Part shown: positions 1 to 64,000 of the stretch, piece by piece | Numbering within the stretch: the stretch's first letter is position 1 | How the letters are laid out: each line of letters opens with the position of its first letter | Source of the DNA: Pomphorhynchus laevis | Lineage: Eukaryota; Acanthocephala; Palaeacanthocephala; Echinorhynchida; Pomphorhynchidae | DNA: 64,000 bases | Direction: 5' to 3' | Assembly: GCA_012934845.2 (NCBI GenBank) | Contig: WNNJ02003713.1 | Location: 18,280 to 82,279 of the forward strand | Program-made: the position numbers and the translations under genes | The notes under the pieces: generated by a model | Databases searched by the model: none | What the model saw: only the letters and a program-made list of their open reading frames with translations | What the model was told of the DNA's origin: nothing

Positions 1-139
1 TATTCAATGCTAACAATCATCGGAAGTACGAGATCAAACAACCGTTTCGCAACACCGCCCCTTGATCTCATCTAAACATAATCGCGTAGATATGTCGGTC
101 GTGTCCGTATTCTATTAGACGTCCTAACTTGATTCAACA

Positions 140-640
140 TTAAGTTTTGAGAAGAATCGTCTTCGTCCGAATCATTAACCAACTTGACAAATCTTTGGGT
201 GTGCCTACTTGGAAATCACTTTTACATTCATCTGCTCCAATTTTACTAATTGCCGGTCGCACGTGACATAGATGTATTTCAATACCATTTATTTCGATCG
301 TATTGCACTTCTCTCCTCGAATAACTACATCATGTTGCCATTGTGAAGTGTATCTCGCATTGTTCGGTTTTATCCATACTGTTTGTCCACGCTTAAACTG
401 CTTTTCTTCGCTGTTGGAGGTTGTCTGATACTGCATGGATGTCTCCATCGATATCTGTATATGTGATGGCTGGAACTTTTTTCTTAATAGACGGAAAGTC
501 TCCGCGAGGTTATACCAAAAAACAGCTTCAATCAAGCTGCACCGACAACGAGCTGCAAATATGTTCGACAAATATATAGGACAAATATGTTCCCTCTGCC
601 CTTTTTGAACATTAAGCGTTGTCCACACAAACATTAAATC
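140..640 (-). mobile_element. Ty3-type retroelement, integrase C-terminal end (fragment)
   Basis: The minus-strand frame reads as the tail of a Ty3/gypsy integrase. EAVFWYN, at the end of the catalytic core, is followed by a small beta-barrel-like segment with FKRGQTVWIKP and a final HLCHVRPA, the pattern that ends many invertebrate Ty3 Pol proteins. The frame closes at 140, and the element's 3' end should lie to the left, in bases 1-139, where I cannot define an LTR. The rest of Pol is absent on the right, where LINE sequence begins at about 650, so this is a truncated remnant. Family level (Ty3) is fairly secure; the lineage is not. Confidence 0.7.
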
Positions 641-649
641 AGATAACTT

Positions 650-925
650 TTAAGATTTCTTCACTGTGGTCACACCAAGTGCGTAGTGTCGAAAAATGAA
701 TGAGAGCTTGCGTTGGATGGGTACAAGATATGTTGCCTTGCATAATATGGATTCGTTCAGGTTCATCTCTGTCGTAGTTTGAGGGTGACAAGCAGGTGAA
801 GCGTATCTCATTAAAGATAAGACATAAGCATTGTAAATTAACTTAAAACTGGATGCGTCAAGCTGGCCAATGGTCCTTCTAATAACTCCTAATTCAGAGG
901 AGTTATTGTCAAGCAAAACAACCAT
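650..925 (-). mobile_element. LINE (CR1-like) thumb fragment
   Basis: The minus-strand frame contains LGVIRRTIGQLDASSFKLIY followed by RYASPACHPQ, the thumb-region pattern seen after the RT palm in CR1/Jockey-type LINEs (usually 'ALVRPILEYASPVW'). About 90 codons survive. Both ends are truncated and no endonuclease or palm motif is nearby in the same frame. Confidence 0.6.
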
Positions 926-2045
926 ATTGTTGGAGTTTGAAAAAAAAACATAGCGTTGGAGTTTGAAAAAAACTCTAATATCAAATCATAAATATCAAAT
1001 CATTGTAAATCATTTAAGTGATTTTGAAAACAGAATTTAGGCGAAATATTCGATCAGTCAATTCGTTAATATCACGACTAAACGTTGGCATCACGAGTGA
1101 AAAAAAGATTATTCAATGAATGCGAAATCATTAAATATTTAAGTTGGTAAAACTTGTAGCAAAATTATCATTCATAGTGTATAAAACGTGTTAGTTGTGT
1201 AGTCGGATTCATGCGGCCGAAGATGAAAGAGAACAATTAGAGTTGTAATTACATTATCAAGAAAGTAAAGCTTGTCTGAATGTGCTGGAGAAATATGATC
1301 TAAGTAAATTGAGTGAATGGTGAGTGATCTAAATACATTGAGTGATCTTAATACTAATACTGATTGGATTTTAGATGAGAGAGACAAACTACTTTCTTAG
1401 CGAAACTTTTATATACTAGTGTAAAGTCGCAGAAAGTTCAAGGATGAACAAGTTGAACCAGGTAAAAGGTAGGGCATATACTATATGGATGAAGGTTATA
1501 ACTTCATGCCGAAAAGCACATTTAAAAATATTGAAACAAAATTAATCTACCCGAAATTTTCTCGGTAGGTTAATATTATACAATAGATCATTCACGGGAA
1601 GTTGATACTCATTTCTAATCGCTTTGCCCCTGAGAAGCGTATAATGATTACGAAACGATAGATACCTCCATGATTTGACTATGAATTGAAAATGCTGATA
1701 CGAAGCCGAAATAGTCATTACAAGATATACCACTCCAACAGACGTTTTTGGTCAAAGTTTGGTCGGAAAATGACTTTTGTCACAATTCAGGAGAGACCAT
1801 TGCTCATATTAACGCCACGTATTCATACATGCCTATTGTAGTTACACCATCTTCAGTGTATAACCAGCTAACCAGATTATAAATTCATTCGTATCCAGAA
1901 CCAGATAGCATTCACCCTTTGCTAGTTCATACTTTGCGTCACCTTCTAGCTCATTTATTATTATTAATAATAATTGCAGTTCAAATGGAATCATGTACAG
2001 CGAACTTGTAGAACGGATGGGGCATCCTACGCGAAACTGACGGAT
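926..2045. other. No gene recognised; (TAA)n tails of LINEs
   Basis: A+T-rich sequence with only short unconvincing frames. Two TAATAATAAT-type tracts, near 1960 and 2050, look like LINE 3' tails; the second ends the minus-strand LINE that begins at 2046. Confidence 0.5.
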
Positions 2046-2114
2046 ACTATTATTATTAATGTTTCATCAGCACATAAAAACATGGCTTAATTGGCTGGTT
2101 CACTGCAGAAAAAA

Positions 2115-3890
2115 AGAAAATATAATAAAAGTATCACAAATACGGAAAAGCAGCTTCCCCATGGTATCCTCCATCCGTAATTTCTTTTTGAATTCGTTGA
2201 TATTGCTACTGCACACTGTTGACTCTCCAAGCCTATTTCACAGAGATACAACTCGCCGATCAAATTGGACAGCTCGTGATTTTCTTATCCTTTCACGTCG
2301 CAGAGTTAAACAATGGCCTCGGAGGATATTGGATGAGCGCAAATGAAGACAATCTCGAAGTGGATGATCCAAATCATTAAGAATTTGCCAGACCATACTC
2401 ATATCGATGTACCAGCAGGTCCACGTGACAGTCTCAAGTCTAAGTGCTTTTAATCGATCAGGGTACGACAAAAATTTCAGTTGCGGTGCTAGCTTGGTAG
2501 CTCTATGAAGTACCCTCTCTGAACTAATATGTTCTTTTGAATTTTGGGGATACACACGGCGCAGCATATATAAGACGGCTCAACACATGAGCAAAGATTA
2601 GCGGACGTAGGGCAAATTGATTGAGTGCAATGAAAGTGCGTCGAAGTTGACCGATTATCCCCAACGCATTTGAACAAGCATGTTCAGTATGTGTGACGGT
2701 ACTCAAATCACTGTTTATCCACACTCCCAAGTCCTTATATTTGCTCACTCGTTCTATATTACTGCTTTGAAAGCTATAATTAACTAAAGATTGAGCATTT
2801 CCGCCACGAACACGTAAATGTTTGCATTTTGATATATTTACAATCAACCTATTGAGCAGAGCCCAATTTTCGACTTCATCGATATCCCGTTGCAGTTTAA
2901 CTATATCATTGGGTGAACGAATTGCCCGCCAGATTTTCAAATCGTCTGCATATAAAAGCATCCGAGAATCAATAAATTCCGGGATATCGTTGATGTAGAC
3001 ACTAAATAACAATGGACCCAATACTGAACCTTGAGGCACCCCTATATTACATGGCCGCGAAGAAGAGTAAAAATTATCTACATGCACACAATAACTACGA
3101 TTGCTTAAAAACGATGCAATCCATCTAACAAGCAAAAATGGAATGCCACTTTTCTCTAGTTTATTTAGGAGAAATCTATGGTCTACTCTGTCAAATGCCT
3201 TAGAGAAATCGAAGAATATGATGTCAGTAGCAATTGATACGGCTTTATTAGCTGACCAATCAAGATGGGCTGCGAGTAGATTAGTAACTGTCGAATAACC
3301 CTTACGGAAACCATGTTGCTCAGAAGCTATTACATTATTTTCACTATAAAACTTGACCATATAACCATGTATAATTCGCTCTAACATTCTACAACATAAG
3401 CAAGTAATACTTACTGGTCTATAATTGTCTACTGAAGATCTATCACCCTTTTTGAAGATGGGGTGAATGATCGATTGTTTCCACTCTTTTGGAAGATTCG
3501 TATCAATAATAGATTGTCGAAATATGTTACAAAGTGGTGTATATATTGAGTCTGCTATTCGACGAAGATATATCGAATGTAACAAATCAGCACCTTTAGA
3601 GTTTATCTCTTTAAGACGATGCAGTTCAGCTAAAACTTTCTCGGGAGTTATCAAATTAGCTATGTCTAAACTAGGATATAAAACACTAGCACCTCTTATC
3701 GTCTCACTGTTCTGGATAGGTTCAGAATACTCGTTTATAGTCTCTTTGTACAAGTAAAAATGCCTTGATAACATCTCAGCAAGGTCGTCTTCAATAACGC
3801 TATCAAAATATTGGCCAATTGTTTTATTAGCGTTCCTACTACTATTCACATATAGAAAGAGAGCTTTGGGATCATGTCTACAACTATGAG
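2115..3890 (-). pseudogene. LINE reverse transcriptase domain (ORF2 C-terminal part)
   Basis: The RT palm is well preserved: DNYRPVSITCLCCRMLERII, FRKGYSTVTNL, FFDFSKAFDRVDH (motif A), GVPQGSVLGPLL (motif B) and LLYADDLKIW (catalytic YADD, motif C). The thumb follows, and after a frameshift near 2540 the terminal helices continue, ending about 2115. It continues the endonuclease frame (3891-5114) with one indel. Catalytic residues are intact, but the frameshifts make it dead. Confidence 0.88.
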
Positions 3891-5114
3891 CTAGAATAAA
3901 TAGCGCTTATGTCGCTTTAAAGAATTGAAGAAATTTCTCGCCTGCTTATAAACACCATATTCACAAAACCCACCCTTAAAGCATTTGAAACTGAAGTCAC
4001 GAGCCTTCATCGCAGTAGCCAGCTCAGTATCAAACCAACGAGCGCTTTTCCGACTAGTCTTAGACTTCAAAGGTGAGAATTTTACCATTAGAGAATAAAG
4101 CGTCACGCGAAAATGATCCCAGGCCTCGTCAACTCCGACAACAGCCGGATCAGGCCAATTTACTCTATGCAGCTTTGATGTAATAACATCATAGTTCGCC
4201 CGAAAAACATTAATCTGACGTTTGTACCGAGCATGATGAAACACCCTCATTTGTATATTAAGCAAAACTTTAACTACACAGTGATCAGACAAACCAACAG
4301 GAGAATCATATTGGATACTACTGATTAATTGACTGTTTGTCGATAGGCAAAGATCAAGCAGGGAAGAACTACAACTTGAAAAGCGAGTATGTACATCAAC
4401 AAACTGAGCAAGACCACAATAAGCAAAACACTCCATAAGGTCACAAGATTCACTATCACAAGTAGGAAGAACCGTATTCGAAGTCCATTCAACATCTGGC
4501 ATATTCAGATCCCCAATTATCACAGTATCACAATCTCCTCGCGTATACAACTCTATCTCTTCAATGAGTTTCTTAGATATTGCCTTAGGAGCACGATACA
4601 CAAGACCCAGTATGATGGGTGAGCTGTTATCAAACTTCACCTGACACCACAAACTCTCAACTCTATCAATAGACGACTTACTCAAAACGCGCACCTTAAC
4701 TTCGTCTCTCATAAAGAGAGCTACGCCACCACCCCTACCCCCTATCCGATCACTACGGAACAAAGAATAGCCTGGGATGGATACTTCAGCATCGGATACA
4801 TCACAATTAAGCCAAGATTCTGTAATACCAACTATAATTGGATTAACAGACTCGATCCTAAACTTTAGCTCATCGACTTTCTGTAACAAGCTCCGAACAT
4901 TACAATAAAATATACTATGACTTTTATTCACACCAGTGCGAGTAATAATATCATCTCTAGCAATCTGGCACACTTCAGATCCCAAATCAGCTAGGCACTT
5001 ATATGCTGTAAGACCTTGCCAAAACCCTCCACATTCATGAGAGGCGATACATCTAGTGGGGACCAACTGATACGCTCTACAGGACCCTTTTGCCTTCCAT
5101 TTTGGGGCAAACAA
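3891..5114 (-). pseudogene. LINE endonuclease domain (ORF2 N-terminal part)
   Basis: A 407-codon open stretch with exonuclease-endonuclease-phosphatase motifs: CNVRSL, GITESWL (catalytic Glu), GGGVALFM, GLVYRAP, IGDLNMPDVEW (Asp/Asn pair) and PVGLSDHC (the terminal SDH). The enzyme would nick chromosomal DNA to prime target-site reverse transcription. No credible ATG opens the frame. It ends in TAG at 3891, while the RT frame begins one base out of register, so a single-base indel has split ORF2. Confidence 0.85.
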
Positions 5115-6149
5115 TGATAAACGATATTACCCGTCAATTAATAACCCTCCCCTTAAGACATTGTGGATTGGGAATAAGCGATCCATCCGAAAAACCCGAA
5201 AATGAATATATAAGATCAATGAGAATGTGCGAGACATTACTAGCGGGAATTTCTGGAAATGAGCTAAGACATCAGCAATATAGCCTTGCGTCTCTGAGAA
5301 TGGCAGAAAAGGATCATTCGCACATGGAAAATTGGCAAATCTTACTGTTAACAAGCTTGATATATCAGAGGTAGTCCAACAGGCCAGTTGTAAGGGGGCA
5401 TCCTCATGGTTATCATCGAAGCCGTTGAAACACTTAGGCTACACTATGACAAAAATAGCATTCCATGATGCTGTAGCCGCCCGTTACAACTGGATGCCGC
5501 CCGTTACAACTGGATGCCGCCGAATTGTCCTTTAGTATGTGCATGTGGTGAAAATTTTTCTGTGAGACACGCTCTAGCATGCCAAACTGGTGGACTCCCC
5601 ATTGTCAGACACAATGTAGTCCGTGACTTTCTGTCCGGAGAACTCACAAAAGTAGGATGCACTGTGACAGTAGAGCCGGTACTGCAGCGGGTTCCAGAAC
5701 ACCTGATCTTCACGAGCGCCTCCACATGTCGAAATCCTAATGCTCGCTCGGACATTTGTTGTGATGGCCTATTCGGTGATAGGACGACCCGGTCCATGAT
5801 GGACATCTGTGTTTTCAGCCACTTGGCGTCGTCCTACATTATGGGAACATCGAACCCCTACGTCTACCACGAAAACCGTAAGCAAAGCAAATATGGGGAA
5901 CGTATTGCTAGAATCGAACTGTCGAAATTCTACCCAGTGGTCATGCCATCTCTTGGAGGAGTTGGTCTGAGTGCACAAATAATCTTACAGAGGGTAGCGT
6001 TAAAATCAGCAATCCGTAATGGCTTACAATATGGGGAATGCATTCAACGACTACGCACTGCATTGAGCTTTAAATTGGCAAAGATGGCTTCTACGTGTAT
6101 CAAAGCAGCACGTACCCGAAATCCGGAACATCGAAAAGCTTTAATGTAG
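5095..6149 (+). pseudogene. RT-derived protein with C-terminal Cys/His and nuclease-like segment (3' part)
   Basis: Three overlapping frames align end to end with the C-terminal half of an RT family common in invertebrate genomes. LPLRHCGLGI and KGASSWLSSKPL come first. CACGENFSVRHALACQTGG, a Cys/His finger-like motif, and VRHNVVRDFL follow. ARSDICCDGLFG...MDICVFS resembles the Asp...Asp-x-x-V core of restriction-like endonucleases. The last frame (ATG 5514) closes at 6149. One frameshift is explained by a 20-bp tandem duplication at about 5479-5518 (unit gcccgttacaactggatgcc). The RT part is missing. The same family recurs inverted at 23480-25780. The clade (R2/NeSL-like with a restriction-like nuclease?) is uncertain. 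Confidence 0.7.
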
Positions 6150-6339
6150 AACATTGTGTTATATGGGCCCATTTGCGAAAAAAAAATTAATAATAATTTA
6201 TTCTTATATTATTATATTATATTATTATATAATAATATAACAGGTCATAGCCATAAGGCTGTTTTGACCGCTCACATAAAAACAAATAAATACAAGAAAA
6301 AAATCAAAAAAATCGTTCAGTATATATATCAGAACCATG

Positions 6340-9051
6340 GGTACTGCAGCAACCACCATTCGTTCTCATTTCGAATCAAGTTCTTTATATTGTATTTAAA
6401 TTCATTGATTGTATGCACCGCAACGACATCAACTGGAAGACGATTCCAAATATTCACCGCTCGATGATACAGTCGGAAATGACGAGGGTATTTTCCGTGC
6501 TCATGTACTACTAGTACTTTCGAGTGCCCTCTACGGCCATCCCGTTCATTGAGTTCAACTTATTTGCTGGAAAATTTTCATCTTTATTATCTAGTCGATA
6601 CATAGCTAGAAGGTCGAAAAGAAATAACCTTTCACGCACTGTCGGCATATTCAAACTTTTTATTCGTGCCTCATAGGGAAGATATCGTACCTGAGGACAT
6701 AATTTCGTAAACCGTCGAAGTATGCGCTCTAATTGATCAAGTTCTGTACGCGTACACGGAAAGACTACTGGCGACACATATTCTAATATCGGTCTTATAA
6801 GAGCATTATATAAACGCACAACACAAACGGGAGATAAATCTTTAAAGAAATTTTTGACAATATAGGTCATTCTTCTTGCTGCGTTACAAATCCTATCAGT
6901 GTTAGCACGTGTTTTCAGATTGTTTTGAACAATTATACCAAGATCCAGAATGGACTGCGTGGAAACAACAAACTCATCGCCAATAAAATATTCTTGACTC
7001 ACATTGCTATGACCTAATCTCATATGTGCACACTTTTTAATATTCAATGAAATTCCAGTGTTTAAAGACCATCGACGATAGGCATTGACATACACGAACA
7101 GCAAAGGATCTATCTTTAAGAAAATCTTGAATCCAGCTTATAATGGAGCGATTGACTTTATAAGACTCAAGGGTGGAAATTAGCATTTTGTGGGGCACCC
7201 TATCAAAAGCCCGACTAAAGTCAAGAAATATTACGTCGATACAGTACCCGTTAGCAACATGTCCAACCCAATCTTCGCGAGCATGTAATAAGTTTGTAAA
7301 ACATGAACGCCGAGAGCGAAATCCATGATGTGCATTATTGAGAATTCTCAGCGAACTCAAATGATCATATATGCGTCTGTTTAGTATGCGCTCAATCACT
7401 TTGCATACAACACTAGTTAGACTTATTGCCCTATAGTTATTCGGATCATCTTTTTCACCATTTTTATAAATTGGTACTACAATCGCTTTTTTCCAGGCAG
7501 CAGGTAACTTCGAAATGCGCAAGCTCAGCTCAAATATGGAGGCTAATGGCTCAGCCAGAACAGGAGCAAGTAACTTAAGAAGTTGGGGGTGAATATCATC
7601 GGGGCCTGCCGCTGATGATCTAGATAACCTAGCCAATTCAACAAAAACCTCATGTGCTGTTATCGTTAAAACTGGAGAACCAATTTCTACCTGTTGTGAT
7701 GCTGCATCTCCACATATGCTAGAGAAAGGATCTGGTGTCAGCTCAAAAGCGGATGCAAACACTTCTGCCATGCTGTCTGGCGATGTCACACGAGTGCTAC
7801 CGTCTCTTAAAGATGAAATAGCTGGTAGCAGAGCTCTGGATCCTTCACATGAGCTCGAAATTTTTTTTGGTTCTGTATCAATTTGTAAAGCTAATTGATC
7901 TTCAAAACTTTGACTTTTTGTAATCTTCAAGCGATTGACGAAATTACGGAACATTGTATACCGCTTTTTAAAATTATTCTGATAACGGCTGAGTTCAAAT
8001 AGACGATTCCTATGTTTGAGAGCATATCGCAATTCAGTGTCAAACCAAGGAGGGTAGCTTTACTTTTTGGTACTCTATGGAGTGGTGCAAACTTATCTGC
8101 AAGAGCTACTAAACCTGATTCAATAACATGCCACCTTACCTCAATGTCTTCACTAGCACAGTTGAATGATGTTCTTAGTGCCGCCTCTCGTAATGAGTCT
8201 TCATCAATTTGTTGCCAAGATCTTTTCGACACTATCAAATTTTCCAGTTTTGGGATCATACACCTAGAAAAATAATTGAATAAGATCATGCAATAATCGC
8301 TCAATCCAATAGGACTCTGATAGCTCATATTACCCACACTTGTAATTAATTTGGAAAATACCAAATCTAGACAAGATTCCTGGTTTTGCGCGAATCTAGT
8401 GGGCGACTGCACATGTTGCTCTAACATGATATCATTTGTAAGAAAATTCCACAAATCCACATCTGACTTGGAAGAACTACTATCCAAAACATAACTCCCG
8501 ATGTGACCAGTTGAGGGTATATTAAAATCGCCAACTAGTAGATATTCTTCAAGCTCAGAACAGTGACTAATTAGTGTAGAGAATTCATAACTCAATACGG
8601 ATGATTGCGGTGACCTATAGCACACGGCAATACCTAAGGGACCTCCGAAGTGTGAAACAATGACTGAGAGAAACTCACACGTGCCCAGTTCATTTTTAAA
8701 ATTACGAGTGGAAGTAATGTTTATGAATGTCGTAATATATAGCGCAACACCTCCACCCTTCCGAGACTCTCTATCAGCTCTCACCAAATTATATCCCATA
8801 ATAGCAATTTAACCATCGGGGATATCACGATGCAGCCATGTTTCAGTGAGAGCCAGGATCGCTGGTTTATTTAAGATGACCCATGCCTTAAGTTCATCAA
8901 ATTTTGGTAAAATACTCCTTAAATTAGTATAGGCGACACTAATACCAGAAGCAGAGGGTAATTGAGTAGTAATGTTTGATGTGATATCAATGCGCGCTAG
9001 ATTTCCTAATTGTAAAATGAAATCCCTCGAAAAACTCTCCAAACTCACCAA
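6340..9051 (-). pseudogene. LINE ORF2 (endonuclease-RT), disrupted
   Basis: The endonuclease shows ALTETWLHRDIPDG, then an in-frame TAA, then RKGGGVALYI, VGDFNIPS and PIGLSDYC. The RT shows GPDDIHPQLL, NYRAISLTSVVCKVIERI, FLDFSRAFDRVPH and FRSRRSC. The middle, including the YADD-type motif C region around 7100, is damaged. The remaining thumb reads RPILEYVSPVVFPCTRTELDQ. The final helix, after a frameshift near 6515, reads YHRAVNIWNRLP and ends about 6340. The domain order is standard CR1 and the copy cannot be active. Confidence 0.85.
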
Positions 9052-10184
9052 CGCACGAATGGTCGCCGACGAACTACTCGAAAATTTCTTATTATTAGAT
9101 CAGTCTCTCCATTCGATCTTCTAAATGCTAGATTAGCACGAGCATTATTAAGCAACAATCTTTCCTCAACCGAGAGATCTTTAAAAATTTTTGTCGTCTT
9201 ACCTTTCAAGCGATAACCTATAGCTAAAACTGCTCTTGTATTATCTGCAGAATCAAATAATAAGTTTAAGTAATCTTTAAGTAATCGTGGTTTATGTTGT
9301 GCTTTTTTACCAAGACGAAATAAGCTTTTGACATTGAGACTACGCGCAATATCCTCTTCACCCTGAACGAATATATCCGAAAAGACCTTACGAATAGAAA
9401 CTACGTCATCATCCACACGGGTCTGAACGTTGTCTGCAGAAGATTCAGTGATGTTAGCAAAAATTACGCAATTATTTCTGTTTCTAGCACGATTCCTAAT
9501 ATTGATAATTTCAACAAATGTCTTATCTGTCAAATCCTTGGATTTCAGTTCATTTTCATTTCCGACTGCCACATCATTGCACACTCTATCATCGTCTCTT
9601 GTCTGCGTTCGACTTAAAGGCTGCTTCAATACATTCTTTTGTCGAACAGGAGTAGAAATCAATATATTGTGGTTCTTGGGACTGTGCTCCGCGAATATGT
9701 CAGATAAAGGTGAAGGCCATTTAGGAATATTCTCAGGGGTAACTTTATCCTTGTCGTTTGCCATCACAGTGCTATCATTGATATTTCTTCTTTGTTTATA
9801 CACCGTCCGTGAATGTTTATGTTCTCGTGTCCAAATGCGAGTCGAACTTGAAGCATCTATTACGTCTGGTTCCTTATTTGAATTGACGTGTAACGACATC
9901 GGCGTAGTGATTTTGCTCTGGCATATGCTAGATTCTTTGTCAATAATTTGTTCTTGAAACCTACGTGTCTTTAAGTTAAAATGAGCATTGTCCTTTGCTG
10001 ATGTCAATGAACTACAAAATACGATTGACGCAGTACAAAAACCACATATGAATTTTCTTCTACTCAATGTATCAGCATCTTTATGTGGTACAGTTACTGT
10101 AGTCCAGACATTGCAGCCATCACCATCACATCCTACTTGTCTTGATATGAATTCAGGAATGTCGTTTCCCTTACGACTGCCCAT
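9045..10184 (-). CDS. LINE ORF1 protein with N-terminal Cys-rich finger
   Basis: An open frame of 379 codons from the first ATG (10184); the frame is also open a little upstream but has no ATG there. Near the N-terminus CDGDGCNVW and FICGFC suggest a PHD/zinc-ribbon-like finger, known in ORF1 of some CR1 elements. A long polar, probably disordered stretch follows. The last third (VKSLFRLGKK, RAVLAIGYRLKGKT, LDLIIRNF-like ending) is the conserved ORF1 C-terminal block that precedes ORF2 in CR1-type LINEs. The likely role is RNA binding in the element's ribonucleoprotein. A perfect 11-bp hairpin (10186-10211, 4-nt loop) lies immediately upstream of the ATG. Confidence 0.75.
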   Translation of the reverse strand: MGSRKGNDIPEFISRQVGCDGDGCNVWTTVTVPHKDADTLSRRKFICGFCTASIVFCSSLTSAKDNAHFNLKTRRFQEQIIDKESSICQSKITTPMSLHVNSNKEPDVIDASSSTRIWTREHKHSRTVYKQRRNINDSTVMANDKDKVTPENIPKWPSPLSDIFAEHSPKNHNILISTPVRQKNVLKQPLSRTQTRDDDRVCNDVAVGNENELKSKDLTDKTFVEIINIRNRARNRNNCVIFANITESSADNVQTRVDDDVVSIRKVFSDIFVQGEEDIARSLNVKSLFRLGKKAQHKPRLLKDYLNLLFDSADNTRAVLAIGYRLKGKTTKIFKDLSVEERLLLNNARANLAFRRSNGETDLIIRNFRVVRRRPFVRW

Positions 10185-10419
10185 ATTGAACGACTTGGCA
10201 AAGTCGTTCAATTATAACTTGATACTTGTAAGTTTCCGCTAGACAGGAAATGCGATGTTGTTGTTCCAGTATTTAAGGGTGACATTCTTAAATAAAGAAT
10301 GTCATCAAAGTATTGAGCAAAGTATTTAAGCGCATTATTTGCAAATCAATTCATCATTCGTTTCTTACAGCGAGCGAAACTGATAAAATCGTCAGATAAT
10401 TAAATAATGCATGCAGTTA

Positions 10420-11293
10420 GACTAAAATGTGATTCACGAATGGAGTTGTCGCACTGGTATGTGTCTAACTCGTGATAAGTGTGTTCACTTATGATTTTGG
10501 TAAGGGTATGATGGTACACTCTAGTTGTATATTAGGATTATGTTTGGTTAACTCAGTATCTTTAACGCATGATCTACGTATTGTTGTTCAATCATTTATG
10601 AAAACACACATGAACATTGATAGTATATTCTCTAAAAGCAGATGGATTATGTACATGATGGAACATTCGTTTTGTTCGTCGAATGTAGAGTGCTTTAAAA
10701 CGTTGTTCAATGCTTTATTAAAGCATCATATATAATATTCATTCAGGCCGTTTTTCCGTGTACTCGAAGCGAAATTGAGTATATAGTATCCTTATATGTG
10801 GATCTAAGTTATGTACCAAACTAGCTGTCATGTCGTACGCATTTCGTCTCGTAAAGTTAGGTATCTGATCTAACTGACCTCGCTTATTATATCTAGATCT
10901 GATTGCGATGTATAAGATTGTCAAGTGTCATGATGGATGCCCTAATGAATGTGTAATTCTTAATAGACGCATTTGTCAAGGTGAGCATAGTTAGTATCTT
11001 AGAATCCAAGGTCATAAGAAATGCTAGAGTGTGCACAAACTATCGCATCGAGCCCTGAAAGTGTGGAGCATGTTACCTGAAGAGTTGATATGCACAAATA
11101 CGATCAAGGAGTTCCGAACATCAGTCCCCAATTGTATTTATCTACCTGATCAATGCAGTGTTCAAACTACATAACCAAGAATCTGACCGTTTTTATTTTA
11201 TATTTTTTTGTCATTTACATTTTACTGTCGTTCAGTTATTGATGAGCAGGCAAAACAGCCTTTGTGGCTAAAGCCTTGTGTTGTAATAATAAT
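10420..11293 (+). mobile_element. CR1-like LINE 3' end (copy 3a), decayed
   Basis: Broken plus-strand frames carry the RT thumb signature: LGLCLVNSVSLTHDLRIVVQ, then FKTLFNALLKHH, and later HRALKVWSMLPEEL with KEFRTS, the usual last helix of CR1 ORF2. A 4-bp stem (AGCC 11257-11260, GGCT 11266-11269) precedes a TAATAATAAT tail at 11284-11293. It is 5'-truncated and full of stops. Confidence 0.7.
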
Positions 11294-11344
11294 TATATAA
11301 GATTTTATATAATTTATACCATCAAAGTTAAAATAAAAAATTTA

Positions 11345-12860
11345 AATATAAAATAAAAATCACATAATGCGTCGCTCCATTGAAACCCTTACAAAACCTT
11401 GCTAAACGCAAGCCTGCTTGGTTTGACGATAAGTTAGTGGGACTTTTAAGAAAACGGAATAAACCCTTTAAATCATCTCTGAATAATCAGACACTTCGGC
11501 TAGAATATCTACAGTATCGTCGTCGCTTCAACTACATGAAATTGTTAAAGAGGCCTTTGATCTTATTTGTTCCACTCCAATTACAGACTTTCGTCCAGCG
11601 CAGATTCCCAAGACATTCGTCTCCCATATGCCATTAATTTATCCAGCAGAGGTATCGTAAATTGTGTAAATTATCTTGTAACACGTCGCCTGGGCCGGAC
11701 GACATTCATCCTTTTATTCTTCAAAAACTCCATGACCTGCTAGCATTCCCATTATCAGAGATGTTTAACATGTCTCTATGCACATCATGCATCCCTGATC
11801 AGTGGAAGCGATCTCACATTACTCCTATATAAAAAAGGGAACAGAGAAGACCCGTCTAATTATCGTCATGTAAGTATGACAAGAATTTTATGTAAATGTC
11901 TTGAAAGGTTCGTGCATAAATACACAACTTCTCATATGGATAGATTTAAACTTCTGCACACTTCTCAACATGGATTTCCCACTGGTCGTTCATGCCTCAA
12001 TAATTGAATTATGGCTCGTGAAAATTCGACGATGTAGTAGCGGATGGTTTTGAGGTAGATGTAATTTTTATCGATTTTAGCTGGGCGTTTGACCGAGTAC
12101 CACATGATCCTCTGCTAGTAGTTTTGGATAAATACAGTACCGATCCCCATGTATTTCGTTGGATAAGTTCGTTATTGAAGGGTCGGTCATATCAAGTGAG
12201 GCTAGGCAGTAGTTTTTCTTCACCACGTCATGTTTGTGCCGGAGTGCCTCAAGATACGGTTCTCGGCTCTTTAATGTTCAACATTTTCCTTCATGATATG
12301 TTATTAAGACTGAAATGCAATATCCTAGCGTTTGCGGATGACCTCAAGTTATGGCGGTGCATTCAATCGTATCATGACTGTTTTCTGCTCCAGGAAGATT
12401 TAGATAATATTGTTAGGTGGAGTAATGAGACAGGACTGATGTTAAATATATCAAAGTGCTGCCACATGCACTTAAGGCATAAGAAATTTCCTTTCAGATA
12501 TTAATTAGGTGTAGAGACAGTTACGCAGATACAATGCACAAGATATTTGGGAATACTTGTGCACAAGTCATTGAAGAGTCGTCCAAACACCGACAGAATC
12601 ATCCAAATGACCAAGAAACTTAGCAATGTTGTCTGGAGGTGTTTTTGTAACCCATCGGAAAAACTACTCTACCCAAGGAGGTAGAGTAGTTTGGGACATG
12701 TAACAGAAGGGAATTAGAAAACAAGTTGAAGGACAATATGGACGCGCTCTCAATTTTTCTTTGACTGTCTTTTTTGTTTTTACTTTATATTTCTCTTTTA
12801 CACATTGTGATGTCCTGAATGAGCCTGCGCGCTCTTTTGGTTGTCTATACTAATAATAAT
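11345..12860 (+). mobile_element. CR1-like LINE (copy 3b), internally deleted
   Basis: This begins with the endonuclease-RT linker (RKPAWFDDKLVGLL), then jumps to RT: NTSPGPDDIHPFIL, NYRHVSMTRILCKCLERF, DFSWAFDRVPHDPLL, GVPQDTVLGSLMFN and LAFADDLKLW (motif C). A clean frame of 126 codons lies at 12124-12504. The endonuclease is missing. The 3' untranslated end has a GAGC/GCTC stem (12821-12834) and a TAATAATAAT tail (12851-12860). A 13-bp perfect hairpin (12661-12692) interrupts the thumb region. Confidence 0.85.
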
Positions 12861-14240
12861 GACGTATTTCAACTGATGAAATTTGATCATCAAGTATCAT
12901 ATTCGAATACAAAGTATATTATTTATTGTCTTTTTTAATGTTTAAAATTTTCTTAAAAGATCATCAGTACTACTTATAAAGAAATTGACTGACAGAATAA
13001 ACGGTTGCAATTTTATGAATTTTGACAATTGTTCTGTTTATGGATCTGATGATATGTCTACTTAGACATGGAATTACTTCCTTATGTATTTTTGACATTA
13101 AATAAAATTTACAAGCTTTAGCGAAGGTTATTACTAATTTGTTCATTGTGTTCTTGCGATTACGTTATTTCCAAGATATTTAATCACTAATGTCGAAACA
13201 TTATTTATTGCTTCTTTTAAAGCGTTTCAAAATACATAAATTATATATTAAAATATAAATTATTATAAATAATATATAAATTATGATAATTTAATTTTAT
13301 ATTAATACATTATATAATTATATATAGTAAGACTTATTAATATCAAAAAAGCAAACCATAAAATTTATATTAAAAAATATAAAATTTATAAAATTTATAT
13401 TTATATCAAATTAAAATTTAACTTTGAAATTTAAAATAAAAATCAATTTTTAATAAATTGACTAATAAATTACAGACGATGTATCAGCATAAGGAATGGA
13501 GGTCATAAATAGGAACTGTCATGTAATCAGGTTTCGGCCCCTATTCCTCCACTTAACATGGCAGTGAGGCCAAATAAGCGCTAATGAAGTATTTCCTATG
13601 ATTGAATTTGATCATCTAGTATCTTATTTACAAAATATATTATTAATTATTCATAAAAATTTTCCGCTCAAAAGTTTAAATTTCTTTTTAGTAATATTTT
13701 GTTGATTTGTATATTTTACTATTTTCTGTTTGAAATAATAAAGAGAATTATTTTAATTGTAGAATTAAATTTTACCTGAAATTGAAAAATTCTTTATAAG
13801 CTACCATTACTTTTCAAAACACTAGAAACCAAAATCCTCCAAAATTGGAATTGCGGTGTCTAGAACTCCTTATCGCGCAGTTTACTCTTTTGTCGATGAT
13901 TTAAGTTTCTATAAAGTAATGCTTCTGATAATCAATTATGGTTTAACAATCTTTTGGGATGATTTATCTTCCACAATTTTGTTCTTTATAACGATGAAGA
14001 TATGTAACGAGTGTAATTGGGGTCTGTGACAAACGTTCATATCCTGCACTAACTACGCGCTCGCGTTTAAAACCGTGCTCAATATTCATACATAAATTTA
14101 TAAATTTTTGGCACACAACATCTTACGAATCATATTTAGAGCTAAATAAATTAAAAAAAGTCGATCCTTAGAATGGAGATTTATTTAACACAGACATATT
14201 ATCAATTAAATATATACCCGTCATACCCTCTTACTTCACG
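12861..14240. other. A+T-rich spacer, no gene
   Basis: AT microsatellite and unique A+T-rich sequence. The only recognised item is the minus-strand repeat module at 13470-13600. A moderately complex stretch at 13840-14060 gives no recognisable protein in any frame. Confidence 0.5.
13470..13600 (-). repeat. Dispersed module shared with Penelope-like 3' regions
   Basis: Its reverse complement matches the modules at 37960-38240, 38283-38395 and 43770-43935. Shared blocks are GGAAATAC..CATTAGCG, TGGAGGAATAGGGGCC, CAGTTCCT..TGACCTC and GATACATCG, ending ATTTATTAGTCAATT. Confidence 0.7.
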
Positions 14241-14244
14241 TTCC

Positions 14245-14465
14245 TAATTACTCCAACAACTATGGTATCCGATCCTTCTTCGTCGCCGCCTCACTCGCCT
14301 GGAACCAACTCCATCTCGACGTCCGCCGCGATCCCTACTTTATCACATTCAAACACCTCCTGCGTTCACACCTTCTCGACACATGATTTACATTTTTGTT
14401 TTCTTGCGGTCATGTAAGCGTGCGATGGCACGCATTTGCCACGTTAAAATAAATCTTTTTTTAAT
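14245..14465 (+). mobile_element. LINE (L2/CR1-type) ORF2 C-terminal fragment
   Basis: A GC-richer patch with the plus-strand reading IRSFFVAASLAWNQLHLDVR followed by FITFKHLLRSHLLDT and a stop. This is the terminal 'FSVAAPxLWNSLPxxLR...FKxxLKxHLF' helix typical of L2/CR1 elements. About 60 codons survive. It lies directly before the first satellite array. Confidence 0.65.
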
Positions 14466-15490
14466 AAGCGCAATCCACGTTACGACAAGCGTCATCTAGT
14501 ATATATACTATCATTAGAAATTACCATTCAAAACTTTGCTGTATTGCAGTACCGGTTACCAGACTAGTATTTCGTGTCATTGCAAATTATTGAACGCTCT
14601 CTAGTGTGCCCACAACTGTCATTGCTACCACTACGGGAAATTGATAGCTTGAAGGTTTTCGTTATCATCTCATAATCCAGTTTTCGTATCCCACTTGCTA
14701 AATGGCTATCCAAAGTCGATTCTAAGTTCGTAGATTTATTTATCACGCCGTTTACTCACTTATATTGGGGCAATCCACGTTACAGCAAGCGTTATCTTGT
14801 ATAGATACTATCATTAGAGGTTACCAGGTAAAATTTTGTTGTATATCAGTACCAGTTATCAGACTAGTATTTCGTGTCATTGCAAATTATTGAACGCTCT
14901 CTAGTGTGCCCACAACTGTCATTGCTATTACTATCGAAATTGATAGCTTGAAGGCTTTCGTCATCTTCTCAATAAGCCAGTTTTCGTTTCCCACTTGCTA
15001 AATTGCTATCAAAAGTCGATCCTAAGTTCGTAGATTTATTTAATCACGCCGTATACTCGATTATATTGATGTAATCCACGTTACGGCAAGCGTCATCTAG
15101 AATATATACTATCATTAGAGGTTACCATTCAAAACTTTGCTGTATTGCAGTACCGGTTATCAGACTAGTATTTCGTGTTGTTGCAAATTATTGAACGCTC
15201 TCTAGTGTGCCCACAAATGTCATTGCTACCACTACGGGAAATTGATAGCTTGAAGGCTTTCGTCATCTTCTCAATAAGCCAGTTTTCGTATCCCACTTGC
15301 TAAATGGCTATCTAAGGTCGATCCTAAGTTCGTAAATTTATTTAATCACACCGTTTACTCACTTATATTGGGGCAATCCACGTTACGACAAGCGTCATCT
15401 AGTATAGATACTATCATTAGAGGTTACCATTTAAAACTTTGCTGTATTGTCGTACCGGTTACCAGACTAGTATTTCGTGTCGTTGCTGAT
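14466..15490. repeat. ~302-bp satellite, short array (about 3.4 units)
   Basis: Tandem monomers are marked by repeated blocks such as TATATACTATCATTAGAG, CCAGACTAGTATTTCGTG and GGCTTTCGTCATCTTCTC at about 300-base intervals. This is the same family as the larger array at 19377-22480 but more diverged. Open frames inside are by-products of the repeat, not genes. Confidence 0.9.
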
Positions 15491-16380
15491 TTTGTCGGCA
15501 ACTATGAGCTGCATTACTGCACATTATAGTGTGCCCGCACAGGTCATTTTTGTGAAAGTAATCCTGGTCTTCTCAAATTAGTAAATACGCATTTGAATCA
15601 TAATATGATTAAAAATGCAGTTAAAATCGATTTAAGTTTCTCAAACATCGGTGATGGCCGTCTTGCTACACTTCGCCATAACCATAAACCCCAATTTACA
15701 TTATTCTCGAAACAATCTACAATGGAAGCCAAGAATTCTAGCCTAGCTCAGAAAAAAGCTCAGTGGAACTGTCGGTTTCATCAATGTATTAATACGAATT
15801 TTATACTTTTACTGCATTTGTATTGTGCAACGTTTCGAACTTTAACCACCAATTAGAACAAGTGTAAACATGCTGTGACAAGCAGAACAATACCCAAAAA
15901 ACTGCGAGCACATGCAATGTTAGTAGCTTTCGCATTCCGGATTTGCTGGTTTAAACTCTTTATCTATATACTCAATAATACAATAATGCTTCAATAATAC
16001 CTCTAATGCTTTCTAAATAATCTGCTGATTACAGTTACAAAATCTTTTTGTTGAAGAATTGGGACTCTTCTTATTCTCTATGGCTACTAATAAAGCAGAC
16101 GGTCCTGAAAACGAACGGTTTATTCGTTTCATCGCGGAACGAATGTTAAACTTCATTTGACTCTGAATATTTTCACTCATAAACTGTTTATCGATTTCCG
16201 AATATCTGGTCGCTTGCTACAACTCTCGCGCTGTATGATGCATGTGCTGTATACTTGATGCTAATTCATAAAATAGCTTTTAAATACTTAATAATACTTG
16301 TTAAATAAAAATACAGCTTTTATACAAATATAAAAGTTTTAATTTAAAAACAGCAGAAAAATAAAAGATATAACAAGGTC
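15491..16380. other. No confident gene; an 87-codon frame of unknown nature
   Basis: A plus frame at 15593-15856 encodes 87 residues resembling no family I recognise and has no splice or domain support. The rest is moderately complex sequence with many stops. Confidence 0.4.
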
Positions 16381-16394
16381 AGACTCGTTGTTAT

Positions 16395-16520
16395 TTCAAT
16401 CTTCTTTTGTCTTTACGGCATCAGGTTCAGTAAGATCTGAGTACTTCATCCAATCCAACACGCCGCTCTCCGACTGAACCACTCGAGGTCTTTGACCCCA
16501 CGAAGAATCCAATCGAGGCG
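16395..16520 (-). pseudogene. Decayed C-terminus of the 48.8-kb LINE family
   Basis: The reverse complement reads LDWILRGVKDLEWFSRRAAC then WIG, closely matching the last 35 residues of the intact ORF2 at 48799-51258 (DWTLRGVKDPGWFSRKAACW). It shows that an older copy of that family existed locally. Confidence 0.75.
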
Positions 16521-16544
16521 GATTTACATACTTAATTTATCGAA

Positions 16545-16790
16545 AGCAATAGTTGATACTCGCGGTGTGATGCAAGAATATCCGCTTAGTCCTATATTTT
16601 TCATTTTTGTACATGATCTGCCGTTTCATCCCGGAACGAATGTCAAACATTGAGCTTTGTTGTTTACGCTTACGACTTGGTTTTTCTAGCAAAGGATAAG
16701 CTAAAATCAGCTCAAAACGCGACCGCTGTTCAAATATCCTTGAAGTAAAATATTCAAAATACAGGAGTAATCAAATTTCGTAGAGGTGAT
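16545..16790 (+). pseudogene. LINE RT motif-B remnant
   Basis: The plus strand reads RGVMQEYPLSPIFFIFVHDL, a degraded form of the RT motif-B block 'GVPQGSPLSPILFxIFxxDLP', followed by stop-interrupted sequence at the position of motif C. Confidence 0.5.
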
Positions 16791-18209
16791 AGATTGTGTT
16801 CACGTGAAAATATTAGTTTAGCCGATCAAACGGCTGAATTCAGTTAAAAACATGTACTTAAGAGTTCAGTTGACGGGCAGATTATCATTTACGCATTATC
16901 TTGAAAATAAATGTGTCAAAATCGTCATATCAACTTCGTGAATTAATTCTTAGGAAAAGCTTTCTTTTGGAGGTGCCTTTCATTTTTTCATCCCATATGA
17001 CTATCAATTTTGTTATATGATCTTTGCACTATCGGATTAGACCCAACGAGCTCAAATTTTGTGCAGATTGACAAATGTAAATCCGTATTCAAGAAGCACG
17101 TTACTGGCATCTCACCAAGTATTTCATCTCACAGAATATTTTCGAAAAATGATGGGAACTCTAGAGACAGTTTAAAAAAACTGTTCAAAAATGAGTGAAA
17201 ATCAGCACTAGTCAAGCATTGGCTGAATCATAACCACGAACCTGATTTTTCTGGCTCTAAGGTCTTGGACAACGTAGATAGTCTACCCAAACGTCTGATA
17301 CGATAAAGTATACACATTCATAGGCATTCTAACACGATGAATGTTAATAAGGACAATTGGAAGTTGGTTATCCCTACTAGCATACTACAAAATCGGTAGA
17401 GTTTTCATCGTTGGTTTCTTCCGGTTTCATTTATTTATTTTTTCATGTCAAAACATTACAGTTGAAAAGGACTATTGCAATAGTCGAAAATTTGTAAACA
17501 ATAATTTTATTTTTCAAGTCCTCTCGATGTTTAAACGCCCTGAACAATTTAAATTAATAAATAAAAAAATTTTATTTTTAAAATTCTTAAAAAGATAACT
17601 ACTGAAAAAGACAACTTTCTAATAATCGAAAATTGCAAAATTTCGACTATTACAATAGTTGAAATTTGTGAAAAAATTTATTCATTATTTCGATGTTTAA
17701 ACGATCTTATAAAATAATTACTATAATTATTTTATTATTGATTAATATTAGCTATTGAATAATATATTAATATTGATTAATATTTATATTAATAAATAAT
17801 ATATTTTTATAATATCAATTAATTTCAATATTAAATGACAATTTGCTAGTACTAAACTATAATTGATTTTATATTATACAAAGTAGTGTATTAAAAATTA
17901 TGAAAACAGCTTTGCTATATAAATGGCTTGTAATCAGGAAATAGTCCCACTAATATCTAGAGACATTTATGCTACTAGAGTTTGAGTAGTTACTTTTATC
18001 ATTGTAGTCATCTCGATCGTTAAAGATACAATTGTTAAGGATACAATTGTTCGATTAAACATCTGTCATAATTACAAACCGATAGTTTTTATTAAATCAT
18101 TTTATTATAATTAAATAAACAATTGTAAAATCAATCAATATGATATGGATTTAATATCAAATGATAGAAAAATGCAAACATACAAAGTATTATAAACCAA
18201 AAGTAAATA
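16791..18209. other. A+T-rich sequence downstream of the RIM-BP stop codon
   Basis: No gene is recognised. It contains a 16-bp perfect palindrome GACTATTGCAATAGTC near 17470, part of a dispersed repeat also at about 39474, and AT microsatellite. The host gene's 3' UTR should lie near the right end, but I cannot place a polyadenylation site. Confidence 0.45.
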
Positions 18210-18398
18210 TCAATTTACTCCACCAATCAATTTTGCTTTAATTCTCTCAAGAAAACCGTTAGTATCAGTTTCTTTGGTAGATGATGCTCTTCGATTTGAA
18301 CCGGATAACGTAGAAGAATTCAAAGAAGTCCGATTTGCAGAATCGGTGGTTAATAAGGAGCTTCGAGAAGTCATTGGAATGCTCGAAATGGAGGATGA
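18210..18398 (-). CDS. RIMBP: RIM-BP terminal exon: Ser/Thr-rich tail
   Basis: 189 nt including TGA. It encodes 62 residues, mostly Ser/Thr/Asn (SRSSLLTTDSANRTSLNSST), ending FLERIKAKLIGGVN. The acceptor is TTTACTTTAG, phase 0. No third SH3 is encoded between this exon and SH3-II in the phases used; an alternative transcript could still contain one. Confidence 0.78.
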   Translation of the reverse strand, partial: SSSISSIPMTSRSSLLTTDSANRTSLNSSTLSGSNRRASSTKETDTNGFLERIKAKLIGGVN

Positions 18399-21300
18399 CT
18401 AAAGTAAATATGTGAACGGAGATTAATCTCTACAGCATTCAATTAAAATAACAAAAAATAAAAATTATAAATTTATACGTGACATGATGCTTTGCGTTAT
18501 AAAAATATTTTTTATGGCCAGGCTTATATGACCTTATTTTAATTAAAAGAACTTAATTTAAAATTTAAAAGAATTTAGTTTAAACTTTAGATGAAGCGTT
18601 TACCGGATTGCAGTTTAAAATTTGTTTCTAAAATTAGTTTTAGATCAAATTAGTTTTAAATATTTTTTAGAATTTACATAATATAAGTTGGTTCAAAAAA
18701 TTAGCAAATGAGTTTATGAATTAGACACGGTGCAGCTGATTTCAGTGTTGAAATGCTAAGCCTTAAAAATGAGTGCACGCTACATTCATGTCTTATCATT
18801 GCAGGTTATTTTAATGCTTAACATCATCATTACTCGAATAGATTAGGCAGTTGGAAAATACTTTGCTTGTGTTGAGCTCGAACAACACACAAAAGAAAGG
18901 TTGGTCATACGAATGTCATAACGGCAGGAGCTGTATTGACTTTTGTTCACCTAAAGGTTCGCGATATGAAAGTAATGTAGAATACAGACTCGTTCTTAGT
19001 ACGAGCACAAATCAGCCTCATGTATCATCAACAATAATAATGTAATCCGTTCAAACATTAAATCTGGTCCACGTTACAGTATAACTGTAAGTTTAAATGT
19101 TCACAATTTTCGTGCTGCAATTAATACTTGTACGCTTTAGATGCTAGTTTATGCGGTATGCGAAAGTATCATATAGTATCGTTTGGTACAAATAGAATAT
19201 CTCGTTTAGGTATTGAAAAACTGACATTAAAAACAAACTGACTATTTCGATTCTAAATTGTTGTAAATGCAGAAGGTTTAAGGCTTATCTGCACTTACTT
19301 ATCTGTAAATGCAGATAAGTAAGCAACGAGTACACAAATCTTCGTCGTTTGTATTTTAAGGCAATGTCAATATAGGGCTAAGATTGGCTGAGCATGCCTC
19401 TTGAAGGCTTTCGTCATCTTCTCTATAAGCCAGTTTTCTTATCCCACTTGCTAAATAGTTATCCAAAGTCGATCCTAAGTTCGCAGATTTATTTAATCAC
19501 GCCGTATACTCGATTATATTGACGTAATCCACGTTACGGCAAGCGTCATCTAGTATATATACTATCATTAGAGGTTACCATTCAAAACTTTGCTGTATTG
19601 CAGTACCGGTTACCAGACTAGTATTTCGTGTTTTGCAAATTATTGCACGCTCTCTAGTGTGCCCACAACTGTCATTGCTACCACTACGGGAAATTGATAG
19701 CTTGAAGGCTTTCGTCATCTTCTCAATAAGCCAGTTTTCGTATCCCACTTGCTAAATAGCTATCCAAAGTCGATCCTAAGGTCGCAGATTTATTTAATTA
19801 TGCCGTTTACTGAATTATATTGACGAAATCCACGTTACGACAAGCGTCATCTAGCATATATACTATCATTAGAGGTTACTATTCAAAACTTTGCTGTATT
19901 GCAGTACCGATTACCAGACTAGTATTTCGTGTTGTTGCAAATTATTAAACGCTCTCTAGTGTGCCCGCCACTGTCATTGATACCACTACGAGAAAATTGA
20001 TAGCTTGAAGGCTTTCGTCATCTTCTCAATAAGCCAGTTTTCGTATCCCACTTGCTAATGGCTATCAAAAGTCGATCCTAAGTTCGAAAATTTATTTAAT
20101 CACACCGTTTACTCAATTATATTAACGCAATCCACGTTACGACAAGCACCATCTAGCATATATACTATCATTAGAGGTTACCTAGTCTTAAAACTTTGCT
20201 GTATTGCAGTACCGGTTACCAGACTAGTATTTCGTGTTGTTGCAAATTATTGCACGCTCTCTAGTGTGCCCACAACTGTCATTGCTACCACTACGGGAAA
20301 TTGATAGCTTGAAGGCTTTCGTCATCTTCTCAATAAGCCAGTTTTCGTATCCCACTTGCTAAATAGCTATCCAAAGTCGATCCTAAGTTCGCAGATTTAT
20401 TTAATCACGCCGTATACTCGATTATATTGACGTAATCCACGTTACGGCAAGCGTCATCTAGTATATATACTATCATTAGAGGTTACCATTCAAAACTTTG
20501 CTGTATTGCAGTACCGGTTACCAGACTAGTATTTCGTGTTGTTGCAAATTATTGCACGCTCTCTAGTGTGCCCACAAATGTCATTGATATTACTAACCGA
20601 AATTGATAGCTTGAAGGCTTTCGTCATCTTCTCATAAGGGCTAAGATTGGCTGAGCATGCCTCTTGAAGGCTTTCGTCATCTTCTCTATAAGCCAGTTTT
20701 CTTATCCCACTTGCTAAATAGTTATCCAAAGTCGATCCTAAGTTCGCAGATTTATTTAATCACGCCGTATACTCGATTATATTGACGTAATCCACGTTAC
20801 GGCAAGCGTCATCTAGTATATATACTATCATTAGAGGTTACCATTCAAAACTTTGCTGTATTGCAGTAACGGTTACCAGACTAGTATTTCGTGTTGATGC
20901 AAATTATTGCACGCTCTCTAGTGTGCCCACCACTGTCATTGCTACCACTACGGGAAATTGATAGCTTGAAGGCTTTCGTCATCTTCTCAATAAGCCAGTT
21001 TTCGTATCCCACTTGCTAAATGGCTATCAAAAGTCGATCCTAAGTTCGTAAATTTATTTAATCACACCGTTTACTCAATTATATTAACGCAATCCACGTT
21101 ACGACAAGCGCCATCTAGCATATATACTATCATTAGAGGTTACCTAGTCTTAAAACTTTGCTGTATTGCAGTACCGGTTACCAGACTAGTATTTCGTGTT
21201 GTTGCAAATTATTGCACGCTCTCTAGTGTGCCCACAACTGTCATTGCTACCACTACGGGAAATTGATAGCTTGAAGGCTTTCGTCATCTTCTCAATAAGC

Positions 21301-24300
21301 CAGTTTTCGTATCCCACTTGCTAAATAGCTATCCAAAGTCGATCCTAAGTTCGCAGATTTATTTAATCACGCCGTATACTCGATTATATTGACGTAATCC
21401 ACGTTACGGCAAGCGTCATCTAGTATATATACTATCATTAGAGGTTACCATTCAAAACTTTGCTGTATTGCAGTACCGGTTACCAGACTAGTATTTCGTG
21501 TTGTTGCAAATTATTGCACGCTCTCTAGTGTGCCCACAAATGTCATTGATATTACTAACCGAAATTGATAGCTTGAAGGCTTTCGTCATCTTCTCTATAA
21601 GCCAGTTTTCTTATCCCACTTGCTAAATAGTTATCCAAAGTCGATCCTAAGTTCGCAGATTTATTTAATCACGCCGTATACTCGATTATATTGACGTAAT
21701 CCACGTTACGGCAAGCGTCATCTAGTATATATACTATCATTAGAGGTTACCATTCAAAACTTTGCTGTATTGCAGTACCGGTTACCAGACTAGTATTTCG
21801 TGTTTATGCAATTTTTTGCACGCTCTCTAGTGTGCCCACAACTGTCATTGCTACCACTACGGGAAATTGATAGCTTGAAGGCTTTCGTCATCTTCTCAAT
21901 AAGCCAGTTTTCGTATCCCACTTGCTAAATAGCTATCCAAAGTCGATCCTAAGTTCGCAGATTTATTTAATCACGCCGTATACTCAATTATATTGACGTA
22001 ATCCACGTTACGGCAAGCGTCATCTAGTATATATACTATCATTAGAGGTTAACATTCAAAACTTTGCTGTATTGCAGTACCGGTTACCAGACTAGTATTT
22101 CGTGTTGATGCAAATTATTGAACGCTCTCTAGTGTGCCCACAACTGTCATTGCTATTACTAACCGAAATTGATAGCTTGAAGGCTTTCGTCATCTTCTCA
22201 ATAAGCCAGTTTTCTTATCCCACTTGCTAAATAGTTATCCAAAGTCGATCCTAAGTTCGCAGATTTATTTAATCACGCCGTATACTCAATTATATTGACG
22301 TAATCCGCGTTACGACAAGCGCCATCTAGCATATATACTATCATTAGAGGTTACCATTCAAAACTTTGCTGTATTGCAGTACCGGTTACCAGACTAGTAT
22401 TTCGTGTTGTTGCAAATTATTGCACGTTCTCTAGTGTGCCCACCACTGTCATTGCTACCACTACGGGAAATTGATATTCTACCATATTGCCATTGGTCAA
22501 TGGTTCATTGAAATTCGCATCATTTTTATGATAGTGCGCTGTATTTTTTATAATAAATTAATAAAAATTTATTTATTAATTAAATTTATTTATTATAAAC
22601 AATTTATTTCGAATTAATAAATTAATTTATTAATTAATATAATTATTGATTTAATAATTTGATTAAAAATCTTTTATTAAAAAATTGTAATAATATAAAT
22701 AATATTAAATTAACAAATCTTCATTTAAAACATTTTTGTTTTTATTAAAACAATAAATAGTAAATTGAGAACTTACCTGTACGTTTTGAGATGCTCGCTT
22801 AAGTATAATGCCTTGAGAAACTTGAGTTTTATCTGTTTCGATTTCCCCTTTAATTCAGAAATAAATTATTCATTTTATTGCTATCAAACAACTATTAAAT
22901 ATTAGAATTAGTCTTTATTAATTTGTTTACTCTCCATTAAATCTAAAATAATCATCATCAGTATTCACCTGTCCCTATTACTTGGTGTTTATCTGCCTTA
23001 ATATTTTGATTAACAAGTCTTATAAATAGCTCTGGATCTTTCATAGATAATTCACTAATCATATTACTCGGTACATATCCAAGAGAACCACTAAGTTCGC
23101 CAATGAAAAATCCATCCTGATCCTGCTGTCCGTGTATCTAAATGTGAACAATCAATGGATAATATGTAGCAGTATAATTAAAGGAACATTAAATATTGAA
23201 ATTACGATAACAGATAGAAGCACCAATAGAACGATAGAAAACGATCATAGAGATTGGCAAAATATCAAGTAAAATTTTCCTTCTTTATTTGGTCCAGCTC
23301 CAATAATTCTTTATCAATAAATGGATCATTATCAACTATTTAAGATCGAGATTTATATTTACTAAAATATAATTTTTTATTATTCCATATAATAAAGAAC
23401 AGAAAACCTAAAAATAGGTATACTTATTTTTTACTATTATAAAAAGGAAAATTTTATTTATCAAAGTCATAACGATTTGTTATGTATACGAATTCTGGAC
23501 ATGCCGACTTGCCCGTACGCACATTGAATTTGCCCTCATTAGCGTAATAGCCAATTTATATCTTATTGTATTTACATATTTGCTATATCCAGCATTTGAG
23601 TTCGTATATATTTTTGCTGCTAAGCTCCTAATAAGATCGTTTGCCGCAACACGTGCCCACCAGATGCAGAAATATAAACGGACAAAATATGCCGTGTTCA
23701 ATCTCACACACTCTCTTTTTTCGTATTTCGCACGTTTTAACAGCTTGTGATAGTTAAAATTTCTCGATGATTATTCATAGCTGTATGATGGGGCATTCAT
23801 CTTAAAACACACAAATGTTAAAATATGACCTCACCAATCTCCACCATGTATACGAAAAGAAATATAAGCACGCGATCCAGCGTCTATTGTTGCTGTCTTA
23901 CGTTGAAAGGTCATCGCTGGTTATACCGGTCTAAGCTCTGGCTTTATTGCAATGACGCTACAAGCTTGCTTCAGAATCTTTCGATAGTAAATCCCTGATT
24001 ACATTGTGACGTATTATTGGTAACGCATCCAGATTACAAATTAATACTGGGCGATAGTACACTCGCTTCCGCAAGACACAAACGTGGTGAATTTTCCAGC
24101 GTCTAACCTTATCGGGCAGCAATGGCATCTTTGAATTCTATAGAGGTTAGAAAAAGGTTGCTAGTCTTTAATGATTGAGGTTCAACTAAGAAGACGCTCC
24201 TTTATCACATGCATGATTGAGTGAGTTTCGTAATCCATCATCAAGAATCGGATGCAAAAGTTTTTTATTCACTAAGTATTTCTTTCTTAGCTCCAATTAC

Positions 24301-27300
24301 CATACTTATGATTTTATATTTTTGAGACCTTATGGCTGTTTTATCGAACTCATTTATACTCTTAAAGACTTTAAGTGAGAACAAATGTTGTTTTCGCTTA
24401 AAGTCTAAAGTCGACAACACGATAAGTGTTGTCCCGCACTTATTGCGGGACAACAGTGCCAAATGTTCTGAAGTACGGCTTTTCTATTAACGGTATTAAA
24501 TGCATTCGAAGTATCAATTGACAGCAAACATTTATCACTGCTTCGATTGAAGTTGTCTCGTAAGGAATGAATAGCATATTCAATTCCACAGCGCTGTCCG
24601 ACACAACTGTTTTAAGCCACAAATGGATTACAAGTCTTCCTGTACGATCGTATATATAGTTTGCCTATGAATCTCCTTGTCACCTCTCCAATATCAACTG
24701 GTCTTACACCAGGATTTTTGTTCAGTGGAATCATACGACTAATCTAAAATACATCCAGCAGTTCATCCAGTATTTTTTCTCTGCCCAACCTTCTGGCAAA
24801 CTTTGCAAGACATTTAGCCATGTTACCAGCTTCAGATCCAAAACTGATAAGCATCCTATACCAGGCTCGTGTGTATACTCCTGATGAACCGGCAGCATCC
24901 TTCGTAGATGATGCAGCGCTAATTATCGCTGGTATTGTATATCCCCACATCAGTAGTGTCACAGTTAAATAATATGTGAGCTCTTGATGACTGACTATTT
25001 TGACCAAACGAGAGAAACTGGGTACTAACTCCTTGAAATTGCCATCCAATCTTACTCTTGAGTTTTTCATGCTGAGTAACTTTTCCTTGTTTCGAGCTTG
25101 CAGGATGCGAGCTTCGTGCAACACAACTCTTATATACCTTTAATTCCAAAACGATAATATTCGGTCTAGAGTTTGACGAATAACCTTATCTTTTGCTAGG
25201 AATTTTCTTTTATTTGGATTGACAAATAACAGTTGCAATTTTCAACGCAATATCTTGATCAGATAACGAGTGTCCAATGCCCTCTTACTTTGATGCCAAT
25301 ATTTTTATAAAATCCTTACTTGCTCTGCACTGAGGCAACTCTAACAGATTCGGCATCTAATTATTTACTTCATCGTAAGCTGATTGCACTATTGTATGTA
25401 TGCCATTCGAACAATTATGGGAAGTTATCCCATCGCAATTAAGGTCATCGTCAATGCTATTTGATTGTACAATATCAGTGAACGATTCAAAACAAGTATC
25501 ACCTGCAACTATAAATTTATGATGTTGCTCCAAATTATGGTCAGGTTCATCTACTACAATTTTCTGCTGATTTAACTGTACAGTTTCGTGTACAGCCGGT
25601 TTGAACAGTTAGGCCCTTAACAATTGAAACATTTGCGACCTCGATGCCGACAGACACAATTTTCACACTGTCGACAGTGCATTATAGCCACAGAATTCAG
25701 ATTGGGTTGATTGGACTGATCGGGACATGCCGGACCTCGCTTTGATGGGCTGATTAATAGCGAAGGAATTGTAATCAGTTTATGTTAGTGTATATTTTGT
25801 TGTATATATGATCTCTCTAAGTTTATTTACGTTGTCGTCGATGAATGAATGAATGACTCTTTTATTTTCAAAAACAGTAGCGAGCAGATATCTTTGCTCA
25901 CACAACGACAAAAATAGAAATGTTGCAACAACAAAAGTAATGTAGAAATAAATGAATACCAGCAAAAATGTACGTTTTTTTCAAATATACTTAAGACCTT
26001 GATATAAAATCTCCTTTTTAAATTTTCTGTCTTTGCGATCGGTGCATGAACATAAGTGCTTCTTAAATTTCAAGTCATTTTCAACCATCGAAAATCGTCG
26101 TTTACGCTGTTTTCTTGAAGCTGATGTATCAACTCTTGATCAGTAGACATTTTAAGTATTATGTTGTGAAATACTGTCATCACCGGCGTCAACTTCACTC
26201 CACAAATCTTCTCCGCATACTTACGAACACTATCCAATTTAGCTACGTTACGCTCGCTGTGTGAGCAAAAACACGGATATCCGTAAGTTATAAGAGATCT
26301 GATAGTTGAAGTATAAGTTTTAGTTGTGATGATGTTGCACCTAAGTATTTCAATTTCCTTACGAAAAATAATCTCGATGCGCATTTGCGTGATATATTAT
26401 GTATATGCCTAGCCCATGACATATTAGCTGCATAATGCATACCTAATATTTCTATATTCTCAACTCTCATTAAATTGTGATCAAGTAGTCCTGATAAATG
26501 TTTTTTTCCGCGAAGTGTGAAACGATGATTATTATATTAATAATAAAAATATTAATAAATATTATTTATTTATGAAATAAACCCCAAATTAAAACCTTTA
26601 CAATTCTACATTATATTCACTCTTGACACGAAATTTAGAACAAAACGATTTGTGTCAATTCTGACACAAGACTTTTATGAATTTATTAATTTTTAAAAAT
26701 AAAATTTGAGAACAAAATTTTTCTGATGTTTTCTCGTTTGTTCGAAATTTCCAAAAGAAGACAATTTAAAACATCATAAGTCTAAAGTGATGAAAAACTT
26801 AAATTCTAAAAATGTTCGTAGATTTAGTTGAAACTGCAACATTTCATATTTACAATAAAAAATATTTCCAATACTAATAAAAAAATAGATCGCATTATAT
26901 CAAATATATTATATTTATTATCAAATTATTATTGATAATACATTTTAGGCATTTAGAAATACATTATTATACGAGTCAAATAATTATCACAAGTAATTAT
27001 TAATTGTAATTAATAATTAATAGTTAATTAATTCATAATTCATTAACTATTAATTAATAGTTAATTAATAATTAATTCAGCACAATTATTATATTATAGA
27101 CAAGACTCGAAAGAATCTATGCTTGAATAAAGTGATTACCCTTTTATATAAAATACGTGAATTACACATTTCTAAGTAAAATGTAAGGAAATGTAATATT
27201 CGAAAATGTCCGAGCCATTGAAACTATCATGACACCCTATACGCACTTGTACATAATCAATTTGTTGTAGTGAAGGGTGAGATTTGCTATGTATATCTAT

Positions 27301-30300
27301 TGGATTTGTAATCTCTAAAGAATCAATTTAATTCTTTATAAATCAAATATATAAATTATATAAATAATTTATATTATTTATATAATATAAATTATATTAT
27401 TTATATTATTAATCAAATATAAATTAACAAGAAATTAAAAAAATATTAATTATAAATTATTATTTATCGTGCTTATAAAATAAGCAAGATAATAAGAATA
27501 AAATTTCAAATAACTTAATTAATATTATAATTATTTAATACAATTATATAATATTATATTTGCGAATTAAATATTAAAATTAATTATTACTTAATAAATA
27601 TGCTGTGGGACGCCTTTCCCATAAAACGGCCTCCAATCTAGACTGCACGAGCCCAATAACGCCTCTTTATTGCGACTTGTCGTTGATCGTTCGAACGAGA
27701 TGAACTCAAGAACCCTCTGCAGCAATGGTTCGATCTCGGCATACGTCCGCAAGTTCCTAAGCAATTAAATTTCTGGCCTCATTGTGCCGAATGATAAACT
27801 TACATTCATGTTTACATGAATGTAGGTGGTTTAGATCCCATATTGGTTGTTTGATCCAATTGATTTGTTTAGATCCCATATTGATATCAGTGGTTGTTTA
27901 TGGTTCAAGTAAACAATATTCAGTAACTATTTATTAATTATTTAATACTTATAATTACTTATTACTTAATATGTTGTTAATAATATTATTATAATAATAT
28001 TTTATTATAATATAATAAAATATTATATAATAAAATATTATAAAATATAATATTTTATATTATTATTATTATTATTTTATTATTTTACTAATAAAATAGA
28101 AAATATTAATATTTTTAATATTAATGAAGAGAGATTTTAAATCTTGCAAAGTCAAGAATTTCATTTAAATACATTAATGAGTGTGAAAATTGCAATATAA
28201 ATATAAATTCATTAATTATTTTACAAATAAATAGTTTAATAAAGATGTATGTGCAGCTGTTTAAGATTCTCATTTTTATAGTCTAAATCATGCACAGCTA
28301 AATCTATATATCAATATCTAATAAACAATCGGAAATAGTATCAATTTCCGGTTGAAAATATCAATATAAATAATATTATAATAATTAATATTATATTAAT
28401 TATATTAGTAGACGGAATATTAGCTTTAAATAGCAAATGAAAATCATTTCAATCGAATCCTCAAAAATGACGACTTCTACGTTTATCAAAATCCTTCAAT
28501 TGACAGAAGCTAACTGAAAAGGTATAATTTAATCACTATAAAAATGTACTTTAAGAATTTGTCCAGCATAAAATCCAAGTTCTTCATTGCACGTATCGAC
28601 GTTTGGTGACATAGTTGTCGGTTCATAATCATAGAGAGCAATATAGAGTTTGACCTCGTCTTTATTATTGTTTTGATCAGTTGAAATACGGTCACTAGAT
28701 GCTACAATCTCGGATAATTGATTATCTAAAACCAAGTTAGTGTTTTAATTTCATATTTTGAATATCAAATAATTGAGATTATTTTAATCTACGTTCAATA
28801 TTTCGAATCTCAATATTTGTTTTATTATTTCTATTATTTTCAATTAGCTGAGTAATATTTCTCAAAACAAATCTAAAAAAAACGCAAAATAGAAATATTA
28901 TTTTAACGTAATATTATGTAATATAATATCAAATAATATTATATTATATTATATAATATAAAATTATATATATTATTTTAATATAATAGTATATTATTTT
29001 TTATTATTACAAACGATTTTCCTGCTTATCAACTATAAAATTAATATCAACTAGGAAATTTAATTAAGACCATAAAGTCTTAAGGAGCTTCCCATTTCTG
29101 CGTATTTGATATTTATGACATATATATTTATTGATATTTATTACAAGGTGTAGTATGCGAATTAGCAGAGTTTCAGCCATTCGGAGTTGTTGTACTGAAT
29201 CAGATTTAAAGATGATTTCGAAGCTTTTCTACATATTGTCGATATAAATAATAAATGATTATATAAGATAATATAAATAATATATTATATTACTAGGTCA
29301 TGATACTTAAATATTATTTTAACTCTTAAGATAAATTTATAAATATAAATATTTAGATTTAAATTTTAAGTATTTATCTTAAAATATAAAATAGATGAAA
29401 ATATATCTTATTATTATAAATATCTAAAATGTAAATATATAAATATATATTAATATAAAAATATATATTATATAAATATATTAATCTTAATATTTAAATA
29501 TTTGTATTTTAAGACCAATATATATTATATATTGATACTTAAAATTTAAGTATCAATATAAGTATATTAATACTTAAAATTTAGAATCTATAGTTAAGTG
29601 TTATAGAAAGTGACCATTCCCTACTATTTCATAGTAGCAAATTTGAGAGCCGAAACTAGACAACTAATATGACATCAACTGCATTAGCACTTAAAACACT
29701 TACATCAGCTGATGCAGTAATTATCAATGCAACTAATGCAGTCATTATATACCAAACAAAAGGCAAAATGATATTATACAAGTACGGTAACTGCTTTATA
29801 AAATATACGAACCTGTCTGTGTCGGCACTTCGACCTTCACAGGCACTTCTGTTATATGCTCGTGATCTATCTTTAATAAACAAATTTAACATTAGATGTG
29901 CTATATGTTAAATACAAACCGAGCTATCGACGCTTTTGGGATGTTTTTGTATTGCAAAGTTTTCGCCAGATAGATCTGCAATAGAGAAGATATCACTTCC
30001 AGGTAATACAATTTAAAGCACTCAATACCGTTATTGAAATATATTGAACTTGACTTGATAAACGGTGATTGTTCTGGAATAGTGGGTATTGGACAAACAT
30101 CAAAAGTGCATGATGATTTCAAAGGCAGACCTGTTAAAAACATCGGATAAAAAAATCGCGCAAATAAAAATCGAAAAAATGTTGGGAATAACTAATTGCC
30201 TCCTAATTCACCAATGAAGCGGAATCGACAAAAGGAATAAATTTTCAAAATATAAATACATACGATTTTAGTACGCTTTATACAAATCTAGATTTAATAG

Positions 30301-33300
30301 ATATTAAAGATAAATTAGAAAATTAATCAATCTTGTCTCTATTTTACAACAGGGTAATCGAAATTAATACAGGTATAAAACACTATTTCAGTATTAATTA
30401 TACAAATGAATTTTTAGAACAGACAAAAGGAATAAATTTTCAAAATATAAATACAAACGCTTTTAGTACGCTTTATACAAATCTAGATTTAGTAGATATT
30501 AACGAAGCGTTAGTAAAATTAATTAATCTTATATTCGGAAAATGATATACATATATATGTAATAATAATTATAACGCCATAATTTAAAATCTAACAAATT
30601 TAAACCATCAAATAAATATAAATATATGGATAAAATTGAATTATTAGAATCCTTAAATATTTTAATAAATCAAAATTATTTAAAGGTAGGGACATCCATA
30701 TTTATACAAATAAAAGGTGTTCCAATGGGTGATAATAGTAGCCCAATTATAGCTGTTTTAAAAATAAATTTAAAATAGAAAGATATAAAAGATCATAAAA
30801 AGATATAAAATATATGTTTCGATATATTGATGAATCCTTAAATATTTTAATAAATCAAAATTATTTAATTATTATTTGTACAAAAATCATGGATTCAGTT
30901 GAATGATCTAATTTAATGGATATATCGAAAAATTAATGATATTTTGATATGGAATTATGGTATTACCATATTTTGATACGGTGGTATTACTTTGTGGTAT
31001 CAAAGATACCACAAAATAAAATTAAAATTTTTCAAATTAATAAATCATCAAAATATTATTAAAAATAAATTTAATAACTTGGCAAAAATATTTAATGGAT
31101 AATATATAATGAAACATAAGGCAAGAAATGACGAATAAATCGCATAAGAGGAAATACATCATTGACAAAACATTCTAGAATCATTCAAATTATTTTAATG
31201 ATGTTATATTTTCATATTGTTAAAATATAACATCATTTTTATTTAGAACTTAGAGTACTTTATTAATTATTATTTGATTTGCTCTTAATTTTGATACTAC
31301 ACCGTTTAGATAGCACTTTGAGTACTACTATTAGTACTACTACTAATAGTACTACTTTCAGTAATACAAAGTAAATAATAATATTATTTTTAATATTAAT
31401 TTTTAATAATATTATTATCTGTATATATTTTGTAACTTTCTGATTATATCGCATACCATTATATGATTATTATACGATCAATTTTGATATACCACAAAAT
31501 TTAATTGATTACGAGAAAAAGTTAAAAATAAAAAGATTCACAGCACACCTTTTTTTTAAACTTTAATTGTTGGAATGTTTCTAAAAAAGAAATTGATCAT
31601 ATTGTTCAATTAATTAAGATTTTATAAATCATTTAATGCGAATTACGTTCTTATAGTTGAATTAATAAATTAAGTTAATAAATAAAAATGTAAAATATTC
31701 AAGGATTTACTGTTTAATGTGAATTTATAAATCTTCCGAAATTTAATTAAATTTTATATCCATAGAATTTGGCAATGAATTACTTAAAGTGATATACCTT
31801 TGATGCGTATTTTGTAGGTGTTTGCAGCCAAGTACCTAACACTTCTTCCATTGATTTTAAGAACGTGTTTGATGCTACTGTGTGCTGGTATCCAACTAAG
31901 ATTAACAGTCGAATCGTCATGATACTTAATTGTGAGACAGTCAGGAGCAAGCGAATCTAAACCGGAAATTAATTATATAATTAATTAAATATTGAATTAA
32001 AAGAAATTAATACAAATATTTAAATAAAAGACATCTTTCAATAATTTCCATATGGAAATTGTTGAAAGATTAAAGTTATGAAACAATCAGTCTTTATGAA
32101 GGATTTCAAAATTGATTGAGGTTATTAAAATTAATTATATTTATATATTTATATTAATATATAATAAATATATTAATATATAAATTAATTAATATATTTA
32201 TATTTATTAATTATAATTAATTTTTATTAAAATTAATTTTGAAAATAAATAATTCGACTTTTAATAGAAAAAAAATAATTTCACTCTCTCCACTAATTAA
32301 ATAAAATTTATAAAATGAGTGAACAATCAATTTATAATAAGATTTTATATTTTAGCAAATAACTATAACAGCGTAGAACGAATGTATCATGCTACTAATC
32401 AGTGACGTTTAATTATATACTTCATGACATTGCGTAATAATTTAATGTTTAATAATTTGAGATTTAAAAGGTAATAAAAATGATAACAAGAACCTGTATT
32501 AATCTTTGCAGTACATAACTTCCAATTTGAGATACCATCTTTTCCGACAAGACAAACAGATACCCGCTGAGAATTCTGAAAACAAAACGAATGCAAATCT
32601 GTTAAATGCTCATTTTATCGCTTGAACACTTAGTGAACAAGATAGAATCACTTTGAATTTAGAAATTGTAATCTAATTTGATTTCCTGCTTTAAATATTA
32701 ATTGCTAAATATTAATCACTAAAAATTAAATTGCTAAATTAAATAATTTAACGAAATATAAAAAATTGCTAAAAGCAACTAAAATATCTTAATTCTTTAA
32801 AATTCAGCGATTGTTTATTAATTTTATTTTATTAATGAATTAATATATATTATTGAAAGTATCAATTATTAAAATTTAATTTATTTAATATTTAATAAAT
32901 TAAATTTTTGCCGATCTGATTTCAACAAAGCGCACTTTATATTGAAAAATAACTTGTAGAATTTTCTTTAGTTTAGCTTCTTCTTTATCAACTTGTTTAA
33001 TAAAATCTTGCAAAATGTTCTGCATGTTAAACCCTACTCTATGTTTCGCTGTCTTTCGTTATGTATTTCTTCGTAAAATGTGTTTAATGAATTATCTTTG
33101 TAAGAAAATTAAATGCTTGTTGCGATATTTTGAACGAAATTGCAATTTTTTGAAAATTTACAATTTTAATTTTAATCTAAAAAACAAATAAATTTTATAA
33201 TAAAAACTGAAAGTTAAAAAAAAACCTTCAAAAAGCCAACAAAAACCATTGCTATCGTTTAATAAATTTGGATCCAAAATTATCTCTCTCAAGAGATAAT

Positions 33301-36300
33301 TTTGGAAATTATCTCTTAAGAGGACTGATAACGACACCATAATCACTGGATTGACATATTATCCCATTCTCAGTAATATGCACAAAAACGTCCGTTCTGC
33401 AGGAAGCAGAACGGACTGATCTGGTTAAGAGCGTAAGCCTCTTAAGCAAAGTGTCAGAAACGCCTTTATTCACAATGTCACACAGGCAACCGAAACGACC
33501 AGTGAGTACTTCATTCTACTGATGAGTGTTTCCAGGTACACATTGGTCGTCTAGAAGTGACATGGTGACAGAAAGTCGTGAATCGAAGTCCAGTCAATTA
33601 AGCAACACCATTTAGTATAAATGCAATATTTCGTAAGAAATCCTGGACCGTTGTTTACTCAGCACATCCGTGCAATACTATTATACCTGCCGTATCCATT
33701 AAGGATCCAACGAGTGCAGCGACAATTCAGCAACAACCTCTGCCTAGTGTTTAAGGGTGATCCGCACAGCAATTCGATCTGATTAAGAGTATATATAAGG
33801 TGTTGATTTTCTAGCTGCGAGTTGGGATCCATCATGGATGCTTTCATATGTATTTGTAAAATGTTTAATTAATTAAAACCAACCAGAAGACCAAGTGTGT
33901 TTTATTTTATTACAACGTTTCGAAACTCAGTGGGATCTTCTTCAAGTTAAATCAATAATTGTAAGAATTTTAATATATATACATGAAGAGGCATAAACAC
34001 CAGGCAGCATTCTATATATCCTTATCAGACTAAGAAATAGAACCGAATTATTCTTGCATTATTCAAAGTCGCTACGTATGCCCAGTCATCCTATGTGTGA
34101 CGACAAACTTCACAACGGTATACGCGTTTCGCTCTAACTGAGCTCATCAGTATCGTGACTTCTATAATCATCTACAGGCACCTTAACACACGCTTGAACA
34201 GTGTTTAAAGCTCGAAAAACAGAACTACCCTTAATCTGAATCATCGGAGGGAATTTAGCATAAGCTCTGTGCACGGCAGTGCATATTGCAGTTTAACCAT
34301 GCATCAGGCGCTAAATTCTTTTTAATAGAAATGATGTTTAACAGGGACACTTAAAAGTGTGCAAATATATAAAATATAATTTGTTGTTACAGCTGCCCTG
34401 GGACGCTCACTGGCGTACTCATAAATATATCACTATGTTTTCCTCATGACGAGGCATAAACACCAGGCAGCATTATATATATCCTCATCAGACTAAGAAA
34501 TAGAACCGAATTATTCTTGCATTATTCAAAGTCGCTACGTATGCCCAGTCATCCTATGTGTGACGACAAACTTCACAACGGTATACGCGTTTCGCTCTAA
34601 CGGAGCTCATCAGTACCGTGACTTCTATAATCATCTATATGTACCTTAACACACGCTTAAACAGTGTTTAAAGCTCAAAAAACATAACTACCCTTAATCT
34701 GAATCATCGGAGGGAATTTAGCATAAACTCTGTGCATGACAGTGACTATTACAGTTTAAGCGTGTGTTAAGATTAAGGGTAGTTCTGTTTTTCGATTATC
34801 AGAAGGCTGGATACTAACTCTTCTCTTTTTCGAAATTTGACTCATCTGAGATTCGAGCTGTCGATCTCCATGCTGGGCTTGCGCTCTTAACTGCTATGTA
34901 TGAATCCAGAATTATCAGATTTCACACAGTATATGAAAGCTTCCATCATGGTCTCATGCATTGAAAACCAGCATTGTTCGAGATTATCGCTGCATTGTCC
35001 GAGATGTTCTCCAGCATGCTTATCACAGATTCTTTTGCTTGAGATCATGCAGATCGCTTGAAATCGGGACCGATGGTCATGTGGCAGAAATCGTGCGAAA
35101 CGAAAACAGCTGTTGCATTGGTGCCGTTAGTAGTCAGGGTGTATGAAATTGGATATATTGAAGAAAATATTCTACAGCTGGTTTTCATTGCGAAAGTCAC
35201 CCTGTGTGATATAACAACTATTCAATATATATTCAATGTAGTAGCAGATTGAAACCAATATGTAGAGAAATCGGTTGAGACGGAAACGGCTGCTTTATCG
35301 ATAAGAGTAAAGAAAAAAGTGGAATGAAAATGACAACTAATAACTGAGTGATTACGGACTTAATAAGGGAGCCTTATATCATTGGCGTGTGGATGGATAA
35401 AATACGTATTCCAAAATATTTCGAAAATTTTATCTTTATAATTCGTTCGTAACAGTGCGGTGTACTTTGAACTGATTTGAATTTCTTATAATATGTATTA
35501 TGATAAAGGTATAAACCGAAACTAGTTAAATACCTACAATTGAAAAAGGCTTCGGCCGAAACCGTCCATAAATCTGTAGTGTTAATTGTTGAGTCAATTA
35601 ATTTAACAAGCGCACTAGTTTTGAAAATCAAGCAAATTAACGATATTTTGTGGATATTTATATTTAAGATAATATAGCCTCAATAACATTAAATATTTAA
35701 TCTTACAAGATATTTAAAAAGTGTCAACAAATATTATATTCTTTTCAAACAAGTTTTATATATAATGGTGATGCACGGATGTGCTGAGTAAACAACTGTC
35801 CAGGATTTCTTACGAAATGGCATTTACATAAAATTGTGTTGCCATGTCATTGTCAGTACCATGTCATTTCTAGACGGCCACTTTGGCACCGAAATGATGG
35901 ACCACTTGGCAACATCATTAGAATTAAGTACCCAGTGGTCGTTTAAATAGAAGTTATAAACCGAAACAATAAATAATGCTTCTCCAACCAGTTTTATATA
36001 TGGTTAAAAAATTAGGTCTTGGTTAAATATTAGATATACACAATTGAAAAAGGCCTTGCCCGAAACCGTCCATATTGCTAATTGTTGAGTCGTTAAAAAA
36101 TATAAATTGTCTTGGTTAAATATTAAGTATATTAATATTATAATATTAATATATATTAATATTATATGAATCAGTTAATTTAATAAACGCATTATTTTTA
36201 AAAATCAAGCAAATGAACGATACTTTGTGGATATTTATATTTAAGATAATATAGCATCAATAATATTACATATTTCATCTCACAAGGTATTTGAAAAATG

Positions 36301-39300
36301 TCGAGTTTAGCATTTTTAATATACCGATTTATCTAATTGCTAATCTGGTTATTCATTTTTACACAAAAATTTAAAATTAAAATATACCTTTCCATTAACT
36401 AAAATTTCATAGACATCAGTGGATTGTTTAGTACAATACAATTTTCCGTCAACAAATATTTGATATCCATCAATTGAGAATTCATCATATAATGGAGGAG
36501 GCAACCATTTAATTTTAGATCCAGATGAACAATATTCAACTTGTTGGAGTACAGGTGCCGGAGCAACTGAAATTTAAAATGCTAATATTTAATTAAATAT
36601 TATTAATGTGAATATTCTAATTTTGAAAACGAAATTAACCTTTTATTGCTTAATGTCATAAAGATTCCATCACTTTTAATATTTAATATCATTCTATTAG
36701 ATTCTAACATTGATTTTTCTAATTTTTACTGATAAATAGTTAATTATTACTATTTATGAGTATTTTTTACTGATCAATGGTTTAATTGAATGATATTAAA
36801 TTAAATTTGATTAAATTTATTATTATAAATACATATTGAAACGACATTCTTGATACGACAATTTTCTGCTAATTTGGATTTTTTGCTAATTTTCTGCTAA
36901 TTTTGGATTTTTTGTTATAATTTTACAATATACAAAACAACAAAATATTATTAAAAATTTATAAAAACTATTAATATGAACTTGCTTTATTATTCACCCG
37001 TTATATTTCTGTATTACGTTTTTCATCATAATTAATAATGCCAAGTTATCAGCTGATTGAGTCTACGTATTTTATACAAATAAAATTTTTATTTTTAAAT
37101 AAAAAAGATAATAAAATAGATAATAAAATAGATAATTTTTATTATTATATAAAAAAATTTAGACCTAAAAAAAATTTTGGTTTCTTATAAACATACAATG
37201 ATACTAAACAAAGAGAATTGAAATTTATGATTATTAACAGAGAGAATTTAAACTATCTTGATACCCATTAACTACTTACACAAATTACAAGATTAATATA
37301 CACAATCTAAAGTAAATACAACATTCTATACAAGGAACTTCTACGAACTTCTACGCCCACTTCGAGAATAACGAACTTCTACGAACCTCCACTTCACAAC
37401 GAACTTCTACGCCCACTTCGAGAATAAACGAACTTCTACTCCGCACTTCGAGAATAAACGAACTTCTAACAACGAACTTCTACGCCGCACTTCTGCAACG
37501 AACTTCGTTTCACTACGCTAAATGTTCAGACGCCGGATTTCTGATTTCAAGTAATTGATTTAATTTATTGTATTTTAAATTTTGCCCAGCCGAAAGGCGA
37601 AATGGGAAATAAATCGCTGCATTATTATATAAAATAAATAATAACATTGTTTTTATTTTAACATTTTTAACATTATTATATAAGATTTTATTCAATAGAT
37701 ATCTACATAATTATTTTTAATAGTAAAGAATAAATCAGATCAGATAACCGAGTCTTCGTATTTTTTATAAATCAAAAATACAGATAAATAATTATAAATA
37801 AGAAATAAGAAAGAATTATATAAGAATTTGTAGAATTTGATACGACATTATTTTTCTTCTAATTTAAAAACTTCTATAAATCAATAAAATATTATTAAAA
37901 TATTAAATTTACAATGTACCAATCAACAAAATATTATAAAACATTTATTTAAACCATTAAGCGAGAAAAAATAATGGATGGATAATAAACAATATGCTTT
38001 GTATTAGAATAGGGTACAATAAATAATCAAATTTCTTTAGAGGAAATACGTCAATAGCGCTTATCTGGCCTTTCTGTTATGTTGAGTCGAGGAATAGGGG
38101 CCAAAACCCGATAGCATAGCAGTTCCTCCTGATGACCTATAATCCTTATTCTGATACATCGTTTGTTATTTATTAGTCAATTCATAAAATGACTTTTATT
38201 TTAACTTGATTTAATATACAAATAAATACAAATACAAAAATAAATACAAAAATATTTAAAACCTGATATTTGAAAATATTTTAAACCTGATAGCATAGCA
38301 ATTCCTCCTGATGACCTCTAATCTTTATTCTGATACATCGTTTGTTATTTATTATTCAATTCATAAAAATGACTTTTATTTCAAATTTCTATTTTAAATT
38401 TAAAAATTATATAAAATTATAAAATGTTATATTGTGGTCATTTATTATTTATATTTTTAATTCTTGAATTTTATTTAGTATTAATTTTAATTTTTATTAA
38501 AAGCAACGATTATATTTAATACTTTATAATAATTTATAATTTTATTAAAATTTTTAAAAGTTTTAACTTTATAAATATATATTGTAAATATAAAAAAATA
38601 TATAAATAGTTATAAATAGTTATAAATATATAAATATATAAAACGTAAACTCAGGTATCTGATCTGATTTGCCACAGGCAGTGATTTATATTTATCGTTA
38701 TATAAATATAAATTGTATACAATCTTATATAACCATTTATTATTTATAATTATTTAACTTTATTTTTATTTATTTATAGCATAAAATACGTAGACTCAGT
38801 TATCTGATCTGATTTCTATGCGCACTGATATCATCTTAAGCATATCCACAAAAAAAATAAATGGATTTTAAAATTAATAGCTCCAAATTAATCCATCTGA
38901 TTTTTACTGATAAATAGTTATGGAGAAAAACACATCTGATTGTGAGTATCCGTAGTAAAACTCACGATCTCTTTCAATTTGAAATAAACAAACCAAGTTA
39001 TGTGCAACGCAATAAGATTTCAAAAGCAAATTTAAGATTTGTATATATTTTTATATGACAAAATATGAACGTTATATAAAACGAAATATAATAAAAAGTT
39101 AGCAAAGTTTATATGTCAATGAGATTAAATTAAACTTGATTATTATAAATCAAACTTGATAACCATAAATTTAACTAATTAATCACCTTTTATATGTTTA
39201 GACGTATTCAGCAATGAGAAGTCTGTTTGAACAGATAATGAGCTATCTAAAAAAGTTCAGAAATAAAAATGAATATTAAATTGTTTATTTAAAATATTAG

Positions 39301-42300
39301 CGACGAAGGTATACAGTTTAATAAATTTTATCATTACTGAGAGTTTTCAAATTAAATAAAAATTAATTAAAAACGTAAATATTTGAAAAATTTAATAAAT
39401 CAAAAACTCTTATAAATATGACCAATGATACGTTTGAGAAAACGAAAATTATTGTTTACAAATCTTCGACTATTGCAATAGTCCTTTTTAAGTTTTATGC
39501 TTTTAAAAACATAGCACTTGAAAAGGACTAAACCTTTTCGAGTGTTATGTTTTCGAGTGTCAAAACATCACACCTGAAAAGGACTTTGCAATAGACGAAA
39601 AATTATGAACAACAGTTTCTTTTTATATTTTTTCTATATTTTTTATATTTATATTTTTAAATATTTATATTTTTTATATTTTTATATTTTATCTTTTTTC
39701 TTTTTCTATTCCTCTCGATCTTATAATTATGCTATTATATTAAACAATGCATATAATTTATATAAAATATTACTTAATTTATATTTACTTAATTTATAAT
39801 AAGTAATTATCATAAATTAATAAATTATTTATATAAATAAACCATAAGAACTGATAATTTACCTACTTATAAATTACATATACAAATTGGTGAACAAAAT
39901 TGATAGTCTTCTATTCTAAAGTGTTGTATTGTATTTTTAAATTTAATTATTTATTGTATTTATTTATTTTTAAATTTATTGTATTTTAAATTTAAAATAT
40001 TTCGACAAATATTTATCGAAAGGTTTATTGCGATAACAAATAATACATTAAATTAATTATTTAATTTAATGCTGAATATTAGACGCTTATTTACAACTTG
40101 AAAGTCAATTTTTTAATCAAAATTATTAGTTTAAACAAAACAAATTCAAATAAAATTTTATCAGATTCAATTAAGGTTAAATTACGTTTGTTATCACAAT
40201 TATTAAACAATATATTTTTAAAATCAAAAAATATAATTTTCAATGCGTTAGTTCGCAGTAGTTTTGTATTGTGTCAATAGATCAATAGACATTTCATTAA
40301 ATTGATTTTCATTAAATTAGTTATCAAAGATTAATTTGATAACTAATCTTGCATATAAATACAACACAATCTGTCTGAAGTGAACATAAAACCCACATTT
40401 CCCAATAAGAAAAAAATCATTTTAATTTAATCAATGCTTGTTTTTAAGCATTGATTGTTTGCACTAAACATTTGTCTTCAAGTCAACTAACTTAACGATA
40501 TCTGACTGCTTATCCATTTTTCCGCATCATCATCCAGTATTTCATCCATTATTTCGATATAGTTTGATGGAATGAGACCATAAACACCAGCAGTATTGCA
40601 TGCGCGATAATATCCATCCTTCAAAGCGTAAGATAAAATTATAAAGATTATATCTTATTATATAAGATAATATATATTATATATAATATTAATATAATAT
40701 TATATAATAAGATATAGGATATATTGAAATAAATGTGTTTACCATATTTAATATAAATTTATTAATAGTTATTGATGATATTCCAAACACACTAGAATGA
40801 ATTTTGCTTATTTTAATTAATTCGTAATTTAATATTTATTTTTAATAATTCGTACACCATGGCCGCTAGCTACGCTATTCATGCTGCTGCCTGAACAGGA
40901 AAGATGACAGGACTCACCGAAACAAGAAAAACCGCAAAATATCCATGCATCGATCAACGAACATGTCAGTTTCAGCCGGTCGTAATCGAAACATGCGGCG
41001 CATCCGGCCCAGCAACCAAAGCCTTTATCACATGTATATCCGGGATGCCGATATGAACAGACTGTGCAAAAGAACAGACTGTGAAGAACAGACTGTGCAA
41101 AAGCTGGTAGCTACCTGCTTCAGCAAATAAACTTAGCTATCCAGCAAGAGAACGCTGGTTGCATAATGGAGGTGAAAAAAAACCATCGGACATTTTTTAT
41201 CGACTTGTGATTTTATTTTTTTGTATTTAGATATTATATTTTAAGTACGACATTTATGCTTTTGATCCATATCTTAAAGTAGTGTACAGTGTATCCCCAA
41301 GAATTTACTTTTAAAAAACATTTTTATAGTATCCTACTTAATCTAAAAGATAGTTTCTATGTAAATTATCACTTTACCGGTTTTTGCTAAATCGCATTTT
41401 AAAAAATAAGTTTAAATACTCTAAAGATAACAAAGGCGTTCACAATCCAAACAAATCACAATGATTAACCTAACTAGCATTATCCCGTAATAAAAAATAC
41501 CTTTGTTAAACTATAATTTAGTAAATCCTTGTAATTAAAAATCTGATTATAAATTTGCTAAGATGTGAATTGGTTTGTTGAACAATAACTGCGGATATTT
41601 AATAATTTTATACAATAATCAATGATAAATAATCGATAATAAATGCATCACCAATTATCTTAATGCTTTAAATTAATTTAATAAACAAATCAAATTAAAA
41701 AATGTGTGCATATAATTTAATAGTTAAAAATTTATGACTAACAATAAATGTACGCTCTTTAAACAATTAGTGTTCAAGGGACACACTAAACTGTTTGCTA
41801 AATGTCGTATATTTTATTTTAACCTTTTTATTTTTTATTATTTTTTATTCAAAAGTAAAAACATACATTCCAAAATTAAAAATTTACTCTTAGACAAGCA
41901 AATTCGTAAAGTTTAATATTTAAAGTTAATATTGATGTTAATATCATTTTTATAATATAATTATATTATCATAAAAAATATAAGAATATTAAATATTAGA
42001 ATATTAAAAATTAATAAATTTTATATAAAATAATCTACCACGTATAATATTACATAAACAAATTGTGAGCAAAATTTAAAATCTTCAATTCTAAATTGTT
42101 GTAATGTAGTTTGAAATATAAAATTAATATGAGAATATTAAATTAAGATATCAAGACTTAGAGATATTTATAAGTTTAATAATTTATTAATAACTTTAAC
42201 TAAGTTTAATTTCTAAATTTTATATCTATTAAATTTATTCAAAGACAGATACATATTTTTCATATTTAATGATTGATATTTAATTCTTAATATTTGTTTT

Positions 42301-45300
42301 TTTATATAATAAATAGATTGTTCACTCATTGGCTTCTGTTATTAATAAGTGAATAGAGTGAAGTAACAAAATTATTTTATTTAAATATCGAATTTTTGAT
42401 AGTCAACTGCTATCATCAATATAGGTTGTGTATCATAAGGACAATATATCATCAGACAACTGCTATCATGACAATTTATCTTGATGATGATAACAGTTGA
42501 CTCATACTTTTATTTCTTGATTCGATTTCAATTTAAATGAAAACGAGAGAGTACAACGCTTTTTGTGATGTATCACAAAGTTCGTTAAGTTGTAATTACC
42601 GGAAGAATCACAAACAGCATATTTTCTAGATGACTAGTTTATTTACTATTACTATATGAAATATCTGATGGATAGTGCTCTTGACAATGGCCTGGTTGGT
42701 ATATATGCAGTTTTATAACAGGATTATTAGATTTTGTATAGACAAAACCATTTTAAAGGAAGATTAGGTTGTAGTCAATGTAATTGGAATTGACAATGTC
42801 AATTCCAAATTGCCAGTCTTTAACGCTGGCAGTATTTGTTTCATAAAAAACTGTGTACTGTTAATGTGGAGGATACTACGTGCTATGTGGTTTCCGTAAA
42901 TAGAGGTTGCTAGACCATATGCATCTTAGTAAATATACACATGAGAAGTTAAAATTTTAACTTTTTTAACTTGTGGGAAGTTAAAAATCATGAATACGAT
43001 TAGTTAAAAAACTTGATTATTACTATTATATTAATTTCAGATCTTCAATTACCCAAAATAAAATGATTTTACTGAACACCAACACACATTTTTATAAGAA
43101 AATACATAAATACTTAACGTAATTTTAAATAATTATGAATAAAATGCCAATATTCGACAGTTTAGAATCAGAAAGTTTAGAATCCTTAAAGTTTAAAACG
43201 CTCATGATTAAGAATTCAGCCGATTCCCTTTGAAATAACTACTGAGATTGTAATATTTTATAATTATCTGTGTTTTTTCGCATTTATTTATTATTTAATA
43301 AATAATTTTTTATTTATTATGAAGATAATAACGGATTTTCCATGGCGTTAATAAATTGATTTTAATAAATTAATGATAAAGAAGGTGTATATCTGGATAT
43401 GAACATTAAATTAACATTAACTAAAACTACTATTAATTTATATCGTAAAGATGACATATTTAAATTTACAAGAAACATATTTTTGCATGAGCATTCATGC
43501 ATACCATATAATATAAAATATAATACATTAAATAATGAAATTTTAAGAATTGCAACAATATGTAATGATATTGGCTTTCTTCAAAATCATTTAAATAATT
43601 TAATAGATACATATTTTAAACTAGGTTACTATAAAAATAACATCAAGCAGAAAATAGTAAAATATATAAATCAACACAATAATATAAAGAATAAATTTAA
43701 ACTCTTAAGTGGCAAATTTTATGGATGGATAATAAATAATATACTTTGCATTAGAATAAGATACTAGATAGTTATTTCAGAGGAAATACATCATTAGCAT
43801 GTATTTGGCCCAACTGATATGTTGGGTAGAGGAGTTAGGGGCCGAAATCAGATAAAATAGCAGTTCCTCCTTATGACCTCTAATCCTTATTCTGATACAA
43901 CGTCTGTTATTTATTAGTCAATTCATAAAAATGACGTTTATTTTAAATTTCATTTTTTAACTTGATTTAAATTATAGAAAATCTAAAAACAATTATTTAT
44001 TTTATTATTTAATTATTAAATTTTGATTTAGCATTATTATGTTTTGTTTATTTTATAATTATATAGCAATACGTAGACTCAGTTAGCTGATTTAATTAAT
44101 TTATTAACGGTCGAATCTTTTACAAATTGTGTCTTGTTTTTAGCATTTGAAAGCAACTGATGTATTTCCGAATTCTTATGGATTACAGAAAGTGCTTACT
44201 TACAGATTATCTAAATACCCATATAAATACCCATATACTAGTAAATATGTAAATTGTTTTATAAACAATAAATTTTTGCTGTAAATTGTTTATATAAAAC
44301 TTGTAAATTTATACGGTAAACAATTATTTTTAGACAAATTCTTAAATGGTTATGTCATTGATTGATTAATCTGAAGAAAATTATCAAATATGCAAAACAA
44401 TTATCAAAAAACAACAAATTATCAAAAAACAACCAAATTATCAAATATGTTAACCTGGCCATATTAAATACTTTGTATTTCCAAAATTTTTATTTTTAAT
44501 AAAAGTTGAATTAATAAACTATAAATGTTTATTTAATGTTTAAAACTAATTTATAATTAATAATAAATAATTAAATTATTGATAATTTATTAATATTTAA
44601 TTAATTTATAATTAATTAAAACGTCTTGTGAATATTCATGTTAACCACATTATAATGTTAAAGGTTATAATTAAAATTTAAAATCAATTAAACATATATT
44701 CATAGTTCTTAGTTAAGTAAATATTTTTTGCAGAATAAATATAATATTGATTTGCAAAATAAAAATAAAAGCGCTCTCTGAGATGACAATGCTTTAATTT
44801 TATTATAAAATACAATTTCACTTTTATAATAAATCTTTATTCCATAAAAACATATAGGCCCTAGAATTAGTGTCAAATTATAAATTGCTACATTTCAAGC
44901 GAGTTATTTTAAACTACATTAAAACTTAGTTGTACTTGATCGCTAGAACATAAACGATTTTATTTTTATCATAAACGAGATCGCTAGAACATAAACGATA
45001 AAATTGTTTAATCAGAGTATTTTTCCAATTGTAAAACATATATTTAATAAATACAATTACTTAATAAAAATATAAATAATTTTTTAAATTAATTAAATCT
45101 TTAATTAATTTTATTAATTAAAGATTGCAATCGTTTTCGACAGGAAAACGATGTCAACACAATTTTCCTTCTAAAAGAGCCAATAAAAAGTGAGCATAGG
45201 TTAAATCATTAAATCATTAAAGTGTCAATTTAATATTTATATTAAATTATAATTTTATATTATAATGTATAATGTATCCGGTATAATGTATAATGTCAGT

Positions 45301-45809
45301 ATAATGTATCCGCTATGCCAGAAAAACAATATATTCAAGTATAGTGTCTTAATTGTTTAACGCAGGATTGAAGTCCTATTGAAAGCACCAATCGACACCC
45401 TACGACTGAGTCATTCAGAAATTAGCTCACATCTAAATGTCTAATCCGGACGAAGAACGTTTGGTAGTTTTGATGTAAATAGCTTAATAAGTTTTGATCC
45501 TTATATTTTATATTGTAAACTATCAATTCTATTTTTAAATTAGAGTTTATTAAAAAGTATTTAAAAATAATTTAAAATCACTATTGAAAGAGGAAACAAC
45601 CCAATAAACTAAAATGACTGTCGAGACTCACTTACATCACAAATTTCTCCAAATATTAAGTATACGCTACCAATATGCAAGTTCAACAATCGTTTTGTTT
45701 CTGGAATAAATTCACATGAGTTCCTACTGTGTGTAAAGGCATATTTCGCAGTAGCGATTCTGACTTTTAAATGACTATTTCGATTCAAAAACGAAAATAG
45801 ACTTCTCAC
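18210..45809 (-). CDS. RIMBP: RIM-binding protein (SH3-FN3-FN3-SH3), ten exons, 5' end incomplete
   Basis: RIM-BPs are presynaptic scaffolds that link RIM and voltage-gated calcium channels at active zones through SH3 domains. Ten minus-strand segments join with matching codon phases into 475 residues. SH3-I is about 15-90, FN3-1 102-187, FN3-2 189-272 and SH3-II 300-362, followed by a linker, a Ser/Thr-rich tail and TGA at 18210-18212. SH3-II is diagnostic: ALYDYEPTTMSPNVD, EELGFYAGQILK and QDGFFIGE, closely resembling the RIM-BP 'DYDPLTMSPNPD...EELPF' signature. Canonical RIM-BPs carry three SH3 and three FN3 domains; here a third SH3 and third FN3 are not seen. Most donors begin GTA or GTG. 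Introns reach about 5.4 kb and are filled with transposons and satellite. The N-terminal start is not located. Confidence 0.85.
18770..19100 (+). pseudogene. LINE endonuclease remnant in the last RIM-BP intron
   Basis: Broken plus frames give IAGYFNA, like the EN block 'IxGDFNAHxxxWG', then GRSCIDFCSPKGSRYESNVE and a TNQPHVSS end resembling '...IDLxxxS...W.V....SDH'. There are several stops. Weakly assigned. Confidence 0.4.
19377..22480. repeat. ~302-bp satellite, main array (about 10 units) with higher-order structure
   Basis: Ten CCAGACTAGTATTTCGTG landmarks occur at about 300-base steps. The block GGCTAAGATTGGCTGAGCAT occurs at about 19377 and 20638, and the sequence after each is nearly identical, including an unusual ACCTAGTCTTAAAAC variant (about 20181 and 21141) and a TGATATTACTAACCG variant (about 20585 and 21547). 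A multi-monomer block of about 1.26 kb has therefore been duplicated, the second copy lacking a monomer. The array lies in the last RIM-BP intron. Confidence 0.92.
22777..22847 (-). CDS. RIMBP: RIM-BP exon: linker after SH3-II
   Basis: 71 nt, phase 1 to 0, encoding EIETDKTQVSQGIILKRASQ and a short end. It has no recognised domain. Placement rests on phase agreement with both neighbours, an AAAG acceptor and a consensus GTAAGT donor. Confidence 0.75.
22969..23137 (-). CDS. RIMBP: RIM-BP exon: SH3-II, second half
   Basis: 169 nt, phase 0 to 1. IHGQQDQDGFFIGELSGSLG and YVPSNMISEL complete SH3-II ('GDxDxDGFYxGE...GxIPxNMVSE'), followed by a helical-looking KDPELFIRLVNQN as in RIM-BPs. Together with the preceding exon it reads GQILK-IHGQQDQDGF across the junction. 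The donor is GTGAATAC. Confidence 0.9.
23480..25780 (-). pseudogene. RT-derived protein with nuclease-like C-terminus, decayed full copy
   Basis: Inverted relative of the 5095-6149 fragment, here with the RT part. In minus-strand order there is a Cys-rich stretch (25621-25690: MHCRQCENCVCRHRGRKC), SSGVYTRAWYRMLISF, LNKNPGVRPVDIGEVTRRFI (about 24700), VGQRCGIEYAIHSLR and SIDTSNAFNTVNRK (motif A, about 24500). The nuclease-like end follows (LPIIRHNVIRDLLSK, RKKRVCEIEHGIF), and finally VNTIRYKLAITLMRANSMCV at 23480. Many frameshifts and stops are present. It lies in the RIM-BP intron between the two SH3-II exons. Confidence 0.68.
26037..26518 (-). mobile_element. LINE (CR1/Jockey-like) thumb fragment
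   Basis: The minus strand reads VENIEILGMHYAANMSWARH, RKCASRLFFVRKLKYLG, then after a frameshift LITYGYPCFCSHSERNVAKL. This is the 'ILGVxFxxxLSWxxHI...ASxRLYxLRxLK...xPVLxYxxPVW' pattern of the RT thumb. It is an isolated fragment in the same RIM-BP intron. Confidence 0.75.
27590..27910. other. GC-richer patch of unknown origin within an intron
   Basis: About 300 bases of ordinary complexity surrounded by nearly pure AT sequence. No frame gives a recognisable protein. An 11-bp perfect hairpin with a 2-nt loop lies at 27801-27824. It may be an old SINE or transposon fragment. Confidence 0.35.
28550..28725 (-). CDS. RIMBP: RIM-BP exon: linker and SH3-II, first half
   Basis: 176 nt, phase 1 to 0. 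After a polar linker (SDRISTDQNNNKDEV) comes ALYDYEPTTMSPNVD and EELGFYAGQILK. The insertion 'TMSPNxD' between the ALYDY strand and the acidic RT loop is characteristic of RIM-BP SH3-II. The acceptor is TTGGTTTTAG and the donor GTACAT. Confidence 0.9.
30029..30130 (-). CDS. RIMBP: RIM-BP exon: FN3-2, second half
   Basis: 102 nt, phase 1 to 1. It continues LPLKSSCTFDVCPIPTIPEQ, plausible late FN3 strands. The acceptor is TTTTTAACAG. The donor GTATTG was chosen as the one that keeps frame into the SH3-II exon; the frame stays open further, so the 3' boundary is less certain. Confidence 0.62.
30190..31300 (+). mobile_element. Penelope-like RT fragment, decayed
   Basis: The plus strand reads INFQNINTNAFSTLYTNLDL, matching the Penelope 'F.TxDxSTLYTNIP' motif-A block. 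Further on come IKGVPMGDNSSPI (motif B, 'xxGIPMGxxxSPxxA') and YMFRYIDES (motif C-like, 'RYIDD'). The motif-A block is tandemly duplicated (30219-30310 and 30420-30500). Numerous stops; no GIY-YIG domain is attached. It lies in the RIM-BP intron between the FN3-2 and SH3-II exons. Confidence 0.65.
31798..31956 (-). CDS. RIMBP: RIM-BP exon: FN3-2, first half
   Basis: 159 nt, phase 1 to 1. SLAPDCLTIKY, STVNLSWIPAH, HVLKINGRSVRY and NTYKIRIKG give the FN3 strands with the core Trp and the 'TYKVxLxGL' motif of RIM-BP FN3 repeats. The acceptor is GGTTTAG and the donor GTATAT. Confidence 0.83.
32494..32575 (-). CDS. RIMBP: RIM-BP exon: FN3-1, second half
   Basis: 82 nt, phase 0 to 1. NSQRVSVCLVGKDGISNWKL fits the F-G strands of an FN3 fold ('YxVSVRAV...GxSxWS'). 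The acceptor TGTTTTCAG is strong and the donor GTTCTT is weak; phases match both neighbours. Confidence 0.72.
33540..33680. repeat. Dispersed repeat, inverted copy at 35765-35890
   Basis: GTCTAGAAGTGACATGG, TTTCGTAAGAAATCCTGGAC and GTTTACTCAGCACATCCGTG recur as reverse complements at 35765-35890. The segment continues into Penelope-type terminal sequence (about 33880-33960). Confidence 0.7.
33983..34296 (-). repeat. Direct repeat copy A (314 bp), hammerhead-bearing, Penelope pLTR-like
   Basis: Nearly identical to 34446-34759, offset exactly 463 bp. Each copy carries one hammerhead ribozyme on the minus strand. On the same strand a Penelope-like terminal motif follows (about 33960-33880). Tandem hammerhead-bearing 'pseudo-LTRs' are a known feature of Penelope-like elements and retrozymes. 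Confidence 0.85.
34109..34163 (-). ncRNA. Hammerhead ribozyme, type I, copy A
   Basis: On the minus strand: CTGATGA (34144-34150), stem II GCTC-AGTTA-GAGC (34131-34143), GAAA (34127-34130), then CGCGTA before the expected cleavage site and TACCG as the 3' strand of stem I. All invariant core bases are present. Stem I has one A-C mismatch compared with copy B, so this copy may be weaker. Stem III is only about 2 bp, typical of hammerheads in retrotransposons and satellites, which often cleave as dimers. It lies in a RIM-BP intron in sense orientation. Confidence 0.85.
34446..34759 (-). repeat. Direct repeat copy B (314 bp), hammerhead-bearing, Penelope pLTR-like
   Basis: Second copy of the 463-bp-period repeat. 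Just beyond it (34756-34795) sits an inverted partial copy: TTTAAGCGTGTGTTAAG pairs with CTTAACACACGCTTAAA inside the repeat (34646-34662), forming a foldback about 100 nt long. Confidence 0.85.
34571..34625 (-). ncRNA. Hammerhead ribozyme, type I, copy B
   Basis: On the minus strand: stem I CACGGTA, core CTGATGA (34607-34613), stem II GCTC-CGTTA-GAGC (34594-34606), GAAA (34590-34593), short stem III CGCGT, then cleavage expected after GTA (between 34584 and 34583), and TACCG closing stem I perfectly with CGGTA. The core matches the hammerhead consensus at every invariant position. It lies 463 bp from copy A, on the same strand as the RIM-BP gene. Confidence 0.92.
34796..35400. other. Unassigned intronic sequence
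   Basis: Moderately complex sequence between the hammerhead repeats and the Penelope-type repeats. Two overlapping 61-64-codon plus frames (34961-35252) have no recognisable motif or splice support. Confidence 0.4.
35521..35728 (+). repeat. Penelope-type terminal repeat, copy 1
   Basis: Direct repeat of 36022-36301. It contains TTGAAAAAGGCTTCGGCCGA followed by AACCGTCC, the 'GAAGGC..GCCGAAAC' foldback found near Penelope-like element ends, and TTTGTGGATATTTATATTTA. Confidence 0.65.
36022..36301 (+). repeat. Penelope-type terminal repeat, copy 2
   Basis: Same unit as 35521-35728 with a short AT-rich insertion in the middle. The two copies may be remnants of tandem element ends. Confidence 0.65.
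36388..36566 (-). CDS. RIMBP: RIM-BP exon: FN3-1, first half
   Basis: 179 nt, phase 1 to 0. APAPVLQQVEY, KIKWLPPPLYDEFSIDGYQI and FVDGK follow the FN3 A-C strand pattern with the core Trp ('xLxWxPP...xxGYxIYVDG') typical of RIM-BP FN3 domains. The acceptor is TTTCAG and the donor GTATAT. Confidence 0.82.
37330..37505. repeat. Minisatellite built on GAACTTCTAC
   Basis: Variable-length units of the form AACGAACTTCTACGCCCACT + TCGAGAATA, about five or six imperfect copies with phase slips. It lies in the RIM-BP intron between the SH3-I and FN3-1 exons. Confidence 0.85.
37960..38240 (+). repeat. Penelope 3'-region module, copy 1
   Basis: Starts ATGGATGGATAATAAACAAT, like the end of the Penelope frame at 43710-43767, and continues into the shared GAGGAATAGGGGCC and CCTCCTGATGACC blocks. 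Half of it is repeated immediately at 38283-38395. Confidence 0.75.
38283..38395 (+). repeat. Penelope 3'-region module, partial tandem copy 2
   Basis: Repeats CCTGATAGCATAGCAATTCC through GATACATCGTTTGTTATTTA, 5'-truncated relative to copy 1. Confidence 0.75.
38400..40480. other. Intronic A+T-rich sequence
   Basis: AT microsatellite with scattered repeat motifs: the GTAGACTCAGTTATCTGATC motif at about 38650 and 38785, and GACTATTGCAATAGTC at about 39474. No exon is recognised; the RIM-BP splice phases do not require one. Confidence 0.5.
40492..40618 (-). CDS. RIMBP: RIM-BP exon: SH3-I, second half
   Basis: 127 nt, phase 0 to 1. It opens DGYYRACN and continues GVYGLIPSNYIEIM, the conserved 'DGFYxGE...GLVPSNFVE' end of an SH3 domain, then an acidic stretch DEILDDDAEKW. 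The acceptor follows CGCTTTGAAG. The donor GTTAGT was chosen because it keeps phase with the next exon. Confidence 0.82.
40910..41180 (+). pseudogene. C-terminal remnant of an RT-derived protein
   Basis: Plus-strand frames give FQPVVIETCGASGPATKAFI and later LQQINLAIQQENAGCIMEV. These match the 'xxPVVxETxGxxGPxAxxF...LxxxLxxAIQxGNAxxI' tail of some RT proteins with restriction-like nuclease domains. Between them is a short tandem repeat of AACAGACTGTG units. It lies in an intron of RIM-BP, with moderate evidence for the family. Confidence 0.45.
41181..43390. other. Intronic A+T-rich sequence, no gene
   Basis: Mostly AT-rich. It contains a perfect hairpin at 42784-42808 (11-bp stem, 3-nt loop) and local inverted repeats around 42400-42500. 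No protein or RNA gene is recognised. Confidence 0.5.
43399..43935 (+). mobile_element. Penelope-like RT C-terminal part and 3' module
   Basis: An ATG-started frame of 122 codons to 43767: NIKLTLTKTTINLYRKDDIF, HEHSCIPYNIKYN, ILRIATICND and NLIDTYFKLGYYKNNIK. This follows the region after the RT palm in Penelope-like elements ('LDxxI...SYIPxxSxHP...xxGExxRxxxxCS...LxxRGYPxxxI'). No GIY-YIG is seen downstream. The end of the frame runs into the 3' module shared with 37960 and 13470. Possibly the freshest Penelope fragment here, as its frame is unbroken. Confidence 0.6.
43936..45300. other. Intronic A+T-rich sequence, no gene
   Basis: AT microsatellite; another copy of the ATACGTAGACTCAGTT motif near 44063; the ATCGCTAGAACATAAACGAT phrase is repeated around 44940-44995. 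Confidence 0.5.
45303..45505 (+). repeat. 203-bp direct repeat, left copy
   Basis: From AATGTATCCGCTATGCCAGA to AATAAGTTTTGATCCTTATA. The right copy is at 51448-51650, equal in length and about 90% or more identical by eye. Partial relatives are at 47170-47235 and 52119-52205. Confidence 0.88.
45636..45809 (-). CDS. RIMBP: RIM-BP exon: SH3-I, first half
   Basis: 174 nt, phase 0 to 0. ATAKYAFTHSRNSCEFIPE and LHIGSVYLIFGEICD match the first strands and RT loop of SH3-I. The acceptor follows TATGTTTTAAG and the donor is GTAAGTGA. Residues 1-58 of the visible protein. A slightly later acceptor (AAAAG before 45763) is possible but would need a different upstream phase. Confidence 0.75.
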
Positions 45810-45878
45810 CTTAAAACATACAAAAATTCAAATAATTATTAATTCAAAAAATTTCCTCTACATGATGCCGTCATCGCA

Positions 45879-46030
45879 GAAAAACGTTTTAATAATTTGA
45901 AAAATAGTTAGAAAGCTTTCGTATTTTGATTTTATAACATTTGAGCAAGTTTTATTGCTACTGTTTTATCTTCAGAAATGACAAAATTTCATATCCTTAT
46001 CAGAGCGTTAGAAGGAAGCAAGATTATCAC
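45879..46030 (+). repeat. ~150-bp dispersed repeat, copy 1
   Basis: Shares ACAAAATTTCATATCCTTAT, CAGAGCGTTAGAAGGAAGCA and flanks with 54167-54325. It lies just upstream of the RIM-BP SH3-I exon. Confidence 0.8.
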
Positions 46031-46439
46031 AGATCCATCTAATAGCTGACTTCAAGTAAAAACTATAAATAATCAAATGAAATTTAATTTTTAAATCCGA
46101 GAAAACTTTGTTTAATTTAACGATTATTAAGCGCTCGTTAGAGTAACTAATATTTATCACTATTGCAAATTCAGTTACGAATAAATTAGCAATAAATTTT
46201 TATACCAAGTTGCCCGTATCATTCAATAAACAGATAAAATTAGGCTTTTGGTCTATTGACTTTCTTCAGAACTAGTTTTCAAATTTGTACAAATATTTCT
46301 ACACTTATAATGTAAGTATGGAAGAACGTTACTAAAACATTTGCGCTAAACTATAGTTAACAATTTAATTGAAATAATTATCGTGATAGATAATATATGA
46401 TTGATTTAGTTGTTTGTCTGGGGGCCAGCTGACCTATTA

Positions 46440-47060
46440 ATTACATCGATATTTTCTTCTTTCATCTTCTAGATCAACTTGAATGATCTGAGTTGCTAAC
46501 TTCTAATCCGAATGTGCAATCATGCGACCAGCATGATTGAAGACCACATATTGAAGATAACATACTGAGCAGTTGCACATATATACGACACTTTTACTTT
46601 TAAAAATATATTAATCATAGGTGTGGTATTATGCTTTACTTAGTGGCTTTTAAATGACGTGGTTTCCATAATGTCTGGGCATCATTTGCATCTGTTGTGT
46701 TTGTATTTCGTGCACATTCCGCAGTTACTTTTAGATTTTTTTGATCTATGAATTGTCTTATATTCATATTGTTTCTAAACAAGGTGTTAAATTCTTTGAG
46801 GCTTTTGAATGTGTTTTCGTCCAGACGTTTGAATCATGTCATTATATTGTGTTTTATCTTTGGTAAAGCCTGAATATTGGCAAATGTGCGAAATATAGAA
46901 TTATACGCAGAGCTGAGGAATTTTGTTTTTCTCTAACAATTTCTTTCTCAGCATATTCCTCACTTCTCGAATCTACTTCTTTATTAATTTCGGCCTATAA
47001 TGTATGTTGATGAGTTCCTTTTTGAGAATAATAATGTGATTCTCCAATTTATAATCAATG
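46440..47060 (-). mobile_element. Penelope-like C-terminal fragment with GIY-YIG-like end
   Basis: The minus strand reads LKKELINIHYRPKLI, then NCGMCTKYKHNRCK, a stop, and CPDIMETTSFKSH. Then comes SVVYMCNCSVCYLQYV, resembling the Cys-rich linker and the 'VVYxxxCxxCxxxYVG' start of the GIY-YIG nuclease of Penelope-like elements. Stops and frameshifts are present. Tentative. Confidence 0.5.
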
Positions 47061-47599
47061 GAACAAATTAAAAATTTTAAGTTAAAGAACAAAAATGTTG
47101 ATTCTCATCATATATTGATTTTCGAATCATCTTGCCATTTTATAATTAAGGCTAAGATAAAAACGGTTTGTTCCAATCTAGAGTCGTTATTGTTTAAAGC
47201 GGAATTGAAGCAGCAAGCAACACCTTAAGATTTATTTTTGATTTTGACTATTCAAAGAGTTTTAAAAGAGTGTACTTCCAATCATAATTATAAAGTAACA
47301 CCCTCTCCAACAAATTCTATATTTATTAAATGTCAAAAGCTGTATGAAATCAATCTCTAAGAATCTTTAAAAATCATACGCATATATTTAAGCGACGCGT
47401 ATCATTTTTCGATTGCAAGTCAGAGAAAAAAGATATCATTCACCAAGCTATTAGTTTTCTATGTAATAAAGCAGCTATTAACTTTGCGAATTATGCTGGA
47501 TCCAGTTTATTTTCATTTATTAATGAGCGCTGCTAAAAAATATGATTACCTTTAAGCGAAATTAAATTTCGCAAAGTAATAAAAAACACTGATACTTCA

Positions 47600-48766
47600 A
47601 TGAATTCAGATGGAAAGAAAGTATTTTCTAACTTTAAATCGACGTTACAAGACTTTCAGGTAAGTGATGTTTCGGTTAACATAAATTCTGACTTGGGGGA
47701 ACTCCCCCCGTTACAAAAACAAAACAATTTGGCGATTATTATGGCCACCAAGCCCACCGAAAGGCATTTGTTATTCAATGTTTTTCTACGAAAGTTTGTA
47801 CAAGACTACCCAAACAGGGTAGTCTTCAATAATATCAAGATAATATCAAATTCATTAAGAATTTCGTTCGCTACACACGATCTGATGGTAGCTTATAAAT
47901 CCTACTTCGACAAACATCTGTCCCAATTGGGAACATTAGAGCTAAAGCCTATCCAGGCTACATTAAAAGTCACTAATTTTCCTCAGTTTTTGGATGCTAA
48001 AGACACTGAGATTCTCAAAAAACAATATAAACTCGGCTCAATTCGGACTTTAAATTCCAAATCCGGGGACGCTCTCCCAGTGGCGTTCGTCACCTGCGAT
48101 GTTGATAACGCACACACCTTGTGCACAAATTCAGTTAATCCCTTTATAGGATATAATTTAAAGTTCTCAATCATAGAAACAAACAACTTGACGTTTCCTC
48201 ATTGTAATCATTGTCATAGGTGGGGGCATTGGGCCTCCACTTGTAAAGAATTAAAAATATGCGGCGTCTGCACGAACGCTCTTTGCCCCTCCTTGTCGAG
48301 TGGTGACAGATGCGATGCCAATCCGGTCTGTTGTAACTGTGCCGGAAATCACCCGGCGTGGTCCCACCGTTGCCGATCCTTTAAAGAATATCGAAATAAG
48401 TATATGCCAGTTGCTTCTTCCCCTAACAAAAGCTATGCCAAAGTCACGACCGATAGTTCCTCCGATTCAGTTTCCAACAAAGATTTACTATACTTATTGG
48501 ATAACACAAAAAAGACGATTTTAGCACAAATCCAGCAAATGCTGGCCCCCCTTCTAGGGGCCCTGCTTTCGGCGCCGCCAGTACCGTCCGAAGTTGCTAT
48601 TCCTAAATCAAAGAAAAGGGGCGCGTCCGCCCGGACCGTCCCCCCAATAAAAATTGGAAAGCTCCTGAATTTGGCCTTGGGAAATGAAGATATTGCTCTA
48701 GGGGTTGCGACCCTGGATGGAGCTAGTGGTGGGAAGGGCAACCTTCCCGCACCTAGCTCTGTCTAG
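47600..48766 (+). CDS. Non-LTR element ORF1, Gag-like protein with CCHC zinc knuckles
   Basis: 388 codons from ATG. The N-terminal half has an RRM-like/Gag-like region (RHLLFNVFLRKFVQDYPNRV, TLKVTNFPQFLDAK). From residue about 202 come Cys/His knuckles: CNHCHRWGHWASTC, then CGVCTNALC...C, then CCNCAGNHPAWSHRC. This triple-knuckle layout is typical of ORF1 in Jockey, R1 and I-type LINEs, where it binds element RNA. The tail is basic and Pro/Ala-rich. It stops 33 bp before ORF2, a spacing that suggests reinitiation or a bicistronic mRNA. A perfect 10-bp hairpin (47802-47826, 5-nt loop) lies inside the frame. Confidence 0.88.
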   Translation: MNSDGKKVFSNFKSTLQDFQVSDVSVNINSDLGELPPLQKQNNLAIIMATKPTERHLLFNVFLRKFVQDYPNRVVFNNIKIISNSLRISFATHDLMVAYKSYFDKHLSQLGTLELKPIQATLKVTNFPQFLDAKDTEILKKQYKLGSIRTLNSKSGDALPVAFVTCDVDNAHTLCTNSVNPFIGYNLKFSIIETNNLTFPHCNHCHRWGHWASTCKELKICGVCTNALCPSLSSGDRCDANPVCCNCAGNHPAWSHRCRSFKEYRNKYMPVASSPNKSYAKVTTDSSSDSVSNKDLLYLLDNTKKTILAQIQQMLAPLLGALLSAPPVPSEVAIPKSKKRGASARTVPPIKIGKLLNLALGNEDIALGVATLDGASGGKGNLPAPSSV

Positions 48767-48798
48767 GATAGCTTCCCCCGTCCATCTTATCTAACACA

Positions 48799-51258
48799 AT
48801 GGTGAGTAAACCCGAGCCTTTTTCACTGAATATCATTCAGTGGAATTCGGGAGGTGCTTCTGCCCTTAGACTTCTATCTGGTAGAGACGCAGATGTTATA
48901 GTCCTTCAGGAGACGCGGTCTATCCGTCTCCCCCAGGACCTTACTCGATTTATCCCAAAGCATATATGTTCCCACTATACTCCGTATATAACCCCACCTC
49001 ACTCCTCTTCGTCTCAAGGACTCTTGACCTTAGTTAAATCCTCATTAAGATCCTCCCTCCTATTAAACTTTACTTGTCCAGCCATGTCTTGTTTAGTAGT
49101 TTCACTTAGTAAGAACGGTAAACGCCTCAGTCTAGCCAATGTCTACATCCGTCCAGGGGAAATTCACAAGAACCGTGAACTCCTGGATAGTATTATTGAC
49201 AGCGGTTATGACATGATACTTGGGGATTTTAACGACAGAACTGGTCGTTGGATCAATGCAGCATTTCGCAGAGCTAGGAATGGTTATCTTATTCACAAAC
49301 CACCATCCCCTACCTTTCATTGCACATCAACAAATTCAATCCTCGACATTTTACTGCTTCACTCGAGGTGGCTGTTAAAACCCCTCTGCACGGAGCAGTC
49401 GCGCCAGCAATTGTCCACCTCTCATGACCTCATTCGTTGGAGGATAGAGGAGGATACGTTGCTGAGAAGGAGGTTTCACTTTGATCCGATCAGAGTGGCC
49501 TTCTTTCAGGCGGCAATCCGACTCTTCCCCAGAATAGGAAATGAGAGTTTAACCGAATTCAATACCTACCTCTCTTCGCAAGCTACAGCGATTCTATCGA
49601 CTACCTATAAAGGTCGTATATACAATCCCACTCCGACGAAACTCAAGGTCCTAGCAAAATTACTGAACCTCCCTAATCTCTCTGCTTCCGCCAAACAGGC
49701 CCTCTCGAATGAATACTGGAGCACTAGATACAGGTTCCAGCTGAGTAGGGATAGGACGAGTATCGCTCGTCTTAATCCTTCTCAGTCTTCCTTTTGGAAG
49801 ACTTTCAAGAAGGAGAAGTTTGTTTGCTGGAAGGATAGAGCATTGAGTTGGATAGGGAATGTAGGCCTTGAAAAAGTTTTGGAGGAGTCACTAGCCCTAC
49901 ACAACTATGGAGCCACTCAATCACCTCAACCAATCCCGCCTTGGTGTAACTTCAGGAGTAGAGATATATCTGTTACGGATATTCTTAACTCCTGGGGTCC
50001 ACTCCCGGGCACCTCCAAATCCTTCGCTCCACTTTCTTCTCGTGTTTGTCAGCTTTTGACAGCTGATCAGAGAAGAGAGGTGGCCGTCTCAATGCTTTTA
50101 GCATCCCCATCCGATGTAGCAGGCATCAATAATAGTAAGCGAGTTTTTCTTCCTAAGAAAAAATCCTGCTCATGCCCTAAAGATCTGCGACCCATTTCGA
50201 TTCAAAATGCCCTCATATCGATTTACGAAAAAGCGCTTGCGCGTAAAATCCGCGACCATTTAAGTAGGCGTAATTTGATCCCTCCAAGCTTTCATGGGTT
50301 CGTCAAAGGTCGCTCGGTCCATTCAGCAGTTGGTGAGGTGGAGCAGTTTTGTCGGGATAATAGCCATCGTCTAGTTGTGGCTGTTTTCCTTGACTTTTCT
50401 GCTGCATTTGACCGTATCTCCATTCCTTTTGTGATCTTTTCTCTCAGGTCCCTCGGGTTGCCTGCGAGAATTGTGAACAGGGTGGAGATCCTGCTGTATA
50501 CCAAGCGATTTTACTATGAAGACGACCCTGATGCACGTCAGTTCTACCCTATTACTGGTGTACCTCAAGGATCCCCACTTTCTCCTATCTTATATCTTGC
50601 TGCCTCTATTAATCTATTCAAAATATTTAAACGCGAACAACGTCTTGTGGTGTACGCTGATGACACCACAGCCCTGTTCACTGGACACAGGTGTAAAGAC
50701 GTAGTCTCTGACATCAGCCGTTTCTTTTTAAGATTAAAAGATCAGTTACCCATATCTAACCTTATTTTAAACTCCGCCAAATCGCAGGTGGTTGTCTTTC
50801 ATGGATCACCTGCGACGAAGCAAAAACTTAAGAGATTAGCACTCTCTGCGCTCTCGTCCATTTTTGCCTCAGAACCACTGCCCACCTTTACAAGTCGAGT
50901 AAAATACCTGGGGTTCACCGTTACGGTGAACTGGTCAGGGAAAGCTGACCTGGATAGACTCAAACGTATCCTGAAGAAAGCTAGGTGGGCCCTGAAACGG
51001 GCTCAGCATCTGTCGTTGAATGGGAAAACCCAAGTGCGCCTTTGGGGCACTTGGGCTATCTCGGGATTAGTCTTCTTTTCAAGAGGACGTCCCCCAGAGC
51101 AAAGACTAAGGTTTCTTAAGCTCCTCGTCTCGCGGTTACCCAGCATAGTCCGCACCGACTGGACTCTTCGGGGAGTGAAAGACCCCGGTTGGTTCAGTCG
51201 GAAGGCGGCGTGTTGGATAGGTTGGGGGGCTCAGATCCCTCTGGATTTGAGGCTGTAA
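48799..51258 (+). CDS. Non-LTR element ORF2, endonuclease-reverse transcriptase
   Basis: 819 codons. The AP-type endonuclease occupies about 1-225: NIIQWNSGG, VIVLQETRS (catalytic Glu), MILGDFNDRTG and LSTSHDLIRW (terminal His-Asp). RT follows: DLRPISIQNALISIYEKALA, HGFVKGRSVHSAV, FLDFSAAFDRIS (motif A), ITGVPQGSPLSPILY (motif B) and LVVYADDTTALF (motif C, YADD about 620). The thumb and a short end GVKDPGWFSRKAACWIGWG follow. There is no RNase H, as in Jockey rather than I or R1 relatives with it. All catalytic residues are intact, so the element may be autonomous. A decayed sister C-terminus lies at 16395-16520. Confidence 0.92.
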   Translation: MVSKPEPFSLNIIQWNSGGASALRLLSGRDADVIVLQETRSIRLPQDLTRFIPKHICSHYTPYITPPHSSSSQGLLTLVKSSLRSSLLLNFTCPAMSCLVVSLSKNGKRLSLANVYIRPGEIHKNRELLDSIIDSGYDMILGDFNDRTGRWINAAFRRARNGYLIHKPPSPTFHCTSTNSILDILLLHSRWLLKPLCTEQSRQQLSTSHDLIRWRIEEDTLLRRRFHFDPIRVAFFQAAIRLFPRIGNESLTEFNTYLSSQATAILSTTYKGRIYNPTPTKLKVLAKLLNLPNLSASAKQALSNEYWSTRYRFQLSRDRTSIARLNPSQSSFWKTFKKEKFVCWKDRALSWIGNVGLEKVLEESLALHNYGATQSPQPIPPWCNFRSRDISVTDILNSWGPLPGTSKSFAPLSSRVCQLLTADQRREVAVSMLLASPSDVAGINNSKRVFLPKKKSCSCPKDLRPISIQNALISIYEKALARKIRDHLSRRNLIPPSFHGFVKGRSVHSAVGEVEQFCRDNSHRLVVAVFLDFSAAFDRISIPFVIFSLRSLGLPARIVNRVEILLYTKRFYYEDDPDARQFYPITGVPQGSPLSPILYLAASINLFKIFKREQRLVVYADDTTALFTGHRCKDVVSDISRFFLRLKDQLPISNLILNSAKSQVVVFHGSPATKQKLKRLALSALSSIFASEPLPTFTSRVKYLGFTVTVNWSGKADLDRLKRILKKARWALKRAQHLSLNGKTQVRLWGTWAISGLVFFSRGRPPEQRLRFLKLLVSRLPSIVRTDWTLRGVKDPGWFSRKAACWIGWGAQIPLDLRL

Positions 51259-51447
51259 TATCAGTAAGAAGACTGGAATAAGAAAGTTAGAGATTCTTGT
51301 TTTTCCTTTTTTTTGACTTACTTTTTTAATCACATATTTATCACTGTTTTTTGTACTAGTAAGAAAATCTTATTATTATAGAAATTAAATTTATTCAACA
51401 CTTTATGACTACGCTAGTGGATGCTCGGTATATTCAGCAGCCAGTGA

Positions 51448-51650
51448 AATGTATCCGCTATGCCAGAAAAACAATATATTCCAGTATAGTGTCTTAATTG
51501 TTTAAAGCAGGATTAAAGTCGTATTGGAAGCACCAAACGACACCCTATAACTGAGTCATTTAGAAATTAGCTCACATCTAAATGTCCAATCCGGACGAAG
51601 AACGTTTGGTAGTTTTGATGTAAATAGCTTAATAAGTTTTGATCCTTATA
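51448..51650 (+). repeat. 203-bp direct repeat, right copy
   Basis: Pairs with 45303-45505 and lies just downstream of the intact LINE. It has no TG..CA ends and no partner protease or integrase, so it does not look like an LTR. Confidence 0.88.
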
Positions 51651-53030
51651 CCGTATAAGTCATATACAATTATATTCTTATATCCAAATGATTTTCTATA
51701 TTCTATATTAATTAAGAAATAAAAATGTAAAGTTTTCTGTTCCTCAAGTAATAATAAATTAACTTTATAAATTTTGATAAATTTTAACTACCAAACAATG
51801 TTTGGTAGTTTTGACGTAAATATTGCAGGTACCATAAAAGACAATTACATACTCGATATCATTTACGAAGTTCTCCAAATCTTATACGCTTATCTTTACT
51901 CAAGACTTTAAAATATTGACAGAAAGTCAAAGGAATTATATCAATATTACGATTCTTTTATCATTTTTGTAAAATGTTGTTGTCATCCACAATTTTATAA
52001 AAATATTTTACGCTAATATAATCATGCAGCAAGTTTAAAAGATCTTAGACTAATTTCGAAAGAAAAGCATTTGCTAGTGCAATTTATAATCACTGTTGAT
52101 AGCAATCCATCTTTTTATTGTACCTTTAGCGATGATCGGTATAGTTAGTAGCTAATGAAATGTATCTGTTGTGCCATAAAATGGTCATCGACACTACGTG
52201 ACTGATTTTTTAATTTCGGTGCATTTGACCGCTTTTCCATTCTCTTTATTTTATCTTGATGTTTTGTCTGGGTGCCAATGTAAGTTGTTAGCATTGCTAG
52301 AGACTCTCATCCGGTTTATATTCAAAATAGGGCCCACAGACTACATGAATTTTGATGGTACTTATAAATGTAAAAGTACAATAGATCTTTTCCATTAAGA
52401 GCTTATTTTCTTTTCCATTAAGGGCTCTTTTCCATTAAGGGCTTATATATTCAAAAAATTAAAAAATATTTTCGAGTTAGACATTTGAATTTAACAGATG
52501 GAGGGCAAATGTTTTTAGTAATTGTAGCATAATTTGTACAAATGCCATCCTATGCATTTCATATTATTATAACTGGCATTCATTGTGCAAAAATATTTTT
52601 AATTTTTTTACTTAAAATATTGTTTTTCTCTAAATTTGACATTGTTCTATATTGTTGTTTTTATCATTTATTGATGTTTTCCTCATATATTTGATAATCA
52701 GAATAAATGTTGATTGTAGCATGTCAAGGATAACTCAAGTTATCCTTGCCAACTTAAATCCAATGACAATAGAGGTAATTGACTTAGATTATTCCATGCG
52801 TTAGTAACTCTAAGAGATCGTTGACATATAAGAGCTGGTTCTCATATCGCCTTAACCATGAGAGATAGACAGTATTTTCATATCTGCCGCTTGATATGTA
52901 TTATAAATAAAATCCTAGTGATGTTTCGATAATTTATTTTTAAATCAATAAAGATCCGGACTGCAAAATCATATCCAAATAATAACATTTCGTAAAAAAT
53001 ATATTCCGATGTTCCTAATAATCCAGCAGT
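51651..53030. other. A+T-rich sequence, no gene
   Basis: Contains hairpins at 51786-51810 (11-bp stem, 3-nt loop) and 52725-52748 (11-bp stem, 2-nt loop), and a partial relative of the 203-bp repeat at about 52119-52205. Confidence 0.5.
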
Positions 53031-53040
53031 GGGAGGGAAC

Positions 53041-53148
53041 TGGCACTGAAGAGTCATAGTGATGACGAAACGGAATCTAGCAGTGTTCTTCATTGTTCTT
53101 CCGCGTCTGGCTTATATGATTACAAAAATTCACGCGGAATACTATCAT
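53041..53148 (+). other. Possible exon, strand unresolved
   Basis: A compositionally gene-like stretch. The plus strand reads SGRELALKSHSDDETESSSV then LHCSSASGLYDY and ends at a GTAATA donor-like site. The minus strand is also partly open, and could hold a micro-exon (IPFRHHYDSS) in phase with the neighbouring RIM-BP candidates. Neither is recognised. Confidence 0.25.
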
Positions 53149-53234
53149 TTGAGAAGGTAATAATTTAGTAATAATTAAGGGATAAATATTAATAAATGCT
53201 GCTTAAAAATCAAAGAATAAACAGTAAATCTTAC

Positions 53235-53283
53235 AGCGTCTCGATTGCTTTGTTGTTGTTGATCAGTTGTTTGCACGTATGCC
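53235..53283 (-). CDS. Possible upstream RIM-BP exon
   Basis: 49 nt with a good TTGATTGCAG acceptor and GTAAGA donor, encoding AYVQTTDQQQQSNRDA. It ends in phase 0, which suits the SH3-I exon. A diverged copy of the surrounding ~65 bp lies at 53940-54005, which raises the alternative that it is just repeat. Very short and unsupported by homology. Confidence 0.35.
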
Positions 53284-53299
53284 CTGCAATCAAACTTAA

Positions 53300-54399
53300 T
53301 TAAGATTATCAAAAGCAAATTCATTTTAAATTAAAATAATTTTGAGTTAATAAACTTTCTAGTCTAAACATCAATTGAGATATCATCTTTAATCTTCAAT
53401 AATGATACTGTTCGCTTATATTAGACAATTTTCGTATGCAACTTTAAAAATTGTATTCTGAGTTGCGGGAAAATACAGCGAAACTGAAGTCATATATTTC
53501 AATATCAATCGAAATTTCAACAACTGGCACATTAAAAGGATCGATTAATTAAAAAACAAAGAATTAATCAATTGATTATCGAACACATTAAAAGGATCTA
53601 TTTCTTTCAAATTTATTAATATGAGAATTATTAGATTGCATGGTAGAAACGGCATTAGACTTTAAATAAATTATATTTTATTATTTGAAAGAGCTAATAA
53701 AAGTTTGTTCTGAATATGTAGTGAGAACATGATACTATAATATATATCATTATACAATGATATATATCATTGTATATATAATATAATGTATATAATAATT
53801 TTATTATAATTATATTTAATATAATGATATTATCTCAAAATAATATCATTTGAAAAATATATAAAATATTTAATGGTTCGGAAACATGTTAATATTAAAA
53901 AATTTCTAAAATACTTTGACATAATTTTCAGTGAGTTAATATTAATAAATGTTGCTGAACAATCAAAGAATAAACAGTAAATCCTACAGATTCTCGATTG
54001 CCTTGGTAATGTTGAATTTGCACAAATTGTTCTATACTTAATATAAGTGCGGGAGAATGTTACTAAAACATTTGTACTAACCTAAAGTTAAAAATTCACT
54101 TAGAATAATTATTATTGGAAGATGATGACAAAAAACATCCACTAATATCGTCGCCAATACAAAAAAAACGTTTTAATAATTTGAAAAATAATTAAAAGCT
54201 TTTGTATTTTGATTTTATAAAATCTAGTATATATTGAGCAAGTTTGATTGCTACTGTTTTACATTCAGAAATGACAAAATTTCATATCCTTATCAGAGCG
54301 TTAGAAGGAAGCAAGATTTTCACATATTTTAGAGTCATCAAATAAAAAAATTTGAAAATACTTTGACATAATATTTTATTGTGTGTTTCGATCACCTAC
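53300..54399. other. A+T-rich sequence with local duplications
   Basis: Holds the second copies of two segments also found near 46 kb: 54020-54095 matches 46280-46350, and 54167-54325 matches 45879-46030. It also holds the 53940-54005 copy of 53190-53255. No gene is recognised. Confidence 0.55.
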
Positions 54400-54586
54400 G
54401 CTATCATGCGTAGTATGGGTGATTGTGTGCTCGTGGTTAGTTATGCCGACGAGGAAATTGTCGTAAATATGCATCTGATTGGATTGATAACGTCGAATCG
54501 AAATTAAATGTTCATACAAAAAATGCTTCTGTGATTCAAGCAAGGAAACCAGAAGAGAATTTACTTCTATTTCTTTAGGATTACGA
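54400..54586 (-). other. Possible upstream RIM-BP exon (helical N-terminal region)
   Basis: 187 nt open on the minus strand: NPKEIEVNSLLVSLLESQKH then FLYEHLISIRRYQSNQMH, predicted helical by eye, ending at GTAGGT in phase 0, which would fit the SH3-I exon directly. RIM-BPs have a coiled-coil-rich N-terminus, but no specific motif supports the match. Confidence 0.28.
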
Positions 54587-54649
54587 CTTATTATTATACA
54601 AGACAACAATACAAGCATAGCTTAGTAGTTGCATCAGATTATATATAAT

Positions 54650-54935
54650 GAAATTAGATTAGCGTTTTGTGTCCTGTAGTAGCAAAACATGAATTACGTT
54701 CATAATGTTATGCTTGAATTTATTAAGTTAGTTAGCTTCAACTGTACTCATGCTTAGCGAATTCCACAACTTCACAGTTTGATGGTTAAACTCTAATATC
54801 CTCTATGAACACTCAACGGATGCTCCAAAACAAAAGAATGCTCAATAAATACAGTCATTAGCGAATATGAATAATGTCGGACAAAACATAATGAGGCAAA
54901 TGCAAAATATTCTAAATCAAATGCATGTCAACCTT
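54650..54935 (-). mobile_element. LINE 3' end fragment
   Basis: The minus strand reads FNHQTVKLWNSLSMSTVEAN and LNKFKHNIMNVI, the last ORF2 helix of CR1-like copies (compare YHRAVNIWNRLPVDV at 6400). A related fragment lies at 60125-60200. Confidence 0.55.
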
Positions 54936-54984
54936 ATCATTATACAACACAATACATTAAAAACAAAATATCAGAAACGAAGAA

Positions 54985-55340
54985 TCCAATGATAAAGTTT
55001 TCTAATGTTGTCTTGATTCGTATGTCTTATCAACTGTTGACCAAAGCCTTGGATTGGCTTAGTGATGATGCCGCCACGATCTCATGTGGAAATGAGTTCC
55101 ACAACTTTAACGCTTTGTATGACAATCGCGATACCATTATAGACCTCCCAATTTACCTTGTACGCAACATAAGTGAATGGCCCCTGACTTTGTCGGACAT
55201 TCATTTCAACATCGTCGCTTGAATATCCACCCCCTTTACTACATGCCACATCGCGAGCAGATTAAGAACGAGTAGTCTGATTGGCACAAAAATCATACCA
55301 ATCGAAGTTAATCGCTCATTATAAATCATCCTTTCATCTC
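54985..55340 (-). mobile_element. LINE thumb/3' fragment
   Basis: The minus strand reads YNERLTSIGMIFVPIRLLVL, LLAMWHVVKGVD, then YKALKLWNSFPHEIVAASSL, the same region as 'YRDRLKTLGMMTV...RCANACNRLPSEIVMA' in the 60.3-kb copy. Two adjacent fragments (this one and 54650-54935) show nested or successive insertions. Confidence 0.65.
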
Positions 55341-56064
55341 AAAGAATAAGTTATGAGTACTGAACGTACATGGTACATATCAGCGTCAAATCTACTCTGC
55401 GTATCGTATGATGACGGGAATTCAGGCACATTTTGCATTATGAGGCATTGATTTCGCGAAGCGCTGTATCCGATAGATTCGCATTCATTGGAGATTCGTT
55501 GAGGACATTTGTGGATGAAGACTCGTGGATGCTATCTGTTGATAGAGATTCAAGAACGTTATTTGTCGATAGAGACTCGTGAACCTTATTTGGTGATAGA
55601 TGATGAACGTTATTTGATAGATTCTTAGAAAATTTTTGATAATGAAGATATGGAGGAGTATTTAGAGAAAATAGGCAATTCCGTATTTATGCTGGAACTG
55701 ACTGGGTTGCTGCAGTATGCGAGGTTAAAAATGTATGTGTTGATGCTATGTAGTCGGGTAGCTGCAGATGACATCGCTGCGCATTGTAACTGGGCATTTA
55801 TTTCTGTATCCGATGAGCCAGACTATTTGCAAATTACCTAGGCTGAACAATATTGATAATAATATTTATCAATATTATTGAAAAACCTGGCTGAACAATA
55901 ACCACACATGATATTCGCATTTTCTATCTTTTTGAGGAATCTCCCAGTTGCCGAAATGATTGTCCAAATGTCGCAATTTATACTAGAGGTCTTTGATGGG
56001 ATTTATAAGACTCCTGTGTAGCCTGAACATTTACGTATTCATCCATTCTATTGATCTGCTTCCT
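55341..56064. other. No recognised gene; imperfect short repeats
   Basis: Imperfect tandem phrases (GAACGTTATTTG with GATAGAGACTCGTG) at about 55545-55625. A 63-codon plus frame at 55650-55841 has no recognisable motif. Confidence 0.4.
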
Positions 56065-56135
56065 TGTACTGATATTTATATGTTATGTTTTCAGATGTTC
56101 GCATAAAGCCTTTTGTTGTTGTTCGCCTCGGTTCA
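56065..56135 (+). repeat. 5' LTR (71 bp)
   Basis: Starts TGTACTGATATTTATATG and ends CGCCTCGGTTCA. It differs from the 3' LTR by one base near 56121 (GTTGTTG versus GTTATTC context). Confidence 0.95.
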
Positions 56136-56149
56136 ATTTATGCGAACAT
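56095..56149 (+). promoter_or_regulatory. LTR-to-PBS foldback, candidate self-primer
   Basis: ATGTTCGCATAAA (56095-56107, inside the LTR) is perfectly complementary to TTTATGCGAACAT (56137-56149), which starts two bases after the LTR where the primer-binding site belongs. No standard TGG-starting tRNA site is seen. The arrangement is that of self-primed elements such as Tf1 and sushi, where the mRNA 5' end folds onto the PBS. Confidence 0.75.
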
Positions 56150-56154
56150 TGTGA

Positions 56155-59100
56155 ATGGACAAGCTACTCAAACCAGCGATCCTAGATGCTTTAACCGATG
56201 GGATGGATTCGGCAAAAGTTTGGCGTCATTGGCTACAAAGATTCAATGCGTTTGTACGAGTTCTTGAAGATGTCACAAACCAACAAAAGCTTGACCTTCT
56301 GATCAACCACATCTCTCCAATCCTTTATGATATCATCGAAGGAGTCGATGATTATGATATCGCGATCGATACGTTAAGTAGAAATTTTATAAAGGACAGG
56401 GGATATGTATATGCAAGACATCAGCTGCATAATTTGAAGCAAGCCGAAAACCAGACAATCGACCAGTTCATTCAAACGACAGAATCCGTTGCCCGTCAAA
56501 TCAAGTTCAAAGATGTAACTTCACGAGAACATCGAGATTCTTTGTTGTTGGATACTTTTGTGGCTGGAATTATTTCCACATCGATCAGAGAACGTCTACT
56601 TGAAACCGTCGATCTTAACAAAGAGAGTGCTTATCGGATCGCTCGATCAATCGAGTTGGCACAGGCTGAAGCATCGGAATTCCGGTTATCTACACGGGAT
56701 ATCACTCAATCTGAAAATATGGAATCTATGATTAACTATGCTAATCCACCGCAGTTGACAAATTTACCCAGAGAGGATTCGGAAACACAACAAGAATGTT
56801 CCGCAATCAAAAGTCAAGAGCGATGCTACTTTTGCGGTCGAAACCGCCACGTGCGGAGTAACTGTCCTGCTCGCAACGCTACCTGTCATACGTGCAGCAA
56901 GAAAGGACACTTTTCTAACATGTGCCGTTCAAGAAATTCTGGTACGTCTGCGTCTTTATATTCAATAAGCACAACAAACGCGTCATCATCAAACTTAATC
57001 CAGCCCACTATAAGTTTGAATAATATCTCAGTAAGCCAGATGATCGATTCTGGAAGTTCATTTAATATTGTCAGAAGTGATGTCGCTACAAAGTGCAAGC
57101 ATGTGAGAAAATCCACAAATTTAAAAGTTTCTCTCACTGCATCTGAATTTTTCTGTGAGTTAAGACATTGTACATTCGCCGATGTTGTTTTAAACAATCG
57201 TTTCTATCGAAATGTAAAATTCTTCATTCTCCCCACCCTAGTAACAGATGTGATCCTCGGTGTACCCTTTCTTCGTCAACACTCGACGGTGACCATAGAA
57301 TTCAATGGAGTAGAACGTCCTTTGGTCGTTGTTGCAGGTGTTGGGGAAATGAAAGTTGAAGCCCCGTCTCTATTTCAATTCCTAGACAAAGCGGTAAAAC
57401 CTGTTGCAATTCCATCTCGTCGAAGAACTCCAGAAGGTAACTGTTTTATCGCAGCCGAGGTAAAACGCCTATTAGATTCCAGTATCATCGAGAATAGCAC
57501 GTCTCCGTGGCGTGCACAAGTTGTCCTGGTTAAAAATCCTGGTCGCGAAGTGCGAAAGGTAATAGATTACAGTTTGACGGTGAATCGATTCACTCATCTT
57601 GACGGCTTCCCTCTTCCCAGGATTGACGAATTCATTGATAAGCTATCTCCATTCAAAAGTTTCAGTCGATTAGACCTAAAGAATGCTTATCATCAGGTTC
57701 CCATTCAGGAGAATGAGAGGCATTACACTGCATTTGAAGCTAATGGTCGTTTGTACCAATTTAAACGCCTACCGTTCGGATTGACAAATGCAGTGGCGGC
57801 TTTCCAACGTATCATCGCTAAGTTAATCGAGGAAGAGGATCTTGAATCTACGTACGCTTATTTGGATGATGTTATTATCGGCGGTGAAACAAAGGAACTT
57901 CACCAAAGGAATCTTGATCGCTTCTTAGAAGTTGCTAAGAAATATAATATCACTTTAAATACGTCAAAATGTATTTTCGGAGTCTCTAAGGTATGTTTTC
58001 TTGGCTACCAGATAGATAACGGTTGCATTTCACCTGACCCTGATCTTGTCAAACTCTTATTGGAAATGCCTGAGCTAAAATCATTAGTCGAACTTAAACG
58101 TATTATAGGAATGTTCGTACACTATTCTCGATGGATAAAGAATTTTTCAATTGTCGTTCGACCTTTAGCACAAACTGTATCTTTTCCGCTGTCTCTTCAT
58201 GCAAAAGAATCATTTGCAAGTCTGAAACACAGCCTTGCATCAACTACATTGTCTAAAGTAGATTTCTCAGTCCCATTCGTGGTCGAGACAGACGCATCTG
58301 CCTTTGCGATTGGTGCTACTTTGTCTCAAAATTTTAAACCAGTCGCATTCTTCTCACGTACTCTGGATAAGAACGCAATGAAATATGCAGCTGTTGAGAA
58401 AGAGGCACTAGCCATAGTAGAATCTATAAGATACTGGCGTCACTATTTATCCTGTAGACATTTCACCGTTCTGACGGATCAACAATCCGTGGCATTTTTG
58501 TTCTCAAATAAACATTACAGTAAGATCAAAAATGACAAAATCAATCGTTGGAGAATAGAATTGTCCGAATATCAGTTCGACGTGTCGTATCGATGCGGCA
58601 AAGAAAACCAGGTAGCTGACGCTATGTCTCGAATTGTTTTAGGATCAGTCATGAGTGATTTAAAAGAACTCGAAAAGATGCATGATCATTTGTGTCACCC
58701 TGGGGTAACAAGGATGTGGCACTATGTACGTCATCGAAATTTTCCGTATTCTATTGAAGATGTTAGAAAAGTCATCAAAAGTTGTCCTAGCTGCAACGAA
58801 TTGAAACCTCACTTTTATAAACCCCCTCGAAGTACCTTGATTAAAGCCAGTAAACCATGGGAGCGTTTGTCCTTAGATTTTAAAGGCCCGCTGCCCAGCT
58901 CGAGTAAGAAAAGATATATTTTATCTATAGTAGATGAATATAGCCGATTTCCCGTTGGGTTTCCCTGTGCTGACACCAGTTCTCGATCGGTAATTCAGTG
59001 TCTTGAGTCGTTGTTCGCATTATTTGGCACGCCTGAGAATATCCATACCGATCGGGGTACTTCATTCACGTCAGTAGAGTTCCGTAAATATTTATTGACA

Positions 59101-59829
59101 TTGGGAATCACGCTATCATATTCCACTCCCTACCATCCTACCTCAAACGGCCAGATTGAGCGCTATAACGGGTTGATATGGAACGCGATACGGTTGTATC
59201 ATCATAATAATAAGATTCCAATCGAACAGTGGGAAACAACACTTCCAAAGGCACTTCATTCGATCAGATCTCTTTTATGCACTTCGACTAATGAAACGCC
59301 TCATGAACGTATATTCAAATTCAATCGCAGATCAGCTAAGGGAGTCAGCTTACCTGAGTGGTTAATCAATCCTGGACCTATCTTTGTAAAGAATTTCAAC
59401 CGTATTAGTAAAAACGATCCACTTGTAGATCGCGCAGAGCTTATTCATGCCAACGAGAACTATGCTCTAGTTCGATACCCTAATGGAAAAGAGACTCACA
59501 TTTCAACTCAATATCTAGCTCCCAATAACTGTAATCAAAATGTATTCGAAGAATCCAACATATCTCAAAATTGCCAGATGGACGATTCATTCCCTGCAAT
59601 GTTTACTCCGGATATCCACAATTTACAAACAGAGGTGGATTCAAATAACAGTGCTACAAGCTCAGCGTCGCATATACCTAATGAGAATTATGATCTGAAT
59701 AAAGTTCACGATTGTCAAGAGCAACAAGTAGATCTACAGCAGATCCCGTCAATGGAATTTCGACGATCGACACGTATGCGTCGATCACCGAACTATTTGT
59801 CTGATTATATCGTTGGGAGAATGTACTGA
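56155..59829 (+). CDS. Ty3/Mag-like Gag-Pol polyprotein
   Basis: 1,224 codons with no stop between Gag and Pol. Gag is about 1-220. CCHC knuckles lie at 224-237 (CYFCGRNRHVRSNC) and 243-256 (CHTCSKKGHFSNMC). The aspartic protease has MIDSGSSF at about 296. RT has FSRLDLKNAYHQV, RLPFGLTNA and YLDDVIIGG (about 569). RNase H has ETDASAFAIGATLSQ (about 713). Integrase has an HHCC finger (from about 843), then catalytic Asp 908 (LSLDFKG), Asp 966 (HTDRGT) and Glu 1002 (NGQIERY), a D-D-35-E spacing. No chromodomain or envelope is present. ATG lies 6 bp after the foldback; the TGA stop lies inside the 3' LTR, so LTR and frame overlap. Confidence 0.96.
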   Translation: MDKLLKPAILDALTDGMDSAKVWRHWLQRFNAFVRVLEDVTNQQKLDLLINHISPILYDIIEGVDDYDIAIDTLSRNFIKDRGYVYARHQLHNLKQAENQTIDQFIQTTESVARQIKFKDVTSREHRDSLLLDTFVAGIISTSIRERLLETVDLNKESAYRIARSIELAQAEASEFRLSTRDITQSENMESMINYANPPQLTNLPREDSETQQECSAIKSQERCYFCGRNRHVRSNCPARNATCHTCSKKGHFSNMCRSRNSGTSASLYSISTTNASSSNLIQPTISLNNISVSQMIDSGSSFNIVRSDVATKCKHVRKSTNLKVSLTASEFFCELRHCTFADVVLNNRFYRNVKFFILPTLVTDVILGVPFLRQHSTVTIEFNGVERPLVVVAGVGEMKVEAPSLFQFLDKAVKPVAIPSRRRTPEGNCFIAAEVKRLLDSSIIENSTSPWRAQVVLVKNPGREVRKVIDYSLTVNRFTHLDGFPLPRIDEFIDKLSPFKSFSRLDLKNAYHQVPIQENERHYTAFEANGRLYQFKRLPFGLTNAVAAFQRIIAKLIEEEDLESTYAYLDDVIIGGETKELHQRNLDRFLEVAKKYNITLNTSKCIFGVSKVCFLGYQIDNGCISPDPDLVKLLLEMPELKSLVELKRIIGMFVHYSRWIKNFSIVVRPLAQTVSFPLSLHAKESFASLKHSLASTTLSKVDFSVPFVVETDASAFAIGATLSQNFKPVAFFSRTLDKNAMKYAAVEKEALAIVESIRYWRHYLSCRHFTVLTDQQSVAFLFSNKHYSKIKNDKINRWRIELSEYQFDVSYRCGKENQVADAMSRIVLGSVMSDLKELEKMHDHLCHPGVTRMWHYVRHRNFPYSIEDVRKVIKSCPSCNELKPHFYKPPRSTLIKASKPWERLSLDFKGPLPSSSKKRYILSIVDEYSRFPVGFPCADTSSRSVIQCLESLFALFGTPENIHTDRGTSFTSVEFRKYLLTLGITLSYSTPYHPTSNGQIERYNGLIWNAIRLYHHNNKIPIEQWETTLPKALHSIRSLLCTSTNETPHERIFKFNRRSAKGVSLPEWLINPGPIFVKNFNRISKNDPLVDRAELIHANENYALVRYPNGKETHISTQYLAPNNCNQNVFEESNISQNCQMDDSFPAMFTPDIHNLQTEVDSNNSATSSASHIPNENYDLNKVHDCQEQQVDLQQIPSMEFRRSTRMRRSPNYLSDYIVGRMY

Positions 59830-59892
59830 TATTTATATGTTATGTTTTCAGATGTTCGCATAAAGCCTTTTGTTGTTATTCGCCTCGGTTCA
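59822..59892 (+). repeat. 3' LTR (71 bp)
   Basis: Same 71 bp as the 5' LTR with one difference. Its first bases encode the last two codons and stop of Gag-Pol. It is followed by the target duplication TTCCT. Confidence 0.95.
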
Positions 59893-59897
59893 TTCCT

Positions 59898-60250
59898 CTT
59901 CTTACCATCCATTATATTGTGTGTTTCGCTTTTAAATTTCCTGTATGTGAGTGTTGTAAAGCCAATAATAGTCAGGTATATGTAATCAGTTATTTATATT
60001 TAGAAATTTTACTGTAATCAGCAATTTGCATTAAGAAATTGCAGAACAGTGAGTAGTCAATGGTAAATAACTATAGTAAATTAAATAACTATAGTAAATA
60101 ACATATAAGTACGAGTTGATAGCGGTCTGGCGAACATGAATAATGCCGGACAAAGCATGACAAGGCACATGAAAAATCTTCTAAATAAAATACATATCAC
60201 GTAAGTTTCGACTAGTCTTTAAAAATTGTATATTCAGAATCTAAAGTCTT
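59898..60250. other. No gene; small LINE-related segment
   Basis: A+T-rich. Bases 60125-60200 resemble 54863-54930 (ATGAATAATGCCGGACAAAG), a minus-strand LINE fragment. Confidence 0.45.
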
Positions 60251-60254
60251 ATAT

Positions 60255-61424
60255 TGTAAGGCAATGAACTTCGATCGCGTGCCTCATTCTCAGTTGATAC
60301 AAGCATTATTCGATCATTGCATTCCCCGGATGGTTGTAGCGTGGGTTGCTGATTTTCTGTCATCTATGAGCTATATAGTACGGGTTGGTGATTGTTTTTC
60401 TTCTCCGCGTAGTGTGACTTCAAGGGTTCCTCAGGAGACTGTGCTTGGCCCATTACTTTTTAACATTTTCATCGACTCTCTGCTGAGTAAACTGCAATGC
60501 CAATATCTTGCTTTCGCAGACGACTTGAAAGTGTAGAGCACAATTAATTCTCCAAAGGATGTAGAGTTTCTGCAAAGTGATATTGATAGGATAGAAATTC
60601 GAAGTAGGCATACAGCAATACTATTGAACGTCTCTAAGTGTGTTCACCCTCGTTTCGGGTATAGTTCTGTACCCGCACGATATCCTATAGGATCTCAAAT
60701 AATTAATTGTGTATCTCATGTACGAGACCTTGGTATCATAACTCATTTTTCCTTGAAGTCTAAAATGGACACTGAACGTAGATGCGCGTCTGCCATAAAA
60801 ATGTTGTACTTGATAAAAAACTGCTTAAATTTGTGTCACCCACATGTTTTAGAATTCTATTTAATGCACTTGTAAGACCACATATTGAGTTCGCGATACA
60901 AGCTAGTTTTCCAGCGTCTAAAAAAGAGTTGAATCACTTAGAAAATATTCTTCGTCGTGAAAGCTAACTGTGTTCGAGCTGTTCTCATATGAGTTATCGC
61001 GACAGACTTAAAACTCTGGGTATGATGACTGTGCACCAAAGACTACATCCTAGATATGTTAGTAATGTGGCATATCGCCAACGGTTCGGATGGATATCCT
61101 ACCCATTTGGTGGTTATCAACGATAGACGATGCCACAGAGGTCATCCCCTGTTGTTGAGGATATCGTCTCATGGTCGCAGTTCACGATTTGATCGGTTGT
61201 CTCATCGTTGTGCAAATGCTTGTAATCGACTACCGTCGGAAATCGTAATGGCCACAGACGTTAAGATATTCAAGACTGCTCTCATAAATTGGACGATTAA
61301 CGGTGGGAATAATTAAGATTACCTCCTTCTATTGATATTTATATGTTGATTTTGGTGTATGTAATGATGTTTTCTTGTGATCGAGCGAAACGGCTTTATA
61401 GCCAATGCTTGCTTGTAATAATAA
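60255..61424 (+). mobile_element. CR1-like LINE, 5'-truncated copy 4
   Basis: The plus strand begins within RT motif A (FDRVPHSQLIQALF), then PQETVLGPLLFNIFIDSL (motif B) and LAFADDLKV (motif C), a stop, thumb CVHPRFGYSSVP, VRPHIEFAIQASFPASKKEL, and the last helix CANACNRLPSEIV. The 3' end has a GGCT/AGCC stem (61391-61402) and a TAATAATAAT tail (61415-61424). A few frameshifts and one stop make it dead. It ends within 6 bp of an oppositely oriented LINE. Confidence 0.88.
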
Positions 61425-61429
61425 TTTAC

Positions 61430-62700
61430 CTAACAAGCTTCGCTGCTCGACTTAAAACGCTTTCTAATCTTATTGAATCCTAATTCATTCGTGTATATAC
61501 ACACACAGGAATGCATATAGTAAATGACTGAGCACGTATGGTTGATCAATGATTTTAACATTAGTGAATCAAGGGAGTTAAATGTTCTCGATAGAAGACC
61601 TATCATACGAGTCGTTTTGGAGCAGGCATACTCAGTATGACGTTTTGTCGAAAGGTTATTTGAAATCCAAACTCTGAGATCCTTGAAATGTTCCACGACC
61701 TTAATATATTTATCCCTAAGATGATAATTAAACTGAAGATTACTGTATAATCCATTAATATGATGTGCACATTTCTGAATGTTTATGTCTAGACAATTTG
61801 CACGCGCCCAACCGACAACTTTATCGACATCGTCTTCTAAGCACTCCAAATCTCTGAGCACTCGTATCGATTCCAAATTTTCAATTCGTCTGCATGTAAC
61901 AGCGAACACGATGGCAATAAGCTCGGCAGTTCGTTAATGTAAATTCTGAATAGCAGCAGTCCCAATACCGAACCCTGAGGTACGCCCGCTTGGATCTTAT
62001 ACTGTCACGAAAATATTCCATTTATACCGACCTTGTACGTATGATTAGATATAAAATTGTGTATCCAGCGAATTAAGACAGGGTCGAAACCCATTACTTG
62101 AATTCTCATATATGTAGTGCTATCTCCGCCTTTTTGTTACAAAAGACGGAAACAACGTACAGTTTGCACAAGTGGAAATGTTTTCCTTACAAACTGTATC
62201 GTTTGTTTTTACAGAAAGGCAGCAGAGGAAAATTTCAGCAGATAATTAAAGGACCGAAACACGAAAGGTAGGCGTAGGCTCACTGCTGATGAGGTCCACC
62301 CATGCTGATTGTAGTGTACAGTGCTGCATCTAGGATTAAAGAATTCACACGAGGATAATTGATGAAGCCGTCCAAATGATGATACTCATATCTAGCAAAT
62401 CATGACCCACCCTACCAAATGCTTTCGAAAAATATGACATACGATAATACCCTTATCACCCAGTAAGCCCAATCCTACTGAGCAATCAGAATAATGGTGA
62501 GCGTAGATCGTTTTTTCTGAAACCATGTTGATTATTACATAACACAATGTATACTCAAAAAGTTGGTAATGCTGCGACAAATTTGTCTCTCCTTAATCCT
62601 ACAGCATACGCAAGTAATACTAACTGGTCGGTAGTTGTCAACGCAGAAGCGAATAACTGGTCGTTATTCGCTTAACGAGGAAGAGGGATTCTTCCTCGTT
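61430..62700 (-). mobile_element. CR1-like LINE, decayed copy 5 (tail-to-tail with copy 4)
   Basis: The minus strand carries NYRPVSITCVCCRIKER, degraded motif A, GVPQGSVLGLLLF (motif B), LLHADELKIW (degraded motif C), NIQKCAHHINGLY and FKDLRVWISNNLSTKRHTEY. The family is that of the 2046-5114 copy (SITCLCCRM, VWINSDLSTVTHTEH). A 159-codon frame survives at 61430-61909; upstream parts are full of stops and hairpin insertions. No 3' tail is seen before the junction, so the end is truncated or overlapped. Confidence 0.8.
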
Positions 62701-62790
62701 AATCCCTCTGTAGAGGGATTCCACACTGCAGGTAGGGAATCCGGACATGAAGAGTTCGAAGATTTCAGATATCACGAAGATATCTGAAAT
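62649..62790. repeat. Cluster of four perfect short-loop hairpins
   Basis: GCGAATAAC/GTTATTCGC (62649-62671, loop 5), TTAACGAGGAAGA/TCTTCCTCGTTAA (62672-62702, loop 5), AATCCCTC/GAGGGATT (62701-62720, loop 4) and ATTTCAGATATC/GATATCTGAAAT (62762-62790, loop 5). The first three are contiguous. Confidence 0.9.
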
Positions 62791-62799
62791 AGTTCGAAG

Positions 62800-64000
62800 A
62801 TATCACGCTTTACAAATCGTAAATATGGCAATTTCTTCTCTTTTCATGCATAACGTACATCTCTATCAAACTTAATAAGAAGTTTTGAGTGCAATACAGT
62901 AGATTTGCGATGCGAAAATCGAAGGAGCAAATCTAATAGAATATGTTGGAAGTAATGCCATGTCATTTACACTGCTGCTATGAATGGATTAAGCCAATGT
63001 AAATGTGATAGAACGATTTCCGGATCGTAAGTGTATAATTAATGCATATCACACAATGTTATGAAGATCCGAAGTTCTCTAAACGAGAGTTCTGGCCCAA
63101 CAGATTTGGTTGAGATATAAGGCAAATATCAAGGGGGGGGGATTTGTCCTCATAAAAGCGGGTGAATTTCGTCACAATCAACTTAAAGTGTAAAAAATTG
63201 ATTGTATCAAGCAGTTCAGCAGACGCTCTCTCATAACCTACAACTGCACTTTTATCAAAGATCAAATACAAAAGGAAATATGCATATATTAATTATACAA
63301 AATAAGTAAAATCACGATAGATTCCTTCTAACAAGAATGTTAGCAGAAATCGATTCAGCTGTTATCGCCAAGAGCGCTTGAGGCTAAATGCATTACAAAA
63401 TTTATGTTTTCGAAATATTTTAATAAAATTTTGATATATATTTAAATTGTATTTATGTATATATATTTAAATTGTATTTATGCGTTGTCTTCATCGTCTT
63501 ATTTTCCCATAGTTGATATGCATAAGCTTTGATACCCATCAAATGATCTGTATCCTTAAGATAATACATCACAGTTAATTTTGCATATTAATTAACTTTA
63601 ATTTCAATATTCTAATGAACTCATGTAATGAACATTAGATTTCATCATTTGAAGGAATATAACTTAGTGGCTGTGATACTGGTATGGCATTGAATCATTT
63701 GTGTTTGCATGTTTGATACATTTAATAAGTATAGAATATACTCTTTTTACCAGATTAATTTCAATGTATACCCTACAAACGACATCATCTAAATCTTTGC
63801 GAGTCGTTAATGCAATACAAAAAATGTCCGTGAGATTAAAAATGTCGCTTTTAGAAGTTTTCAAATGTTAATAATTAACGATTTAATGTTTTAAATCGTT
63901 ATTAATTAATTAAGTTATTATTTAATTTAATATTAAATAATATTAAATATTTTTTAATATTATAATATTATGATATTATTTAATATTATAATATTATAAT
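62800..64000. other. No recognised gene
   Basis: Mixed A+T-rich sequence with a run of nine G at about 63133. A 66-codon minus frame (63664-63864) contains no known motif. The right edge becomes pure AT repeat. Confidence 0.45.

Follow-up and report, generated by a model that had tools for sequence, protein, structure and literature searches.

Structure of the insertion and its gene context

The window analyzed here, a 64,000-nucleotide stretch of the genome of the acanthocephalan Pomphorhynchus laevis, carries two hammerhead ribozyme cores on its minus strand. Direct reading located them where the original prediction had put them, with the cores and the predicted cut sites spaced by 463 bp (Table 1). 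The arrangement around them was not the two-LTR layout that had been proposed: it comprises one whole 463-bp unit and a 315-bp partial unit, with no body between them. The direct repeat, claimed to be 314 bp long, measured 300 nt without gaps at 95% identity, or 315 bp by BLAST with the 463-bp unit.

Table 1. Features of the RIM-BP locus and of the hammerhead-carrying insertion (positions in the window)
Feature	Position	Strand	Evidence
ORF with RIM-BP SH3-2 exon (exon borders not fixed)	28532..28744	-	2csq, E 2.3e-10
ORF with RIM-BP FN3-2 exon (exon borders not fixed)	31787..31972	-	6q9m residues 103-155, E 8.5e-4
Fragment of a different 364-bp genomic tandem repeat, flanking	33442..33789	.	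Repeat search
Penelope-like 3' end motif (CTTGAAGAAG...CGAAACGTTGT), flanking the insertion in the same orientation	33912..33946	-	By eye, against Penelope-like 3' ends
AT run of 9 nt at the 3' junction of the insertion	33973..33981	.	Direct reading
Full 463-bp repeat unit	33982..34444	-	Self-comparison and BLAST
Hammerhead copy A, downstream on the transcript	34115..34156	-	Direct reading, family alignment
Predicted 463-nt RNA if both sites are cut	34121..34583	-	Inferred from the cut sites; folded as a circle
Second, 5'-truncated unit (unit positions 149-463), 95% identical	34445..34759	-	BLAST
Hammerhead copy B, type I, upstream on the transcript	34578..34619	-	Direct reading, structural scan
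29-bp head-to-head inverted stub (unit positions 205-233) at the 5' end of the insertion	34767..34795	+	Self-comparison and BLAST
ORF with the first half of RIM-BP FN3-1 (exon borders not fixed)	36352..36573	-	6q9m residues 20-64, E 0.009, weak

RIM-BP exons were matched through PDB sequence searches of single ORFs. On the three ORF matches listed in Table 1, the hammerheads would lie in sense within a RIM-BP intron, as had been claimed. The further statement that this intron separates two FN3-1 exons could not be confirmed, since no exon encoding the FN3-1 second half was found. The minus-strand ORF 40654-40490, which in the PDB sequence search matched only SH3 domains of other proteins, was taken for SH3-1 of RIM-BP. 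A Pfam scan of the intron frames, with X at stops, returned no family even over the exon ORFs and is thus too blunt for short exons.

A larger hammerhead-carrying element, framed by outer inverted repeats (33493-33685 with 35761-35944), was considered and dropped, because these flanks are pieces of other repeat families with periods of 364 and 443 bp. The 364-bp tandem repeat (window 33442-33789; L032-L038) forms arrays of its own, and ORFs that look Penelope-like by eye, without a Pfam match, stand near two of its copies (L033 and L037). A hammerhead suspected in this repeat from CTGATGAG (33519, plus strand) was rejected, as no GAAA was usably placed in the copies read. The pieces of the 443-bp-period family occupy window positions 34796-36020, and two segments of this family alternate in opposite orientation (e.g., in C1939 and C2099).

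Structure and predicted folding of the two hammerheads

Read directly on the minus strand, copy B (34619..34578) is ACGGTA-CTGATGA-GCTC-CGTTA-GAGC-GAAA-CGCG-TA-TACCGT and copy A (34156..34115) is ACGATA-CTGATGA-GCTC-AGTTA-GAGC-GAAA-CGCG-TA-TACCGT. Both had been predicted to contain every core element and a closing stem I. The core is indeed complete in both, but in copy A an A replaces G, and the resulting A.C mismatch breaks one pair of stem I. Copy B combines its complete core with a stem I of 6 bp, a stem II of 4 bp with a 5-nt loop, and a minimal stem III, and it shows the marks of a type I hammerhead (CUGANGA and GAAA, the order of the stems, and UH at the cut site). Stem III of both copies consists of one C-G pair and the A15.1-U16.1 pair beside the core, with a 2-nt loop. 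The predicted cuts fall between 34584 and 34583 in copy B and between 34121 and 34120 in copy A; these sites are 463 nt apart on the same strand, and the release of a 463-nt RNA is predicted, in line with the earlier expectation.

A strict structural scan of both window strands returned copy B as its only match, copy A being missed because of its A.C mismatch in stem I, and it gave no match in 100 first-order Markov sequences of window length. The exact 42-nt sequence of copy B is present in 71 of the 168 distinct rows of the unit alignment described below. At the Rfam gathering cut-offs there was no match for either copy, and a permissive search with RF02275, whose cut-off is 52 bits, scored the copies at 16.9 and 14.4, low values that we put down to the near-absent stem III. 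Scores below threshold had been named in advance as grounds for refutation, and such scores were obtained; the test is nevertheless insensitive in this case, because the second hammerhead of this genome, which looks canonical and has a normal stem III, also stays below threshold (35.9 and 30.9 bits). RF00008 had no match over the whole genome and likewise none in 14 control genomes, and is therefore uninformative.

A review (PMC6466107) names two features for double hammerheads, and both are seen here: a palindromic stem III strand (ACGCGU) and copies in tandem. Because stem III is minimal and ACGCGU is palindromic, cleavage would be expected mainly as a double hammerhead formed by the two tandem copies. 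In the energy model, the double hammerhead had -28.7 kcal/mol for B:B, versus 2 x -10.1 for the singles, and -22.5 kcal/mol for B:A, versus -14.0 for the singles, a gain of about 8.5 kcal/mol in both combinations. Alternative dimer folds still beat the double hammerhead (-30.9 versus -28.7 for B:B, -26.8 versus -22.5 for B:A, and -25.4 versus -16.3 for A:A). Single copies folded no better than their shuffles (z of -0.39 and -0.02). For copy B the minimum-energy fold was not the hammerhead, although its centroid had stems I and II. With so short a stem III, cleavage of single copies may be weak, and the double hammerhead may be the form in which the pair has to work. Since in that form a cut would pair one copy's core with the other copy's cut site, the damage in copy A should mainly hurt the upstream cut. 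The 463-nt RNA folded better than shuffles in linear form (z of -2.69, in a register shifted by 5 nt); for the circular form z was -1.97, with 5 of 100 shuffles equally good.

The 463-bp repeat family

The family searches covered 249 Mb of the genome in 3,242 contigs. The pattern of the 35-nt hammerhead core, with up to 2 mismatches, had 1,454 matches and the reversed control pattern had none, so the core is not a product of chance. The 463-bp unit itself had at least 194 BLAST matches, and the nearest copies elsewhere in the genome were 97% alike to the window unit. The family occurs as partial dimers, long tandem arrays (the first 9.3 kb of C616 hold 19 full units and partial ones), and dispersed copies. 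It is thus common as both a tandem and a dispersed repeat, which bears out the earlier view that the hammerheads are element-borne and belong to the world of Penelope elements and retrozymes. The GC content of the unit is 39%, and no ORF of at least 130 aa was found within a unit in L001-L066.

The state of the ribozyme was read from an alignment of the matches spanning unit positions 250 to 400, which has 168 distinct rows (197 before identical ones were removed), 7 gapped rows being scored as failures. The hammerhead core was kept in 139 rows and ACGCGT in 145; the core together with all stem I and II pairs was kept in 108, and the other 60 had a core or stem defect or a gap. Conservation did not differ significantly between the hammerhead and the remainder of the unit (mean divergence, 0.033 versus 0.042; equal medians; Mann-Whitney test, P = 0.27). 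Stem columns were about as variable as the unit median (0.024), and three of the five loop II columns fell in the 92nd-96th variability percentile of the unit. Among the changes in the stems, 46 were one-sided and pair-breaking, 23 were one-sided and still paired, 3 were double and unpaired, and only 2 were compensatory, so that the covariation test of the stems over the 168 rows gave no useful support. This pattern fits young copies that would mostly be decaying freely, with no positive evidence of selection on the ribozyme.

Insertion junctions and orientation of the copies

Junctions were read in loci taken from the best BLAST hits and from core-pattern places, mostly in listing order, and the counts that follow describe these loci and not a random sample of the 1,454 matches. 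Sixty-nine copies differed in their flanks and had 100 nt or more of 3' flank (a few near-duplicates were left, L047 with L048); in these, the 3' ends clustered at two places of the unit, positions 430-463 (32 copies) and 66-90 (24 copies). Beyond the ends at 430-463, the match continued for some 15 bases when the flanks were read (...AGGAAAACATAGTGAT). The 5' starts were scattered over unit positions 1 to 398, with position 1 in 11 of the 69. Within equal flanks of 120 nt, an AT run of length 12 or more was present on 26 of 69 3' sides versus 5 of 76 5' sides. By place, such a run stood in the next 120 nt after 16 of the 32 ends at 430-463 and after 8 of the 24 at 66-90; none of 2,000 random 210-nt stretches of the window contained one.

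Opposite-strand neighbors within 500 bp numbered 20 head-to-head versus 4 tail-to-tail in 52 loci, and 19 versus 4 in a count of 49 loci. The latter omitted duplicates (L010, L011, L021, L029, L031, L039, L048, the window, and L014) and also L004, L009, and L019, three loci that the 52-locus count included. When loci were drawn from the listing of core-pattern matches, a head-to-head pair was found in 6 of 20. Close opposite-strand pairs (up to 1,100 bp apart), picked by eye among the matches listed for each motif (about 100 per search), were head-to-head in 4 of 4 cases for the 463-bp family, 7 of 7 for the second hammerhead family, and 9 of 9 for the Penelope-like 3' motif. Junctions and head-to-head pairs may be read as the outcome of target-primed reverse transcription, which would sometimes start from both ends of a break.

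Penelope-like elements and a second hammerhead family

Penelope-like elements are given as about 15% of the transposable element content of P. laevis in a paper on rotifers (PMC7943196). One ORF of this kind (L050:3438-4967) matches RVT_1 of Pfam and has 137 matching proteins, with GIY-YIG in 37 of the best 120. The ORFs of L006 and L023 had GIY-YIG matches below its cut-off, those of L016 and L060 were assigned by eye, and GIY-YIG had 75 matches genome-wide. In L006, L016, L023, and L050, the Penelope-like 3' ends carry a hammerhead-like hairpin (CTGAAGAAG...CGAAA), whose loop has 5 nt in L016 and L023 and 7 nt in L006 and L050. The form with the 5-nt loop occurs at 169 exact places in the genome, and its control at none. 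Different complementary stems were seen among the matches listed (GGGC/GCCC, GAGC/GCTC, GGAC/GTCC, GTCC/GGAC, and GACC/GGTC, with a few exceptions), so the pairing is kept while the letters change. An additional A separates core and stem II in this hairpin, which is distinct from the hammerhead of the 463-bp unit. A (TA)n run lies between the 463-bp unit and the Penelope-like element in L006, L016, and L050, where the two face each other in opposite orientation.

Window positions 43369-43767 hold a fragment that by eye is a Penelope-like reverse transcriptase, of a type also seen near the 463-bp units L013, L014, L047, and L058; a Pfam search of this piece gave no reverse transcriptase match.

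The second hammerhead family, which has a proper stem III, was seen beside copy L024 (L024:447-524 on the minus strand and 1159-1236 on the plus strand). It has 646 places in the genome at up to 3 mismatches, many of the listed ones lying about 350 bp apart, and is probably a second, canonical retrozyme.

Relation to known hammerhead elements

The published description of metazoan retrozymes is of 150-450 bp tandem repeats that have low GC content and type I hammerheads and lack LTR, PBS, and PPT (PMC7229834). With the non-LTR retrozymes of coral, mussel, and axolotl (Cervera and de la Pena 2020, PMC7229834), the P. laevis unit shares a non-coding tandem repeat of a few hundred bp, a GC content under 45%, one type I hammerhead per unit, copies in the thousands or near, and a well-paired RNA. 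We found it in tandem units, from partial dimers to the 19-unit array, low in GC and non-coding, and with the signs of retroposition, 5' truncation and preferred 3' ends, the latter at two places and not one. Further traits of the class are target-site duplications of more than 4 bp, where present, and linear and circular monomer RNA; short duplications would be masked by the (TA)n flanks of the P. laevis copies. By the sequence features tested, the 463-bp unit is a metazoan non-LTR retrozyme. It differs from those described in PMC7229834 in its length, just above the range of 150-450 bp, in its acanthocephalan host, in its (TA)n 3' junctions, and in its head-to-head pairs. Its stem III is minimal, whereas most invertebrate motifs are described with a stable helix III (PMC7761336). 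Plant LTR retrozymes, with a type III hammerhead in LTRs and with PBS and PPT, are not matched, the order of the P. laevis motif being that of type I.

Penelope-like elements have minimal type I hammerheads (Cervera and de la Pena 2014; Lunse 2017; as cited in PMC7761336, PMC6466107, PMC6155905, and PMC8490949) that share with the P. laevis motif a minimal stem III, a tandem arrangement, and a palindromic stem III strand, but the P. laevis repeat is non-coding and no reverse transcriptase ORF of its own was found. Two systems can be likened to it by description: the W-elements of Schistosoma mansoni, which are satellite-like and also have an extremely short stem III (PMC8490949), and the newt satellite hammerhead, which acts as a dimer due to its weak helix III (PMC6155905, PMC6466107). 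The W-elements are a separate set of families, and functional evidence for their hammerheads is reported by the authors (PMC8490949). The amniote intronic hammerheads (RECK, CTCL; PMC6155905) are likewise type I and placed in a host-gene intron; they are described as conserved across species, whereas the RIM-BP pair belongs, as one tandem copy, to a young repeat. A word search of the P. laevis genome paper (main text) gave no mention of ribozyme, hammerhead, satellite, or Penelope. A non-exhaustive literature search found no report for Acanthocephala, a word absent from the 15 papers listed of 1,772 matches. Of note here are the host phylum, the (TA)n junctions, and the common insertion habit, in a kind of mobile element that was already known.

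Origin and mobilization of the repeat

The original prediction likened the repeats to Penelope/retrozyme pseudo-LTRs. Extended to the family, the 463-bp unit would serve an autonomous Penelope-like element as its pseudo-LTR, and a solo or truncated remnant would be what the window holds, which agrees with the tandem minimal type I hammerheads reported from Penelope pseudo-LTRs (PMC7761336) and with the Penelope-like ORFs near several 463-bp copies (L050, L006, L023, L016, and L060). We hold this to be decidedly improbable: the unit is a free-standing tandem repeat that has no ORF of at least 130 aa (L001-L066) and forms an array of 19, and the Penelope-like ORFs of L006, L016, L023, and L050 are followed by a different 3' end, with the CTGAAGAAG...CGAAA motif. 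Moreover, in three of these loci (L006, L016, and L050) unit and element are opposite in orientation across (TA)n, and by eye no Penelope-like ORF framed by two same-orientation units was seen in the loci examined, which are a small part of the copies. It is also improbable that the family is plain satellite DNA with a decaying hammerhead and no present RNA activity, its arrays made by unequal exchange and its intronic copies being debris. In agreement with this, the hammerhead does not exceed the remainder of the unit in conservation, defects of core or stem or gaps occur in 60 of 168 rows, and copy A is damaged; yet the scattered 5' ends and the 3' ends clustered at (TA)n resemble reverse-transcribed insertions, and the core is intact in 139 of the 168 rows.

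The sense orientation and the two tandem copies, by which RIM-BP pre-mRNA would hold both sites, might point to a function of the intronic pair in RIM-BP expression, through pre-mRNA processing or a released circular RNA, like that of the conserved amniote intronic hammerheads. Such a function is very hard to credit, given that the insertion is one of 1,454 matches of a young family whose nearest copies elsewhere are 97% alike, that one of its ribozymes is damaged, and that its 5' end is truncated. Nothing seen points to a conserved role in RIM-BP, where the insertion is most likely a passenger.

We consider it quite likely that the two copies represent a non-LTR retrozyme, present as a partial dimer and bearing a minimal type I hammerhead; it would lie as a passenger in sense in a RIM-BP intron and be cleaved as a double hammerhead, circularized, and mobilized by Penelope-like elements through target-primed reverse transcription. 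In this retrozyme cycle, a transcript would be cut at both hammerheads, and a host ligase would close the 463-nt RNA to a circle. This RNA would then be copied into new (TA)n sites by a reverse transcriptase, most likely one from a Penelope-like element, in target-primed reactions that would sometimes start at both DNA ends simultaneously. Penelope-like elements have been called a strong candidate for moving animal retrozymes (PMC7229834), and the retrozyme of P. laevis is probably mobilized by them, with a common head-to-head insertion habit. A bolder version, tentative and in our view rather unlikely, is that Penelope-like reverse transcriptases prime from both ends of (TA)n breaks and copy two (circular) RNAs towards each other, leaving head-to-head pairs in both kinds of element, and that intronic copies borrow host promoters, RIM-BP pre-mRNA being one source of 463-nt circles. 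The insertion orientation common to the two hammerhead families and the Penelope-like elements, among the matches listed, bears on what moves animal retrozymes. Since the copies are young and numerous and share this orientation, the question of mobilization can be tested by junction sequencing. Overall, the interpretation given in the original prediction is partly supported, and what lies at the locus is a real, common, and young mobile element in an unremarkable position.

Other repeats in the window

Window positions 48772-51258 hold a LINE-like ORF of 828 aa, 61% of which aligns to a P. laevis protein with 82% identity; its other relatives, among the matches listed, have 23-30% identity. 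Positions 19359-22557 form a repeated stretch in which one frame recurrently yields the same peptide (QVGYENWLIEKMTKAFKLSIS...).
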